From positions 1 through 57,001 of the forward strand of contig VXTP01000028.1 in assembly GCA_009837395.1 (NCBI GenBank): a DNA stretch of 57,001 nucleotides, written 5' to 3'. Source of the DNA: Gemmatimonadota bacterium (GTDB taxonomy: Bacteria; JAAXHH01). The notes under the pieces were generated by a model. That model worked only from the letters and a program-made list of their open reading frames with translations. It was not told where the DNA came from and ran no database searches. Of this stretch, positions 1 to 57,001 are shown piece after piece (position 1 is the first letter of the stretch; the number at the start of each line of letters is the position of its first letter). A program made the translations under genes and the position numbers.

Positions 1-817
1 GCTGGATGGCGACCGCACCGGTAATCGTCTGGATAGCGCCGATGAGGGCCACGAAAGCGAAGGCAGGCAGAAGTCCCACGAAGGCCGGACCGAGGTCGAA
101 ACCGATACCCGGCCAACTGCCCAGTGGCAACCCGAACCAGGGAGCCCGGGTGATCAGGTCGAAGTCATAGAGACCCAACGATCCACCGATGACCGAACCC
201 GCGATCACCCCGATGAGTGGAGCCCACAGACGCAGTGTCGCCCCTGCCGTAAGGGAAATGCCGCCGATGACCAGGCCCGTCGCCACTGCGGTGAGCGGTG
301 CACTGAGCGCCGCGTCCTGCGGTGCGTCGGCCAGGCGGCTGAATACGACCGGCAGCACGGTCGCAGGTATCAGCATGTTCACGGTGCCGACGATGGTCGG
401 TGTGAGAAGCCGCCTGAACAGGGCCAGCCGCATCGATATCACGATCGGGACAAGTGACGATGCGACGACCAGGGTGGCGAGCAGCGCCGGACCGCCTTCG
501 ACGAGGGCGCTGACGCAGACCCCGATAAAGGCGCCGGCGGGACCCATGAAGAGCAGGTATCCCGCTCCGACCCGGCTCAGTCTGACGGCTTGCAGCGCCG
601 TGCAGATCCCACTGACGGCGACGGCGCCGAACACGGCCCAGGACAGGTACGCCTCGGTTCCGCCGCTGGCCCGTATGATGATAGTGGGGATGAAGATGAT
701 GCTTGTGATACCGAGAACGACCAGTTGCAGGCCGCTGCCCAGCGACACAAGCGCCGGAGGATGTTCGCCGGGTTCGTATTGAACGGAAGAAGCGCTTTGC
801 GCGTCACGGCTGCTCAC
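1..817 (-). CDS. NCS2-family (xanthine/uracil-type) permease, 3' end outside window
   Basis: My translation of the reverse strand gives an open frame of 272 codons that runs off the left edge, so the C-terminus is missing. The protein has a short polar N-terminus and then successive hydrophobic segments, beginning with the GLQLVVLGITSI stretch typical of the first helix of nucleobase:cation symporter-2 proteins, which import purines, pyrimidines or related anions. The start is GTG at 817: an in-frame TAG lies 21 bases upstream and an AGGGG ribosome site 7 bases upstream. It lies 104 bp downstream of the YCII-like gene and on the same strand as the UbiD-type gene, so it may import an aromatic or heterocyclic substrate. 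The family is fairly sure; the substrate is unknown. Confidence 0.72.
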   Translation of the reverse strand, partial: MSSRDAQSASSVQYEPGEHPPALVSLGSGLQLVVLGITSIIFIPTIIIRASGGTEAYLSWAVFGAVAVSGICTALQAVRLSRVGAGYLLFMGPAGAFIGVCVSALVEGGPALLATLVVASSLVPIVISMRLALFRRLLTPTIVGTVNMLIPATVLPVVFSRLADAPQDAALSAPLTAVATGLVIGGISLTAGATLRLWAPLIGVIAGSVIGGSLGLYDFDLITRAPWFGLPLGSWPGIGFDLGPAFVGLLPAFAFVALIGAIQTITGAVAIQ

Positions 818-921
818 AGGAATCCCCTGGCCAGTCTACGCACACCGGGCGCTCTTACGCCCGGAGATGTACGGAATCCACCGTGGACCCGATCCGAAAA
901 TGAGCGGTGGCAGCGTTTCGC

Positions 922-1221
922 TCAGCCGGGCCGTCCGGTCAACCAGTTCCATGGGCGGACGTGAGACTCGGCGAAGGTGCCCGCCTGGGCATAGGGACTG
1001 CCTTCGACAAAGGCCCGTGCCACCTCGATCGAGGGCGCCTCGAGCACGAGGACGAAACCGGTGACGGACCGGTCACCCTCACTGAGCGTTTGCCCGCCGT
1101 GATGCACGGTCACATCGGGATGATGGGTGGAGTCGTGAATGTAGGCGGCAAATGATTCCTGCAGGCGAAGCCTTTCCTGTGCCATTTCCGCCTTATGTGT
1201 CGCAGAGACTACGAAAAACAT
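922..1221 (-). CDS. YCII-related small protein
   Basis: A 99-residue protein beginning MFFVVSATHK. The length, the early His, the central Gly-Phe-Val-Leu-Val-Leu strand and the closing VRPWNW segment fit the YCII (dimeric alpha/beta barrel) family, whose members are small dehydrochlorinase-like or muconolactone-isomerase-like proteins of mostly unknown function. The start at 1221 has a strong GGGAGGA site; the frame is open further upstream but that extension has no family likeness. It sits between the UbiD-type gene and the permease on one strand, which suggests a common catabolic role. The 255 bp on its upstream side hold no gene that I can see. Confidence 0.6.
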   Translation of the reverse strand: MFFVVSATHKAEMAQERLRLQESFAAYIHDSTHHPDVTVHHGGQTLSEGDRSVTGFVLVLEAPSIEVARAFVEGSPYAQAGTFAESHVRPWNWLTGRPG

Positions 1222-1476
1222 CTGTCCTCCCTTCCTGCCGGGATGCACGCGGGGCCGCACGAGAACACTGGACCGCACGAATGCACGGGAGCGAACGGTT
1301 CCGCGCAGACAGCCGGCAAGGCTTGAATAAAAGTGCAGTGCAAAATTGAAATGTTGAGTAATTAAACTAAACCGGCAGAGGTTCCGCAAGACTTAGTTGA
1401 GCCAGCGGATTAAGGGTACGCCGGGACCGAAACCGGTGGGCCGAAACCGGGCGGTCCGCCTCCAGCATCGACCGGG

Positions 1477-2922
1477 TTACAAATCCAGTTCCGGCCAGAG
1501 CTTGTCGATGCGCCGGTCGACCTCTTCGGGCATGCGCAGGATTTCCGGCCACCCCCGGTCGAACCCCTCGTCCGGCCATTTCTCGGTTGCGTCGATGCCG
1601 AGCTTGCCGCTTACGTCGGCGGTCTGCGCGGCGAAATCCAGGACGTCGCAGGGACCCTCGCTGATCAGCAGGTCCCGCTTCGGATCGATGGCAACGCCGA
1701 CCCGCCAGGCGACTTCCCGCATATTATGCACGTCCACATCCTTGTCCACAACGATTATCACCTTGGTGAACATCATCTGGCCCAGGCCCCAGAGGGCGTG
1801 CATCACCTTCCGGGCGTGGCCCGGATAGCGCTTGTCGATGGAGACGATGGCCAGGTTGTGGAAGATGCCTTCGACGGGCAGGTCGATGTCCACGATTTCC
1901 GGCAGGGTAGTCTTGAGCAGCGGGAGAAAGATGCGTTCGGTGGCCTTTCCGAGCCACCCGTCTTCTTGCGGCGGCGGTCCGACGATGGTCGTCGGGTAGA
2001 TGGCGTCTTTTCTCCGCGTGATGGCGGTGAGGTGGAACACGGGGTATTCGTCGGGCAGCGAGTAGTAGCCCTGGTGATCTCCGAAGGGCCCCTCCACGCG
2101 CCGTTCATGGGGTTCGGCGTACCCCTCCAGGACGATCTGGGCGTTGGCCGGCACCTCCAGGTCCACCGTACGGCACTTCACCAGCTGGACCGGTTGCCTG
2201 CGAAGGAATCCGGCCAGCATGTACTCATCGATCTCATCGGGCAGGGGCGCCGTCGCGGCGTACATGGTCTCCGGATCGGGCCCGAGCACGATGGCGACCT
2301 CCAGCCGCTCGCCCATCTCCTCCGCGACGCGGTAGTGATGGGCGCCGCCCTTGTGCCGTTGCCAGTGAAGCCCCAGGGTTTTCTCGTCGAAGACCTGGAG
2401 CCGGTACATGCCCACGTTCCGCGTATCCTTTACGGGGTGTTTCGTAATGACCTGGGGAAAGGTGATGTACCTACCGCCGTCGCCGGGCCAGCACTTGATG
2501 ACCGGGATACTTTCGAGAGACGCCGCGTCGGTCTCGACTATTTCCTGACAGGGGCCGTTGCGCACGGTCCTGCTCTGGGTATCTTTCAACCGGGCGAGCC
2601 GGGGCAGGAGCTGGAGTTTTCCCGCAAGGGAGGCCGGCACCTGGGGATTGATCAGGTCGGCGATTTCGGCCGCGATGTCGTCCAGGTCCCCGGTACTCAG
2701 GGCCAGCTCCATGCGGCGTCTCGACCCGAAGGTATTGATCAGCACGGGTATGCCGGAATGGCCTTTTACGTTGGTGAAGAGCAATGCCGGCCCGTTCTGC
2801 TTGACCACGCGGTCCGCGATGGCGCTGATCTCCAGTTCGGGATCGATCTCCGCGGTGATTTCCTTCAACTCACCTTCTTCCCGAAGCAGGTCGACGAACA
2901 AATTTAAGTCTTTGTGGGCCAT
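1477..2922 (-). CDS. UbiD-family prenylated-FMN-dependent decarboxylase
   Basis: A 481-residue protein. The N-terminus MAHKDLNLFVDLLREEGELK is the usual opening of UbiD-like (de)carboxylases, which use prenylated FMN to decarboxylate aromatic or alpha,beta-unsaturated acids. Length and conserved blocks (FTNVKGHSGIPVLINTFGSR, GPFGDHQGYYS, TTIVGPPPQEDGWLGKATER) match the family. The frame is open to an ATG at 2988, but ATG 2922 gives the normal N-terminus and was chosen. No UbiX prenyltransferase is in the window, so cofactor must be made elsewhere. A promoter (TTGACT-N17-TACTTT) lies at 3009-3037. Downstream are the YCII-like gene and the NCS2 permease. It could serve ubiquinone/menaquinone synthesis or aromatic-acid breakdown; the permease favours the latter. 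Confidence 0.85.
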   Translation of the reverse strand: MAHKDLNLFVDLLREEGELKEITAEIDPELEISAIADRVVKQNGPALLFTNVKGHSGIPVLINTFGSRRRMELALSTGDLDDIAAEIADLINPQVPASLAGKLQLLPRLARLKDTQSRTVRNGPCQEIVETDAASLESIPVIKCWPGDGGRYITFPQVITKHPVKDTRNVGMYRLQVFDEKTLGLHWQRHKGGAHHYRVAEEMGERLEVAIVLGPDPETMYAATAPLPDEIDEYMLAGFLRRQPVQLVKCRTVDLEVPANAQIVLEGYAEPHERRVEGPFGDHQGYYSLPDEYPVFHLTAITRRKDAIYPTTIVGPPPQEDGWLGKATERIFLPLLKTTLPEIVDIDLPVEGIFHNLAIVSIDKRYPGHARKVMHALWGLGQMMFTKVIIVVDKDVDVHNMREVAWRVGVAIDPKRDLLISEGPCDVLDFAAQTADVSGKLGIDATEKWPDEGFDRGWPEILRMPEEVDRRIDKLWPELDL

Positions 2923-2953
2923 TGGCTTACAGTCTGGTAAGAGTTCGATTCGA

Positions 2954-2977
2954 CATGGGGTTCGGCATGGGGTTCGG
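2954..2977. repeat. 12-bp direct repeat x2
   Basis: CATGGGGTTCGG occurs twice head to tail just upstream of the UbiD start. In the minus-strand frame it would lie in a leader peptide extension, which is another reason to prefer the ATG at 2922. Confidence 0.8.
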
Positions 2978-3008
2978 CGCCACGCCATGATGGTATTTCC
3001 ATCCGTGT

Positions 3009-3037
3009 AAAGTACCCTTGGCGATGGTTCAAGTCAA
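3009..3037 (-). promoter_or_regulatory. Putative sigma70-type promoter of the UbiD gene
   Basis: Reading leftward: TTGACT (3037-3032), 17-bp spacer, TACTTT (3014-3009). Predicted transcription would begin near 3002, giving an ~80-base leader to the ATG at 2922. The -35 is good, the -10 moderate. Confidence 0.45.
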
Positions 3038-3087
3038 TTCATTACTGGCAGATCGGAGCACCCCGGCCCTCGCCCGGAAAAAACAGG

Positions 3088-3116
3088 TTGCAAACCACGG
3101 GACGATGTAATAGCAT
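3088..3116 (+). promoter_or_regulatory. Putative promoter of the SelA-like gene
   Basis: TTGCAA, 17-bp spacer, TAGCAT: four of six matches in each hexamer and ideal spacing, ending about 48 bases before the chosen ATG at 3164. It lies back to back with the UbiD promoter. Confidence 0.35.
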
Positions 3117-3163
3117 TAGTGCTGCTTTCGAAACACCGCCCTTTGATTCATGCCAGGGAATAC

Positions 3164-4369
3164 ATGCCCAACATATACGAGACGATCGGAGTACGCACGA
3201 TCATCAACGCTTCGGGTCCGTCCACCCGGCTCAGCGGCAGCATCATGGATCCCGAAGTCGCCGACGCCATGCACGAGGCGTCGCAGTTCTGCGTCGACAT
3301 AGCCGAACTCCAGGCCCGTGCGAGCGAGGTAATCGCGGAAATCACCGGGGCGGAAGCGGGATACGTCACCTCCGGCGCGGCGGCGGGACTCCTCCTGGGC
3401 ACCGCGGCCTGCGTCACCGGCCCGGACCCCGGCAAGATGAACCGGCTGCCGGACACGGAGGGCATGAAGAACGAAGTCATCATGTCCCGCAGCCAGCGGA
3501 ATTTCTACGACCACGCGATCCGGTCCGTCGGTGTAAAGCTCGTCGAAGTAGGGATCGCGGACCGCTACAGCGGGGCCGGCGTGCGGGACACCGAAGCGTG
3601 GGAGGTCGCCGACGCCATCACGGAGCGCACGGCGGCCGTTTGCTACGTCGCCCATCCCCGCGCCCTGCCTCCCCTGGAAGAAGTCGTCGAAGTCGCCCAC
3701 GCCCACAACGTACCGGTGATCGTCGACGCCGCCGGACAGTTACCGCCACGGTCGAACCTGCAGGCATACATCTCCATGGGCGCCGACCTCGTGGCCTTCA
3801 GCGGCGGAAAGGCCATCGGCGGTCCCCAGGGTTCGGGGATCCTCTGCGGCCGCCGGGACCTCATCATGTGCGTGGCGCTACAACACCTGGACATGGACGT
3901 ACTGAAACCGCAGTGGAATCCACCGGAATCCCTCATCGACAAGTCGATCCTGCCCGGCGCGCCTCACCACGGCATCGGGAGACCCTGCAAGGTCGGCAAG
4001 GAACAAATCGTGGGCCTGCTGACCGCGCTGGAGCGCTTTGCCGGTGAACACCTGGAAGCGCGCGCGGCGGCGTGGCGGGACCGCATGGATGAACTCGTGG
4101 CCGCCACAGGGGAGATTCCCGGTTGCCGGTTCACGATCGATACCGACAGCAGGCCCAGCGAGGTACCGATGGCCGTGCTGAAACTGGACGAGTCCGTGGC
4201 GGGCAAGACCGCCCTGGACGTGGTCCTCGCACTGCAGGAGGGCGATCCTCCCATCCAGGCCAATACCGGGAGAGTCTCGGAAGGGATCGTGCTCTTCGGC
4301 CCGGTCTGCCTCAAAGCGGGCGAACCGGAACGGGTGGCCCAGAGGCTGAGGGAGATCCTGGGCGCGTGA
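3164..4369 (+). CDS. SelA-like PLP-dependent enzyme (aminotransferase class V fold)
   Basis: A 401-residue protein of the L-seryl-tRNA(Sec) selenium transferase-like branch of fold-type I PLP enzymes. Members that lack the tRNA function include D-glucosaminate-6-phosphate ammonia-lyases and related amino-acid or amino-sugar lyases. Visible landmarks are the N-terminal YETIGVRTIINASGPSTRLS, the GYVTSGAAAG phosphate-binding segment, VIVDAAGQ with the ring-pairing Asp188, and FSGGKAIGGPQGSG with the Schiff-base Lys216. ATG 3164 was chosen because AGGGA precedes it and it gives the family N-terminus; the frame stays open to 3119. No selB or tRNA-Sec gene is near, so selenocysteine synthesis is unlikely. 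The exact substrate cannot be read from the sequence. Confidence 0.8.
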   Translation: MPNIYETIGVRTIINASGPSTRLSGSIMDPEVADAMHEASQFCVDIAELQARASEVIAEITGAEAGYVTSGAAAGLLLGTAACVTGPDPGKMNRLPDTEGMKNEVIMSRSQRNFYDHAIRSVGVKLVEVGIADRYSGAGVRDTEAWEVADAITERTAAVCYVAHPRALPPLEEVVEVAHAHNVPVIVDAAGQLPPRSNLQAYISMGADLVAFSGGKAIGGPQGSGILCGRRDLIMCVALQHLDMDVLKPQWNPPESLIDKSILPGAPHHGIGRPCKVGKEQIVGLLTALERFAGEHLEARAAAWRDRMDELVAATGEIPGCRFTIDTDSRPSEVPMAVLKLDESVAGKTALDVVLALQEGDPPIQANTGRVSEGIVLFGPVCLKAGEPERVAQRLREILGA

Positions 4370-4440
4370 ACAAGTAGATCAGACCAGGCAGGGCCAGGCG
4401 AGAACGGACGAGTTGAGGACAGACAAGGCCACAATCATAC

Positions 4441-6909
4441 ATGAGTGACGACACGCACATCACGAAGATATCCGGTGAACTGGGGATCCGGCCCGAGCAG
4501 GTGGAAGCCGTCGCGCGCCTGCTGGACGAAGAGGCCACGGTCCCCTTCATCGCGCGTTACCGCAAGGAAAGGACCGGTTCGCTCGACGAGGTGGCCGTTA
4601 CGGTGATCCGCGACCGGATCGGCCAGCTCCGGGAACTGGAGAAGCGCCGGACCTCGATCCTTGCCTCCCTGAAGGACCGCGCCCTGCTCACGGACGAGCT
4701 GGAATCGAAGGTACGCGCCGCGGAAACCCTGACCGTACTGGAAGATACCTACCTTCCCTACCGGCCGAAACGGCGCACGCGGGCCACAGCAGCCCGGGAA
4801 AGGGGCCTGGAACCCCTGGCGAAGCGCATCTTCGAGCAGGGGGAAATGGATCCGGAAGCCGAAGCCGCTCCCTTCGTCGATCCGGAGAAGAAAGTCGACA
4901 CCGCCGAGGACGCCCTGTCCGGCGCGCGCGACATCATCGCCGAATGGATCAATGAAGATACGACGGCACGGTCGGCCCTGCGCCGGCTGTTCCACGAAAA
5001 GGCGGTCATCCGGTCCACGGTGGTCGCGGAGAAGGAATCGTCGGGGATCAAGTTCCGGGACTATTTCGACTGGTCCGAGACGGCGGTGAAAGCGCCTTCT
5101 CACCGCGTGCTCGCCATGCGGCGCGGCGAGAAAGAAGACGTGCTGCGAATGACCATTGCCCCGCCGGAAGGCGAGGCGATTGCGCGACTCGAGGAGCTCT
5201 TCGTCAAGGGAGAAGGTCCCGCGTCCGAACAGGTCCGCCTGGCCGTTACCGACGGCTACCGCCGCCTGCTCTCGCTCTCCCTCGAAACGGAGTTGAGGTC
5301 CCTTGTCCGGCAGAAGGCCGAGCAGGAGGCGACCCTCGTTTTCGCGCGGAATCTGCGGGAGCTGCTGATGGCGCCTCCCCTGGGCCGCCGCCGCATCATG
5401 GCGGTCGACCCCGGTTTCCGCACGGGCTGCAAGGTCGTGTGTCTCGACGAACAGGGCAAACTGATGGACCGGGCCAGCATCTTTCCTCATTCCGGGGACA
5501 AGAAGAAGGAAAGGGCGGCACGGATCGTGCGGACCCTGCACGAGCAGTACGAATTCGATGCTATCGCCGTGGGCAACGGGACGGCCGGACGGGAGACCAC
5601 CCAGTTCCTCCGTACGATCGAGCTTGCCGGTGATCCGTCCATCGTGCTCGTGAACGAAAGCGGCGCTTCGGTCTACTCGGCGTCTGCCGAGGCCCGGCAG
5701 GAATTCCCGCGGTTGGACGTTACGGTACGCGGGGCGATTTCCATCGGCCGCCGGCTCATGGATCCCCTGGCCGAGCTGGTCAAGATCGATCCCAAGTCCA
5801 TAGGCGTCGGGCAGTACCAGCACGACGTCGACCAGGCATCGCTGAAGAAGAGCCTGGACGACGTGGTGACGAGTTGCGTGAACAACGTCGGCGTCGAGGT
5901 AAACACGGCGAGCGCTCAACTCCTTTCCTACGTGTCCGGCATTGGGCCCGCGCTGGCGAAGCACATCGTGGCCCACCGGGAGAAAGCGGGTCCCTTCGTC
6001 TCGAGGACGGATCTGCAGCAGGTGCCGAACCTCGGTCCGAGGGCCTTCGAGCAGGCCGCGGGTTTCCTGAGAATCGGGAACGCCGAGAACCCCCTGGACG
6101 CCAGTGCCGTGCACCCCGAGAGCTATGAAATCGTGGACCGGATGGCTTCCGATCAAAGTTGCAGCGTCAAGGAGCTCATGGACGATTCAGCGGTCCGCGG
6201 CCGTATCGAGCTCGATACCTACGTGAACGATACCGTGGGGCTGCCTACGCTCGAAGATATCCTGGAAGAACTGGCGCGGCCCGGGCGCGACCCCCGCGAG
6301 GAGTTCAAGCCCGTCCAGTACACCGAAGGGGTAAATAGCATCGATGAAGTCAAGGAGGGGATGCGGCTCAACGGCGTCGTGACCAACGTCACGAACTTCG
6401 GCGCCTTCGTGGACGTCGGGGTCCACCTCGATGGGCTCGTGCACATCAGCCAGCTCGTGGACCGGTATGTCAAGCATGCCGGCGAAGCCGTCAAGGTGGG
6501 GCAACTGGTCGAGGTGCGGGTGCTTGGCGTAGACCACGAACGAAACCGGATCTCGCTGTCGATGCGGGAGGGCAAGGAACGTGGCAACGGGAAGCCCGAG
6601 CGCCGGCGAAGGCGCCGGCCATCGAAGCGCAGGCAGGATGGGCAGACCGACGGCGGGAATGTGAAGGCGGCGGAGCGCACGAGTGCGGACGGGCAGGCGG
6701 AAGCAACCGAAAAGGGAGATCCGTCCGTGAAGGCAGACTCGACCTCGAAGGCACAAGACTCCGGGAAGACGGAAGCGTCCGGGAAGGTGGTCTCAAGCAA
6801 GAACCGGAGAAAGAAACCGGCAAATCGGAAGTCGGGCGGCCAACGAGGTTCCTCGGCCAACAAGGTCCTGACCGTCGATCACCTGCTCAAGTTGAACCGC
6901 AAGTTGTAG
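4441..6909 (+). CDS. tex: Tex-family S1 RNA-binding transcription accessory protein
   Basis: An 822-residue Tex protein, a nucleic-acid-binding factor tied to transcription in many bacteria. The order of domains is standard: N-terminal helical region (FIARYRKERTGSLDE near residue 40), YqgF/RNase H-like domain starting near residue 317 (IMAVDPGFRTGCK), helix-hairpin-helix repeats (YVSGIGPALAKHI, VPNLGPRAFEQAAGFLRI), then an S1 domain at about residues 639-712 (FGAFVDVGVHLDGLVHIS). The final ~105 residues are an added low-complexity tail rich in Lys, Arg, Ser and Glu, likely disordered and RNA-binding. It begins 71 bp after the SelA-like gene, and its stop faces that of the MoaD-like gene 17 bp away. 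Confidence 0.95.
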   Translation: MSDDTHITKISGELGIRPEQVEAVARLLDEEATVPFIARYRKERTGSLDEVAVTVIRDRIGQLRELEKRRTSILASLKDRALLTDELESKVRAAETLTVLEDTYLPYRPKRRTRATAARERGLEPLAKRIFEQGEMDPEAEAAPFVDPEKKVDTAEDALSGARDIIAEWINEDTTARSALRRLFHEKAVIRSTVVAEKESSGIKFRDYFDWSETAVKAPSHRVLAMRRGEKEDVLRMTIAPPEGEAIARLEELFVKGEGPASEQVRLAVTDGYRRLLSLSLETELRSLVRQKAEQEATLVFARNLRELLMAPPLGRRRIMAVDPGFRTGCKVVCLDEQGKLMDRASIFPHSGDKKKERAARIVRTLHEQYEFDAIAVGNGTAGRETTQFLRTIELAGDPSIVLVNESGASVYSASAEARQEFPRLDVTVRGAISIGRRLMDPLAELVKIDPKSIGVGQYQHDVDQASLKKSLDDVVTSCVNNVGVEVNTASAQLLSYVSGIGPALAKHIVAHREKAGPFVSRTDLQQVPNLGPRAFEQAAGFLRIGNAENPLDASAVHPESYEIVDRMASDQSCSVKELMDDSAVRGRIELDTYVNDTVGLPTLEDILEELARPGRDPREEFKPVQYTEGVNSIDEVKEGMRLNGVVTNVTNFGAFVDVGVHLDGLVHISQLVDRYVKHAGEAVKVGQLVEVRVLGVDHERNRISLSMREGKERGNGKPERRRRRRPSKRRQDGQTDGGNVKAAERTSADGQAEATEKGDPSVKADSTSKAQDSGKTEASGKVVSSKNRRKKPANRKSGGQRGSSANKVLTVDHLLKLNRKL

Positions 6910-6926
6910 ATTTCCCTCAACTCCCC

Positions 6927-7199
6927 TCAAATACCCCCGCTGATCGCAGGCAGGAAGTGGATCTCGCTGTCCTCGTTCACCTTGTCGAGCAGGATGCGGC
7001 GGGCATTGCGGCCGTCGATCATGACCGCGATGTTGGGTTTGATCCGCTGCGTCCCTTCCTCCAGCAACCTCTGCTTAAAACCCGGGTAGGCCGTCTCCAG
7101 GTTGGCGATGATCTGACGCATGTCGGCCCCTTCGATGTGGATGATCTCCTTGCCGCCGGTCAGGTCGCGCATGAGGGACGGGATGTAGATGGTGGCCAT
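6927..7199 (-). CDS. MoaD/ThiS-family ubiquitin-like sulfur carrier protein
   Basis: A 90-residue protein of the beta-grasp family that carries sulfur as a C-terminal thiocarboxylate for molybdopterin, thiamin or cysteine synthesis. The opening MATIYIPSLMRDLTGG and the closing IHFLPAISGG are typical of the MoaD-like group that includes CysO-type carriers. Unusually, the codons after Gly-Gly are ATT then TGA, so the protein ends Ser-Gly-Gly-Ile. One residue would have to be removed before activation, as is known for QbsE-type carriers. It lies beyond the terminator of the molybdenum hydroxylase genes, so it may have its own promoter, but a link to molybdenum cofactor supply is plausible. Confidence 0.82.
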   Translation of the reverse strand: MATIYIPSLMRDLTGGKEIIHIEGADMRQIIANLETAYPGFKQRLLEEGTQRIKPNIAVMIDGRNARRILLDKVNEDSEIHFLPAISGGI

Positions 7200-7281
7200 G
7201 GATCAGCTTTCGTTGCTATGCGCTTTTCGCACTGTTCTGCGCATTCGGCCGGCCTGGGATCTGGCAAGGCCTTCAAGTAAA

Positions 7282-7316
7282 GCAAAAGGGCGGGAGAATC
7301 CTTCCCCGCCCTTTGC
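7282..7316 (-). terminator. Rho-independent-type hairpin terminator
   Basis: Left arm GCAAAAGGGCGGG (7282-7294) pairs with CCCGCCCTTTGC (7305-7316), with one bulged A and a 10-base loop. In the minus direction the stem is followed by TTTTGCTTT. It lies about 50 bases past the stop of the large hydroxylase subunit, so it should end that operon before the MoaD-like gene. Confidence 0.7.
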
Positions 7317-7364
7317 GTCTTCACTCTAGCGTCTTGGCTTTAAAAACGCTTCCCCAGTCCGCGC

Positions 7365-9641
7365 CTACCCGCCGTTCTCCGCCAGGGCTTTCTGGACCCG
7401 GGGCGGCGACATGGGCAGGTCGCGCAGCCTTACGCCCGTCGCGTCGTAGATGGCGTTGGCGAGGGCGGCCGGCGGCGGTACGATCGGCACTTCGCCGACG
7501 CCCCGGACGCCGTAGGGATGGGATTCGTTGGGCACTTCCACGATGATGGTCTCGATCATGGGCAGGTCGAGGGTCGTGGGCATGCGGTAATCCAGGAAAC
7601 TGGCATTGGTCATGGAACCTTCGTCGTTGTAGATGTACTCCTCGTTCAGGCCCCAGCCGATCCCCTGCACCACGCCGCCCTGCATCTGGCCTTCCACGTA
7701 GCTCGGGTGAATGGCCGTCCCGGCGTCCTGGACCGCGGTATACCGGAGTATATCCACCTTGCCGGTTTCCCGGTCGATCTCCACGTCCACGACGTGGGTG
7801 GCGAAAGCGCCGCCACCGCTGCCATCGGGATTCGTACTCACCTGGGCAACCACGGGACCGCCGGCGTCGCCGGCCTGGCTCGCCAGTTCCTTGAAGCTGC
7901 CCCGCTTCTCCGCGTCATCCCGGTAGGAAAAGACCCCGTCCTCGAAGTCAATGGCATCGGCAGGCACGTCCCAGAGCTTGGAGGCCCGTTCCTTCATCTC
8001 ACGAATGAGGGCCTGCCCCGTGGCATGGGCGGCGTAGCCCGTTCCGAAGGTCGTGCGGCTGCCGCCGGTCACGTCGGTATAGCCGATCGAGTCCGTATCC
8101 ACGACGTAGGGCTTGATGTCGGTGGCCTCGAGGCCGATGGTCTCGGCAAGCTGCATGGCGATGGAGGCTCTCGTCCCGCCGATATCCGTGGAACCCTCCA
8201 GCATGTTGATGGTGCCGTCGGGATTGATGCTCACGGAAATGGCCGACCGGCCGCCATTGAAGTTGAACCAGTAACCGGAAGCGACGCCCCGGCCGCGGAC
8301 CTTGCCGTTCCCCGACTTCGCGAGGGAAGACCTGTAGTGTTCGCTGTTGAGGGCGGCTTCCGTAGTCTCGATGCAGCCGATACGCGGGTGCACGGGACCG
8401 TCGGCCCGGCGGGTGCCTTCCTTCGCGCCGTTCTTCACCCGGAACTCGAGCGGGTCCACGCCGAGCTTCTCGCTGATCTCGTCCACGACGGTTTCGGTGG
8501 CGTAGGCCGCGTTGGTGGCGCCCGGCGCACGGTAGGCGTTCGTCTTGGGCTTGTTCACGCACACGTCGTACCCGTCGATCTGGACGTTGGGTATGTCGTA
8601 GGGTGTGAAGATGCAGCCCGCGCCCGCGCCGACCGGCGATCCGGGGTAGGCGCCGGCCTCGTAGGCCATGTAGGCCGTGGCGGCCGTGAGCCGGCCGTCG
8701 CTGGTGGCGCCCATCTTGACCTTCAGGTAGGAGCCCGGCGTCGGTCCCGTTCCCTCGAAGACCTCGTCCCGGGTCATGGTCATCTTGACCGGGTGCCCGG
8801 TCCGCTTCGACAGCAGCGCAGCGACCGGGTCCAGGTAGACGGAGATCTTGCCGCCGAAGCCGCCGCCGATCTCGAGGGGCACGATCTTGACCTTCGAAAC
8901 GGGCATCTGGAGGATCTCAGACATCTGGTCCCGTACCGAGAAAGCGCCCTGCGTGCTCGTCCAGATCGTGAGCTGGCCTTCTTCATTCCAGTGGGCCGTG
9001 GCGTTGTGGGTCTCGATGTAGCCCTGGTGGACGGTCTGGGTCGTGAACTCCCGTTCGATCACCACGTCGGCTTCCGCGAAACCGTCGTCCGGTTCGCCCA
9101 TCTTGTGCTGGAAGTGGTTGGCGACGTTGCTGACCTTGTCCGTCTCCTCGCCCATGGACGTGGTTTTCATGTCCTCGTGCAGGATCGGCGCGCCGTCCTC
9201 CATGGCTTCCAGCACGCCCGTGACGTGGGGCAGCACTTCGTACTCTACGTCGATCAGTTCCACCGCCTCCTGCGCCACGTGCAGGTTGATCGCCGCTACG
9301 CCGGAGACGGCATGCCCCTTGTACAGGACCTTGCCGTAGGCCAGCACGTTGTTGCTGGCGTCGCGCAAGTTGACGATCGCCTCGCCCAGGTCGGCGAGTT
9401 TATCCGCGATCTGCGGAAGGTCGTGGGCGGTGACGACGGCCCGCACGCCCGGATGGGCCTCCGCGCGGCTGGTGTCGATGTTCTTGATCCGCGCGTGGGG
9501 ATGGGGGCTGCGCTTGATGGCGCCGTGCAGCAGTCCCGTCAGCTGGATATCGGCGCCGTAGATCGCCCGGCCGGTGACCTTGTCCACCCCGTCGTGGCGA
9601 ATCGGGCGGGTGCCGATGACCTTATGTCCGTTTTGTGACAC
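7365..9641 (-). CDS. Molybdenum hydroxylase large subunit (xanthine dehydrogenase/CoxL family)
   Basis: A 758-residue molybdopterin-binding subunit of the xanthine oxidase family, which hydroxylates or oxidises heterocycles, aldehydes or CO using molybdenum cytosine- or guanine-dinucleotide cofactor. It opens with the usual RPIRHDGVDKVTGRAIYGAD. It contains the cofactor loop IGGGFGGK, the segment NAYRAPGATNAAYA and the C-terminal VRGVGEVPIVPPPAALANAI, which carries the catalytic Glu of the family. The active-site loop reads AYRAPG, not the AYRCAG of true CO dehydrogenases, so CO oxidation is unlikely. It is the last gene of a medium-small-large operon, 45 bp after the small subunit. Substrate unknown; a purine, nicotinate-like compound or aldehyde is possible. 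Confidence 0.92.
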   Translation of the reverse strand: MSQNGHKVIGTRPIRHDGVDKVTGRAIYGADIQLTGLLHGAIKRSPHPHARIKNIDTSRAEAHPGVRAVVTAHDLPQIADKLADLGEAIVNLRDASNNVLAYGKVLYKGHAVSGVAAINLHVAQEAVELIDVEYEVLPHVTGVLEAMEDGAPILHEDMKTTSMGEETDKVSNVANHFQHKMGEPDDGFAEADVVIEREFTTQTVHQGYIETHNATAHWNEEGQLTIWTSTQGAFSVRDQMSEILQMPVSKVKIVPLEIGGGFGGKISVYLDPVAALLSKRTGHPVKMTMTRDEVFEGTGPTPGSYLKVKMGATSDGRLTAATAYMAYEAGAYPGSPVGAGAGCIFTPYDIPNVQIDGYDVCVNKPKTNAYRAPGATNAAYATETVVDEISEKLGVDPLEFRVKNGAKEGTRRADGPVHPRIGCIETTEAALNSEHYRSSLAKSGNGKVRGRGVASGYWFNFNGGRSAISVSINPDGTINMLEGSTDIGGTRASIAMQLAETIGLEATDIKPYVVDTDSIGYTDVTGGSRTTFGTGYAAHATGQALIREMKERASKLWDVPADAIDFEDGVFSYRDDAEKRGSFKELASQAGDAGGPVVAQVSTNPDGSGGGAFATHVVDVEIDRETGKVDILRYTAVQDAGTAIHPSYVEGQMQGGVVQGIGWGLNEEYIYNDEGSMTNASFLDYRMPTTLDLPMIETIIVEVPNESHPYGVRGVGEVPIVPPPAALANAIYDATGVRLRDLPMSPPRVQKALAENGG

Positions 9642-9686
9642 GTCTGTTCCCTCCGTTGAGTCATTGCTTTCAAATCATTCAGCCGG

Positions 9687-10157
9687 TCAGGCGCCGTTCC
9701 TGGCGTCCAGGACCGCGCGCACGATCTTGTCGTACCCCGTGCATCGGCACAGATTGCCGGCCAGCCAGTAGCGCACCTCGTCTTCCGAGGGGTTCGGGTT
9801 CTCGTCCAGCAGCGCTTTGGCGGAAACGATGAATCCGGGCGTGCAGATTCCGCATTGCAGCGCGGCGTGTTCGAGGAACTTCTGCTGCAGCGGATGGAGG
9901 TTGGCGGCGGAACCGATGCCTTCGATGGTCGTGATCTCGCATCCATCGGCTTCAACCCCCAGCACGCAGCAGGAGTTGACCAGCCTGCCGTCCATGATCA
10001 CGTTGCATGCCCCGCAGTTGCCGTTGTTGCATCCTTCCTTGGCGCCCGTGAGATCCAGGTCGTCGCGCAGCACTTCGAGCAGGCTGTTGCGCGGTTCGCA
10101 GAGGAAATCGACGGCTTCTCCGTTTATGGTGGTCTGTACGTGTACTTTTTTCGACAT
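9687..10157 (-). CDS. Molybdenum hydroxylase [2Fe-2S] small subunit
   Basis: A 156-residue CoxS/XdhC-type iron-sulfur subunit carrying two [2Fe-2S] clusters that pass electrons from molybdenum to FAD. The N-terminal plant-ferredoxin-like cluster is shown by GCNNGNCGAC followed by NSCC. The C-terminal cluster is shown by LQCGICTPGF and the LCRCTGY motif. Length is normal for the family. It starts 6 bp after the FAD subunit gene and leads into the large subunit, so the three are surely cotranscribed and form one heterotrimer or its dimer. Confidence 0.95.
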   Translation of the reverse strand: MSKKVHVQTTINGEAVDFLCEPRNSLLEVLRDDLDLTGAKEGCNNGNCGACNVIMDGRLVNSCCVLGVEADGCEITTIEGIGSAANLHPLQQKFLEHAALQCGICTPGFIVSAKALLDENPNPSEDEVRYWLAGNLCRCTGYDKIVRAVLDARNGA

Positions 10158-10163
10158 CGACGG

Positions 10164-11036
10164 CTACTCCTTGGCTCGTTGAACCGCGCCTTCCACAACC
10201 CGGCGCGTCAATACGCTGGTCAGATGCTTGCGGTATTCGGCGGTGCCCCGCATGTCGCTGATGGGCCGGGCCGCGTCGCGGGCGAGGTCGGCCGCCCGTT
10301 GGATCGATTCGTCGGAAACGGGCTGTCCGGCCAGGGCGTCCCCGGCCTCCCGCACGAAGAGGGGCGTCGGTGCCACGGCGCCGACAGCGATGCGCGCCGA
10401 CACGAACGAGGACCGGTCTTCGCTGAGGACGACGGACGCGCCGACGCCGACCACGGCGATGTCCATCTCGTTGCGGGGGATGAAGCGGCGGTAGAAGGCG
10501 CCGGAGTTCGGTACCGGCGCCGGGAAGTGGAGCGACACCAGGAACTCGCCGACCTCCAGCACGGTACGGCCGGGCGCCGTGCAGAAGTCTTCCACGGCCA
10601 CTTTCCGCGTTCCGTTCGGACCGGCGATTTCCGCCTCGCCGGAAAGGACGATCATGGGGGGAATCGTATCGCCCGCCGGGGAGGCGTTGCACAGGTTCCC
10701 ACCCAGGCTGGCCCTGCCCTGGATCCCCGTGCCGCCCACCAGTCTGGCCGCGTCCATGAGTCCCGGATAGGCCGCGGCGATTTCCGCGTCCCCGTAGATC
10801 CGGTAGCAGGGCACGGCCGCCCCGATCGTGACGCCCGTCGCGGCGTCGTAGGACAACGCGTTCAGTTCGGCGATGCGCTTGACGTCCACCACGAGATCGG
10901 TCCGCCTGCGGTTCTCACGGAGCTGAACGATCAGGTCCGTACCGCCCGCGAGCACACAGGCGTTTTTCCCTTGATCGCTGAGCATCACGACCGCATCGGC
11001 CACGCTTTCAGGCGTGGCGTAATCGAATGCGTGCAA
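10164..11036 (-). CDS. Molybdenum hydroxylase FAD-binding medium subunit
   Basis: A 290-residue CoxM-type subunit that binds FAD and hands electrons to an external acceptor. FAD-binding motifs are present: VLAGGTDLI near residue 33 and LGGNLCNASPAGDTIPP near residue 110. The C-terminal domain (AEYRKHLTSVLTRRVVEGA) is the usual CO-dehydrogenase flavoprotein C-terminal region. It is the first gene of the operon. A promoter with TTGACA lies about 120 bp upstream. Confidence 0.93.
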   Translation of the reverse strand: MHAFDYATPESVADAVVMLSDQGKNACVLAGGTDLIVQLRENRRRTDLVVDVKRIAELNALSYDAATGVTIGAAVPCYRIYGDAEIAAAYPGLMDAARLVGGTGIQGRASLGGNLCNASPAGDTIPPMIVLSGEAEIAGPNGTRKVAVEDFCTAPGRTVLEVGEFLVSLHFPAPVPNSGAFYRRFIPRNEMDIAVVGVGASVVLSEDRSSFVSARIAVGAVAPTPLFVREAGDALAGQPVSDESIQRAADLARDAARPISDMRGTAEYRKHLTSVLTRRVVEGAVQRAKE

Positions 11037-11153
11037 GACACACTCCTTTGCTGTTTACCTTGAACTGTGGACTGCGAAATCGAAATAGCCGCAAAACCGG
11101 GCACCCGGTAACACACGGGTTCAATAAGCGGTTATCGAGAAAATCCAATCTAC

Positions 11154-11183
11154 ATAATTAGGCCGTGCAAAATAACGTGTCAA
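11154..11183 (-). promoter_or_regulatory. Putative promoter of the molybdenum hydroxylase operon
   Basis: Reading leftward: CCCGCTTGACA with -35 TTGACA (11183-11178), an 18-bp spacer, then AATTAT (11159-11154) as a four-of-six -10. The extended -35 block CGCTTGACA is the same as at other promoters in this window. Confidence 0.5.
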
Positions 11184-11227
11184 GCGGGAAAGAAATGCGG
11201 TTTCCGAAATATCGCGGCGGGTCGGAA

Positions 11228-11286
11228 TCTACGGCAGTTCACCCAGTTTAAACTGGCCCCTGGTCTACGGCAGTTCGCCCAGTTTG
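11228..11286. repeat. 36-bp-spaced duplication across the DUF815 stop codon
   Basis: A 23-bp sequence starting TCTACGGCAGTTC at 11264 recurs at 11228 with one internal and one terminal mismatch. The spacing is 36 bp, an exact number of codons. In the minus frame the real gene ends KLGELP-stop, and reading on past the stop gives TRGQFKLGELP-stop, so the last codons and the stop are duplicated. The outer copy contains a perfect 14-bp palindrome CCAGTTTAAACTGG at 11243-11256. Confidence 0.8.
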
Positions 11287-12191
11287 ATTCGTCCCTCGAG
11301 GTCGTCCACGAACTGCCGCGCCACCCGGCCGGAACGGCCGCTGGCGCGCTGAAGCCACCGGAGGGATTCCCGTCTCAGCAGTCCCGCGTCCATGTCGATG
11401 CCGCGCTGATCGGCGAGATGGCGGACGATCCGGAAATAGGTGTCCTGGGTGATCCGGTAGAAACCGATGGACAGGCCGAACCGGTCGCTCAGCGAGACTT
11501 TCTCCTCCACGGTTTCCTGGGGGTGGATTTCATCGTCGTCCGGACTGAACCGAAAGGTGTTGTCGGCGAGCTTCTCCGGCATCAGGTGCCTGCGGTTCGA
11601 CGTGGCGTAGACGAGCACGTTGTCGGGACGCGCGGAAAGACTGCCCTCGAGGAGCGCCTTGAGCTCGAGATAAATGGATTCGTCTTCCATGAAGGACAGG
11701 TCGTCGCAGAACAGGACGAACCGCTCGGGCCGGTCCCACAGGAGTTCGACGATCTCGGGCAGATCCGTCAGGTCCTGCCGGCGGACCTCGATCATGCGAA
11801 GACCCTGGCCGGCGAACCGGGCCAGGAGGCCCTTCACCACCGAAGACTTGCCCGTTCCGCGCTCGCCCCAGATCAGCACGTTGTTCGCGGGCATCCCCCG
11901 GACGAACTGGCGGGTGTTCCGCTCCAGGATCCCTATCTCGCGGTCAAGACCGAAGAGATCGAACAGGTCCACCAGGTCGGGATGCACGATCGGTTCCAGG
12001 CAGCCCCTTTCTCCACGCTTCCCCCACCGGAACGCGATGGAGCCGGCGAACGCGTCGTCTGACGCGCCGGACTGCCCGGTTCGCCCGGTCGGCCCTCCCG
12101 TGTAGGCAGAGACCAGCGTTTCGATGCGGCCCATCAGCCTTTCGAGGCGCGGCAGCAGATCGGACAGGGTTCTTACGGGGTGCTCGGGCAT
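11265..12191 (-). CDS. DUF815-family AAA ATPase
   Basis: A 308-residue P-loop ATPase of the DUF815 type, widespread but without a settled function. Visible are Walker A GERGTGKSS (Lys115), Walker B FVLFCDDLSF (Asp163-Asp164), a sensor-like ATSNRRHLMPEK, and the C-terminal SDRFGLSIGFYR segment typical of the family. A Thr/Gly/Arg-rich loop at residues 31-43 is probably flexible. It starts 3 bp after the stop of the Gfo/Idh gene and should be cotranscribed with it, although the two functions have no clear link. Its 3' end carries a 36-bp duplication that includes the stop. Confidence 0.85.
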   Translation of the reverse strand: MPEHPVRTLSDLLPRLERLMGRIETLVSAYTGGPTGRTGQSGASDDAFAGSIAFRWGKRGERGCLEPIVHPDLVDLFDLFGLDREIGILERNTRQFVRGMPANNVLIWGERGTGKSSVVKGLLARFAGQGLRMIEVRRQDLTDLPEIVELLWDRPERFVLFCDDLSFMEDESIYLELKALLEGSLSARPDNVLVYATSNRRHLMPEKLADNTFRFSPDDDEIHPQETVEEKVSLSDRFGLSIGFYRITQDTYFRIVRHLADQRGIDMDAGLLRRESLRWLQRASGRSGRVARQFVDDLEGRIKLGELP

Positions 12192-12194
12192 AAA

Positions 12195-13298
12195 TCAAGG
12201 ATCCAGCGTATAAGGCGCCAGCCCGAGCGGCAGCGGGGCCGGCCGGGCACAGGTACTTTCCAGTGTGATGTGCCGTCCCGATTCCGACGATTCCTCGATG
12301 GACAGCATGATGTCCAGCACGTGGCGGGTGAGTTCGCCGCTGGCCCGGTGCGGCCGGCCCGAACGCAAGGCATAGACCATGTCCGCCACGCCAAGGCCGC
12401 GGCTTTGCTCCTCGTACCCGTGGCTCAGGGGCATTTCGGTCCAGTTTTCCGCGCCGCCGCGGCGCAGTTTCACTGGCCCGCCGAAGGAATTGGGATCGGG
12501 CACGCTCAGAGAGCCCTCCGACCCGTATACCTCGATGCGGGGAAGTTCATGGTGCCACACGTCGAAACTGGTTACGATCGTCCCGATGGGTCCGCTTTCG
12601 AACTCGAGAAGGCCCGCCAGGTGCGTGGGCACCTCGACCTCAATTTGCCCTCCGCGAAGGGGCTCGCTCGTTATGGTGCGCACGGGATGTGTGATGCGCG
12701 TAGCGCCCGTGAGCCGGGCGACCGGCCCCAGCAGATTGACAAGGGCCGTGACGTAGTACGGCCCCATGTCCAGCATGGGCCCCGCGCCGGGCTTGTAGAA
12801 GAAGGCGGGATCGGGATGCCATTTTTCGTGCCCCGCACTCAGCATGAAGGCCGTGGCCGCCACCGGTTCGCCGATCCAGCCGTCGTCAATGAGTTTGCGG
12901 CAGGTCTGTATGCCGGCTCCCATGAAGGTGTCCGGTGCCCCGCCCACCAGCTTCCCGGTGTGTTTCGCGAGGTCGAGCAAGGCACGGCCGTCTTCCTTCC
13001 GGACCGCCATGGGTTTTTCCGAATACACTGATTTTCCGTGTTCCAGCGCGGCCCGGGCGATTTCGGCATGGGCGGCGGGAATGGTCAGGTTGATGACGAT
13101 CTCGATAGCGGGATCGTCCAGCAGGGCTTCCACCGAAAGGGCTTCAACACCCTCGTATTCGGAGGCTTTGGCCCGCGCCCGTTCGGGGATCATATCGGCG
13201 CAGGCGACCACGTCGAAAGCCTCGAACTTGCGTCCCGCCTCGAAGTATACGCCGCTGATGTTTCCGCATCCTATGATGCCCGCCTTGAGCGCCGTCAT
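12195..13298 (-). CDS. Gfo/Idh/MocA family NAD(P)-dependent oxidoreductase
   Basis: A 367-residue sugar or cyclitol dehydrogenase-like protein. The Rossmann motif [10 protein letters not shown] opens the protein and the substrate-site motif reads SEKPMA (Glu94-Lys95-Pro96), fully canonical, so it is probably an active enzyme. The C-terminal half ([18 protein letters not shown]) is the usual alpha/beta substrate domain. ATG 13298 has an AGAGG site. The frame is open to 13442, but that extension has no family likeness and would overlap the promoter. The DUF815 ATPase follows after 3 bp. Substrate unknown. Confidence 0.88.
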
Positions 13299-13441
13299 GG
13301 GATTCGCCTCTGCAGTGAGGTAGCTTTTCCGTAACGCGAAAGTACGGTCCCGCCGCGTCAATACCACGGCGAAACGCATTGCCTGGCTTCGTGATCCGTA
13401 TCCCTGGAGCCACGGGAGTACCACCTGGCAAATGCCCATCA

Positions 13442-13470
13442 CTTCTAATCCGCGGGCCGGTAAACGTCAA
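13442..13470 (-). promoter_or_regulatory. Putative promoter of the Gfo/Idh-DUF815 operon
   Basis: Reading leftward: TTGACG (13470-13465), 17-bp spacer, TAGAAG (13447-13442; four of six). It predicts a leader of about 140 bases. The -35 lies in the left arm of the inverted repeat. Confidence 0.5.
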
Positions 13471-13512
13471 GCGAAATATGCCGCCGGAGGCAACCTGTAA
13501 TCGCTTGACGTT
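13463..13512. repeat. Perfect 12-bp inverted repeat spanning two -35 boxes
   Basis: AACGTCAAGCGA at 13463-13474 and its exact complement TCGCTTGACGTT at 13501-13512, separated by 26 bp. Each arm contains TTGACG reading outward, so the repeat may simply be two strong promoters back to back, or an operator for a shared regulator. Confidence 0.85.
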
Positions 13513-13533
13513 CACAAGGGGCTTGCCTATAAT
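13505..13533 (+). promoter_or_regulatory. Strong sigma70-type promoter of the lipoprotein gene
   Basis: TTGACG, exactly 17 bp, then TATAAT (perfect -10). Predicted start near 13540, giving a leader of roughly 135 bases before the TTG start codon. Confidence 0.8.
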
Positions 13534-13621
13534 CTCAATCGTTCCGGACCGGTGAACCGGCCGCGCGAAATCGGTCCACATCGCCGCCGGGATATAGCGT
13601 ACGCTGGGCATCCCGTGTGCC

Positions 13622-13660
13622 GTTCCGCGGCGCCATTCCGCGGTCATATTCCGCGGTCAA
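13622..13660. repeat. 13-bp imperfect tandem repeat x3
   Basis: GTTCCGCGGCGCC, ATTCCGCGGTCAT and ATTCCGCGGTCAA lie head to tail in the leader of the lipoprotein transcript, ending 16 bases before its start codon. Confidence 0.75.
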
Positions 13661-13676
13661 CCCGCCGGAGAAAGCC

Positions 13677-14159
13677 TTGATCAAGCAGATCCTGACTTAC
13701 GGTGTGCTCTTCAGCGCGTTGATTGCGGGGTGCAGCGAGGAAGTTGTCGGTCCCGGCAACGTCGCCCGGCCCCTCGTGGGCAACTACGATCTCGAAAGCC
13801 GAACGGTCAACACAACCATACAGACGGATTCCGGCAGCACGGAGGAACGGATTACGCTGGTACCCCCACTGGTACGCGGACACCTCCGCCTCAGCACCGA
13901 CGGCCGGTACGGCCAGGTCGATACGACCATCGTATCGGATTCCACGACGGTCAATATCCAGAATGGACGCTGGAGCGTGCTGGACAACGTGTTCTACTTC
14001 GTGACCGATGACAACCAGCAGTACGAGGACCGTTTTACGTTCGACGGCCTGAGGCTGGTCCGCGACTCCGAGGACATCCGCCACGTCTCGGGCAGGTTTT
14101 TCAGCGTCACGGACGTCTGGCTGAAACTGCCCGACGTCGAGCCCCCCGCGGATCCATAA
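13677..14159 (+). CDS. Hypothetical lipoprotein
   Basis: A 160-residue protein starting at TTG 13677, chosen because GGAG lies 6 bases upstream and the resulting N-terminus is a short lipoprotein signal (IKQILTYGVLFSALIAGC, Cys19 as the lipidated residue). The mature part is beta-rich: GNYDLESRTVNTT, GHLRLSTDGRYGQVDTT, NGRWSVLDNVFYFVTDD. It resembles small lipocalin-like or META-like membrane-anchored folds, but I do not recognise a family. It is transcribed from the strong promoter at 13505 and lies 21 bp before the transporter gene, so both may share a transcript. Confidence 0.7.
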   Translation: MIKQILTYGVLFSALIAGCSEEVVGPGNVARPLVGNYDLESRTVNTTIQTDSGSTEERITLVPPLVRGHLRLSTDGRYGQVDTTIVSDSTTVNIQNGRWSVLDNVFYFVTDDNQQYEDRFTFDGLRLVRDSEDIRHVSGRFFSVTDVWLKLPDVEPPADP

Positions 14160-14180
14160 CGCCAACGAAAGCGCCAGGGC

Positions 14181-16175
14181 ATGACCCTCGTCAAGGACGA
14201 CCTGTCAGCCTCCGCCTTTTCCGACCATCCCCAGGTCTACGAGGAGGGATTCAATGTAAAGACGGTCATCGGGATCGTCTTTCTTGGGCTGTTCATGATC
14301 CCGGGCTCGATCTATCTGAACCTGATCGCCGGGCAAAGCCTGGGGCCCGCGGCGGAATGGACCACGATCATCCTGTTCATCGAAGTCGCGCGCCGGTCTT
14401 TCACCACGCTCAGCCGCCAGGAAATCTACATGCTGTACTACGTGGCGGCCAGCCTCACCGCCGGCGTGGGACTGGCGCTGTCCGGCGGGCCCTTCGCCCA
14501 GCTCATATGGTACCAGTACTTCGTCCAGTCCCCCGGCGCCCGGGCCTTCGGCATCGACGACCAGATCCCCTCCTGGATCTCTCCCGGCGCGGATTCCGAC
14601 GCCATCGTACTGCGTACGCTGCTGCACGGGGAATGGCTGGTGCCGATCCTGCTCATCGCCGTGCTCCACATCTTCAACCGGGCGAGCGCCTTCACGCTGG
14701 GTTACGGACTCTTTCGCGTAACGGCCGACGTGGAACGGCTGCCCTTCCCCCTGGCCCCGATCCAGGCGGAGGGCGCCACCGCCCTGGCGGAGAGTTCCGC
14801 GGGCCAGGAATCGTGGCGCTGGCGCGCCTTCAGCATCGGGGCCATGCTGGGACTTGTTTTCGGCGCGTTCTACATCGGCATACCGGCCGTCACGGGCGCG
14901 CTGCTGGCTGAGCCGATCACGCTGATTCCCATTCCCTTCGCCGACCTGACGCGCAATACGGAGAACATACTGCCCGCCGCGGCCATGGCGGTCGAACTGG
15001 GACTGGGGCCGGTGTTGACGGGGTTCGTGCTGCCCTTTTGGATCGTGGTCGGTTCCGCCATCGGTGCGTTGCTTACCGTGGTCGTCAATCCGCTGCTCTA
15101 CGATTTCGGCATCCTGCGCACCTGGTCGCCGGGCATGGACGCCATCCAGACCACGCTCGTCAACGATATCGATTTCTGGATGAGCGTCCGCATCGGCACG
15201 GGATTCGCCGTCGCCCTGATCGGTGGATGGAGCATCCTGTCCGGACTCAGGAAACGGTCGGGCGATGCGAGGCGCGAAGGATCGAAACCCGGTCCGTCCG
15301 GCGGGTACGGCACGCCGCCCGGCCGGGGGGATTTTCCCATGTCCGTTATTTTCGGCGCCTTCCTGGTCCTGACGGTAGGCTACGTCGTCCTGAGCTGGCG
15401 CCTGGTGCCCGGGTTCCCCATCCTCTTCTTCGTGTTCTACGGATTCTTCTATACTCCGCTCAGCTCGTACGCGAGCGCCCGCCTGCGCGCCATCACGGGC
15501 GCCGATCTGCAGTTCCCCCTCATCAAGGAGGCCACGTTCATTCTCAGCGGCTACAAGGGGGTGGACATCTGGTTCGCGCCGATTCCCATATTTAATTACG
15601 GTGGCCAGGCCCAGGCCTTTCGCGAGGTCGAGCTGACCGGCACCCGGTTCACGAGCGTATTGAAGGCGGAACTGGTCATGATCCCGGTCCTGCTTGTCTG
15701 CAGCCTGCTGTTCTGGCACTTCGTCTGGGGACTCGCGCCCATACCGTCGCAGGCCTATCCCTACGCGCAGAAGTTCTGGCAGCAGCAGGCCACGATGCAG
15801 GCGCTGTGGTACTCCAGTACCGCAGGATCGGGGTTCGAGTCAAGCTACCTGATCGAGGCGTTGAAGATTCCCTACATGATAGGCGGCGCGGCCTTCGGCG
15901 TGTTGGCCTATGCCGTCCTGGCGGCCTTCAACCTTCCCGTCATGCTGATCTTCGGCGTGATCGCCAGCGTGGGCACGGTGCCCCACGCCTTCATCCCGCA
16001 GTTTCTGGGCGCGTTGCTGGGCAGGTTCTACATGGAGCGGAAATTCGGCAGGCGGAAATGGATGCGGTACACGCCGGTCCTGGCGGCCGGCTACGCCTGC
16101 GGCACGGGGCTGGTAGGCATGGCCACGGTAGCCATTGCGCTGATTTCCAAGACCGTGGCGCCCCTGGTCTATTGA
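14181..16175 (+). CDS. OPT-superfamily-like multi-pass transporter
   Basis: A 664-residue, very hydrophobic protein with about 14-16 predicted membrane spans by eye. The segment LFRVTADVERLPFPLAPIQA, the early span IVFLGLFMIPGSIYLNLIAG and the C-terminal VIASVGTVPHAFIPQFLG resemble the oligopeptide-transporter (OPT) superfamily and its uncharacterised relatives in planctomycete and FCB genomes. OPT proteins import peptides or metal chelates by proton coupling. A Gly/Arg/Pro-rich cytoplasmic loop lies near residue 370. Its last 7 bases overlap the end of the convergent GerW-like gene. No close ribosome site is visible beyond AGGGC next to the ATG. Substrate unknown. Confidence 0.65.
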   Translation: MTLVKDDLSASAFSDHPQVYEEGFNVKTVIGIVFLGLFMIPGSIYLNLIAGQSLGPAAEWTTIILFIEVARRSFTTLSRQEIYMLYYVAASLTAGVGLALSGGPFAQLIWYQYFVQSPGARAFGIDDQIPSWISPGADSDAIVLRTLLHGEWLVPILLIAVLHIFNRASAFTLGYGLFRVTADVERLPFPLAPIQAEGATALAESSAGQESWRWRAFSIGAMLGLVFGAFYIGIPAVTGALLAEPITLIPIPFADLTRNTENILPAAAMAVELGLGPVLTGFVLPFWIVVGSAIGALLTVVVNPLLYDFGILRTWSPGMDAIQTTLVNDIDFWMSVRIGTGFAVALIGGWSILSGLRKRSGDARREGSKPGPSGGYGTPPGRGDFPMSVIFGAFLVLTVGYVVLSWRLVPGFPILFFVFYGFFYTPLSSYASARLRAITGADLQFPLIKEATFILSGYKGVDIWFAPIPIFNYGGQAQAFREVELTGTRFTSVLKAELVMIPVLLVCSLLFWHFVWGLAPIPSQAYPYAQKFWQQQATMQALWYSSTAGSGFESSYLIEALKIPYMIGGAAFGVLAYAVLAAFNLPVMLIFGVIASVGTVPHAFIPQFLGALLGRFYMERKFGRRKWMRYTPVLAAGYACGTGLVGMATVAIALISKTVAPLVY

Positions 16176-16525
16176 TCGCCGTCTTTTCCGTCTTTTCGGG
16201 TATACCTCTTCAATTCCTCGATGACGTCCGGCATGATGTCCAGCAACTTGCCCATGGGGCTGCTGGGCGAGTTCATGTGCAGCAGTTGCGCGCGGTCCTG
16301 CTGGATGACCAGGAAGGCGAGCGGTTCGACCGATACACCGCCCCCGGCTCCCCTCTTCTGATTGTCCTCGCCGCCGAATCCACCGGCGCCGAACCCCAGG
16401 GACAGCCTGGAAACCGGAACCACCCAGGCATCGCCGATCTGCATCGGCTTGCCCACGTGCACCTCGGTATCTGCGATCTGGCGCAGTTCCTCCAGCATGG
16501 TCTGGATCATTTCATTTACAGGCAT
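16169..16525 (-). CDS. GerW (YtfJ)-family protein
   Basis: A 118-residue protein. The plan is that of GerW/YtfJ proteins: an N-terminal helix, VGKPMQIGDAWVVPVSRLSL, a Gly-rich loop (GFGAGGFGGED, then GAGGGVSVEPLAFLVI) and a short C-terminal tail. In Bacillus the homologue is a spore germination protein, but the family is widespread in bacteria that never sporulate, where its role is unknown. The tail holds a duplicated KDG from a 9-bp tandem repeat (16180-16197). The start has GGAG 7 bases upstream. Convergent 7-bp overlap with the transporter gene. Confidence 0.8.
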   Translation of the reverse strand: MPVNEMIQTMLEELRQIADTEVHVGKPMQIGDAWVVPVSRLSLGFGAGGFGGEDNQKRGAGGGVSVEPLAFLVIQQDRAQLLHMNSPSSPMGKLLDIMPDVIEELKRYTRKDGKDGDQ

Positions 16526-16670
16526 GGTGGTCTCCGGTTCAAGCGGTCGTGATCGGTCGAATCAATATATATGACGGCCGGCGGCCTGTGCACGTGAATT
16601 TTTAACGCCGTCCCGGCTATACTGCAATTCGAGAAATCACGACATGCCCACGACGGTAATTAATTTTTTA

Positions 16671-16699
16671 TTGACGACTAACCGTATGTTGTGTATATT
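16671..16699 (+). promoter_or_regulatory. Strong promoter of lexA
   Basis: TTGACG, exactly 17 bp, TATATT. Predicted start near 16706, about 65 bases before the lexA ATG. LexA normally represses its own gene, so its operator should overlap this site; I could not identify it with confidence. Confidence 0.75.
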
Positions 16700-16770
16700 T
16701 TGCCGACAGCCGATATAGATCCTCAAGAATCACCATACCTCGCGCACGAAGCTTCAGGGAGTTCAACCTC

Positions 16771-17388
16771 ATGAAAGCGATGACGGAAAAGCAGCGGAAC
16801 GTTTACGATTACATACGTAAAAAGGTCGGCAAGATAGGGTATCCTCCCAGTGTCAGAGAGATCGCACAGCAGTTCGGGATCAGTACCCGTGCGGCTTACG
16901 ACCACCTACGGGCGATTGAGAAGAAGGGCCATATCCGTCGTGATCCCATGAAGCCCCGCGCCATAGAAATCGTTGGAGCCAGGGACGGGTCGGCGCCGGG
17001 TGCCGGTGACGTCGTCCGGGTCCCCCTCCTCGGCCGTGTAGCCGCCGGGTTGCCTATTCTCGCCGAAGAGAACGTCGAGGAGTACATGGATTTTCCGTCA
17101 GGCATGGTGAAGCAGGGCGGGAATGTCTTCGCTCTCGAGGTACACGGAGACAGCATGATCGAAGACGGAATCAAGGACGGCGACTACGTCCTGGTCCGTG
17201 AGCAGCCCGTGGCCGAGACGGGCGAAACGGTCGTCGCGCTGCTGGACGACGAGGCCACGGTCAAGCGATTCTACCGGCGCAACGACCGGGTCGAACTCGT
17301 GCCCGCCCATCCGACCATGGAACCCATTGTCACCGATGAGGTATCCATCGTGGGCAAGGTGGTCGGGGTATACCGCAGAATGGACTGA
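16771..17388 (+). CDS. lexA: LexA repressor, SOS regulator
   Basis: A 205-residue LexA of normal length. The N-terminal winged helix (YPPSVREIAQQFGISTRAAY, then HLRAIEKKGHIRRD) binds SOS operators. The C-terminal peptidase domain has the self-cleavage bond Ala92-Gly93 in GRVAAGLP, the nucleophile Ser128 in EVHGDSMI and the general base Lys165 in EATVKRFY. All catalytic residues are present, so RecA-stimulated autocleavage should work. The recognition helix STRAAYDHL differs from those of E. coli and Bacillus, so its operator is probably neither of those classic boxes. It is monocistronic, with its stop 10 bp from the convergent aldo/keto reductase gene. Confidence 0.96.
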   Translation: MKAMTEKQRNVYDYIRKKVGKIGYPPSVREIAQQFGISTRAAYDHLRAIEKKGHIRRDPMKPRAIEIVGARDGSAPGAGDVVRVPLLGRVAAGLPILAEENVEEYMDFPSGMVKQGGNVFALEVHGDSMIEDGIKDGDYVLVREQPVAETGETVVALLDDEATVKRFYRRNDRVELVPAHPTMEPIVTDEVSIVGKVVGVYRRMD

Positions 17389-17398
17389 GCGGCGGCGT

Positions 17399-18352
17399 TC
17401 AGGGAATGCCCCAGTTCCCCGGATTGAGCAGGTAGGGATCGTTCAGCGCCATATCTTCCAACGCCAGTAGTGTTTCCTCACTAAGGCCCTGTCCGTCCGA
17501 CACGGAAACGGCTTCATCCAGGTACGCGATTTTGTCGGCGCCGACGATTACGGTGGAGACGGCCGGGATCGACAGGACGAAGCGCAGGGCCAGTTCGGGC
17601 AGGCTGAAACGGGTCGCGGTCTGGATTTCGACCAGCCGGTCGATATGCGCGACGAGGGGCTTCAGCCTGTCGGGCATGAACCTGCTCTTCTCGGTCAGGG
17701 CGCCTTTCAGCAGTGCGGATCGCACGATGACGCCCACGCCGCACCGACGCGCCTCGGGAATGACGCGTACCAGGTATCGGCGGTCCAGGATGTTGCAGGG
17801 GATCTGCAGGGTGTCCCACCGCCCATCCTCGATGGCCGCAAGCGCCGCCTCTTCGCTGTAGGACGAATATCCCGCAAATCGGACCTTGCCTGCCTCCCGG
17901 GCCCTGTCGAGCTCTTCCATCACCTCGCCGTCCCGGATCATACGAAGTTCCAGCTCGAGAAGGTCCCGGCCGTGTACCTGCAGCAGGTCGATGTGGTCGG
18001 TCTGCAGCCTGGACAGGCTCCGGTCGATGGACGTTGCGATGCTCCGTCTCGATTCGGCGTAATCCAGCCCTTCTTCCAGCCGGTGCACGCACTTGGTGGC
18101 GAGCACGTACTCGGACCGCCGGCCCTTGAGCGCCCGGCCGATGATCTCCTCGCTGTTTCCGTACAGCGCCGCGGTGTCGATGAAGTTCACACCCGAATCG
18201 ATCGCCCGGTTGAGCAGGATCCGGGCGTCGGACTCCGCGGGCACGCCGGGTTCGCCGCCCGCCTTCAGGCCGTACTCCATGCCCAGCTCGACCGTGCCGA
18301 GGGAGACTTCGGAAACGCGCAAACCGGTTCGCCCCAGGATTCTATATCGCAT
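17399..18352 (-). CDS. Aldo/keto reductase
   Basis: A 317-residue NADPH-dependent oxidoreductase of the AKR TIM-barrel family, which reduces aldehydes and ketones. The catalytic tetrad is intact: Asp59 (NFIDTA), Tyr64 (ALYGNSEE), Lys87 (LATKC) and His127 (LLQVHGRD). ATG 18352 was chosen for its GGGGGAG site and the family N-terminus YRILGRTGLRVSEVSLGT; the longer frame to 18412 is not needed. It is the last gene of the seven-gene minus-strand operon, 23 bp after the deacetylase-like gene. Substrate unknown. Confidence 0.9.
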   Translation of the reverse strand: MRYRILGRTGLRVSEVSLGTVELGMEYGLKAGGEPGVPAESDARILLNRAIDSGVNFIDTAALYGNSEEIIGRALKGRRSEYVLATKCVHRLEEGLDYAESRRSIATSIDRSLSRLQTDHIDLLQVHGRDLLELELRMIRDGEVMEELDRAREAGKVRFAGYSSYSEEAALAAIEDGRWDTLQIPCNILDRRYLVRVIPEARRCGVGVIVRSALLKGALTEKSRFMPDRLKPLVAHIDRLVEIQTATRFSLPELALRFVLSIPAVSTVIVGADKIAYLDEAVSVSDGQGLSEETLLALEDMALNDPYLLNPGNWGIP

Positions 18353-18375
18353 CGTTCGACTCCCCCAAACGGCAT

Positions 18376-19332
18376 TCAGGCGTTCATCATGCTTACATGG
18401 TCCGCGACGCACCGGCCGAGGGCTTCGAGGTCGTAGCCGCCCTCAAGGACGGAAACCAGCCGGCCCCCGCACGCGTCTTCCGCGAAGTCCAGCACCAGGC
18501 GGGTCATGGCCCGGAAACCCGCGTCCGTGACCAGGGTGCCGGAGAGCGGATCGTCCATGTGGGCGTCGAATCCCGCCGAAAGGATAAGGAGGTCCGGCTG
18601 ATAGGCCTTCATGGCAGGCAGGACCGTGCCGCGCAATACATCGATGAAAACCTCGTCGCCGGATCCGGCGGAGACCGGGACATTCATCGTGTAACCCGCC
18701 CCTTCTCCCGTTCCCGTTTCCCGCTCCGCGCCGGTGAATGGATAGAGGGGATACTGGTGAACGCTGAAATAGTACACGGACGGGTCTTCCTCGAAAATCT
18801 CCTGGGTCCCGTTGCCGTGATGAACGTCCCAGTCCAGTACGGCCACCCGTTCCACCCCGAATCGAGACTGGGCGTAACGGGCCGCAACGGCGGCGTTGTT
18901 GTAGATGCAGAAACCCATTCCCCGGTCGGATTCGGCGTGATGCCCGGGAGGCCGGGTGACGCAGAATACGCGGTCTGCTTCCGCGGTCAACACTGCGTCG
19001 ACCGCCCGCATGGCCGCGCCGGCGGCCAGTCGGGCCACGGTCTCGGATGCGGAGGAAATGGTGGTGTCGCCGGTGGGCAGATTACGGTATCCCCTCCCGC
19101 ACCAGTCCACTACGGCGTCGACATAGGCCCCGTCGTGGACGGCCTTGATCCGCGCCTCGCCGGCCGGTGCGGGCGAAAGGCACAGCAGGTCGGCCTGCCG
19201 TGCGCCGTCGGGAACGTCGCCGGACAGGCCGAGTTGAGCCAACACGGAGGTCATGCGGTCCGGCCGTTCCGGATGGAAGGGACCCGTATCGTGCAGGAGG
19301 AAGTCGGGGTGGCTGATCAACGCGGTGGGCAT
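18376..19332 (-). CDS. Histone deacetylase-family zinc deacetylase
   Basis: A 318-residue member of the HDAC/acetoin-utilisation/acetylpolyamine amidohydrolase superfamily. It would remove acetyl groups from lysine side chains, polyamines or related amides in the cytoplasm. The active site looks complete: His131-His132 (PPGHHAE), zinc ligands Asp169 and His171 (DWDVHHGNGTQ) and Asp256 (SAGFDAHMDDP), and Tyr300 in EGGYD. ATG 19332 gives the usual start ISHPDFLLHDTGPFHPERPDR; the long upstream open frame overlaps the DUF4175 gene and is an artefact. Its place between DUF4175 and an aldo/keto reductase in a MoxR/Bat operon is unexpected. Confidence 0.92.
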   Translation of the reverse strand: MPTALISHPDFLLHDTGPFHPERPDRMTSVLAQLGLSGDVPDGARQADLLCLSPAPAGEARIKAVHDGAYVDAVVDWCGRGYRNLPTGDTTISSASETVARLAAGAAMRAVDAVLTAEADRVFCVTRPPGHHAESDRGMGFCIYNNAAVAARYAQSRFGVERVAVLDWDVHHGNGTQEIFEEDPSVYYFSVHQYPLYPFTGAERETGTGEGAGYTMNVPVSAGSGDEVFIDVLRGTVLPAMKAYQPDLLILSAGFDAHMDDPLSGTLVTDAGFRAMTRLVLDFAEDACGGRLVSVLEGGYDLEALGRCVADHVSMMNA

Positions 19333-19385
19333 GTTGTCGCGACAGGGGCGAAGGCCTCCGGGAGCGGAGACCGCCGGCCGGACCT

Positions 19386-22300
19386 TCAGTTGCGGTTCCC
19401 GTTCCTGGAGAGATTCTCGAAATAGTCGTTTACCAGGTCCCGGTAACCCGGCGGGACATCCTCTTCCCGGGCGAGGTAGAGCCGTTCCCTCCGGCGCATA
19501 TCCCGTACTTCCGCGCGCAGGCCATCGTAGTAGTCCACGAGACTGCGGGCCATGTTGAGGTGGAGCTCGTTCCATGCTCCCCGGTCGATCTTCCACGGTT
19601 CGTCGCCCAGGGCAATCGCCCGGTCCAGGTCGTCCTGCAACTGCCGCGACTCCCCGGACATCTGCGGGACCTGTCCCGAAAGGTCCCGAAGGCGTTGCAG
19701 CTGACGCTGGTAATCCCGCGAGATCTCGTCGAGCGTCTCTGAATTGGGAATGCCGCGGTTCAACCGGTAGAGCCGGCGTTGCAGTTCCTGCCATTCGGAC
19801 ATGGCCTCCCGCGCGCTGTCCTGTGTCCTGGCGAGATGGTCCATGTCCCGGGTGATCAACTTGTCCCGCGCGGTGCGGACCATTTCCGCGAGCCGGTCCA
19901 GCGCCGCGGAGATCTCCGTCTCCGTGCGGGCGGACTGGTCCAGGGAATTCCGGTTCAAGAGCCGCTTCGACCGCTCGATATCTTCGCTCAACCGTTCCTC
20001 GTCGATCATCTCGACGGCCCGGTCCGCCGCCGCCGCCGTCTCGGGCTGCACCCGGGACGCACTCCTGGCGAGGAAATCCAGGTCTTCCTCGAGGCGTTCG
20101 AGGTCCGAGCGGATCTCCTCCTTCGCCCCTTCAAGCCCCCTCATCCGATCGCGCAGGAACCGGTCCAGGCGCCGCTCCTTCGATGTTTCGTCCAACCCGC
20201 CGCGCCGTGAATCGATTGCGTCCAGGCGATTGAGAATGCCCTCGAATCCACCCTCTTTCTCGTCCTTCAGCGCGTTGACGTTCCGTTCGAGTTGTTCCTG
20301 CCGGACGGCCAGCTGGTCCGCCTGCTTGACGGCTTCCCGCGCCAGTCGCTCCAGCGACGCACCCTGGGCCCGCTGCAGCTGGCTGGAAGCGTCGGCCAGA
20401 TGCCGTGCGGCCTGGGCGCCGCCCTCCGCCGCCGTCTGGAGGCGGTCCCTGCGCATTTGTTCGATCGACTCGCCCATCGACTCGGAGCTCTCGCGCAGGT
20501 CGCGGTCCGCCTGATCCAGCATGGGGCGTTGCGCCCCCGATTGCGTGCCGCGCGCGTCCGAGGGATTCCTGGCCCCGGAAAGCGACCGGGCGATCTCCTC
20601 CGTCTCCGCCCTGAGATCCCGCTGGGTCCTGGTCAGCCGGTCCAGTTCCCTCCGGCGTTCGGCTTCCGGACGTTCTTCGTCGTCCGCCAGTTTCTGCATC
20701 CGTTCATTCACGCGCTGTTGGCGCCGGGCCAGGTCCTGTACCCGTTGCTGGTGCTCGTCGATGCTCTGCTCCCGCTCCCGTTCCAGGGCCGGTTGATCCG
20801 GGACTTCGTACCTGTTCCGCTCGTCGTCCAGCTCGAGTTCGGAGGTGTCCGACAGGTCGAGCGGGGCCCTTCCCGACCTGCCGCGTTGCTGGCTCACCGT
20901 GAACTCCCGCATCTGCGCGTCGAGCCTCGTGAGGTACATGAGCGCCTCGCGTTCGTGTTTAAGGGCCTCGTCGACCGCACCGGAGCGGAGTGTTTCGGAA
21001 GCCGCCGCCATCGGCGCCTGCACGAGTTCCAGCGTTTCGACCATCTTCATCGCTTCCTGCGAGAACCCGACCATGAATCGCATGAAAGAGAGTGCTTCTT
21101 CCACCTGCCCCCGCAGTCCGTCCTGTACCTCCGCGATGGCCTCGAGGTCTTCTTCCACCCGCGTATCGGGTGCTGCCGCGAGCGTCCGCTTGACCCGCCA
21201 CGTCGCAGAGATGATCTCCTTCTGCTTGCGGGAGAGCTGCCTCGTCTGCATCATGTCGTCCCCGGCTCCTCCCCCGCCGCCGCCTCCTCCGCCTTCAGCC
21301 TGGCGGTAGGTTGCATCGAATGGCTTGATTTCGATGAAGTAGATATCCGTAGCGGACGTGCCGGCTTCGCCCCTTCGGTCGCCCGCCTCCGCGTAGTAGG
21401 CGACGAAATCGCCCGGCTGGACCCCAAGGTTCTCTAAGTAGACCACGTGTTCCCCTTCCCAGACCGTGCCGCTCGATTCGCGCTGCAATGCGCCCAGGTC
21501 CACCATGACTTCGTCGCCGCCGTTCACCGCGTAGTTGAGGGAAAAGGTCGCCAGGCCGAAGTCGTCCTCGGCCTCGGCGCGGATGATGACTTCATCGACG
21601 GGGGAAACGCGCGTGTCTCTTTGCGGTTCGAGGATGGCCACCCGGGGCGGGCGGTCCTGCAGCGCCCGGAGGTAGTATTCCACCGGGTCGTCGTTCGCGA
21701 AGCCGTCCGAGTCCACCACGTGTATCGAGTAGGAAAGGTCCTCGCGCACGACGAAGGATCCCTCGAGGTCCTCTCCGCCCACCGCCAGCTCGACGGACCG
21801 GCCGTCGCTGAAGCGCATCGCGCCGGAAACCACCGGTTTGCTCGCCGTAATGCGCAGGGCGACCCGCGTGCCCACCGGCGCCGTGATGTCTCCGCGGTCT
21901 TCCTCGGTCTTCGAGACGAGTTCCATGTAGTCCGGGAATTCGTACCTGGCGTCGATCCGTTCGACATAGGGCGGATCGATGGCAGTGATCCGGTATTCAC
22001 CCGACCGGGTTTCGGCCACGGCGACGTAGTAACGCGCGTTGTCGACGATCCCGTGGATGTCGCCGGCGAAAGTCCGTTCGCCGTCCGTCGCGTACAGTTC
22101 CTGCGTGGTCCAGTTTTCGTCCTGTCCGAACCGGACGAACAGGCTCGGGTCCGGGGCAAGACCGCTGCCGAGGATGGCGGTGACGGTCAGGCTGTTTCCG
22201 CGTCTTACGTGCGTGTCGCCTGGTTCGACCCGTATGCCCCCGGGCAAGGCCGGTTCCAATTGGGTCCACGACACCAGCCGGAGGGCGGAACGGCCAAAAT

Positions 22301-22811
22301 AACCGGGTTCAAGCAGGATCAGGACGGCGAGGACAAGAACGGCGCCGGCCGCGGCAGCCTGGACGCGGGCGTGGCGCCTGCGATCCACGATCTTCTTGTA
22401 TTCGATCTGCTCGGTGTAACCGGCGACGTACTCCAGCACCTGGTCCATCAGGTCCTTCTGGGATCGCCGGAGGTGCGTGTCGCCGTATTCCACGGCGCTG
22501 ACCAGGGCGTCGTTAAACGCGGGATGCCGTTCTTCAATGTATCGGGCGACCTGCAGGTCCGTGGGCGACTGGCGGAGCGGCGCGAGCAGAAACCTGAAAG
22601 CGAGCCAGCCGAGGACTCCCGCGGCGGCGGACAGGTAGAGGATCCTGGCCAGACCGCCGGGATCGAAGAAATGTACGGCCGTTACGCCGCAGAGGAAGAG
22701 CATGACCGCGGCGATCGCGATGACCGAGACGCCGCGAATGACCAGCATGGCACGCCAGCGGCGAAGTACGCTCCGCAGACATTCCTGAAGGATGGATCGT
22801 TCCGTCGACAT
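19386..22811 (-). CDS. DUF4175-type large membrane-anchored coiled-coil protein
   Basis: An 1141-residue protein. Three hydrophobic spans lie near residues 21-47, 56-78 and 149-168. A beta-rich, probably periplasmic region follows to about residue 500, then a run of nine glycines near residue 507, then some 600 residues of highly charged helix rich in Arg, Glu and Gln with many heptad-like patterns, ending FENLSRNGNRN. This plan matches DUF4175 proteins, which often sit beside MoxR, DUF58 and BatA genes. Their function is unknown; a structural or envelope-stress role is suggested by context. It begins 3 bp after the BatA-like gene, so the two are coupled. Confidence 0.75.
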   Translation of the reverse strand: MSTERSILQECLRSVLRRWRAMLVIRGVSVIAIAAVMLFLCGVTAVHFFDPGGLARILYLSAAAGVLGWLAFRFLLAPLRQSPTDLQVARYIEERHPAFNDALVSAVEYGDTHLRRSQKDLMDQVLEYVAGYTEQIEYKKIVDRRRHARVQAAAAGAVLVLAVLILLEPGYFGRSALRLVSWTQLEPALPGGIRVEPGDTHVRRGNSLTVTAILGSGLAPDPSLFVRFGQDENWTTQELYATDGERTFAGDIHGIVDNARYYVAVAETRSGEYRITAIDPPYVERIDARYEFPDYMELVSKTEEDRGDITAPVGTRVALRITASKPVVSGAMRFSDGRSVELAVGGEDLEGSFVVREDLSYSIHVVDSDGFANDDPVEYYLRALQDRPPRVAILEPQRDTRVSPVDEVIIRAEAEDDFGLATFSLNYAVNGGDEVMVDLGALQRESSGTVWEGEHVVYLENLGVQPGDFVAYYAEAGDRRGEAGTSATDIYFIEIKPFDATYRQAEGGGGGGGGGAGDDMMQTRQLSRKQKEIISATWRVKRTLAAAPDTRVEEDLEAIAEVQDGLRGQVEEALSFMRFMVGFSQEAMKMVETLELVQAPMAAASETLRSGAVDEALKHEREALMYLTRLDAQMREFTVSQQRGRSGRAPLDLSDTSELELDDERNRYEVPDQPALEREREQSIDEHQQRVQDLARRQQRVNERMQKLADDEERPEAERRRELDRLTRTQRDLRAETEEIARSLSGARNPSDARGTQSGAQRPMLDQADRDLRESSESMGESIEQMRRDRLQTAAEGGAQAARHLADASSQLQRAQGASLERLAREAVKQADQLAVRQEQLERNVNALKDEKEGGFEGILNRLDAIDSRRGGLDETSKERRLDRFLRDRMRGLEGAKEEIRSDLERLEEDLDFLARSASRVQPETAAAADRAVEMIDEERLSEDIERSKRLLNRNSLDQSARTETEISAALDRLAEMVRTARDKLITRDMDHLARTQDSAREAMSEWQELQRRLYRLNRGIPNSETLDEISRDYQRQLQRLRDLSGQVPQMSGESRQLQDDLDRAIALGDEPWKIDRGAWNELHLNMARSLVDYYDGLRAEVRDMRRRERLYLAREEDVPPGYRDLVNDYFENLSRNGNRN

Positions 22812-22814
22812 GGA

Positions 22815-24977
22815 TCACCTGTGCGTTCGGTTCGCCAGCAGGGTCTCTCCGAGCATCAGGGCAATGAGCGTGAACCCCAGGATCCACCAGAGCCCCTGGC
22901 GGCGTTCGACTTCGGCGTCCCGGACAAACCGGGCCAGCGACTCGGTTTCCCGCGATTCCGGACTCACGGCCACGGGGTTGATCAGCGCCGCGGCGAAGGC
23001 TTCCGCGTCCATCCTGGTGAAGTCGGATTCACGGGTGTCGAGGTTGACCGCGAAAGTTTGCTGTCCTCCCTCCGACTGCACCCGGTACAACCCCGGTTGC
23101 CGCGTCTGCGTGAACAGCTTCCTGCCTGACCGGGAAGTTCCCACCGGGACCTGCTCGCCGGATGGAAGTACCACGTGTTGCACGTCGTCCGGCAGTCTGA
23201 CGGCCTCTCCCGCCAGCCGGTACAACCCGGCCCCGCGCTCGTGCATCGTTCCCCGGAGGGCGAGGTAGTCTATACTCTCGTACAGAAAAGGTACGAACAC
23301 CTCCCGTATGGGAAAATCGGTCCACGCAAGGTCGAAGGTGGAAAGGACCAGGAACGTGCGGCCGTTTCCCAGGGGCTTCTCCGCCACGGCGGCGGCGCCG
23401 TCATCGAAGCGGGCCGGGACCGACGCCGAGGAGTCGGGTTCGAACCGTGCCGTGCGGTAGAACCGTACCGTACCGAAATCACCGTGCCGGGGACCGGAAA
23501 AGGGCTGGAAGACGGGGTGCTGGTAATTCACGTCCGTCAGCAACCGGTACCGGTCTCGCGGACCGTCCGGAGACGATGGCGATGCTATGCGCCCGGGCAG
23601 CAGTTCGCCGAAGGATGAATTAAATATACCGGAAGATACGGCGGGATTCAAGGCGATTATCAGACTGCCGCCCGAGCGAACGTACCCGGTCAGCCTGTCC
23701 TTCGCGGCCCTCGGCAGGACGGACAGGTTGGCCGAGATGACCACGTCGTATTCCGACGGATCGACCTCGGTCAGCGCGTCCGGCGACCGCACGTCCACGA
23801 CGACCGGCGGGTCCCGGCGTAGCGACAGCGCCTGGGACAGGTAGTACGCGGCCTCCGACGGGCGGTTCGGCCGCGTTCTTTCCTCCAGGCAGAGCACCCG
23901 CACGGGCGTAGGCGCATTCACGGTGAAGTAGAACCGGTTGTCCACCGGCAGCCCGTCTTCTCCCAGCATCACCTCGCCCGTATTCGTGGCCGATCCGAAA
24001 GTCTGCCGGAAGATCTCCACCCGTCCGGAGTGCGGGGGAATATCGACCCGCCGTTTACCGGTCTCGATACCGTTGACCCGTAGCGTCACCTCCTCCCGGA
24101 AGGGGGTCTGTCCGAAGTTCCGGATCCGGACGGCCACGTCCAGGGTACGGCCATCCGCGGACAGGACGCGACCCTCGCCGGCCGGCGTGCGGCCCTCCCC
24201 GGCCGGCGCGGCCGAAGATTCCACGCTGGCGGCGGCCGAAGATTCCACGCCGGCAACGGTAGGGATCTCCACGCCGGTGACGGCTGAATTGTCGTCCTGC
24301 GCGTCCCCCACGTCGATCATCCGGAGCTGGACGCCCGGACTGAGCTTCCATCCGCCGGACCGTGGATTCCAGCCGGACTGCTTATAATCGGAAACGAGGT
24401 AGACCGTCCGCCGGTCGAAGTCCGACCCGCTCAGCTGGTCGTCGGCGGCGCGCAGCGCTTCCACATAGTCCGTCGCCTGGAATGTCGCGTTGACCTCGGC
24501 GTCCAGCAGCGCGTGCAGTTCGGAGTGGCTCGACCCGAGTTCCCGGATGACCCGCGCCTGTACGGCGAAGGTCAGCAGCGCCGCCTGATCGCCGGTCTGC
24601 AGCTCGTTCAGGATCTCCGCCGCCCGCCGCTTCGCCAGGGCGATGCGGTTCCCGAATCCCATGCTGTAGGAGGTATCGACCAGGATGGCCACCGCTTCAG
24701 GCTGGGTGCCCGCGAAAACGGTTTCGTCCTGATCCCGGAGGAAGGGCCGCGCGAAAAGCACGGCCAGCAGCGCGCAGGCCGCCATGCGCAGCAGCAACAG
24801 CAGGAGGCGGCGGAATCGCTGCTGGCGGACGATGGCCCGTTGGGACGAAATGAGGAAACGGACCATGCTGAACACGTGGATCCCCGCCCGCTGCCTTCGC
24901 ACCAGGTGCAGGACCAGCGGGACGGCCGCGCCCAGCGCGCCGAAGAGGAACGTGAGGTTCAGGAAGGCCAGGTCCAT
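22815..24977 (-). CDS. BatA-like membrane protein with von Willebrand A domain
   Basis: A 720-residue protein. The N-terminal BatA signature (two membrane spans within residues 1-80, with the motif FSMVRFLISSQR between them) leads into a VWA domain with the metal-binding MIDAS motif DTSYSMG (Asp101, Ser103, Ser105). The remainder has CARDB-like and glutamine-amidotransferase-like regions, and a single C-terminal span (GLWWILGFTLIALMLGE). Such proteins accompany MoxR AAA ATPases and DUF58 proteins and are thought to act in envelope stress tolerance. A repeated AGEGR/VESSA linker lies near residues 242-265. It starts 35 bp after the DUF58 gene. Confidence 0.85.
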   Translation of the reverse strand: MDLAFLNLTFLFGALGAAVPLVLHLVRRQRAGIHVFSMVRFLISSQRAIVRQQRFRRLLLLLLRMAACALLAVLFARPFLRDQDETVFAGTQPEAVAILVDTSYSMGFGNRIALAKRRAAEILNELQTGDQAALLTFAVQARVIRELGSSHSELHALLDAEVNATFQATDYVEALRAADDQLSGSDFDRRTVYLVSDYKQSGWNPRSGGWKLSPGVQLRMIDVGDAQDDNSAVTGVEIPTVAGVESSAAASVESSAAPAGEGRTPAGEGRVLSADGRTLDVAVRIRNFGQTPFREEVTLRVNGIETGKRRVDIPPHSGRVEIFRQTFGSATNTGEVMLGEDGLPVDNRFYFTVNAPTPVRVLCLEERTRPNRPSEAAYYLSQALSLRRDPPVVVDVRSPDALTEVDPSEYDVVISANLSVLPRAAKDRLTGYVRSGGSLIIALNPAVSSGIFNSSFGELLPGRIASPSSPDGPRDRYRLLTDVNYQHPVFQPFSGPRHGDFGTVRFYRTARFEPDSSASVPARFDDGAAAVAEKPLGNGRTFLVLSTFDLAWTDFPIREVFVPFLYESIDYLALRGTMHERGAGLYRLAGEAVRLPDDVQHVVLPSGEQVPVGTSRSGRKLFTQTRQPGLYRVQSEGGQQTFAVNLDTRESDFTRMDAEAFAAALINPVAVSPESRETESLARFVRDAEVERRQGLWWILGFTLIALMLGETLLANRTHR
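24208..24250. repeat. 19-bp direct repeat in the BatA-like gene
   Basis: GCGGCCGAAGATTCCACGC occurs at 24208-24226 and 24232-24250. The 24-bp period keeps the reading frame and duplicates a VESSAA linker in the protein. A second small duplication (AGEGR) lies alongside. Confidence 0.8.
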
Positions 24978-25012
24978 GGCGCGTACCTGCGGGGCGATGC
25001 GCGGGTGAAGCC

Positions 25013-26035
25013 CTAACGTTTCACCATGCGCCTGCTCAGATAGGAAAAAAGCGCGAAATCCAGCGGCCGGTCGGTCTCCATGCGCTCATAGTCGACCTGG
25101 ATCTTCGCGCAACCGGTCCTGATCGATTCCATGAATTCCTCCACCGCTGCCAGGTAGTCCGCCCGGATGGCCGACGGAGCCACCGTGATCCGCTCGCCGG
25201 TCTCCGGGTCGTCGAACCGTGCGGTCTCGCTGAAGGGGAAGGTGAGTTCTTCCCGGTCGACGATGTGAAAGACCAGCACTTCATGACCCTTGAAACGAAA
25301 GTGCATCAGGGCGTTCATCATCTGCTCGACGTCGTCGATCAGATCGGAAATGAGGATGACCAGTCCCCGCCTCGGCATTGATTCGGCGAGTTCGTGCAGG
25401 GGTCTGCCCATATCGGTGCCTTCGTCCGCGCGCAGTTCATCCAGGGTCGAGTGGATGGCAAGCCACTGGGTGTTCTTCGAACTGGGCGGCAGGTAGTTGT
25501 GTACGGCCTGGTCGAAGGTGACGAGTCCCACCCCGTCCCCCTGCCGCAGTATGAGATACGCCAGGGAAGCCGCGAGATAGGATCCGTATTCGAGCTTGTC
25601 CAGTGCGGTCGTCGCCGTGGCCTGGCCGTCCTGGCCGTCGCCCTGTCGCGTCTGATCGGACCGCCCGGACCGCCCGGACCGCCCGGACCGCCCGGACCGT
25701 CCGAATCGCCTGGTCAGCCCGGACCGTCCGGACCGCTGGCCGCCGTAACCCATGGACGCGCTGCGGTCCAGGAGTATCACGCACTGCAGGTTCGTCTCGT
25801 CTTCGTATTCCTTGACGTAATAACGGTCCGACCGCGCCACGGCTTTCCAGTCCACGTGCCGGATGTCGTCGCCCGGCGTATACTGCCGGTATTCCACGAA
25901 CTCCACGCCGAAGCCCCGGTACGGGCTCTTGTGGAGGCCGGATACGAACCCTTCGACCACGATGCGGGCGCGCATTTCCATGGAGGTGAGACTGGAGAGG
26001 GTCCTCGGATCCAGGAAACGGGGGACTTCGGTCAT
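25013..26035 (-). CDS. DUF58 domain protein
   Basis: A 340-residue protein of the DUF58 family, a VWA-like partner of MoxR ATPases. Signatures are RGFGVEFVEYRQYTPGDDIR followed by the HVDWKAVARSD block, and a MIDAS-like LDRSASM (Asp90, Ser92, Ser94). Between the first strand and the next helix is an inserted linker of about 40 residues containing RSG repeats (residues 112-126) and a QGDGQDGQ run. It is the second member of the MoxR/Bat gene set, 87 bp after moxR, and no membrane span is evident. Confidence 0.88.
   Translation of the reverse strand: MTEVPRFLDPRTLSSLTSMEMRARIVVEGFVSGLHKSPYRGFGVEFVEYRQYTPGDDIRHVDWKAVARSDRYYVKEYEDETNLQCVILLDRSASMGYGGQRSGRSGLTRRFGRSGRSGRSGRSGRSDQTRQGDGQDGQATATTALDKLEYGSYLAASLAYLILRQGDGVGLVTFDQAVHNYLPPSSKNTQWLAIHSTLDELRADEGTDMGRPLHELAESMPRRGLVILISDLIDDVEQMMNALMHFRFKGHEVLVFHIVDREELTFPFSETARFDDPETGERITVAPSAIRADYLAAVEEFMESIRTGCAKIQVDYERMETDRPLDFALFSYLSRRMVKR
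25661..25705. repeat. 9-bp tandem array encoding RSG repeats
   Basis: CCGCCCGGA occurs four times without change (25661-25696), followed by the diverged CCGTCCGAA. It encodes successive Arg-Ser-Gly in the DUF58 linker. Copy number is likely to vary between strains. Confidence 0.85.
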
Positions 26036-26078
26036 GCCGGTGCCTATGGTTGGGATGAAGGGTTACATGCCGTGTTTT

Positions 26079-26140
26079 ATGCCGGACTGTGGACCTGCTT
26101 ACATGCCGGACTGTGGACCTGCTTACATGCCGGACTGCGG
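26079..26140. repeat. 24-bp tandem repeat over the moxR stop codon
   Basis: ATGCCGGACTGTGGACCTGC plus TTAC occurs twice (26079-26102, 26103-26126), followed by a partial third copy. In the moxR frame each unit encodes AGPQSGM-stop, so both the last residues and the TAA stop are repeated in frame in the moxR-DUF58 gap. Confidence 0.85.
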
Positions 26141-27160
26141 CGCCGGTACAGTCTCGAGCAACCGGTCGACGATACCCTCGGACGTGATCTTCTCCGCCTC
26201 GGCGTAGAAATTGGTCAGGATCCGGTGTCGCAGGACCGGATGGGCGAGCGCGCGTATGTCGTCGCAGGAGACGTGTCCCCGGCCATCGAGCAGGGCCCTG
26301 GCCTTGGCGCCCAGGATCAGGTACTGGGAGGCGCGCAGGCCGGCCCCCCAGGAAACCCAGTTCTTCACGAATTCGGGCGCTTCCTTGCCGGATGGCCTGC
26401 TCGCGGATGCCAGGCGAACGGCGTACCGGGCAACCTGTTCGGAGACCAGGACCTCCCGGACCAGGCGCTGGTAATCCCGGACCACCTCGCCCGACAGGAC
26501 GGTATCGACCGATACCGTCTCGGCGGAGGTCGTCGTACGGGCCACGGCCACTTCGTCGTCTTCCTCGAGGTATTCGATGTGGATGTTGAACATGAACCGG
26601 TCGAGCTGCGCCTCGGGCAGGGGATAGGTCCCCTCCAGCTCGATGGGGTTCTGGGTGGCGAGGACGAAAAAGGGTTCGTCCAGCTGAAACGTCGTGCGGC
26701 CGGCGGTCACGCGGTGCTCCTGCATGGCTTCGAGCAGGGCGGCCTGGGTCTTGGGCGGCGTCCGGTTGATCTCGTCCGCCAGTACGATGTTGCCGAAGAT
26801 CGGGCCCTTGATGAAGGTCAGCGAGCGCTGTCCCGTGGCCTTGTCCTCTTCCAGGATCTCGGTACCGGTGATGTCGGCCGGCATGAGGTCCGGGGTGAAC
26901 TGGATGCGCCGGAACTCCAGGTCCAGCACCTCGGCGAAGGTCTTAATGAGCAGGGTCTTTGCCAGTCCGGGCACGCCGGTCACGAGGCAGTGCCCTCCCG
27001 CGAACAGGGCGATCAGCACCTGTTCCAGGATTTCCTCCTGGCCGGTGATCACCTTGCGCACTTCGCCCAGGATCTTCTCCCGGCCCTCCTGGAAGGCTGC
27101 TATGCGTATCTGCCCGGGTCCTTCATCGGTTGCGTGTTGCGCGGTGCCGCTCGTCGTCAT
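26123..27160 (-). CDS. MoxR-family AAA+ ATPase
   Basis: A 345-residue MoxR ATPase, a chaperone-like AAA+ protein that works with VWA-domain partners to assemble or activate protein complexes. Walker A GVPGLAKT (Lys68), Walker B NIVLADEINR (Asp129-Glu130), sensor 1 FVLATQNPIE and the MoxR hallmark EGTYPLPEAQLDRF are all present. The partners DUF58 and BatA-like follow directly. The gene starts 30 bp after the sugar-nucleotide decarboxylase-like gene. Its last codons and stop are tandemly repeated. Confidence 0.95.
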   Translation of the reverse strand: MTTSGTAQHATDEGPGQIRIAAFQEGREKILGEVRKVITGQEEILEQVLIALFAGGHCLVTGVPGLAKTLLIKTFAEVLDLEFRRIQFTPDLMPADITGTEILEEDKATGQRSLTFIKGPIFGNIVLADEINRTPPKTQAALLEAMQEHRVTAGRTTFQLDEPFFVLATQNPIELEGTYPLPEAQLDRFMFNIHIEYLEEDDEVAVARTTTSAETVSVDTVLSGEVVRDYQRLVREVLVSEQVARYAVRLASASRPSGKEAPEFVKNWVSWGAGLRASQYLILGAKARALLDGRGHVSCDDIRALAHPVLRHRILTNFYAEAEKITSEGIVDRLLETVPAPQSGM

Positions 27161-27190
27161 CGGCCGGGGTCCTTTCCGTCGGGTGCCTGA

Positions 27191-28129
27191 TCAGACGTTC
27201 CCGTCCAGGGATCTGAAATACGCGATGGTTTTCTTCATGCCTTCTTCGAGGGAGACCGCGGCTTCCCAGCCCAGGATCTCCCGCGCCCTTGTCGTGTCGG
27301 GGCGCCGCAACTGGGGATCGTCCTGGGGAAGGGGCCGGAATACGATCTCGCTGCCGGATCCGCAAAGGCGGATGATGGTGTGGGCGAGTTCGAGGATGGT
27401 GATCTCGTTCTCGTTCCCGATGTTCACCGGATCGTGCTCGCCGGACCGCATGAGCCGCACGATGCCTTCCATGAGGTCCTCGTAGTAGCAGAAACTGCGG
27501 GTCTGCCGCCCCTCCCCGAAGATCGTCAGCGGTTCTCCCCGAAGCGCCTTGGTGATGAAGGACGGCGCGACGCGGCCGTCCGCGGGTCGCATCCGGGGAC
27601 CGTAGGTGTTGAAGATCCGGACGATCCGCGTGTCGATTCCGTGTTTCCGGTGGTAGGCCATGGTCAGGGCCTCCGCGAAGCGCTTGGCCTCGTCGTAGAC
27701 CCCCCTGACGCCGATGGGATTGACGTTGCCCCAGTAACTCTCCGGCTGGGGATTGACCAGCGGGTCGCCGTAGACCTCCGAGGTAGACGCGAGGAAGAAG
27801 CCCGCGCCCTTGGATTTGGCCAGGCCGAGGGCGTTGTGGGTGCCCAGGGCGCCGACCTTCAGGATCTGGATCGGGACGCGCTCGAAGTCGATTGGACTTG
27901 CCGGACTGGCGAAGTGCATGACGAAGTCCACCTCGCCTTCGATGTCCAGGTATTTTGAAACGTCCCGCTGGAGATAGGTGAAATTTCCGTTTTCCAGATT
28001 ATGGGAGATGTTCACGGTCCGGCCCGTGATCAGGTTGTCCACGGCGACGACCCGGTGACCATCCGACAGCAGACGGTCGCACAGATGGGATCCCAGAAAA
28101 CCCGCACCACCGGTTACGACAACGCGCAA
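27191..28129 (-). CDS. UDP-glucuronate decarboxylase-like sugar nucleotide dehydratase (SDR)
   Basis: A 312-residue extended short-chain dehydrogenase. [12 protein letters not shown] binds [12 protein letters not shown] carries Glu118, and Tyr145-xxx-Lys149 (YDEAKRFAE) is the catalytic pair. [10 protein letters not shown] and the C-terminal [16 protein letters not shown] match UDP-glucuronic acid decarboxylases, which make UDP-xylose for surface polysaccharides. The start is TTG 28129, with AAGGA 7 bases upstream and the Rossmann motif beginning at once; the frame upstream is open but unrelated. It heads the seven-gene minus operon. UDP-glucose 4,6-dehydratase-like activity is the alternative. 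Confidence 0.85.
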
Positions 28130-28184
28130 GGACGTTTCCTTTGCGTGGTATGGAAGGTCACGGAAACCTGCAGGATAAAGGTGA

Positions 28185-28213
28185 AAAATCGGGGATTTCA
28201 ATTCGTATGTCAA
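28185..28213 (-). promoter_or_regulatory. Candidate promoter of the seven-gene minus operon
   Basis: Reading leftward: GCGCTTGACA with TTGACA at 28213-28208, 17-bp spacer, GATTTT (28190-28185), a weak -10. The -35 block is the one shared by other promoters here; it would give a leader of about 50 bases. Confidence 0.4.
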
Positions 28214-28240
28214 GCGCTCTTTTGACGCGGGATCTCCCTG

Positions 28241-28269
28241 TTGACAGGCGCTTTTTTCACTCCTATAAT
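28241..28269 (+). promoter_or_regulatory. Perfect-consensus promoter of the eleven-gene plus run
   Basis: TTGACA, exactly 17 bp, TATAAT: full consensus in both hexamers. Predicted start near 28276, about 120 bases before the dioxygenase gene. It lies back to back with the minus-operon promoter. Confidence 0.88.
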
Positions 28270-28285
28270 CTTGATATACCCAGTC

Positions 28286-28324
28286 CGTATTCGATCGGCC
28301 GTATTCGATCGGTCGTATTCGATC
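28286..28324. repeat. 14-bp tandem repeat x3 in a transcript leader
   Basis: CGTATTCGATCGGC (28286-28299), CGTATTCGATCGGT (28300-28313) and CGTATTCGATC (28314-28324), starting about 10 bases after the predicted transcription start. Each unit includes ATTCGAT with local dyad character, so it may bind a protein or be a slippage product. Confidence 0.85.
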
Positions 28325-28397
28325 TTCATCGCCGGTGTGGGGCGGCCAGCGCTGCCGTATCGGCCACAGAGGTTGCCGGAACGACTTCCAGGGATTC

Positions 28398-29288
28398 ATG
28401 GCGAAAAGCTACAAGACGCTGACCGATTCGGACGTAGACCATTTCATTCGGCGAGGGCATGTCGTCCTGCGGGACTGTTTCTCGCGGGAACTGGCCGCCG
28501 ACTGGCGCGCGCTGGCGTTCAGTCGACTCGGCTACGATCCTGAAGATGCCGCGACCTGGGTGGAACCGCGCGTCCATCTACCATCGATGAACCGGGTTCC
28601 GATTCGCGAAATCGCGCCGAGGGCATGGGACGCCATCTGTGACCTGCTGGGCGGTGAAGACCGACTGGCAGATACCCGGACGACCTGGGGAGATGGTTTC
28701 ATCATCAACTTCTCCTTCGGTGCGGACGAGGAGTGGGAACCACCGGAAGCCCTGCGCCAGGGCTGGCACAAGGACGGTGATTTCTTCCGGCACTTCCTGG
28801 ACAGTCCGGAGCAGGGATTGTTGACAATCGTCGTATGGTCCGACATACTACCCGGAAGCGGCGGCACGTTTGTCGCCTGTGATTCGGTGCAGCACGTCGC
28901 ACGTCATCTTTACGAAAATCCACAGGGTCTACTGCCCAGCGGCAGTTTCGGCCATCTGGTTTCAAATTGCAGGGATTTCGCGGAAATAACGGGCAACACG
29001 GGAGACGTCGTGCTGTTGCATCCGTTCATTCTTCACTCTTCCTCCCGGAACCCGTCAGGCCGTGCCCGCTTTATCACCAATCCCCCGGTCGCGCTCAGGG
29101 AACCGATGGATTTCAATCGCGACGATCCCGAGGACTTCTCTCCGGTGGAACGGGCCGTCCTCTCGGGACTGGGCAAAGCACGCCTGGACTTCAAACCGGC
29201 CGCGCCGCGGGAGCGATTGGTGCCCGATCGTGTCAGACATCAGCAGAAGATGCTGGATGAGCAGAAAAAACGACTCGCCATGGGTTAA
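28398..29288 (+). CDS. Phytanoyl-CoA dioxygenase-family Fe(II)/2-oxoglutarate oxygenase
   Basis: A 296-residue non-haem iron oxygenase. The iron triad fits His124-x-Asp126 (GWHKDGDFF) and His213 (ILHSSS), with Arg224, 11 residues later as in human PhyH, to hold 2-oxoglutarate. The loop [17 protein letters not shown] is typical of the family. ATG 28398 was chosen for its AGGGA site and because the upstream frame holds only leader sequence. It is the first gene after the consensus promoter and lies 21 bp before the xylose-isomerase-like gene. Bacterial members act on diverse small molecules, so hydroxylation of a sugar, amino-acid or lipid derivative is possible; the substrate cannot be inferred. 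Confidence 0.85.
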
Positions 29289-29309
29289 CGCTTCAATCAG
29301 GAGAGGGCT

Positions 29310-30464
29310 ATGTTCGCAGACCTTCGGGACCAGGTAACGGTGCGCAGAGGCGATGAACTCGTGCGCCACCTTAAGGAATTTCCGCTCGAACTGAAGATCT
29401 CGGCCGGCGTCTGGTTCTTCTCGCCGTCCCAGATCCGGTTTCACGAAGCCTACATGGAACCCTATTCCATCGAGGAACGCCTGGACATCGCCGGCGAAAT
29501 GGCGGAATACGGCCTGTGCGGCATCGAGGCTCACTATCCCAACGAGATCAACGAGGACAACGCTCATCTCTACCAGCAACTGGAAAAGGACACGGGCGTG
29601 CGACTGATCACGGTGATCCCCAACCTCTTCTGGGATGCGCAGTTCGAATTCGGTTCCCTTTCCTCCCCCGTGCCCGAGGCGCGCCGCGCCGCCATCGACC
29701 GGGTGATCGAGACGCTGCGGATGAACCGGGAACTGGACACGGACTTCATGGTCGTATGGCCCGGTGGCGACGGCTATGAACTCAATTTCGGGACCGATTT
29801 CTACGCCATGTGGGACCTCTTCGAGTCGGGCCTGGCCGAGGCGCTGGACGCCGTGCCCGGGATCCGGACGGCCATCGAACCCAAACCCTACGAACCCCGT
29901 GGAAACAACATCTACCGGAACACCACGGACGGCATCCTGATGGCCCAGAACGTGGACGAGCGTCTCCGGGCCCCCGAGAACCGGGCGCTGATTGACGAGG
30001 GCCACGCCATCGTGGGGCTGAACCCCGAACTCGGCCACGTCCTGATGGGCTTCGAAGATTTTCCCTATGCCCTGAGCCGCATACTCCGGCAGGGCCGGCT
30101 GGCCCACACGCACTGGAACAGCCAGCCCCTGGGCAACTACGACCAGGACCTGCAGGTCGGCATCGTATCGCCGGAGCAGATTTTCGCCGGCATGTACGCG
30201 CTCAAGATGTACGGCTACCGGGGCTACATGGGCATCGACATCTTTCCGGAGCGCATCCCCATCCGGCAGGCCCTCATCAATTCCATCGACCGCATGAAGG
30301 CCATCGCCGAAATGACCGAAGGGGTGGACCACGAACTGGTCGTGGCCTGCATGGAGCGCCCCGATCTCAACCGGGGCGTCATCGAAGCCCATCTGACCCG
30401 GCTCTTCCATCCTTCCTCGACCGGATTGAGCGCCATGCCTGCGTACCGGAAGGGCCAGGGATAG
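29310..30464 (+). CDS. Xylose-isomerase-like TIM-barrel protein
   Basis: A 384-residue protein that follows xylose isomerase closely at the metal sites. EPKPYEPRGN (Glu190, Lys192) and NPELGH (Glu240, His243) match the XylA blocks, YDQDL supplies Asp278 and Asp280, and GIDIFPER supplies Asp310. One ligand differs: where XylA has His-Ile-Asp-Leu-Asn, this protein has HTHWN, placing His268 where the metal-1 Asp (Asp245 in Streptomyces/Actinoplanes numbering) should be. It is therefore a sugar isomerase relative of altered or unknown specificity. AGGAGAGG precedes the ATG. It lies between the dioxygenase and nitrilase-family genes. Confidence 0.78.
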   Translation: MFADLRDQVTVRRGDELVRHLKEFPLELKISAGVWFFSPSQIRFHEAYMEPYSIEERLDIAGEMAEYGLCGIEAHYPNEINEDNAHLYQQLEKDTGVRLITVIPNLFWDAQFEFGSLSSPVPEARRAAIDRVIETLRMNRELDTDFMVVWPGGDGYELNFGTDFYAMWDLFESGLAEALDAVPGIRTAIEPKPYEPRGNNIYRNTTDGILMAQNVDERLRAPENRALIDEGHAIVGLNPELGHVLMGFEDFPYALSRILRQGRLAHTHWNSQPLGNYDQDLQVGIVSPEQIFAGMYALKMYGYRGYMGIDIFPERIPIRQALINSIDRMKAIAEMTEGVDHELVVACMERPDLNRGVIEAHLTRLFHPSSTGLSAMPAYRKGQG

Positions 30465-30516
30465 GACCAGGATAGGGTAACCGTTCTCTTCCGGCAACTT
30501 CCGGCCCGCGAAGGCG

Positions 30517-30522
30517 TATAAT
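30517..30522 (+). promoter_or_regulatory. Possible internal -10 element
   Basis: A perfect TATAAT stands 36 bases before the carbon-nitrogen hydrolase ATG, within a 93-bp gap. No convincing -35 is at the right distance, so an internal promoter is only possible. Confidence 0.3.
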
Positions 30523-30557
30523 CCCGAAACACATGCCACAGGCAGACGGGGGGAGAA

Positions 30558-31400
30558 ATGCCAGACACCATTCGGGTCGCCGGCGTGCAGATGGACCTGA
30601 AACTCGCCGAGACCGAGCAGAATCTCACCAAAGTGTTCGACGCCATGCAGACGGCCTCCCGCGAGGGGGCGGACCTGGCTGTCTTTCCCGAGTGCGCGCT
30701 GACCGGATACTGTTTTTACGACCTGGACGAAGCCCGGGCGTACGCCCAGCCCGTACCCGGGCCTTTCACGGAGCGTCTCGAACGCCGGTGCCGCGAACTC
30801 GACATCCACGTGATTATCGGCCTGCTGGAGGCCGACGGCTCGATTTTATACAACACGGCGGCCTTCATCGCCCCCAACGGGCTGATCGGCCACTACCGCA
30901 AGATCCACCTCCCCTATCTCGGGATCGACCGTTTCCTGTCCCCCGGCGACCGCCCTTTTCGCGTGTACGATTCGGATGTGGGCCAGATCGGGCTCAATAT
31001 CTGTTACGACGCGGCATTTCCGGAGAGCTCGCGCGTGATGATGCTCCATGACGCGGAACTGATCGCCCTGCCCACCAACTGGCCGGTCGGCGCGGACTGC
31101 AACACCGAGTTCGTGGTCAACACGCGCGCCTTCGAGAACCGCGTCAACTACATCGCCGTGAACCGGGTCGGGCGGGAACGGGGGACCAATTTCATCGGGC
31201 AGAGCAAGATTGTCGATTTCACCGGGCGCACGCTGGCCGAAGGAGACCGGTCCCGCGAGGAGATCATCTTCGCCGATCTTGACCTTGCCGGCGCCCGGGA
31301 GAAGCACATCGTGAACGTGGCCAAGGCCTATGAACTCGACCGTCTGGAAGACCGCCGGGTGGAGTTCTACGGACCCATCGTCGAGGGAGAAAAACCTTGA
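30558..31400 (+). CDS. Carbon-nitrogen hydrolase (nitrilase superfamily)
   Basis: A 280-residue amidase of the nitrilase superfamily, which hydrolyses amides such as N-carbamoyl amines, omega-amides or deaminated glutathione. The Glu-Lys-Cys triad is clear: Glu45 (FPECALTGY), Lys115 (HYRKIHLP) and Cys149 (NICYDAAFPE). The glutamate of the family's tetrad is probably within the AFENRVNYIAV segment. GGGGGGAGAA precedes the ATG. The gene lies between the isomerase-like gene and lipB on the same strand, 79 bp before lipB. Whether it works with the dioxygenase and the isomerase-like protein is unknown but their order suggests it. Confidence 0.9.
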   Translation: MPDTIRVAGVQMDLKLAETEQNLTKVFDAMQTASREGADLAVFPECALTGYCFYDLDEARAYAQPVPGPFTERLERRCRELDIHVIIGLLEADGSILYNTAAFIAPNGLIGHYRKIHLPYLGIDRFLSPGDRPFRVYDSDVGQIGLNICYDAAFPESSRVMMLHDAELIALPTNWPVGADCNTEFVVNTRAFENRVNYIAVNRVGRERGTNFIGQSKIVDFTGRTLAEGDRSREEIIFADLDLAGAREKHIVNVAKAYELDRLEDRRVEFYGPIVEGEKP

Positions 31401-31479
31401 CAGAACGGACCCCAGAATCTTAGGTTGTCCGGGGTACAGGGCCTGGAATATACGAGGTCGCCGTGCATGAGGAGGGCAG

Positions 31480-32169
31480 GTGCTGCCTTGCTGGGTTGTT
31501 CGGGCCAAGCAGACCGGCACGATGGAATACGGCGAGGCGCTGTCTCTTCAGCGGAGTCTGCTCGCGGCCCGTCGTTCCGGCCTGATCGACAACGTGCTCC
31601 TGTTGCTCGAACACCCTCCCACGTACACGATCGGTCGTCGCTTAAGAGCCGGCGAACACCTGCTCTACGGGGAAGAAATGCTCCGGTCCCGCGGCATTCG
31701 GGTCTACGAAACGGACCGGGGCGGAGACATTACCTGCCACGGCCCCGGCCAGCTGGTGGGGTACACGATTTTCGATATTGCGGCATGGTACCAGGACGTG
31801 TACCGGTACCTGCGCGACCTCGAGGCCGCGATTATCGGATGCTTGGCGGATTTCGGCATCGAGGGACGCCGCCTGGAGGGGATTACCGGGGTCTGGGTGG
31901 ATGACCGGAAGGTCGCGGCCCTGGGCATCCGGGTCAGCTGGTGGATCGCCATGCACGGGTTCTCCGTGAACGTGCGTCCCGACCTCTCCCTGTACGAGGG
32001 GATCGTTCCGTGCGGCATCGCCGACCGTGAGGTCACCTCGATGGAACGGCTGCTCGGCCGTCCGGTATCGATGGAAGAGGTCGAGAAAAGCCTGCTCCGG
32101 AACCTGGGCGACGTCTTCGGCATGGCTTTTGAGGAGACGACCCTGACCGAATTGCAGCAGAGACTATGA
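31480..32169 (+). CDS. lipB: Octanoyltransferase LipB
   Basis: A 229-residue LipB, which moves octanoyl from acyl carrier protein to the lipoyl domains of 2-oxoacid dehydrogenases, the first step of lipoate synthesis. Signatures are RGGDITCHGPGQLVGY, Lys144 in RKVAALGI and the acyl-enzyme Cys178 in GIVPCGI. The start is GTG 31480, with GGAGG just upstream. It directly precedes the E1alpha-E1beta-E2 genes, so the modifying enzyme is made with its target E2. LipA, which inserts the sulfurs, is not in the window. Confidence 0.95.
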   Translation: MLPCWVVRAKQTGTMEYGEALSLQRSLLAARRSGLIDNVLLLLEHPPTYTIGRRLRAGEHLLYGEEMLRSRGIRVYETDRGGDITCHGPGQLVGYTIFDIAAWYQDVYRYLRDLEAAIIGCLADFGIEGRRLEGITGVWVDDRKVAALGIRVSWWIAMHGFSVNVRPDLSLYEGIVPCGIADREVTSMERLLGRPVSMEEVEKSLLRNLGDVFGMAFEETTLTELQQRL

Positions 32170-32202
32170 TCAGCGCATGCCACACCGCACCCAGGAGGCG
32201 TT

Positions 32203-33228
32203 ATGAACGTTGAGACCGCCCCCGCCCTGTCCGACCCCGACCTTGCCGCGTCCGACCTGGACGATCTCGGCCTCGGCCGGGAAGACTACCGAACCCTTTA
32301 CCATACCATGCGCCTTCAGCGGGAATTCGAAGAGCGCGTGTACCGTCTCTTCCGGCAAGGCCGGCTCGTGGGTGCGGCCTACGCCGGTGCGGGCCACGAG
32401 GCCATCGCCGCGGGAAGCGCCTACGCCCTGGGCGACGCGGACATCCTGGTCCCCATGCACCGGGTGATCGGCGCTCATTTCCTCCGCGGGCATACCGCGC
32501 GGGACATGATGTGCCAGTACCTGGGCCGGGCCAACGGACCGACCGCTGGCAAAGACGGCAACATGCATTGCGGAGACTGGGACCACCACATCGTCGGGAT
32601 GATCAGCCACCTCGGCGCGAACATACCCGTGGCCGCGGGCGTGGCGCTGGCCAGCAAGATCCGCGGCGGCGGGGCGGTCTCCCTGACCTACATCGGCGAA
32701 GGCGGTTCGAGTATCGGCGATTTCCACGAAGGACTCAACTTCGCGGCCGTGCACAGCTTGCCCATGGTGCTGATCGTCGAGAATAACAAGTTCGCCTACT
32801 CCACGCCGACCCGGTTCGAGTACGCCTGCGAACACATCGTGGACCGGGCCCGGGGATACGGCGTCGAGGGCGCGCTGGTGGACGGCACGGACGTCCGCGC
32901 AGTGTACAAGGCCACGCGGGACGCCGTGGATCTCGCCAGGGAGGGCGGCGGCCCGACCCTGATCGAAGCCCGCTGCACGCGGCTGCTCGGCCACGCCCAG
33001 CACGACGACGCCTTCTACGTCCCCAAGGACATCATGGAGGACGGGTGGAACAACGATCCGGTCACGAAGGCCGAGAGCCTCCTGCTGGAACGGAAGTACT
33101 TCACCCGCGAGGAGATCGACGGGATCCAGGAGGAAGTCAAGGGTATCGTCGACGACGCGGTCGATTACGCGGAACAGAGTCCCCTGCCCGAACCCGAAGA
33201 AGCGCTTCAGGGCGTCTACGCGGACTGA
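32203..33228 (+). CDS. 2-oxoacid dehydrogenase E1 component, alpha subunit
   Basis: A 341-residue thiamin-diphosphate enzyme subunit of the pyruvate / branched-chain / acetoin dehydrogenase type. The TPP-magnesium motif runs from GEGGSSIGDFHEGLNFA (Gly165 on) to ENNKFAYST. HRVIGAHFLRGH and the C-terminal VDYAEQSPLPEPEEALQGVY fit the E1alpha family. An AGGAGG site lies 5 bases before the ATG. It pairs with the E1beta gene 22 bp downstream to form the alpha2-beta2 decarboxylase. Whether it takes pyruvate, acetoin or branched-chain 2-oxoacids cannot be decided; the YSTPT segment after the TPP motif is like pyruvate/acetoin enzymes. Confidence 0.92.
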   Translation: MNVETAPALSDPDLAASDLDDLGLGREDYRTLYHTMRLQREFEERVYRLFRQGRLVGAAYAGAGHEAIAAGSAYALGDADILVPMHRVIGAHFLRGHTARDMMCQYLGRANGPTAGKDGNMHCGDWDHHIVGMISHLGANIPVAAGVALASKIRGGGAVSLTYIGEGGSSIGDFHEGLNFAAVHSLPMVLIVENNKFAYSTPTRFEYACEHIVDRARGYGVEGALVDGTDVRAVYKATRDAVDLAREGGGPTLIEARCTRLLGHAQHDDAFYVPKDIMEDGWNNDPVTKAESLLLERKYFTREEIDGIQEEVKGIVDDAVDYAEQSPLPEPEEALQGVYAD

Positions 33229-33250
33229 TGTCCCCAACCGGAACCTGCCC

Positions 33251-34231
33251 ATGCCGCCCGTAACCTACCTTGAAGCCATTTCGTCCGGACTCCGCGAAGA
33301 AATGGAACGGGATGAAAGCGTCTTCTGCCTCGGCGAGGATATCGGCGTCTATGGCGGGGCCTTCAAGATCACGAAGGGATTCCTGGACGATTTCGGTGAG
33401 GACCGCGTGATCGACGCGCCCGTCGCCGAATCCGTAATCATCGGCGCGGCCATGGGTGCGGCGCTCATGGGCATGCGGCCCGTGGCCGAAATGCAGTTCG
33501 CCGATTTCATCACCTGCGGGTTCAACCAACTGGTCAACAACGTGGCCAAGACCCACTACCGCTGGGGCGCCGCGGTGCCCCTCGTGGTGCGGTGCCCCTC
33601 GGGAGCCATCGGCAACGCCGGTCCCTTCCATTCCCAGAACCCCGAGGCCTGGTTCTGCAAAGTGCCCGGCCTCAAGGTCGTGGCACCGGCCACGACCTAC
33701 GACGCGAAGGGCCTGCTCAAGTCCTCGATCCGTGACAACAACCCGGTACTGTACTTCGAACACAAGGGCCTGTACCGATTTCCCCGGATCCGGGAAGAAA
33801 TCCCCGAAGAGGACTATACTGTACCCATCGGTGAGGCGGCGGTCCGGCGGGAGGGCGGCGACGCGACGATCGTGACCTACGGCAAAATGGTCTTTCACAG
33901 TCTGGACGCCGCGGAAACGCTGGCCGGCGAGGGGGTCGAGACGGAAGTGCTCGACCTGAGGTCGCTGCTGCCCTACGACAAGCAGGCCATACTCGAGTCC
34001 GTCCGGAAGACGAACCGGCTCCTGGTGGTCCATGAGGATACGCTGACCGGCGGCTTCGGCGGTGAAATCGCCGCGGTGGTGGCCGAGGAAGCCTTCGAAC
34101 ATCTCGACGCGCCGGTCCGCAGGTTGGCGGCCATTGACACGCCCGTTCCCTTCAGCCCGCCGCTGGAGCAGTACTTCCTGCCGAACACGGAGAAAGTGAC
34201 CACGGCCCTGAGAGAGCTCCTGGCCTACTGA
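33251..34231 (+). CDS. 2-oxoacid dehydrogenase E1 component, beta subunit
   Basis: A 326-residue E1beta subunit completing the heterotetrameric decarboxylase. Typical blocks are FCLGEDIGVYGGAFKITKGF with the catalytic-site Glu, IDAPVAESVIIGAAMGAALM, RCPSGAIGNAGPFHSQNPEA and the C-terminal VVHEDTLTGGFGGEIAAVV. The protein lacks any fusion or truncation. The E2 gene follows after 69 bp. Confidence 0.94.
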   Translation: MPPVTYLEAISSGLREEMERDESVFCLGEDIGVYGGAFKITKGFLDDFGEDRVIDAPVAESVIIGAAMGAALMGMRPVAEMQFADFITCGFNQLVNNVAKTHYRWGAAVPLVVRCPSGAIGNAGPFHSQNPEAWFCKVPGLKVVAPATTYDAKGLLKSSIRDNNPVLYFEHKGLYRFPRIREEIPEEDYTVPIGEAAVRREGGDATIVTYGKMVFHSLDAAETLAGEGVETEVLDLRSLLPYDKQAILESVRKTNRLLVVHEDTLTGGFGGEIAAVVAEEAFEHLDAPVRRLAAIDTPVPFSPPLEQYFLPNTEKVTTALRELLAY

Positions 34232-34300
34232 CCGGCAGGCTCGTATCGGCAGCCACGCATCGTCCGGTACGTATCGTCAGGCACTGAGAGGAAAACGCAC

Positions 34301-35611
34301 GTGAACATCGTGATGCCCAGACTCGGCGAGAGTGTGGAAGAAGGAACCGTCATCCGCTGGCTGAAGCAAGTCGGCGATCCGATCGAGCGCGACGAGTCCG
34401 TGGTGGAAATTACCACCGACAAGATCGACACGGACATCCCCGCCATCGCGGGCGGCGTGCTGAGCGAGATCCGGGTGGCCGAGGGAACGACCGTGGCCAT
34501 AGGAGAAGTCATCGGCGTCATCGATACGGGGGATGACGAGGCCGACGGACCAGGCGGACCAGGCGAATCGGGTGAAACCGAGGCGGCTGAGCAGGCCGGG
34601 GATGGCGGTGGAGAAGTAGAGACGATCGAGGCCGATGAACGGACTCCGGCCGCTGAGGCTGGCGACGGCGGACCTTTGAGACGTCGGCGTTCCGAACGGT
34701 TCTACTCCCCCCTCGTGCTGCGTATCGCCCGGGAAGAGCGTATAGACATGGCCACGCTCGAGTCCCTGGAAGGAACCGGCAAGGGCGGACGGTTGACCCG
34801 GGATGACCTGCTTTCCTACCTGGAACGGCGCGCGTCCCGCATTCCCGAAGCGGCCGCGGAACAGGAAGACGAATCGGAATACGTATCGGTTTCCCGTCCG
34901 GCCGGCACCGAAGAAGCCCGCGTCGTGAACCTGGACACCCTGCGCAAGACCATCGCCAGGCACATGGTCCTCAGCAAGCAGGTGTCCCCACACGTGACCT
35001 CCGTGTCGGAGGTCGACATGACCCACGTCGTCCGCTACCGGGACGAGGCCAGGGAGCGGTTCCAGCAGAAGACCGGCATCCGGCTGACGCTGACCCCGTT
35101 CTTCATCACCGCCATTGTCGACGCCCTGCGGGCGAACCCCATGCTGAACGCCACGATGGACGGTGACCGGGTGCTGCAGTGGAAGCACGTGAACATGGGG
35201 CTGGCGGTCGGACTGGAAAAGGGCGTCGTCGTACCGGTGATCCGCCACGCGGACGAGATGGATTTCGCGGAAATCGCCGCGGCAGCCCACGACCTGGCCA
35301 AGCGGGCCCATGACCGCAAGCTGACCCCGGACGACCTGCAGGGCAGCACGTTCACCCTGACGAACCCGGGCATGTGGGCCACCCTTTTCGGCACGCCGAT
35401 CATCAACCAGCCCGAGGCGGGCATCATCGCCACCGGAAGCGTCAAGAAGCTGGTCGTCGTACTGGCGGACGATTCACTGGCCATCCGGTCCATGATGTTC
35501 CTGAGCCTGTCCTTCGACCACCGGTTCATCGACGGCCTCAACGCGGCCCGGTTCATCCGGGACATTACGCAGAACCTGGAGTCCTTCGATACCGACCGGG
35601 TCGGGGCCTGA
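34301..35611 (+). CDS. Dihydrolipoamide acyltransferase (E2)
   Basis: A 436-residue E2 subunit. An N-terminal lipoyl domain (residues 1-76) has the lipoylated Lys41 in ITTDKIDTD. An acidic, repeat-bearing linker follows (a 9-bp tandem repeat at 34547-34564 encodes Gly-Pro-Gly repeats). A peripheral-subunit-binding domain (SPLVLRIAREERIDMATLES) and a C-terminal catalytic domain with His407 and Asp411 in SFDHRFIDG complete it. GTG 34301 is the start, with AGAGGA upstream and the lipoyl domain beginning at once. No E3 dihydrolipoamide dehydrogenase gene is in the window, so E3 must be shared from elsewhere. Confidence 0.94.
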   Translation: MNIVMPRLGESVEEGTVIRWLKQVGDPIERDESVVEITTDKIDTDIPAIAGGVLSEIRVAEGTTVAIGEVIGVIDTGDDEADGPGGPGESGETEAAEQAGDGGGEVETIEADERTPAAEAGDGGPLRRRRSERFYSPLVLRIAREERIDMATLESLEGTGKGGRLTRDDLLSYLERRASRIPEAAAEQEDESEYVSVSRPAGTEEARVVNLDTLRKTIARHMVLSKQVSPHVTSVSEVDMTHVVRYRDEARERFQQKTGIRLTLTPFFITAIVDALRANPMLNATMDGDRVLQWKHVNMGLAVGLEKGVVVPVIRHADEMDFAEIAAAAHDLAKRAHDRKLTPDDLQGSTFTLTNPGMWATLFGTPIINQPEAGIIATGSVKKLVVVLADDSLAIRSMMFLSLSFDHRFIDGLNAARFIRDITQNLESFDTDRVGA

Positions 35612-35626
35612 CCCGGCGGCCCGGAA

Positions 35627-36445
35627 ATGACGCTCGAACCCGGCTCCCTGCATATCGGCACGATGGGATGGACCTACAGGGACTGGCACGGATCCTTCTA
35701 CCCCCGCGACGCCGACCGGAAAGTCCTCCTGCAGCACTACGCCCGGGTCTTCGACGCCCTCGAAATCGACAGTACATTCCACTTCATCCCCAGGCCGGAG
35801 GTGGTGACGTCCTGGCACGACCGCACCCCGGGGACGTTCCGCTTCACGGCCAAACTCCCCGGCGAGATCACCCATGAACGGGGCCTGGTGGATACGGAGG
35901 ACCTGTTGACCCCGTTCCTGGCCAGCATGGCCCTCCTGGGCGAGCGCCTCGGCTGCCTGCTCGTTCAGCTTCCTCCCGGATTTCAGCATAACACAGAAAC
36001 GTTCAGCCGGGTGGAAACATTCCTGAAACTGTTGCCCGCCAGCGACTTCCGCTTCGCCTTCGAGTTCAGGCACGGGTCATGGATCAAGCCGGAGGTATTC
36101 GACCTGCTCCGGACGCACGGCGTGGCCTGGACCATGCAGGACCATCCCAAAATCATGCCGATCGTGCCCGAGATCACCGCGGATTTCACCTATATCCGGT
36201 GGATGGGCAATACGGAGGACCCGCGCATCGGCCACTTCCGGGAATCCGTCGTGGACCGCACCCAGGAGCTCATCAAGTGGGCGGAACGGCTGAAGCGCGA
36301 CATACTCCCCCGGGTCGACACGCTGTACGGGTTCTTCAACAACTACTATTCCGGCCATTCACCCGCCGACTGCAACCGGATGAAACGGCTGCTCGGACTG
36401 GATACGGCCACCCCGGACTTCGACCGCCAGTTGAGCCTGTTCTGA
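35627..36445 (+). CDS. DUF72 family protein
   Basis: A 272-residue protein of the DUF72 (YecE-like) family, a TIM-barrel fold of unknown activity. Hallmarks are the start LHIGTMGWTYRDWHGSFYP, FDALEIDSTFH near residue 45, FAFEFRHGSW near residue 145, and the FFNNYYSGHSPADC segment near the C-terminus. It follows E2 by 15 bp. Its last residues and stop lie in a 21-bp-spaced repeat. Confidence 0.9.
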   Translation: MTLEPGSLHIGTMGWTYRDWHGSFYPRDADRKVLLQHYARVFDALEIDSTFHFIPRPEVVTSWHDRTPGTFRFTAKLPGEITHERGLVDTEDLLTPFLASMALLGERLGCLLVQLPPGFQHNTETFSRVETFLKLLPASDFRFAFEFRHGSWIKPEVFDLLRTHGVAWTMQDHPKIMPIVPEITADFTYIRWMGNTEDPRIGHFRESVVDRTQELIKWAERLKRDILPRVDTLYGFFNNYYSGHSPADCNRMKRLLGLDTATPDFDRQLSLF

Positions 36446-36463
36446 AACCTGTAGAGCCTGTTC
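36433..36463. repeat. 21-bp-spaced repeat over the DUF72 stop codon
   Basis: GAGCCTGTTC occurs at 36433-36442 and 36454-36463, each followed by a T/G then GAAA. The TGA stop lies between the copies. Confidence 0.7.
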
Positions 36464-36479
36464 GGAAATGGGTTGCGCC

Positions 36480-37874
36480 ATGGGAAAATCGCTCGTGATC
36501 GGATCGTTCCTGCTGGCATTGTGCGCCTGCGCAGCGGACCCTCCGTTGGATGAAGACGAGATACGACTCACGCTCTGGACCCAGGACTACTGGGTCGGCG
36601 TCACCGGCCACGAACTGGACGGTGTGCCGCTGGATGACCCGCGCCGGGCGCAGTACACGGTCAAAGACTGGTATAACAAGGTTGCCCGCGACTTCAAGGC
36701 CTTGTATCCGGACCGCAAGATCCATATCCACATCGAGACCCTCGACTGGACCAGCGGGTTTCAGAAGATCGACATCGCCGTGGCCTCCGGACGTCCGCCC
36801 GACGTCCTGATCAGCACGTCCGGAATCGCGTTGAAATACGCTCGGTTCGGGCTCCTGGAAGCGTTCGACGAATATCTCTCCGATGAAGACATCAGGGACT
36901 TCGGATCCTTCTACGGTTTCAGTGAGTACGAAGGCAGACACTACTTCCTGCCCTTCATCGGCGGCAACCGGTACATGGTGGCGAATCTGGAAATCTTCCG
37001 GGAACGGGACGCGGTGCACCTGCTCCCGAGCGAGGGAGACCGGCTCTGGACCTACGATCAATTTCTGGCCGCCGCCCGCGCGACGACCTTCGACCGCGAC
37101 GGCAGAATCGACGTATACGGTTTCGCCATGCCCTTCCAGCGGAACTCTCCGCAGCAGGACCAGATGCCTTTTTTCTGGGGGCACGGCGCGCGTCAGTTCA
37201 ACGACAACGGCGACAGTCTGGTGATCAACAGCGAGATGGGGGTGAAGGCCCTGCAGTTCATGGTGGACCTGGAACACGTGCACGGCGTAGTGCCTACGGG
37301 CTCCGCGGGGCTGCGCAACAACGACGTGACCGACCTGTGGAACGCGGGCCGGCTCGCGATGCGCCAGGCCCATCACGGCACCCGGCGTTCTCACGAGCGC
37401 GCGCTGGAGACCGGCGTGATCGAGGAGGGGGTCATCGAGCTCTATCCCATGATGTACCCGTCTCTGCCGGGTGTCGATCCCGGCGCCTTCGTCGTGGCCG
37501 ACTCTCCGTGTGTATTCAGGCAGGAGGACGAGGAAAAGCGGGAACTCTCCATTGCCCTTGCGAAGTTCCTGACCAACACCCGCCACGAACGGGAAGCGGC
37601 CTACGCCATGTCCACCCTGCCGACGAGGTATTCCGCGCTGGACGTCTGGGCCGACGATCCCTTCCAGCAGTACGTCCTTCGCGTAGCGCGATACGGCAAG
37701 AAAGACGCCATACAGGGTTACGGCATCCCCCTGGTGAACATGACCCTGAGCGCTTTCCAGGCCGCCATGTCCCGGCAGGCCACGCCCGGGAAGGCGCTCG
37801 ACGACCTGGCCAGGCGGGGTAACCGGTTCATTCGCAGAGACATCGAACGCCGCCTGCGCGCCGGGGCGGAGTAA
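36480..37874 (+). CDS. ABC transporter sugar-type solute-binding lipoprotein
   Basis: A 464-residue periplasmic or surface binding protein of the family 1 (maltose/glycerol-3-phosphate) type. The N-terminus MGKSLVIGSFLLALCAC is a lipoprotein signal with Cys17 as the likely lipidated residue. The start at 36480 gives the best signal; ATG 36468 in the same frame is an alternative. The mature protein has the usual WTSGFQKIDIAVASGRPPDV and GNRYMVANLEIF segments of the cluster. Two permease genes follow directly. No ATPase gene is present. Confidence 0.87.
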   Translation: MGKSLVIGSFLLALCACAADPPLDEDEIRLTLWTQDYWVGVTGHELDGVPLDDPRRAQYTVKDWYNKVARDFKALYPDRKIHIHIETLDWTSGFQKIDIAVASGRPPDVLISTSGIALKYARFGLLEAFDEYLSDEDIRDFGSFYGFSEYEGRHYFLPFIGGNRYMVANLEIFRERDAVHLLPSEGDRLWTYDQFLAAARATTFDRDGRIDVYGFAMPFQRNSPQQDQMPFFWGHGARQFNDNGDSLVINSEMGVKALQFMVDLEHVHGVVPTGSAGLRNNDVTDLWNAGRLAMRQAHHGTRRSHERALETGVIEEGVIELYPMMYPSLPGVDPGAFVVADSPCVFRQEDEEKRELSIALAKFLTNTRHEREAAYAMSTLPTRYSALDVWADDPFQQYVLRVARYGKKDAIQGYGIPLVNMTLSAFQAAMSRQATPGKALDDLARRGNRFIRRDIERRLRAGAE

Positions 37875-37906
37875 TCGCGAAGTAAGCGCCGGAGGGTCCC
37901 ACCGTC

Positions 37907-38791
37907 TTGAGCCTCACCCGAACGATCTTCAAGGAACGCTGGGCCTACCTGTTCCTCCTCTTTCCTCTCCTGCTTTTCGCGGTCTTCAACATGCTGCCCA
38001 TGGCCGCGACGATCCTCCTCGGTTTCGCCGACTACTTTCCCGGGGGACAACCGGTCTGGACCGGCCTCGAAAACTACGCCTACGCGCTGTCGGACGACCT
38101 CTTCTGGAAGGCGCTGGGGATCACCGTCCTGTACACCTGCGGAGTGGTGCCCGCCAGCCTGCTGATCTCGTTGTTCCTGGCCTACGTCATCTTCGGTCTG
38201 AAATACGCCTGGGCCCAGGTCATCTTCAAATCGGCCTTCTACCTCCCGGTGGTGACGTCCGGGGCCATCCTCTCCCTGGTCTGGCTGTGGCTGTTCAATC
38301 CTGCCCGCGGACTGCTCAACTACGTGCTGTCCTTCGCAGGGTTGGGACCCTACCTGTGGACCAGCGATCCCCAGATGGCCCTGCCTTCGCTGATGTTCAT
38401 GGCGATCATGGGCGGGCACGGCGCCGCCATCGTGTTGCTGACCGCCGCCATGGGCGGCATCCCGGCCAGCTACTACGAGGCGGCGCGGCTGGACGGCGCC
38501 GGCCCGTGGCGGCAGTACTGGAAGATCACCCTGCCCCTGCTCCGCCCGACGGTGCTCTACCTGCTCGTTACCAGCACGATCGCCTCCTTCCAGGTATTTA
38601 CCCAGGTGCTCATGATGACTGGAGGCGGCCCGGACTACGCGACGACCACGCTGGTCTATCTGATCTATACCGACGCCTTCGAGTACTTCGATTTCGGGAA
38701 GGCCGCCGCCGAAGCGACCCTGCTTTCCCTCAGCCTGGCCGGTATCGCCGTGCTGCAATACAAGTGGCTGGCCAGTGACGTGGAATACTGA
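37907..38791 (+). CDS. ABC transporter permease, MalF/UgpA type
   Basis: A 294-residue permease with six predicted spans. The EAA loop that contacts the ATPase reads EAARLDGAGPWRQYWKITLP. The start is TTG 37907, with GGAGGG about 12 bases upstream. It lies 32 bp after the binding-protein gene and partners the next permease to form the membrane channel for a sugar or polyol. The specificity cannot be told from sequence. Confidence 0.88.
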   Translation: MSLTRTIFKERWAYLFLLFPLLLFAVFNMLPMAATILLGFADYFPGGQPVWTGLENYAYALSDDLFWKALGITVLYTCGVVPASLLISLFLAYVIFGLKYAWAQVIFKSAFYLPVVTSGAILSLVWLWLFNPARGLLNYVLSFAGLGPYLWTSDPQMALPSLMFMAIMGGHGAAIVLLTAAMGGIPASYYEAARLDGAGPWRQYWKITLPLLRPTVLYLLVTSTIASFQVFTQVLMMTGGGPDYATTTLVYLIYTDAFEYFDFGKAAAEATLLSLSLAGIAVLQYKWLASDVEY

Positions 38792-38846
38792 TACCAATCG
38801 CTTAAACCCGCACGTCTCCGAACCAGGACGGATCTGTTACAAGGAT

Positions 38847-39656
38847 ATGTTAAAATACGTTTTTAAGGTAATTCTCGCGCTCTTCGCCGTACTGACGCTG
38901 ATGCCCCTGTACTGGATCGTCGTCACCGCGTTCCAGACCCCGTCGGTGGTCCTCGCCTTTCCGCCGAGCCTGGTACCGTCGCCGGCGTCGTGGATCAATT
39001 TCGCCCGCCTGTTCAATGGTTCCGAAATCGGCACCTGGATGGCCAATTCCCTCATCGTGACGGGCACGGTGACGGCATCCAACGTGCTCCTCGGCACGCT
39101 CGCCGGCTACACGCTGGCCAAGAAGGACTTTCCGGGACGCCAGACGATCTTCTGGACGGTGATCAGCCTCATGTTCATCCCGAGCCAGCTGACCATCATC
39201 CCGCTCTACGCGCTGATCGTCCAACTGGACTGGATCAATACCTACCAGGCGCTCATCGTCCCGGCGCTGATCATGCCCTTTTCCATTTTCCTGATGAAAC
39301 AGTTCCTGCAGACGCTGCCCACGGAACTCATCGAGGCCGCGCGCATGGATGGATGCGGGGAGTGGGGGGTGTTTCAGCGGGTGATCCTGCCGCTGGCGAA
39401 GCCCGGGATGGGCGTGCTGGCCATCTTCACATTCATGGGGGTGTGGAACGACTTTCTGTGGCCGTTGATTGTGATCAACCAAAGCTCGATGCTGACCCTG
39501 CAGGTCGGGCTCAACTCTCTGCAGAACCAGTACTACACCGATTACGGCCTGCTCATGGCCGGGGCCGCGGTGTCGGCCCTGCCCATGATCGCCTTCTTTC
39601 TCGTCTTCCAGCCCTATTTCGTGCGGAGCATCACGATCGGGGCGATAAAGGGGTAG
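38847..39656 (+). CDS. ABC transporter permease, MalG/UgpB-partner type
   Basis: A 269-residue second permease with six predicted spans and the EAA loop EAARMDGCGEWGVFQRVILP. The first span (VFKVILALFAVLTLMPLYWI) begins right after ATG 38847. An in-frame GTG at 38775 overlaps the end of the previous gene and would add 24 residues, so the start is uncertain. The gene's stop faces that of the GNAT gene 8 bp away. The importer would need a shared MalK/UgpC-like ATPase coded elsewhere. Confidence 0.87.
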   Translation: MLKYVFKVILALFAVLTLMPLYWIVVTAFQTPSVVLAFPPSLVPSPASWINFARLFNGSEIGTWMANSLIVTGTVTASNVLLGTLAGYTLAKKDFPGRQTIFWTVISLMFIPSQLTIIPLYALIVQLDWINTYQALIVPALIMPFSIFLMKQFLQTLPTELIEAARMDGCGEWGVFQRVILPLAKPGMGVLAIFTFMGVWNDFLWPLIVINQSSMLTLQVGLNSLQNQYYTDYGLLMAGAAVSALPMIAFFLVFQPYFVRSITIGAIKG

Positions 39657-39664
39657 GTCCTGCG

Positions 39665-40252
39665 CTAATCCAGGGCCGGGAAGTCTTCCTGGTCGCGCAG
39701 GGTGTAGGAAAGAAGGGCGAGGTCGTGCACGCTTCCCTCGATGTCGCGGACCTGGCCGGGCAGGATGGCGCGCTGCACGAACCCCACGAGCTGCAGCAGG
39801 AGGATCGCGCCGCGCTGGACGTCCACCATGCACTCGGCGTTGAGCTGCTCGATGGAACCGGTGTGCAGGGCAACGGCGATCAGTTCGTTGATCATCTCGA
39901 CGGCCAGTCCCTGGCGGCGGAAATCGGGGTGTACGACGAGGCGGAGCTTGCCGATATGGCTTTTCCAGCCGCGGCGCTCGCGATGCAGCGAGACCTCGGC
40001 GACGATATCGCCGTCCACGATCGCCACGATGGGGATGACGACGTCCCAGTCGATGTTGTTGCACCATCCCTGGATGATGCTCTTTTCGCGGATATCGTCC
40101 TTCAGGAAGATCCGGTCCTTGCGCGGGATCGACTGGAAGAAGGCGTACAGCGCCTCCACGTCGTCCGCTTCGAGCGGGCGGATCGTAACCTTGGTACCGT
40201 CCTTCAACGTCTCCTGTTTCGGATATTCCTGGGCCAGGATTTCATCCAGCAT
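39665..40252 (-). CDS. GNAT family N-acetyltransferase
   Basis: A 195-residue acyl-CoA transferase. The acetyl-CoA-binding motif A is seen in LRLVVHPDFRRQGLAVEMI, and the N-terminal TIRPLEADDVEALYAFFQ is the usual first strand and helix. Substrate unknown; proteins, amino acids or small amines are all possible. It has its own promoter at 40356-40384 (leftward) and is monocistronic. Confidence 0.85.
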   Translation of the reverse strand: MLDEILAQEYPKQETLKDGTKVTIRPLEADDVEALYAFFQSIPRKDRIFLKDDIREKSIIQGWCNNIDWDVVIPIVAIVDGDIVAEVSLHRERRGWKSHIGKLRLVVHPDFRRQGLAVEMINELIAVALHTGSIEQLNAECMVDVQRGAILLLQLVGFVQRAILPGQVRDIEGSVHDLALLSYTLRDQEDFPALD

Positions 40253-40355
40253 GGCGGACTCCCTTCTAGCTTCCCTTCCCTCGCGTTGCCGAAAACAGCC
40301 AGCCGGCGGGCGTTCGATTTCGATAAGGTGCCTGAACTCCTGTACTTTTCACTGA

Positions 40356-40384
40356 AAGTTAGATCGAACGGTACCGGTTGTCAA
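40356..40384 (-). promoter_or_regulatory. Promoter of the GNAT gene
   Basis: Reading leftward: CCGCTTGACA with TTGACA at 40384-40379, exactly 17 bp, TAACTT (40361-40356; three of six). Leader about 100 bases. Confidence 0.55.
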
Positions 40385-40468
40385 GCGGGGTCTGGCAGTG
40401 CGTAGGCGCGTCTTGCGAAGACCCGAACGACCGCCGGTGAAACCGTACGCAAACCGGCCAAAAACCGC

Positions 40469-40497
40469 TTGACATGAACGCTCCTTCCGCTTAGCCT
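40469..40497 (+). promoter_or_regulatory. Promoter of the 40643-45160 genes
   Basis: CCGCTTGACA with TTGACA at 40469-40474, 17-bp spacer, TAGCCT (three of six). The 10-bp -35 block is the exact complement of the one at 40379-40388. Confidence 0.5.
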
Positions 40498-40642
40498 GAA
40501 TGCAGACCAACGCCACGTTAAGATCCAGCTTTAGTTTCAGGTCGCAACACGTTCAGCAGGCCTGCCTGCGCTGCGTCCCTCATTCTTGTGCTGTCATACC
40601 GATTTGCAGGTATACGGCCCGTGGCCGGAGAGGAGCCTTACC

Positions 40643-40990
40643 ATGAAGCTTACATTCACCGATCTCAACGATATGATACGCGAATTGAAGGAGAAAAGCG
40701 TCCAGTCGATCCGGGTGAATGAAGTGATTCGTGATGTACAGGTGATGATTCCGGATGAGTATCCCATGCCCATCAAAACCTTTTCGGTCTATGTAACCGC
40801 CAGTATCGATGGAGAATGGAACGAGGAACTCGTGGCAGAATACGTGGAGCACGTCGGTTGTGTCGACGAGCTTGCCGGGGAGGAGGTCCTGTCTGACCTG
40901 CACCGGCGCACGGGGAACAAGGTGGAGATCCTTCGCGAGCTGCTGGCGGGCGAATTCCTGACCGTGGGATCGGGCCGGTTCGAAGAATGA
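40643..40990 (+). CDS. Small protein of unknown function
   Basis: A 115-residue soluble protein (MKLTFTDLNDMIRELKEKSV). It is acidic, with alternating helix and strand character and no signal peptide or membrane span. I do not recognise a family. Two Cys residues are absent from any motif (one lies in HVGCVDE). GGAGAGGAG lies just upstream of ATG 40643, which supports this start over the longer frame to 40586. It is the first gene after the promoter at 40469 and precedes a Gfo/Idh gene by 88 bp. Confidence 0.65.
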   Translation: MKLTFTDLNDMIRELKEKSVQSIRVNEVIRDVQVMIPDEYPMPIKTFSVYVTASIDGEWNEELVAEYVEHVGCVDELAGEEVLSDLHRRTGNKVEILRELLAGEFLTVGSGRFEE

Positions 40991-41078
40991 ACGATGCCGC
41001 ATCGCATGCCGGTCCGGCAGGAGGAAGTCCCGCCCGGACCGGCGTTGACCTATCCATTCACATGAAAAGGAGTTCGAC

Positions 41079-42053
41079 GTGAGCACCGATCCCGTCGGTT
41101 TCGGCGTGATAGGGCTTGGCATGGGGGCGGTGCGCGCCCGTTTCATAAGCGAGACGGAAGGCGCGCGGCTCGCGGCGGTGGCGGAACTCGACGAGGAGCG
41201 GGGCCGGAAGGCCGCGGCGGAGTACGGTATCGACTGGTACCGGGACTTCCGCCAACTGCTTGACCGCGACGATATCGACGTCATCACCGTGATGACGCCC
41301 AGCGGCACCCATGCGGATTTCGCCATCGCGGCCGCGGAGGCGGGCAAGCACGTCATCACCACCAAGCCCGTGGAGGTCAGCCTGGAACGGGCGGACCGGA
41401 TGATCGCGGCCTGCAGCGAGGCCGGCGTGATCCTGGCCGTCGATTTCGAAGCGCGGTACATGGCCGACAACGTGCGCGTCAAACAGGCCGTGGACGAGGG
41501 GCGCCTCGGGCGTATGATCCTGGGCGAAGTACGGCTGAAGTGGTTCAGGAACGACGCCTATTACGAGGGCTGGCACGGCACGTGGGCGCTGGACGGCGGC
41601 GGGTCGCTGATCAACCAGTCCGTGCACCAGATCGATCTTTTGGGCTGGTACATGGGGGAGGTCGAAAGCGTCCAGGGCCAGATCGGGGTGTTCAACCACG
41701 ACATCGAATCCGAGGACCTCGGCATGGCTATGCTCCGCTTCAAAAACGGCGCCGTCGGAACCATCCTGGGAACGACGACCTGTCCCGTCACCATCCCCGC
41801 GGGAGTGGAGCTGCACGGCACGCAGGGGCTGGTCATAACGGCCGGTAACAAGGTCGATACCTGGCACGTTCCGGATGAATCGGCCGATGATCCCTTTCCC
41901 TACGAGGGGCCGCGCAACGTGATCGAGGACATGGTCACCCTGGTCCGGGACGGCGGCACGCCCCGCATCACGGGCGAGGAAGCCAAGAAGTCCCTCTCGC
42001 TCATCCTCGCCATCTATGAATCCTCCCGGACGGAACAGGCCGTGTCCCTTTAA
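41079..42053 (+). CDS. Gfo/Idh/MocA family oxidoreductase
   Basis: A 324-residue NAD(P)-dependent dehydrogenase-like protein. GFGVIGLGMGAVRARF is the Rossmann motif and VITTKPVEV holds the substrate-site Lys96-Pro97; the usual Glu before it is Thr95. The remainder (GGGSLINQSVHQIDLLGWYM) is a normal Gfo/Idh C-terminal domain. GTG 41079 is the start, with AAAAGGAG 7 bases upstream. The tyrS gene begins 48 bp downstream, after a 16-bp triplet repeat that covers this gene's stop. Confidence 0.88.
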   Translation: MSTDPVGFGVIGLGMGAVRARFISETEGARLAAVAELDEERGRKAAAEYGIDWYRDFRQLLDRDDIDVITVMTPSGTHADFAIAAAEAGKHVITTKPVEVSLERADRMIAACSEAGVILAVDFEARYMADNVRVKQAVDEGRLGRMILGEVRLKWFRNDAYYEGWHGTWALDGGGSLINQSVHQIDLLGWYMGEVESVQGQIGVFNHDIESEDLGMAMLRFKNGAVGTILGTTTCPVTIPAGVELHGTQGLVITAGNKVDTWHVPDESADDPFPYEGPRNVIEDMVTLVRDGGTPRITGEEAKKSLSLILAIYESSRTEQAVSL

Positions 42054-42088
42054 CTCGTTGTCCCTGTAAATCGGTGTCCCTTTAAATC
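42041..42088. repeat. 16-bp tandem repeat x3 over a stop codon
   Basis: CGTGTCCCTTTAACTC, GTTGTCCCTGTAAATC and GGTGTCCCTTTAAATC lie head to tail. The first copy holds the TAA stop of the Gfo/Idh gene; the others repeat a TAA, in other frames because the period is 16. Confidence 0.85.
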
Positions 42089-42101
42089 GGAATCTCCCAG
42101 C

Positions 42102-43352
42102 ATGTCCAGCGCATTCGACATATTGAAGGAACGGGGGTTCGTCTCCCAGGTTACGAACGAAGAGGCCGTGGCCCGGGCCTTCGAAGACGAGACCGTCACC
42201 TGCTATATCGGGTTCGATCCGACCGGGCAGAGCCTGCACGTCGGCAATCTCGTCCAGATCATGATGCTGGCCCACGTGCAGCGCGGCGGCCACCGGCCCA
42301 TCGCCCTGGTGGGCGGCGGCACGGCGATGATTCCCGATCCGAGCGGCAAGGTCGCCCTGCGTCCCCAGCTTTCGACGGAGGACATCGATCAGAACATCCT
42401 CCGGATCAAGAAGCAGCTGAGCAGCTACCTCGATTTCGACGACGGCCACGAGGGCCGGCCGGGCCGGGCGTCGATGGTGAATAACGCGGACTGGCTGCGC
42501 ACGCTGAACTACATCTCCTTCCTGCGGGAGATCGGAGAACATTTCAGCGTGAACCGGATGCTGACGGCCGAGGCCTACAAGCTGCGCATGGAGACGGGTC
42601 TCACCTTCCTTGAATTCAACTACCAGATCCTCCAGGCCTACGACTTTCTCATGCTCTTCCGGGAGTACGGCTGCACGATGCAGTTCGGGGGAGACGACCA
42701 ATGGGGGAACATCGTGGCCGGCGTGGACCTGATCCGGCGCAAGGAACGGGCGGCCGCGCAGGCGATTACCACGCCCCTGTTGACTCTGTCGGACGGCAAG
42801 AAGATGGGCAAGACGGCCGAAGGTGCCGTATGGCTCGATCCGGAAATGACCTCGCCCTACGATTTCTACCAGTTCTGGATCAACGTGGACGACCGGGACG
42901 TGGAAGGACTCCTGGGCCATTTTACCTTCCTGCCCATGGACCAGGTGCGGGAACTCGGCGCCCTCGAGGGCGAGAAGATCCGCCGAGCCAAGTCGGTTCT
43001 GGCCTTCGAGACGACGAAGATCACCCACGGCGAGGAAGCGGCGTCCCAGGCGGAGCGCGGCGCCCGGAGTGTATTCGGCGGCGCGCAGGCGGGGGCGGAG
43101 GACGTACCCACCGTGGAGATCGGCCGGGAACGCCTGGAGGCCGGCATCAACGTGGTCGACCTGTTCGTGGAAGCCGAACTGGGCAAGAGCAAGAGCGAGG
43201 TACGCAGGCTGATCGAGCAGGGCGGCGCTTCCGTCAACGGCGAGCGCGTGGCCGCCATCGACCGGATGCTCGGTACGGGGGACCTCGACGATGAAGGCGT
43301 CCTGCTCCTGAGGGCGGGCAAGAAGCGGTTCCAGCGCGTCAAGACCGGGTAA
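42102..43352 (+). CDS. tyrS: Tyrosyl-tRNA synthetase
   Basis: A 416-residue class I synthetase that charges tRNA-Tyr. The HIGH-type motif is HVGN (His46-Asn49) within DPTGQSLHVGNL, the KMSKS-type motif is KMGKT (234-238), and FGGDDQWGN is the tyrosine-binding block. The C-terminal S4 RNA-binding domain is near residues 350-412 (KSKSEVRRLIEQGGASVNGE). It is full length. It sits among sugar-metabolism genes in a plus-strand run, with 48 and 30 bp gaps, and has no T-box leader. Confidence 0.97.
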   Translation: MSSAFDILKERGFVSQVTNEEAVARAFEDETVTCYIGFDPTGQSLHVGNLVQIMMLAHVQRGGHRPIALVGGGTAMIPDPSGKVALRPQLSTEDIDQNILRIKKQLSSYLDFDDGHEGRPGRASMVNNADWLRTLNYISFLREIGEHFSVNRMLTAEAYKLRMETGLTFLEFNYQILQAYDFLMLFREYGCTMQFGGDDQWGNIVAGVDLIRRKERAAAQAITTPLLTLSDGKKMGKTAEGAVWLDPEMTSPYDFYQFWINVDDRDVEGLLGHFTFLPMDQVRELGALEGEKIRRAKSVLAFETTKITHGEEAASQAERGARSVFGGAQAGAEDVPTVEIGRERLEAGINVVDLFVEAELGKSKSEVRRLIEQGGASVNGERVAAIDRMLGTGDLDDEGVLLLRAGKKRFQRVKTG

Positions 43353-43382
43353 GTCCGGTAAAGCGCCCTATAAAGTCGGGCC

Positions 43383-44237
43383 ATGTTCAAGAACCTCAAT
43401 CCAGGCATGATCGGCGTTCACGCTTCCCTGGCCGAAGCGCTGGATATGGCCGCGCAGTACGGGTTCGACGGTGTCGATATCAACCTGCCGGATATGGCCG
43501 AAGTGTCCCGGGAGACTTCAGTCGGGGAGGTCCGGGATCTTTTTGAACGGGCCGGACGCCGTCCCGGCAACTGGGGCCTGCCGATCGAATGGCACGGCAC
43601 CAGGGAAAAGTGGTCGGAAGAACTGACCCGGCTTCACCGGTATGCCGCCCTGGCAAGGGACATTGGCGCGCAAAGGACGACCGCCGTGGTCATGCCCTGT
43701 TCGGATGAACGGACCTTCGACGAGAACTACGCTTTCCACGTGGAGCGGTTGAAGCCCGTGGCGGAACTCCTCGGGGAACACGACTGCCGCTTCGGCCTGG
43801 AGTTCATCGGTCCGGAAACGCTTCGTCGGGGCAGGAAGCACGCGTTCGTTTATACCATGGACGGCATGCTGGCGCTTTGCCGCGACCTGGGTCCCAACGT
43901 GGGCTTGCTGCTGGACCTGTGGCACTGGTACACATCCCACGGCACCTGGGATGACCTCGCGCGGCTGGGCAACGGCGACGTGGTCAACGTACACGTCAAC
44001 GACGCGCCGGCCGGGGTCCCGGTGGACGAGCAGATCGACAACAAGCGGTGCCTGCCCGGCGAGACCGGCGTCCTCGACATAGCCCGGTTCCTCAAGGCGC
44101 TGGACACCATGGGCTACGACGGCCCAGTCACGGCCGAACCTTTCAGCGCGCGGGTGAACGCCCTGGCCCCGCGGGACGCCCTGCGGGAGACTTCCGAAGC
44201 CATGCATCGGGCATGGGCATCGGCCGGAATCGCGTAG
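43383..44237 (+). CDS. Sugar phosphate isomerase/epimerase-like TIM-barrel protein
   Basis: A 284-residue xylose-isomerase-like TIM-barrel (AP endonuclease family 2) protein, a group of sugar and cyclitol isomerases, epimerases and dehydratases. Likely metal-site residues are in GLEFIGPET, LLLDLWHWY and VNVHVNDAP, and in VTAEPFS. GFDGVDINLPDMAEVS is the typical second strand. It starts 30 bp after tyrS. A partner for the nearby Gfo/Idh enzyme is plausible, as the two families often act in sequence in inositol-type pathways. Its stop is in an 8-bp tandem repeat. Confidence 0.83.
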   Translation: MFKNLNPGMIGVHASLAEALDMAAQYGFDGVDINLPDMAEVSRETSVGEVRDLFERAGRRPGNWGLPIEWHGTREKWSEELTRLHRYAALARDIGAQRTTAVVMPCSDERTFDENYAFHVERLKPVAELLGEHDCRFGLEFIGPETLRRGRKHAFVYTMDGMLALCRDLGPNVGLLLDLWHWYTSHGTWDDLARLGNGDVVNVHVNDAPAGVPVDEQIDNKRCLPGETGVLDIARFLKALDTMGYDGPVTAEPFSARVNALAPRDALRETSEAMHRAWASAGIA

Positions 44238-44317
44238 TTGCGTAGTTCGGCGGCAAGGTCCGGAAGCCCTTCTGGTCGCCACCTTCCTATTACAATTACC
44301 ATCTAACAGGTTCGAAA

Positions 44318-45160
44318 ATGGCCTCATCTCCTGCACGCGTATCCGTCCACGGCGGCCACAGCGGGGAATTCTGCGGGCACGCCGAGGATTCGCTGGAAGA
44401 CATTATCCGGGCCTACATCGCCCATGGATACGCCTGGGTGGGCATCACCGAGCACATGCCGCCGAATCGGGATGCGTTGAGCTACCCCGATGAGCTGGCC
44501 TCCGGACTGAACGCCGTCGATCAGCAGGCGAGATTCGCCGAGTACATGGCGGCCTGCCGCCGACTCCGGGACAAGTACGCGTCGCAGATCAGGGTCCTGG
44601 TAGCCTTCGAAACGGAAGGGTACAGCGGGTATGAAAGCTGGGTACCCGCGATGAGGGAGGCGCACGAACCCGACTATATCGTGGGTTCCGTGCACCAGAT
44701 CAACGATGAGTTGTTCGATGGATCGCCGGAATGGTACCGGGCCGCGGCGGATACGGTCGGGGGCGTGGACGAGCTGTACTGCGCGTACTTCGACCGGCAG
44801 TACGAAATGATCACGAAGCTGCGTCCCGAGGTGATCGGCCACTTCGACCTCGTCAGGATCTTCGACCCCGATTACAGGGCGCGCCTCATCAAGCCCTTCG
44901 TGTGGGACCGGGTCGTGCGCAACCTGGAGGCGATCCTCGATCTCGGTTCGATCCTGGACTACAACCTGGCCGCGCTCAAAAAAGGTCAGACCGAGCCCTA
45001 CGTCTCCAGGCCGGTACTCGAGCAAGCGCTGAAAATGGGAATCGCCGTGGTACCCGGGGACGACTCCCACAGTGTTGGAAATGTCGACCGGCACTGGGAC
45101 GAGGGTATCCGTTTCCTGCGAGAAGCAGGGTGCGACCTGAACTGGAAATGTCCAGCTTGA
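44318..45160 (+). CDS. PHP-family phosphatase, histidinol-phosphatase-like
   Basis: A 280-residue PHP-domain protein similar to HisJ/HisK-type histidinol phosphatases. Metal residues are visible: His11 and His14 (HGGHSGEFCGH), Glu45-His46 (GITEHMP), His126 (GSVHQIND), His175-Asp177 (IGHFDLVR) and the late PGDDSHS. The length is normal. No other histidine-biosynthesis gene is nearby, so it may dephosphorylate another substrate, though histidinol-phosphatases are often unlinked. The last gene of the 40643-45160 run, 80 bp after the isomerase gene. Confidence 0.85.
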   Translation: MASSPARVSVHGGHSGEFCGHAEDSLEDIIRAYIAHGYAWVGITEHMPPNRDALSYPDELASGLNAVDQQARFAEYMAACRRLRDKYASQIRVLVAFETEGYSGYESWVPAMREAHEPDYIVGSVHQINDELFDGSPEWYRAAADTVGGVDELYCAYFDRQYEMITKLRPEVIGHFDLVRIFDPDYRARLIKPFVWDRVVRNLEAILDLGSILDYNLAALKKGQTEPYVSRPVLEQALKMGIAVVPGDDSHSVGNVDRHWDEGIRFLREAGCDLNWKCPA

Positions 45161-45183
45161 GGTGGGTCTACGACCCAAGTGCG

Positions 45184-45209
45184 CACCTGGCCAGTTGTCT
45201 TGCCAGGTG
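45184..45209 (+). terminator. Hairpin, possible terminator
   Basis: CACCTGGC (45184-45191) pairs perfectly with GCCAGGTG (45202-45209) around a 10-base loop, 24 bases after the PHP gene. There is no clean T-run after it, so termination is only inferred. A smaller hairpin GGGTC/GACCC lies at 45163-45175. Confidence 0.4.
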
Positions 45210-45355
45210 GTGGTTCTCAGAAAAAACTACATTTTAATCGAAAAACATCACAACGGTACCGACTAATCCATTTAGACCAATACGCAGGAAGAACAGGCTA
45301 AGGTTGATGGATAAATTGAAATGGATGTCTGTGACTGGATGAAAGAGGTACCGAA

Positions 45356-45598
45356 ATGAACGAATCTGAAAACCTATCTCCGTCTTCGCCGGGTACACCA
45401 ATCGTCTTTCAGAATGAATGGCTGATGGTTCAGCTCATTGACATTCGGAAGGGAATAGGCGAAATACGGGCAGAAATCGAAAAATCCAGGACTGAGGCGG
45501 TGGACAGGGAAAACAGGATACTCAGGTGGGCAATCGCCCTGGTTCCGGTTACTGCTCTTGCGTTGTTGAAAATCTGGGATCTGCTGCCCATAAACTGA
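45356..45598 (+). CDS. Small membrane-anchored coiled-coil protein
   Basis: An 80-residue protein. An N-terminal polar part rich in Ser and Pro is followed by a charged helix (DIRKGIGEIRAEIEKSRTEA) and one C-terminal membrane span (WAIALVPVTALALLKIWDLL). This holin- or stress-like plan is widespread among unrelated small proteins; I do not recognise a family. An AGAGG site precedes ATG. The gene and its upstream region are much poorer in G+C than their neighbours, which points to recent acquisition. Its stop faces the TPP-enzyme stop 29 bp away. Confidence 0.65.
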   Translation: MNESENLSPSSPGTPIVFQNEWLMVQLIDIRKGIGEIRAEIEKSRTEAVDRENRILRWAIALVPVTALALLKIWDLLPIN

Positions 45599-45627
45599 AC
45601 GAGAACGAAGACCTGCAGGTACAGTAT

Positions 45628-47205
45628 CTAGTACCTTCGCTCCCAGGGTCCTATCGGCACCTCGATCAGTGTCGGGGCATCCACCGCAACGGCTTCGCCC
45701 ACGGCCGCTTCGAGCTGTGACGCATCCTCGGCCAGAACCCCCCTTGCGCCATAGGCTTCTGCCAGTTTGACGAAATCCGGGTTGTGGAGTTCGGTGCCGA
45801 TGACGCGGCCGTCGAACTCTTCCAACTGGGCCCGCAACACGTTGCCGTAGGCGTTGTCGTTGAAGACGACGGTCACGACGTTGATACCGTATTGCACGGC
45901 CGTGGCGAGTTCCTGGAGGTTGTAGAGGATGCCGCCGTCGCCGGAGACCACGACGACCGCGCGGTCGGGGCGTCCGATCTTGAGGCCGATGCCGACGGGG
46001 AACACGCTGCCCAGTGTGCCGTGGTGGGAGGAAGTCTGGTATCCCCTCGGGGACTGGGCATGGTAGTAGTTCCGGCCGTAGTATCCCATCTGGTTCATCC
46101 CGCCCACGAAGATGCCGTCATCGGGAATCGCCGACCGCATGGCGTCCATGAAAGCGCCCTGGGGCTGGAGTTGTTCCGCTGGACCGAAGCGGTGGGCATT
46201 GATCGCCTGGATGTCCTCGGTGACGTTGGGCCCGGGGGCGGACAGGCCGGCCAGGTTTTCGTACAGGACCTCCAGGCTCAGCGCGGCGTCGCCCAGGATG
46301 CCGTGGGTATGGCTTCCGTCCTGGTTGATCTCGTCAGAGTCGTCGTCGATACGGATCACCGTCTGCCCATCCAGTCGCGCGCTCAGGTCGGTCGCCGTGC
46401 CCACGGCCAGGATCACGTCGCATTCGTCCACCCGGTCCTTCAGCGGCTTGAACCGCGCCTCGAACATCCCAAGGGACAGGGGATGCCGTGCCGGAAGGAT
46501 ACCCTTCCCGCTGCGGCTGCTGACGACCGGGCTGCCCAGGTGCTCGGCGATCTTCCGAACCAAAGGCGCGCCTTCCGACGCACCGGCGCCGACCCAGAGC
46601 AGCGGCCGTTCCGATTCCGCCAGCAGCCGGGCCGCGTGCGCCAGCTGGCCGGCATCGCCCGCCGCGGGCGAGTACGACGCCGCTTCCACCAGGAGGACCT
46701 CCTCCTCGGCCCTGAATACGTGGGGACCGATCTCCAGGACGACGGGCCGTTTCCGCGGGGTGCTGAGCTGGCGGAAGGCCTCCCGGACCAGGCCGGGGAC
46801 GTCTCCGGGCGAATCCGCACGGCCCGCCCACTTCGAATAGGCGCCGTAGTCACCCAGGCTGTCGTGCCGGGGCCGGCCGGGTAAGGACACGCCGTGGTGG
46901 TCTCCAGTGACCAGCAGCACGGGGGAGGACTGTGCGAAAGCGGTGGCCAGTCCGGCCGTGGTGTTGAAGAACCCGGGGCCTTCGACCGCGATGCCCACGC
47001 CCGGCTTGCCGCTCACGCGGGCGTAACCGTCCGCTATGTAGCTGATCGCCTGTTCGTTCCGCGTGGTGACGTACCGCATACCCTCCTGGCGGTAGATCGC
47101 ATCGATGGCTTCGTACTGGCCGGCGCCGGGCAGTCCGAAGACGACCTCGACACCGTTGGCGCGCATGGACCGGATTAGGGCCTCGCCGCCGTTCATGACG
47201 GGCAT
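45628..47205 (-). CDS. Thiamine pyrophosphate-binding enzyme (acetolactate synthase-like)
   Basis: A 525-residue enzyme with the three-domain plan of acetolactate synthase, benzoylformate decarboxylase and oxalyl-CoA decarboxylase. Glu51 (TRNEQAIS) is the TPP-activating residue. The TPP-magnesium motif is GDGGILYNLQELATA to FNDNAYGNV. AGAGGAG lies before ATG 47205. It is 63 bp downstream of an APC permease gene on the same strand, so the permease may bring in its substrate or an amino acid related to it. No regulatory ilvN subunit is nearby, so anabolic acetolactate synthase is less likely than a catabolic decarboxylase or carboligase. Confidence 0.85.
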   Translation of the reverse strand: MPVMNGGEALIRSMRANGVEVVFGLPGAGQYEAIDAIYRQEGMRYVTTRNEQAISYIADGYARVSGKPGVGIAVEGPGFFNTTAGLATAFAQSSPVLLVTGDHHGVSLPGRPRHDSLGDYGAYSKWAGRADSPGDVPGLVREAFRQLSTPRKRPVVLEIGPHVFRAEEEVLLVEAASYSPAAGDAGQLAHAARLLAESERPLLWVGAGASEGAPLVRKIAEHLGSPVVSSRSGKGILPARHPLSLGMFEARFKPLKDRVDECDVILAVGTATDLSARLDGQTVIRIDDDSDEINQDGSHTHGILGDAALSLEVLYENLAGLSAPGPNVTEDIQAINAHRFGPAEQLQPQGAFMDAMRSAIPDDGIFVGGMNQMGYYGRNYYHAQSPRGYQTSSHHGTLGSVFPVGIGLKIGRPDRAVVVVSGDGGILYNLQELATAVQYGINVVTVVFNDNAYGNVLRAQLEEFDGRVIGTELHNPDFVKLAEAYGARGVLAEDASQLEAAVGEAVAVDAPTLIEVPIGPWERRY

Positions 47206-47268
47206 CTGTAACTCCTCTATTCCTTGATCGGTGATTTACTCTCTAGCTTGAGGTCTGCAATATCAAAT

Positions 47269-48669
47269 CTACGCACTGGCCGCCTGCCTGCGGAACCACA
47301 GCAGGTATACCGGCACGCCGAGCAGCAGGACGATAATGCCCGGCAGTGCGTCGCCGAAGCTGAAAACGACCGTCGATACAATGTATCCGAGGGACACCAC
47401 GATAAAGAAGAGTGGTGTGATGGGGTAGCCCCACACCTTGAATGGCCGGTGTTCGTCAGGGTACTTCCGGCGGAGGATGAACACGGCGATCACGGTCAAC
47501 AAGTAGAACACGAAGAGCACGTACATCACGGCCAGGATGATTTCCATGAAGTTGCCGACGAGGCTCCACGCCATGCCCAGGACGGTCAGGGTGGTGATCG
47601 TTCGCGACGGGGTCCGGAACCTGGGATGCACCCGGGTGAACCAGCCGAAGAAGAGGCGCTCACGAGCCATGCCGTAGGCGATGCGCGGCATGTACATTAT
47701 GTTGGCGTTTAAGGTACCGAAGGTGGCGACGACTACCGCCAGGGAGGTGAGTGATCCGCCGATCGGACCGATCAGCCTCTCCGCTACCTCGGCGGCGATC
47801 TGATTCGACCCGGCGATTTCGTCGATGTCCATGACGTAGAGGTATGCCCAGTTGACGGCCAGGTAGACCAGCATGCAGAGGCTCAACCCGATGATGATGG
47901 CCAGGGGCAGCACGCGGCGCGGATCCTTCACTTCACCCGCCACGTTGTTCGTGTTATACCAGCCGTTGTACGAGAACAGGATGCCGACCATGGCCGTTCC
48001 CAGCGCACCGAAGAGGCTCATCTCCCTGCCCGTGGCCGACGGCGTGGAGAAATGCTCCGCGGACCCGCCGACGATCAGGGCGAGGAACACCAGGCCCAAC
48101 AGGGCCGCGACCTTGGCGAAGGTGGACACATTGGATATGATCCCTCCGAACCGCACGCCCGCGTAATTGACGGCTCCGAGCAGGGCCAGGACGGCAAAGA
48201 TCGCCAGGTGCTGGGTCGAGACCATCACCGGACCGGCCTGCATCAGTACATGTTCCAGGGAGATATCCGGTACGAAGTAACCAAGATACGAGGTGCAGAT
48301 CATGGCGACGGCGGCCAGCGCGCCCGGACAGATCACGGCGGTTTCCGTCCACCCGTAGAGAAAGGACACGTAGGGCGGATAGGATTCCCGCAAGTACACG
48401 ATGATGCCGCCCGTGCGGGGCATCATGGCGCCCAGTTCGGCGAAGCAAAGTGCACCCGAGAAGCAGAGCAGGCCGCCGATGACCCAGACCAGCAGGAACA
48501 GTTCGGGGGAGCCCAGTACGGCCGCGATGCCCGCGGGCGCCCCGAATATCCCGGACCCGATGATGCCGCCGACGATGATCGTCGTGGCCGCGACCAGGCC
48601 GAGATCCCGGGCCAGCTCGGTCTCGAGTTGAAATCGACTTCCGACGCGATCGGGTGATGATTCAGCCAT
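47269..48669 (-). CDS. APC-family amino acid permease
   Basis: A 466-residue membrane protein with 12 predicted spans. The first helix VAATTIIVGGIIGSGIFGAPAG carries the GSGIF motif of the amino acid-polyamine-organocation superfamily, and CFAELGAMMPRTGG is the second family block. It resembles LAT-like exchangers. A candidate -35 (TTGACG, 48761-48756) lies upstream but without a good -10. It probably forms an operon with the TPP enzyme. Substrate unknown. Confidence 0.88.
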   Translation of the reverse strand: MAESSPDRVGSRFQLETELARDLGLVAATTIIVGGIIGSGIFGAPAGIAAVLGSPELFLLVWVIGGLLCFSGALCFAELGAMMPRTGGIIVYLRESYPPYVSFLYGWTETAVICPGALAAVAMICTSYLGYFVPDISLEHVLMQAGPVMVSTQHLAIFAVLALLGAVNYAGVRFGGIISNVSTFAKVAALLGLVFLALIVGGSAEHFSTPSATGREMSLFGALGTAMVGILFSYNGWYNTNNVAGEVKDPRRVLPLAIIIGLSLCMLVYLAVNWAYLYVMDIDEIAGSNQIAAEVAERLIGPIGGSLTSLAVVVATFGTLNANIMYMPRIAYGMARERLFFGWFTRVHPRFRTPSRTITTLTVLGMAWSLVGNFMEIILAVMYVLFVFYLLTVIAVFILRRKYPDEHRPFKVWGYPITPLFFIVVSLGYIVSTVVFSFGDALPGIIVLLLGVPVYLLWFRRQAASA

Positions 48670-48788
48670 GGCCTTCCTCCGTTGCCGTCACGCACGGGAA
48701 CTGGATTGATTTTAAATCGTCGAAGAAACTTAAAACAAAATGGACGCGGATTGATCGTCAAGGACAATATACCCCGCGTACATCCGCT

Positions 48789-48817
48789 TTGACAGGGTCC
48801 CTCGAAAAGAGTATATT
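48789..48817 (+). promoter_or_regulatory. Strong promoter of the P-loop kinase-like gene
   Basis: CCGCTTTGACA with TTGACA, exactly 17 bp, TATATT. Predicted start near 48824, about 40 bases before the ATG. Confidence 0.75.
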
Positions 48818-48862
48818 CAGCCCGGTTTTCGTGTTCCTCCTCTGCAACCAGGCGGACCTGAA

Positions 48863-49444
48863 ATGCACCTAATCGTCGCCATCGTAGGCATGACCGGATC
48901 GGGAAAATCGACGGCCGCCGAATGCCTGGTCGACCAGGGCTGGCGCCACATCCGTTTCGGCCAGGTGACCATCGACCGGCTCAGGGCGGAAGGCCGGGAA
49001 GTGAATCCGGAGAACGAGAAGGAGATGCGGGAAGGGCTGCGGCGCGACCACGGGATGGGCGCCTTCGCGCTGCTTTCGCTTCCCGCCATCGAGGAAGGCC
49101 TGAAACACGGCCACGTGGTGATCGACGGGCTGTATTCTTGGTCGGAGCACAAGATCCTTAAAGAGACCTTTGGCGACCGCATCCACGTGGTGGCCGTGGT
49201 CTCTTCGCCGAAGACCCGCTACCGCCGGCTGGAGCACCGGACCCACGACGCGCGGACGGACCCACACTTCCGGATGCGCCCCCTCACGGCGGACGAAGCG
49301 CGAAAGCGGGACCACGCGGAGATCGAGAACATCGAGAAGGGCGGGCCCATCGCCATGGCGGATTTCACCATCGTCAACGAATCGGCCCCGCAGGACATGG
49401 TCGACGCCGTCCTGGCCTACGTAGATCGCTTCACCTCAACGTAA
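48863..49444 (+). CDS. P-loop nucleotide kinase-like protein (UPF0200-like)
   Basis: A 193-residue AAA/adenylate-kinase-like protein. Walker A is GMTGSGKST (Lys15). Later blocks FGQVTIDRLRAEG, ALLSLPAIEEGL, HVVIDGLYSWSEHKILKE and VVAVVSSPKTRYRRLEHR match the dephospho-CoA-kinase-like proteins best known from archaea (UPF0200) rather than bacterial CoaE. A kinase acting on a nucleotide or small molecule is likely. It is monocistronic behind a strong promoter; the 98 bp after it hold no gene. The family name is moderately sure. Confidence 0.75.
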   Translation: MHLIVAIVGMTGSGKSTAAECLVDQGWRHIRFGQVTIDRLRAEGREVNPENEKEMREGLRRDHGMGAFALLSLPAIEEGLKHGHVVIDGLYSWSEHKILKETFGDRIHVVAVVSSPKTRYRRLEHRTHDARTDPHFRMRPLTADEARKRDHAEIENIEKGGPIAMADFTIVNESAPQDMVDAVLAYVDRFTST

Positions 49445-49542
49445 CCAACCTGTCCAACCCGGCCTCATGGCCCGTTGACCCACGCCGCCCACACTGCCCG
49501 CGGACTATTACACTTCGTGGTAACTGGCCGGCCAACGCTTAC

Positions 49543-50574
49543 TTACAGTGGCAGGGCGATGGCCTTGCCTTCCGACATGCTCCGGGTCACGGCTTCGGTG
49601 AATTCCATGTACTTGACCCCGACGTCGAAGGGCGTGTGGGACACCTTTTCCACCCCGAGAATGGCGTTGATGAATTCTTCTTCGACCCGCCATTCCCCGT
49701 GGTCTTCGGGCCTGATTTCGATTTCGGAAAGGGCGTCGTCTCCCCGGCGGGCTCCGTAGAGCTTGCTGTCGCCCATGCGGATCGTGCCCTCGCTGCCGTA
49801 GATCGTGGCTTCGCTCTCGTTAGCCAGGCCCTGTACGGTCGAGATCTTGACATAGGCCGACGCGCCGCAGATCATGTCCATCACGATGTCGATGTGCTCC
49901 GGCACTCTTACGGCGCGCATCACGCCCGTTTCGGCGTCGCGGCGCATCTTCGTGAAGGTCTTTCCCTGGGCGAAAACCGATAGCGGGTCCCCGACCCAGC
50001 GCCGCATGGCCTCGTACCAGATGCCCATGGTCATGACGTTCATCCCGCTGTAGTCGACGTTCTGCCGCCAGTGCATGGGACCGTCGCGGTCGATGAAGTC
50101 GCTGCCGGAGGAGCGGAGTTCCACGCTGAGGATCTCGCCCACGTAGCCTTCCGCGATCAGGCGCTGAATGGTCTTGTCCGCCCACAGCGTCATGGGGGAA
50201 GGCACGATCTGGGCGACGAGGTCCGGGTTATTCTGCGCGGCGTCGTGCATAAGCTGGGCCTCTTCGTAGTTCATGGCCATGCGCGCCTCGCACAGGATGT
50301 GCTTGCCGTTCGCCAGGGCCGCCATGCTCGTAGCGCAGTGCAGATAGGGCCAGGTCCCGACGACGATGGCGTCCGTATCCTCGGCCTCGATCAGTTCGGT
50401 CCACGTTTCGTAGACCGTCGGGATGTTGAACTGCTTCGCCACCCGCTCTGACGACGCGCGGCTGCGGTTGCACACGCTGACGATCTTCACGCCTTTAATG
50501 GCCTGCAGCTTCGGTATATGCATGGTCACGGTATTGGTGCCGGCGCCGACCACGCCTACCCGGATGGTTTCCAT
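49543..50574 (-). CDS. Gfo/Idh/MocA-like protein with altered EKP motif
   Basis: A 343-residue protein of the Gfo/Idh/MocA fold: Rossmann motif GVVGAGTNTVTMHIPKLQ, then a standard C-terminal domain with an ATIYGSEGTIRM segment. The catalytic-site motif normally reading EKP is Glu96-Ala97-Arg98 here (CEARMAMN), so the family lysine is missing. It may be inactive as a dehydrogenase, use another chemistry, or belong to a variant subfamily. ATG 50574 has AAGGGG 7 bases upstream; the longer frame to 50805 overlaps the neighbouring gene. It is the last gene of the eight-gene operon, 38 bp after the SGNH hydrolase. Confidence 0.85.
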   Translation of the reverse strand: METIRVGVVGAGTNTVTMHIPKLQAIKGVKIVSVCNRSRASSERVAKQFNIPTVYETWTELIEAEDTDAIVVGTWPYLHCATSMAALANGKHILCEARMAMNYEEAQLMHDAAQNNPDLVAQIVPSPMTLWADKTIQRLIAEGYVGEILSVELRSSGSDFIDRDGPMHWRQNVDYSGMNVMTMGIWYEAMRRWVGDPLSVFAQGKTFTKMRRDAETGVMRAVRVPEHIDIVMDMICGASAYVKISTVQGLANESEATIYGSEGTIRMGDSKLYGARRGDDALSEIEIRPEDHGEWRVEEEFINAILGVEKVSHTPFDVGVKYMEFTEAVTRSMSEGKAIALPL

Positions 50575-50612
50575 TTGTTTCCCCTTTTGGCCTGCTGGAT
50601 GAAGTTTAAAGA

Positions 50613-51605
50613 CTACGTTCTGCGCGCACGGATGATGTCCGCCAGGTTCCGCGCCATCTCCTCGAAACCGGCGGGCGCCGGATGCACGAGGTCCACCGTG
50701 AGGCCGGTGTTGGACCGGAGCATGGCGTCTCCCGGAATGTGAACGAGCTTCGGGCGGTTCAATTCCATCACCCGTTCCGCCACGATGGACCGGAAGGTCT
50801 CGCAATTTTCGACGCCCGTAAAATCATACCGGCACGGGAAGATGTCAATGCAGAAGATCCAGTCGTCAGGATGGGCGTCGGCGATCGTGGTCACGAAGTA
50901 CGCGACCCGGTTGTAAAACTCGTCCACGGTGAAGGACTGCACGACGTTGATGCCCATTTCCAGCGTGGCGAAGTGCCAGTCTGTCCGTCCGGCGATGTAA
51001 TCCGCCATGCCCCCTTCCAGGTGGGCGCCTCCGCCGAATCCCAGGTTGAAGAGATCGGTGCCCAGCAGCTCGGCGGTCCGTGCGGGGTACGTGCCCGTGG
51101 GCCGGACGGCCGTGCTGCCGTGGGTAATCGACGATCCGTAGGCCAGGTACCGGGTCTGCGGCGTCTGGTCCGGCCGCGGCAGCGACGTATCGCCTTCGAT
51201 GGAGACCAGGCGGACCGCGGGCCGCCACGGCAGGACCACCCGGGTGAGGCCGGTATCGAACCGCGCATCGGGCGGCGTAACCTGGCGCATGTCCGGTTCG
51301 GACTCGGGGCGCGCCACGACGATACGCGTCGGGTTCGCGTCGATGATGTGCAGGGCGCTGAAGAAATCGCCCTGGTACACTTCCGCGAGCGTCGGGCCGT
51401 CGGGGCTCTGGAGCGTGATGGCCGCTTCCGGTCCCTCCAGGTTGAAACGGATTTCGCATCCGGTAGCCTGCAGGGCGTTGTTCTTCGCCGATTCGTTCAG
51501 CGTCACGCGCAGGTCGTTCGGCACGCGGCAGCAGATACGGCCCGCGCCGCCGGGGTCGTCCAGCAGTTCGTGTACGTTATGCAGTTCGGCTTGTCCGAGA
51601 ATCAC
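50613..51605 (-). CDS. SGNH/GDSL-family hydrolase
   Basis: A 330-residue esterase-type protein with an N-terminal beta domain of about 150 residues before the SGNH fold, as in carbohydrate esterase-like proteins. The nucleophile is Ser159 in YGSSITHG. The C-terminal Asp305 and His308 are in DLVHPAPAG. The block III sequence is LEMGINV. No signal peptide is seen, so it acts in the cytoplasm. It could remove acetyl or other ester groups from a sugar or aglycone. Lies 28 bp after the amidohydrolase gene in the operon. Confidence 0.82.
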   Translation of the reverse strand: MILGQAELHNVHELLDDPGGAGRICCRVPNDLRVTLNESAKNNALQATGCEIRFNLEGPEAAITLQSPDGPTLAEVYQGDFFSALHIIDANPTRIVVARPESEPDMRQVTPPDARFDTGLTRVVLPWRPAVRLVSIEGDTSLPRPDQTPQTRYLAYGSSITHGSTAVRPTGTYPARTAELLGTDLFNLGFGGGAHLEGGMADYIAGRTDWHFATLEMGINVVQSFTVDEFYNRVAYFVTTIADAHPDDWIFCIDIFPCRYDFTGVENCETFRSIVAERVMELNRPKLVHIPGDAMLRSNTGLTVDLVHPAPAGFEEMARNLADIIRARRT

Positions 51606-51633
51606 GTAATCCTCCTGTCCTTAGATGCCTATC

Positions 51634-52383
51634 CTAAATGCCCAGCAGCCGGGCCGCGTTTTCGCCCAGTGCCATGCGTTTCGCTTCGTCGGAGATCCGG
51701 GCCGTGATGATCTTGCCGATCTGCGGCCGCGGGTCCATCAGGGGCATGTCCGATCCGTACAGCACGCGGTCGGCTCCGCCCTTTTCCACCAGTTCCTCGA
51801 TCACGCCGGGCGTCCGGTACGTCGAGCAGGTCTCCAGGTAGACGTTCGGGTACTTCTGCGCGGCGGCGATGGCCTCCGCGCGGGCCTCGGGCACGTTGCC
51901 GCAGTGGGCGGAGACGAAGTTCACCCGGGGGTAGGCCGGCGCGAGGTCTTCGAAGTAACGGGGCCGGCTGTTGATGAAGTGATCCGTGTGGAAGATGATG
52001 GCCAGCCCCCGGTCCTGGGCGAATTCATAGATCGGATGCCAGGGTTCCTCGTTGAAGGGCCAGGGCGTATAGGGCGGGTAGAGCTTGATGGCCGGAAACC
52101 CCAGTTTGTCGATCGCCCTCTCCAGTTCGGGTACCATCCGGTCGGGCATCGTCGGCGAGACATAGGCGAAACCCACGAAGCGGTCCGGGTTCCGGGCGAC
52201 GAATTTCGCCGTCAGATCGTTGCCCGTGGTACCGTCCGGATGAAATATGTGGAACAGGCACGCGACATCGATGCCGACGGCATCCATGGCCCCCAGGAGG
52301 AGTTCCGGATCGTCCACCATGCCGTACCGTTCCCACCGGCCAACGTGGCCGTGGTAGTCGATCACCCTCGTGCCGTCTATCAT
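51634..52383 (-). CDS. Amidohydrolase family 2 (TIM-barrel metal hydrolase/decarboxylase)
   Basis: A 249-residue protein like amidohydrolase-2 enzymes, which include ACMS-type decarboxylases and lactonases. A complete metal site is visible: His11-x-His13 (DYHGHVG), His132 (IIFHTDHF), His160 (SAHCGN) and Asp212 (YGSDMPL), with Lys100 in AIKLYPPY nearby. The ATG overlaps the stop of the upstream paralogue as ATGA, so the pair are translationally coupled. It is likely to catalyse hydrolysis or decarboxylation of a carboxylic acid or lactone. Confidence 0.87.
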   Translation of the reverse strand: MIDGTRVIDYHGHVGRWERYGMVDDPELLLGAMDAVGIDVACLFHIFHPDGTTGNDLTAKFVARNPDRFVGFAYVSPTMPDRMVPELERAIDKLGFPAIKLYPPYTPWPFNEEPWHPIYEFAQDRGLAIIFHTDHFINSRPRYFEDLAPAYPRVNFVSAHCGNVPEARAEAIAAAQKYPNVYLETCSTYRTPGVIEELVEKGGADRVLYGSDMPLMDPRPQIGKIITARISDEAKRMALGENAARLLGI

Positions 52384-53141
52384 GATGTCTCCGTGCGTCC
52401 GAGCAGCCGCTCGACGTTTCCGGCGCAGACCCGTGCTAGTTCATCCTCGCCCATGCGCGTGTGGTGCAGGTAGAACAGGATAGGCCCCATGGCGTACCGG
52501 GGGTACCACGAGCCGTAGACGAACCGTTCCGCACCGAACCGCTCCACGAGGGCCTCCACCTCGCCGATGGGTTCGTAGCGGCTGAGTTCCAGCACGGCAC
52601 GGGGACTCGCTTCCAACAGTCCGCGAACGACCAGCGCGTGGGTATAGTGTGCGCCGACGAGCACGGCGTGCAGGTCCGGATAGGCCTTGAGCGTTGTGAC
52701 CAGGTGGTCCGTTTCCACGTCCATAAGCGGGATCCAAAGCGGGATCCCGGCATCAGAAAGAAAGGTCAGGAGATCGTCGTAACCCCATGGCAGAAAGGGA
52801 AGTCCGGCGGACTGGCAATCGTGCAGCCGGACGGAACGCACCCGGCCCCGGCCGTGGAGTTCCGCGATCTGCCCCATGGAGGTTTCCACCGGCGCGACTG
52901 ACCACTGGGGGATCAGCCTGCCATCCTCGTCGAGCCAGTCCTCCAGGTACCGGTTGCCGTCCGTCGGACTGATCTGCTCACCCTGGGCGTGGTAGATCAC
53001 GGCGCGCTCGACCCCGTGGAAATCCATTTCTTCGAGCAGTTGCACCGGGCTCTGGCAGGGCGATGGTCCGGTATGGTGATTGCCCACGCACACATTCGCG
53101 TCGATGACGGGCACGCGGGGCGAGAAGTTCAGTGAGGACAC
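52380..53141 (-). CDS. Amidohydrolase-2-like protein with degenerate metal site (pseudoenzyme candidate)
   Basis: A 253-residue homologue of the protein encoded just downstream. The plan is the same (ending RFGAERFVYGSWYPRY), but metal-ligand positions are lost: the His-x-His is Asn16-Val-Cys18 (DANVCVGN), the second His falls in PLWIPLM without a His, and the Asp in GSD is Trp212 (GSWYP). Only His165 (GAHYTH) remains. It is unlikely to bind the usual metal, so a regulatory or structural partner of the next protein is possible. The start is GTG 53141. The frame is intact, so it is not a simple pseudogene. Confidence 0.8.
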   Translation of the reverse strand: MSSLNFSPRVPVIDANVCVGNHHTGPSPCQSPVQLLEEMDFHGVERAVIYHAQGEQISPTDGNRYLEDWLDEDGRLIPQWSVAPVETSMGQIAELHGRGRVRSVRLHDCQSAGLPFLPWGYDDLLTFLSDAGIPLWIPLMDVETDHLVTTLKAYPDLHAVLVGAHYTHALVVRGLLEASPRAVLELSRYEPIGEVEALVERFGAERFVYGSWYPRYAMGPILFYLHHTRMGEDELARVCAGNVERLLGRTETS

Positions 53142-53158
53142 GTGGACGGTTTCCGTGG

Positions 53159-54061
53159 TTATGACGATTCGGCATCCATGCCCGGACGGATGCCGAAAGA
53201 TTGGTCGAACGCTTCCCAGAGGTCACCTGGAATCGTCTCGGTGGCGGCCTCGTAGGCGTCATGGACGTGCCGGATGCTCGCCGGCCCGAACATGACGATG
53301 CTGTCCACCGGCGCCGCCAGGCAGAATTGTATGGCCAGGTGGCGGATGTTGACGCCGTGCTCACGGCACCAGGCCCAGATTCGATGGGCGCGCGGCTCGG
53401 ACCCGGGATGCATACCCCGCTCACGGTCCGGATCGGGCTCTTGTCCGGTCAGCAGGCCCATGCCCTGGACGCTGGCGAGGATAACCCCCGTTGACCGCCT
53501 CCTTGCCGCTGGAAAGATGGAGGCGGCGGCCGACTGGTTGACCAGGGTGTAGTCCAGGAAGGTCAGCGAAACGTCGCTGATGCCTTCGTCGATCAGCCGT
53601 ACGTGCCAGTCATGGGAACGGGCGCCGAGTCCTATATTCCTTACCACGCCCTGCGATTTCATTTCGCGCAGCACGTCGAAAACCGCGCCTTCGCGCAACA
53701 ATTCGTCCACATCGGCCGGATCGTGCACGAGCACGCAGTCGAGATAGTCTGTCTTCAGGGATCGCAGGCTCTGGTCCAGGCTCCACCTGGCGCCTTCCCC
53801 GGAGAAGTCCTTCCTGCGTTCCGGATGGGTACCGATCTTGGCCTGGAGATAGTAGGAGGATCGGGGCACGCCGGAGAGCGCCTCGCCCCATTTCTCCTCG
53901 TGGTGGCCCGGATAGGTATCGAAATAGTTGACGCCCAGTTCCAGGGCGGTCTGGATGGCCTCGACCGCCTCGGGGCTTTCGTGCAGGAAGGCGGCTCCCA
54001 TGGCCAGTGCCGCCGGACGCATGCCGGTTCGCCCGAACGAGCGGGCGGGTAGGTTGTTCAC
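53159..54061 (-). CDS. Aldo/keto reductase-like protein lacking the catalytic Tyr
   Basis: A 300-residue AKR-fold protein (LPARSFGRTGMRPAALAMGA). The tetrad Asp48 (YFDTYPGHHE), Lys75 (LQAKIG) and His113 (VLVHDP) is present, but the usual DTAxxYG reads Asp48-Thr-Tyr-Pro-Gly-His53, putting His where the proton-donating Tyr belongs (Tyr50 is three residues early). The gene has a normal length. It is 17 bp upstream of the degenerate amidohydrolase and 12 bp after the bicupin. Reduction of an aldehyde or ketone may be weak, or the chemistry different. Confidence 0.85.
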   Translation of the reverse strand: MNNLPARSFGRTGMRPAALAMGAAFLHESPEAVEAIQTALELGVNYFDTYPGHHEEKWGEALSGVPRSSYYLQAKIGTHPERRKDFSGEGARWSLDQSLRSLKTDYLDCVLVHDPADVDELLREGAVFDVLREMKSQGVVRNIGLGARSHDWHVRLIDEGISDVSLTFLDYTLVNQSAAASIFPAARRRSTGVILASVQGMGLLTGQEPDPDRERGMHPGSEPRAHRIWAWCREHGVNIRHLAIQFCLAAPVDSIVMFGPASIRHVHDAYEAATETIPGDLWEAFDQSFGIRPGMDAESS

Positions 54062-54073
54062 GTACGCTTTCGA

Positions 54074-55516
54074 TTAACGTCTGTCCGCATCAGGAGATTC
54101 GTCGTCCTCCCCTGTTTCGTCCTCCACGACGGTTTCATCTTCGTCTTCGATATCGAAGTCCGCGTCGTCGTCTTCCAGATCGAAATCATCGTCATCCGCT
54201 TCGGCTTTTTCTGAGGCTTCGGCCTGGTCCGCTTCGGCCACGTCTTCTTCTTCCGCTTCCGCGTCCTCGGCGTCTTCTACTGCCGCTTCCGGTTCGCTAT
54301 CATCGGTCGCCTCGGCGCTTTCCACTACGTCCTCCTCCGCGTCTTCCCCATCTTCGCCGTTGCCTTCCTCCACGACTTCGATATCCTCGTCGGCTTCGTC
54401 AGCTTCATACTCTTCGTCGGCCACTGCCGATTCGCCAGCCTCATCATCTATTCCGTCGCCGCCGGCCTCATCGTCAACGGCCGCTTCAACTGCCGCCTCC
54501 GCCTCATCCTCGGCCTCATCCTCATCTTCGGCCTCCGCCGACTCCACGTCATCGTCGACCACATCCTCGGCCTGCGCCGACTCCACATCATCGTCGGCTT
54601 CATCGTCGGTCCCGTCCTCCTCGATTTCCTCTTCGGTCTCCACCGCGTCGGCGTCGTCCCAATCGACCTCCGCCACCACGGCAGCCGCGGCTACATCCTC
54701 CACGCCGTACTCCACGGCCGGCTTTTCGGACTCCTCGAACTCGTCGGATTCGTCCGGCGCTTCGACCTCACCTACCTCGACCGCGAACGTGACGTACTCG
54801 AGCCAGCCCTCGCTTTGGTTGGCGAATCGATGGGCAACTCCGGGCAGTACGTGGGCCGCAGAACCTTCGGTGACCAGTTGGCGGTCCCCGTCAAGATCTT
54901 CGACGATGCCGAATCCGCTGAGCACGTAGTGGACCAACTCGATGCCATCCAACTGCTGCCAGTCGGTTCCCTGGCGTCCCTGGACCGCGTAGCGGGTCAC
55001 ACTATGCACGCGCTGGAGCACGCCGCCTTCGCCGGCAGGTGCATCCTCCTCGCGCCGCAGCAGCGGCCAGGAAACGGTGCCGCCTTCCAGCACGACCGGA
55101 TGGACGTCGCGCCAGTCCCGCACTGCGGGCGTGCCCTCCCGGATTTCGTCGAGCGGGCAACTGACGATCAGGTGTTCCATCCAGCCTTCGCCGTCGTTGA
55201 ACGCCTGGTGGGGTACGTTGACGGGCATGTAGACGGCCGTACCGTCCCGGACGTCCACCTTGTCGTCCCCGATCAGCAACTGGCCGCGCCCTCGGAGGAT
55301 GAAATACAACTGCTCGATGGCGTCGTGGTGGTGGTGGTCCGAGTGCTGGTGGCCCTGGAGCCCGTGCTTGACGAAGCTGTTGATGCCGTGCAGCCGGTTG
55401 ATTTCCGGCGGAGAGGTCGCGTCTTTGTCATGGGACTGGTACAGCGTCCAGACCAGCGCGCTGATATGCCCGACATAGGGCGCCTGATCACGCCAGTTTC
55501 GCACGCGGATGCTCAT
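54074..55516 (-). CDS. Bicupin protein with a long Asp/Glu-rich C-terminal tail
   Basis: A 480-residue protein. Residues ~48-120 form a first cupin: a His-rich strand HSDHHHHDAIEQLYFILRGR with the likely metal ligands, then VPHQAFNDG. Residues ~168-245 form a second cupin (ELVHYVLSGFG, LPGVAHRFANQSE). The remaining ~232 residues (about 248-480) are almost only Asp, Glu, Ala, Val and Ser, with only two Lys and two Arg; 40 of the last 71 are Asp or Glu. The tail is likely disordered and could bind metal or proteins. Cupins act as isomerases, dioxygenases or sensors; this one lies at the centre of the operon, 21 bp after the CoA-transferase gene. The tail is in one uninterrupted frame. Confidence 0.85.
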   Translation of the reverse strand: MSIRVRNWRDQAPYVGHISALVWTLYQSHDKDATSPPEINRLHGINSFVKHGLQGHQHSDHHHHDAIEQLYFILRGRGQLLIGDDKVDVRDGTAVYMPVNVPHQAFNDGEGWMEHLIVSCPLDEIREGTPAVRDWRDVHPVVLEGGTVSWPLLRREEDAPAGEGGVLQRVHSVTRYAVQGRQGTDWQQLDGIELVHYVLSGFGIVEDLDGDRQLVTEGSAAHVLPGVAHRFANQSEGWLEYVTFAVEVGEVEAPDESDEFEESEKPAVEYGVEDVAAAAVVAEVDWDDADAVETEEEIEEDGTDDEADDDVESAQAEDVVDDDVESAEAEDEDEAEDEAEAAVEAAVDDEAGGDGIDDEAGESAVADEEYEADEADEDIEVVEEGNGEDGEDAEEDVVESAEATDDSEPEAAVEDAEDAEAEEEDVAEADQAEASEKAEADDDDFDLEDDDADFDIEDEDETVVEDETGEDDESPDADRR

Positions 55517-55537
55517 GATGTCTCCTTTGGGATTCGG

Positions 55538-56698
55538 CTACTTCTCCCCGGTTCGGGATGCGTGTACTGCGCCAAGTTGTATCAGTCGGTCGATCTCGTC
55601 ATCATCGTATCCGGAATCCGAAAGCACCGATCGCGTATGTTCGCCTTTGACGGGAGGCGGAAGCGGGGCTTCGGACTCCTGCGTATCCGTGCGGTACGGC
55701 GCCCTGACCTGACGGCTTTCCGACCGGTCGGAAGCGACGAGATGGTAAAACGGGTTTCGATACTGTATATAAGGGTCGTCCGGTAACTCGTCAAGATGGT
55801 AAATAGGTGCGCATGGCACGTCGGCTTCGCGCAGCCTCCGGTCCCATTCCCGGCAGGATGCCGTGGCAAAAACGGCACGGAGTTTCTCCCTGATTTCGGT
55901 CTCCCGGTCCAGCCGTTTCTTCGAAGGCCAGTTCCGCCAGCCGTCCAGTCCCATGACATCGCAAAGTCGGGCCCAGAAATGGTCCTCGTGGACGATCCCG
56001 AGGCTGATGTGTCGGCCGTCCGAGGTCTCGTAGATCCCGTAATGGGAGATGTTCCCGAGGAACTGCCCACGGGCCGCCTCCGGATCCTGCGCCGCCGTGG
56101 CGATGTCGAGGGCCATCCAGGACAGGATGCAGTCGGTCATGGACAGATCGATGAAGCATCCCTCCCCCGTGGCCGCGCGCCGCATGAGCGCGGCGGAAAC
56201 GGCCAATGCGGCGTAAAGGCCGGAGGACAGGTCCGAAATCAGCACGGGAGGGACCGCGGGCGGATCGGCGCGTCCAAGCAGGCCGCCGATCGCGAGGTAG
56301 TTGATGTCGTGGCCGGCGCGGTCCCGGTAGGGGCCTTCCTGCCCAAAACCGGATATGGCGCAGTACACGACGGCAGGGTTCAGGCTTTTTGCCGCGGGAT
56401 AGTCCACGCCGAGCCGTTCGGCCACACCCGGCCGGAATCCTTCCAGCACGACGTCCGCCCGGCCGATCAGGCGGCTCATGACCGCCCTGCCCGCGTCCTT
56501 TTTGAGGTCGATCACGATGTTCCGCTTGCCGCGGTTGACGCTGGCGTACGCCGGGGGGAAACCGCGCAGGGGATCCCCGCCGGGCGGTTCCACCTTAATC
56601 ACCTGGGCTCCGAGATCGGCCAGCAGCATGGCACAGTAGGGACCCGGCAGTTGCGTGGTCAACTCCACCACCAGGCAGTCGGTCAGTGCGGGAATCAT
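55538..56698 (-). CDS. Family III CoA-transferase (CaiB/BaiF)
   Basis: A 386-residue CoA-transferase that moves CoA between carboxylic acids. VELTTQLPGPYCAMLLADLG opens the fold, KVEPPGGDPLR and SGFGQEGPYRDRAGHDINY are family blocks, and Asp156 in LISDLSSGLY is the expected catalytic Asp. Start ATG 56698 overlaps the stop of the small upstream gene as ATGA. It implies that the operon's pathway handles an acid through a CoA thioester. No acyl-CoA dehydrogenase or hydratase is in the operon, and the acid remains unknown. Confidence 0.9.
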   Translation of the reverse strand: MIPALTDCLVVELTTQLPGPYCAMLLADLGAQVIKVEPPGGDPLRGFPPAYASVNRGKRNIVIDLKKDAGRAVMSRLIGRADVVLEGFRPGVAERLGVDYPAAKSLNPAVVYCAISGFGQEGPYRDRAGHDINYLAIGGLLGRADPPAVPPVLISDLSSGLYAALAVSAALMRRAATGEGCFIDLSMTDCILSWMALDIATAAQDPEAARGQFLGNISHYGIYETSDGRHISLGIVHEDHFWARLCDVMGLDGWRNWPSKKRLDRETEIREKLRAVFATASCREWDRRLREADVPCAPIYHLDELPDDPYIQYRNPFYHLVASDRSESRQVRAPYRTDTQESEAPLPPPVKGEHTRSVLSDSGYDDDEIDRLIQLGAVHASRTGEK

Positions 56699-56907
56699 GG
56701 ATGCTCGGATGCTTCGTACAACGCGATGGCCAGCCCGTCGCGCCACGCGTCGAGCTGCTCCAGGTCGTATCCTTCGTCGCCGTGACGGTGCGTTGTTTCA
56801 GAGGCCGGCGATCCCTGGTCGTAGACGACGATGCACGGATCAGATCCGCGCGTTTCCACCGCCTTGAAGCCGGCGGGAGCGAGAGAGACGCGGCGGTCGA
56901 AATCCAC
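56695..56907 (-). CDS. Small protein coupled to the CoA-transferase gene
   Basis: A frame of about 70 residues (DFDRRVSLAPAGFKAVETRG, closing ALYEASEHP) with the stop overlapping the CoA-transferase start (ATGA). GTG 56907 is the best start, with GAGGGG just before it; TTG 56940 is an alternative. It is acidic and has one Cys in DPCIVVYD. I do not recognise a family. Coupling and continuous codon use argue that it is real. The ~95 bp upstream to the window edge are AT-rich and probably hold the operon promoter (weak TTGTGA-N17-TATTGC reading leftward). Confidence 0.5.
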   Translation of the reverse strand: MDFDRRVSLAPAGFKAVETRGSDPCIVVYDQGSPASETTHRHGDEGYDLEQLDAWRDGLAIALYEASEHP

Positions 56908-57001
56908 CCACCCCTCACGCTCCCCCCCTACGGAAAACAAAAGTTATAACCAGCTGCAATACAAAAATAAACCTACGATCACAACAGGAACAAGATAGAT
57001 A

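Follow-up and report, generated by a model that had tools for sequence, protein, structure and literature searches.

Background

Long polyanionic disordered tails have been described mainly for eukaryotic nucleic-acid-binding proteins. In SSB, a folded core is joined by a variable disordered linker to a short conserved acidic tip, and some seed-storage 7S/11S globulins, which have the bicupin fold, carry acidic variable regions. The same succession of folded core, variable disordered linker and short conserved acidic tip makes up a working tail in E. coli Hfq (PMC5606850). C-terminal polyanionic disordered tails are also formed by the D/E-repeat IDRs of eukaryotic DNA/RNA-binding proteins of the HMGB1 type (PMC10250230), and the C-domain of calreticulin, a long acidic disordered C-terminus, binds about 20 Ca2+ per molecule with a Kd of about 2 mM (PMC5703715). 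The two-domain cupin fold itself is represented by the DUF861/(S)-ureidoglycine aminohydrolase group (EF2996, 1sef; DR1152, 1sfn; YlbA, 1rc6), and by OxdC, BacB and AerE.

Here we describe a bacterial bicupin that has this fold and ends in an acidic tail of 232 residues, to which the aligned cupin structures have no counterpart; moreover, its metal motif is intact in the first cupin only. Alignment and the AlphaFold model give it the variable disordered linker and conserved acidic tip of the Hfq and SSB tails, but its tail is far longer and more highly charged, its core is acidic and not a known nucleic-acid binder, and there is no homology. Unlike HMGB1 it is a metabolic cupin without a DNA-binding domain, and its D and E residues are interspersed with Ala and Val; the gene encodes no D/E run of nine or more. 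Calreticulin acts in the Ca2+-rich lumen of the ER, whereas the bicupin is presumably cytoplasmic. Ara h 1, vicilins and 11S globulins are among its Foldseek matches; these, however, are eukaryotic storage proteins without sequence similarity to the bicupin, which has retained a metal motif. In the open-access literature that we searched, no relevant paper reports a bacterial cupin with an acidic tail, though this does not prove that there are none. The gene offers a clear-cut bacterial example, in a small metabolic protein, of a tail in which charge is kept and sequence is free between two conserved flanking motifs, and the tailed and tail-less bicupins of one order form a natural series bearing on the origin of the tail and on its role for the enzyme.

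The bicupin gene and its two cupin domains

The gene lies near one end of the window, by which we mean the whole stretch of 57,001 nucleotides that was analysed. Our comparison covers sixteen genomes of one phylum, namely 12 of the same genus and four more distant ones (G012, G013, G014 and G015); the genus relatives include metagenome bins, and loci coinciding with those of the G genomes were counted once. The following features were assigned to the gene and its folded part.

54074..55516, minus strand: bicupin gene with acidic C-terminal tail, 480 aa (ORF; orthologues in 12/12 genus genomes)
55521..55528, minus strand: ribosome-binding site AAAGGAGA, read directly from the sequence
54773..55516, minus strand: two cupin domains, residues 1-248, confidently folded (Pfam, AlphaFold, Foldseek, tail-less relatives)
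55313..55333, minus strand: putative metal ligands H62, H64 and E68 of cupin 1, HxH(x)3E (invariant in 16 homologues)
55208-55210, minus strand: putative fourth ligand H103 of cupin 1 (invariant in 16 homologues)

The reading frame runs without ambiguity through 480 codons from an ATG at 55516, which a good ribosome-binding site precedes, to a stop at 54074-54076, and an earlier note on this DNA had described it, with its tail of about 230 residues, exactly as we find it. The first 248 residues comprise two stretches matching Cupin_2 (Pfam, E 7.2e-18), and the tail-less relatives' proteins stop in the region of residue 248. AlphaFold gives this core a pLDDT mostly of 80-96, about 90, and Foldseek aligns the model with 1sef (E 3.8e-14, TM-score by target 0.78). 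With two beta-barrel cupin domains recovered both by Pfam and by AlphaFold and Foldseek, the bicupin belongs to the cupin superfamily. The closest solved folds (EF2996, DR1152, YlbA, OxdC, BacB and AerE) nevertheless share only 10-15% identity with it. No family model fits, and assignment as (S)-ureidoglycine aminohydrolase (TIGR03214) was rejected at an NCBIfam score of 16.7 bits against a cut-off of 200. The sequence has no N-terminal hydrophobic stretch, so that an export signal is not evident.

The first cupin carries the metal motif HxH(x)3-4E ... H, and H62, H64, E68 and H103, putative ligands by analogy with the cupin motif, are unchanged in all 16 homologues. Within this motif lies a run, HSDHHHH, that had been put forward as unusual; since it is the canonical HxH(x)3E with a free residue 63, which is Q or R in other members of the genus, the run is an ordinary one. 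For the same reason, namely canonical motif and variable middle position, an unusual His cluster serving as a metal store was ruled out. In the second cupin the HxH is missing throughout the genus (QxL), while E193 and H229 are kept. The bicupin is read as probably an enzyme, with one putative metal site, in cupin 1.

In the most distant homologue (L107) both sites are retained, including that of cupin 2 (54773-55033 in the window), whose HxH is lost in the genus. Stepwise degeneration of one metal site appears to have taken place within the order.

Composition and reality of the tail

The tail (residues 249-480, 232 aa) is composed of 55 D, 65 E, 42 A, 23 V and 9 S, with 2 K, 2 R and neither His nor Cys. 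Its pLDDT lies below 50 nearly throughout, so that AlphaFold presents it as almost wholly disordered. As background for its acidity we took 1.2 Mb (about a third) of the genome of a sister member of the genus, G006, in which stop-to-stop ORFs of 150 codons or more number about 3,100. In that sample the orthologous tail is by far the most acidic stretch, well beyond what chance would give, with a net charge of -55 over its best 100 residues; the next most acidic ORF reaches -31 per 100 residues and the majority of the rest lie at -22 to -27, several of these acidic ORFs probably being non-coding frames. The proteins neighbouring the bicupin are ordinary in this respect (pI 5.0-7.6). The acidity is thus a property of this gene, as the earlier note had maintained, and a proteome of the halophilic type was ruled out, the acidity being common neither to the neighbours nor to the G006 sample.

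An orthologue with an acidic tail and no internal stop was found in each of the 12 genomes of the genus; 11 of these tails are present in full (224-325 aa), and the remaining one, in G005, is cut off where its contig ends. The cupin parts of these orthologues are 90-98% identical. A frameshift or assembly artefact, which tail-less close relatives could have betrayed, is ruled out by the open tails in 12/12 genus genomes. Because the relatives keep the charge and both ends of the tail, though not its middle, we conclude that the tail is real and selected.

Three parts of the tail under different constraint

Alignment across the genus divides the tail into three parts.

54605..54772, minus strand: conserved acidic linker, residues 249-304, with core AAVVAEVDWDDADAVETEEEIEE (alignment; omega 0.09-0.47)
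54212..54604, minus strand: acidic, disordered and variable middle, residues 305-435 (charge is kept, while sequence and length vary freely)
54077..54211, minus strand: conserved C-terminal cap, residues 436-480, DDDDFDLEDDDADFDIEDEDETVVEDETGED..SPDADRR (alignment; omega 0.12-0.44)

The linker and the cap are each about 75% identical with few gaps, a figure to be read with the caution that low-complexity acidic sequence appears conserved more readily than ordinary sequence. The cap has the acidic-hydrophobic pattern DDFDL..DFDIEDEDE..RR, in which D453, F454, D455, I456 and the terminal RR are invariant in all 11 complete tails. Across the genus the middle ranges in length between 122 and 223 aa, with about 38% identity over aligned residues, and part of this length variation is accounted for by species-specific tandem repeats with periods of 9-81 bp, all multiples of 3. 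Despite this divergence its net charge per residue is held at -0.49 to -0.63.

In seven close pairs, omega (Nei-Gojobori) is 0.06-0.10 for the cupins, against the values listed above for the linker and the cap; that of the middle rests on an uncertain alignment. Linker and cap are under purifying selection. Where at least one member of a pair has an acidic codon in the cap, 52 of 64 differences fall at the third position (p about 4e-15, binomial test against 1/3, where p is only a guide as the pairs share ancestry), and 23 of these 52 are transversions, that is, changes between D and E. This indicates that acidity is under selection, and the choice of D versus E much less so.

Neither cap nor linker matched any other gene of G000, G006, G001, G012 or G013 at E up to 1, which rules out a tag common to other proteins in these five genomes.

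Distribution across genera

Beyond the genus, the bicupins of G012 (same family) and of G014 and G015 (same order) have no tail and end right after cupin 2. In G013 (same family) the bicupin does have an acidic tail, which consists of tandem repeats of 37 aa (111 bp). By eye, homology between the cap and these repeats (DIDLDVVED..) looked plausible; it was rejected when the shuffle test proved non-significant, 597 of 2,000 shuffles scoring as high. As the cap shows no significant similarity to the G013 tail, a docking tip, if real, would be restricted to one genus. A search for plasmid relatives found none. Sponge-associated Latescibacterota have been described (PMC12993501), and we infer a sponge origin for the bins of the genus.

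The G013 gene is split over two contigs, at the end of L105 and the start of L125 (C142, C64), and the break interrupts its tail.

Gene neighbourhood

The bicupin gene stands in a run of genes of the same orientation.

55538..56746, minus strand: CoA-transferase family III gene, upstream, conserved neighbour (Pfam; synteny)
53159..54061, minus strand: aldo/keto reductase, downstream, conserved neighbour (Pfam; synteny)
49543..53141, minus strand: two amidohydrolases, GDSL esterase and Gfo/Idh/MocA oxidoreductase (Pfam; synteny)

The reductase starts 12 nt past the bicupin stop, and the order CoA-transferase III, bicupin, aldo/keto reductase, amidohydrolase, amidohydrolase, GDSL, Gfo is kept in every genus locus that is long enough to show it. 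These Pfam families suggest that the cluster serves the catabolism of sugar-like acids or lactones. In G013 the CoA-transferase adjoins the tailed bicupin, and the aldo/keto reductase lies downstream of the end of the tail with one ORF of about 200 codons between them. In G012 bicupin and reductase lie on separate contigs, in other surroundings, and no CoA-transferase orthologue was found there; G014 and G015 have this orthologue on a contig other than that of the bicupin. Tail and cluster may therefore go together, an association that is weak because there are just two tailed lineages and the contigs are fragmented.

Two smaller observations concern the cluster in the window. At 50570-50805 the Gfo/Idh/MocA reading frame, taken at its longest, shares about 190 bp with the GDSL gene; as the Pfam match begins at residue 81, the true start is probably an internal ATG (METIRVG). 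At 48863-49444, on the plus strand and thus opposite to the cluster that contains it, lies a small P-loop kinase-like gene with a weak resemblance to PRK08356 and to a stretch of an anti-phage dCTP deaminase model (E 1.1e-7, well short of the cut-off).

Possible roles of the tail

The reading that we favour, tentatively and as possible rather than probable, is that the protein combines a bicupin that has a metal site with a disordered, polyanionic tether, whose linker and cap would dock a partner in the manner of Hfq and SSB; the acidic-tip tail of Hfq is the nearest parallel in mechanism (PMC5606850). A cytoplasmic bicupin of a CoA-transferase/aldo-keto reductase/amidohydrolase/Gfo-type catabolic cluster would have gained a long polyanionic disordered tail. 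The middle of this tail would act as a stretched, self-repelling tether in which charge density alone matters, the linker and above all the acidic-hydrophobic cap would form the docking tip, and the charge may also keep the protein soluble and extended. Recruitment of the operon's enzymes, as proposed in the earlier note, survives in part. Recruitment through charge is harder to sustain, since the cluster includes no basic protein (pI 5.0-6.4; adjoining permease 7.6) and its mildly acidic members offer no evident electrostatic receptor; because the conserved cap and linker resemble binding motifs, docking to a partner of some kind is still the preferred reading.

An unlikely but realistic alternative is that the tail serves solubility, as an entropic bristle: its negative charge would do no more than keep a bicupin prone to aggregation in solution and away from proteins and nucleic acids, without specific docking. 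A middle that keeps its net charge and neither its sequence nor its length is what such a bristle would look like, and designed disordered tags have been reported to raise solubility (PMC11066018). A bristle, however, does not need ends conserved residue by residue, F454, I456 and the RR included, and tail-less bicupins occur in the same order.

We consider it improbable that the tail is a cation buffer, in which 120 carboxylates would bind many divalent ions at low affinity and thereby supply the metal site of cupin 1 or shield it. The constant charge density of some 120 D/E residues and the interchangeability of D and E are consistent with it, and calreticulin provides a precedent for low-affinity cation binding (PMC5703715). 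Against it, affinity in the millimolar range would be of little use at the low free Ca2+ of the cytosol to a protein lacking an export signal, and the conserved hydrophobic residues of the cap are left unexplained. No tail matches the EF-hand consensus, and an RTX-like GGxGxD occurs once, in the window's copy only and in none of the orthologues, so that a Ca2+-binding protein of the EF-hand or RTX-repeat type (repeated GGxGxDxUx) was rejected. Of the two suggestions made earlier on this point, binding of Ca2+ or another cation thus stands only in the generic, low-affinity form that 120 carboxylates would allow; metal storage for a His-rich cupin falls, the cupin motif being generic and the tail having neither His or Cys nor an EF-hand.

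More doubtful still is a reading of the tail as a polyelectrolyte scaffold that would organise the cluster enzymes or a metabolic condensate, through cap and linker, in the cytoplasm of sponge-associated Latescibacterota. If true, it would make the tail of a bacterial cupin an enzyme organiser based on an IDR.

It is highly improbable that the tail is autoinhibitory or mimics nucleic acid, its tip folding onto basic residues of the core or competing with nucleic acid or a polyanionic substrate. Such action is known for Hfq, where the tip sits on a variable linker (PMC5606850), and for the D/E repeats of HMGB1 (PMC10250230), but the cupin core of this protein is acidic too (pI 5.5, net charge -15) and Pfam finds no nucleic-acid-binding domain. 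Least probable of all is that in-frame expansion of tandem repeats at the gene's 3' end produced a mostly neutral tail, tolerated because it does no harm: much of the change in length can be traced to the repeats, whose unit in G013 is 111 bp, but linker and cap are under selection, the charge of the middle is constant, and 12 genus genomes show neither stop nor frameshift although the middle has diverged so far.

Two further acidic or complementary sequences came to our attention. A second stretch of the genome with consecutive D/E codons was set aside as an ordinary internal acidic run of an apparent translation initiation factor IF2. On the plus strand, at 54007-54792 of the window, an Arg/Pro-rich ORF of 261 codons runs antisense to the tail; the best explanation is that it shadows the GAN codons of the opposite strand.
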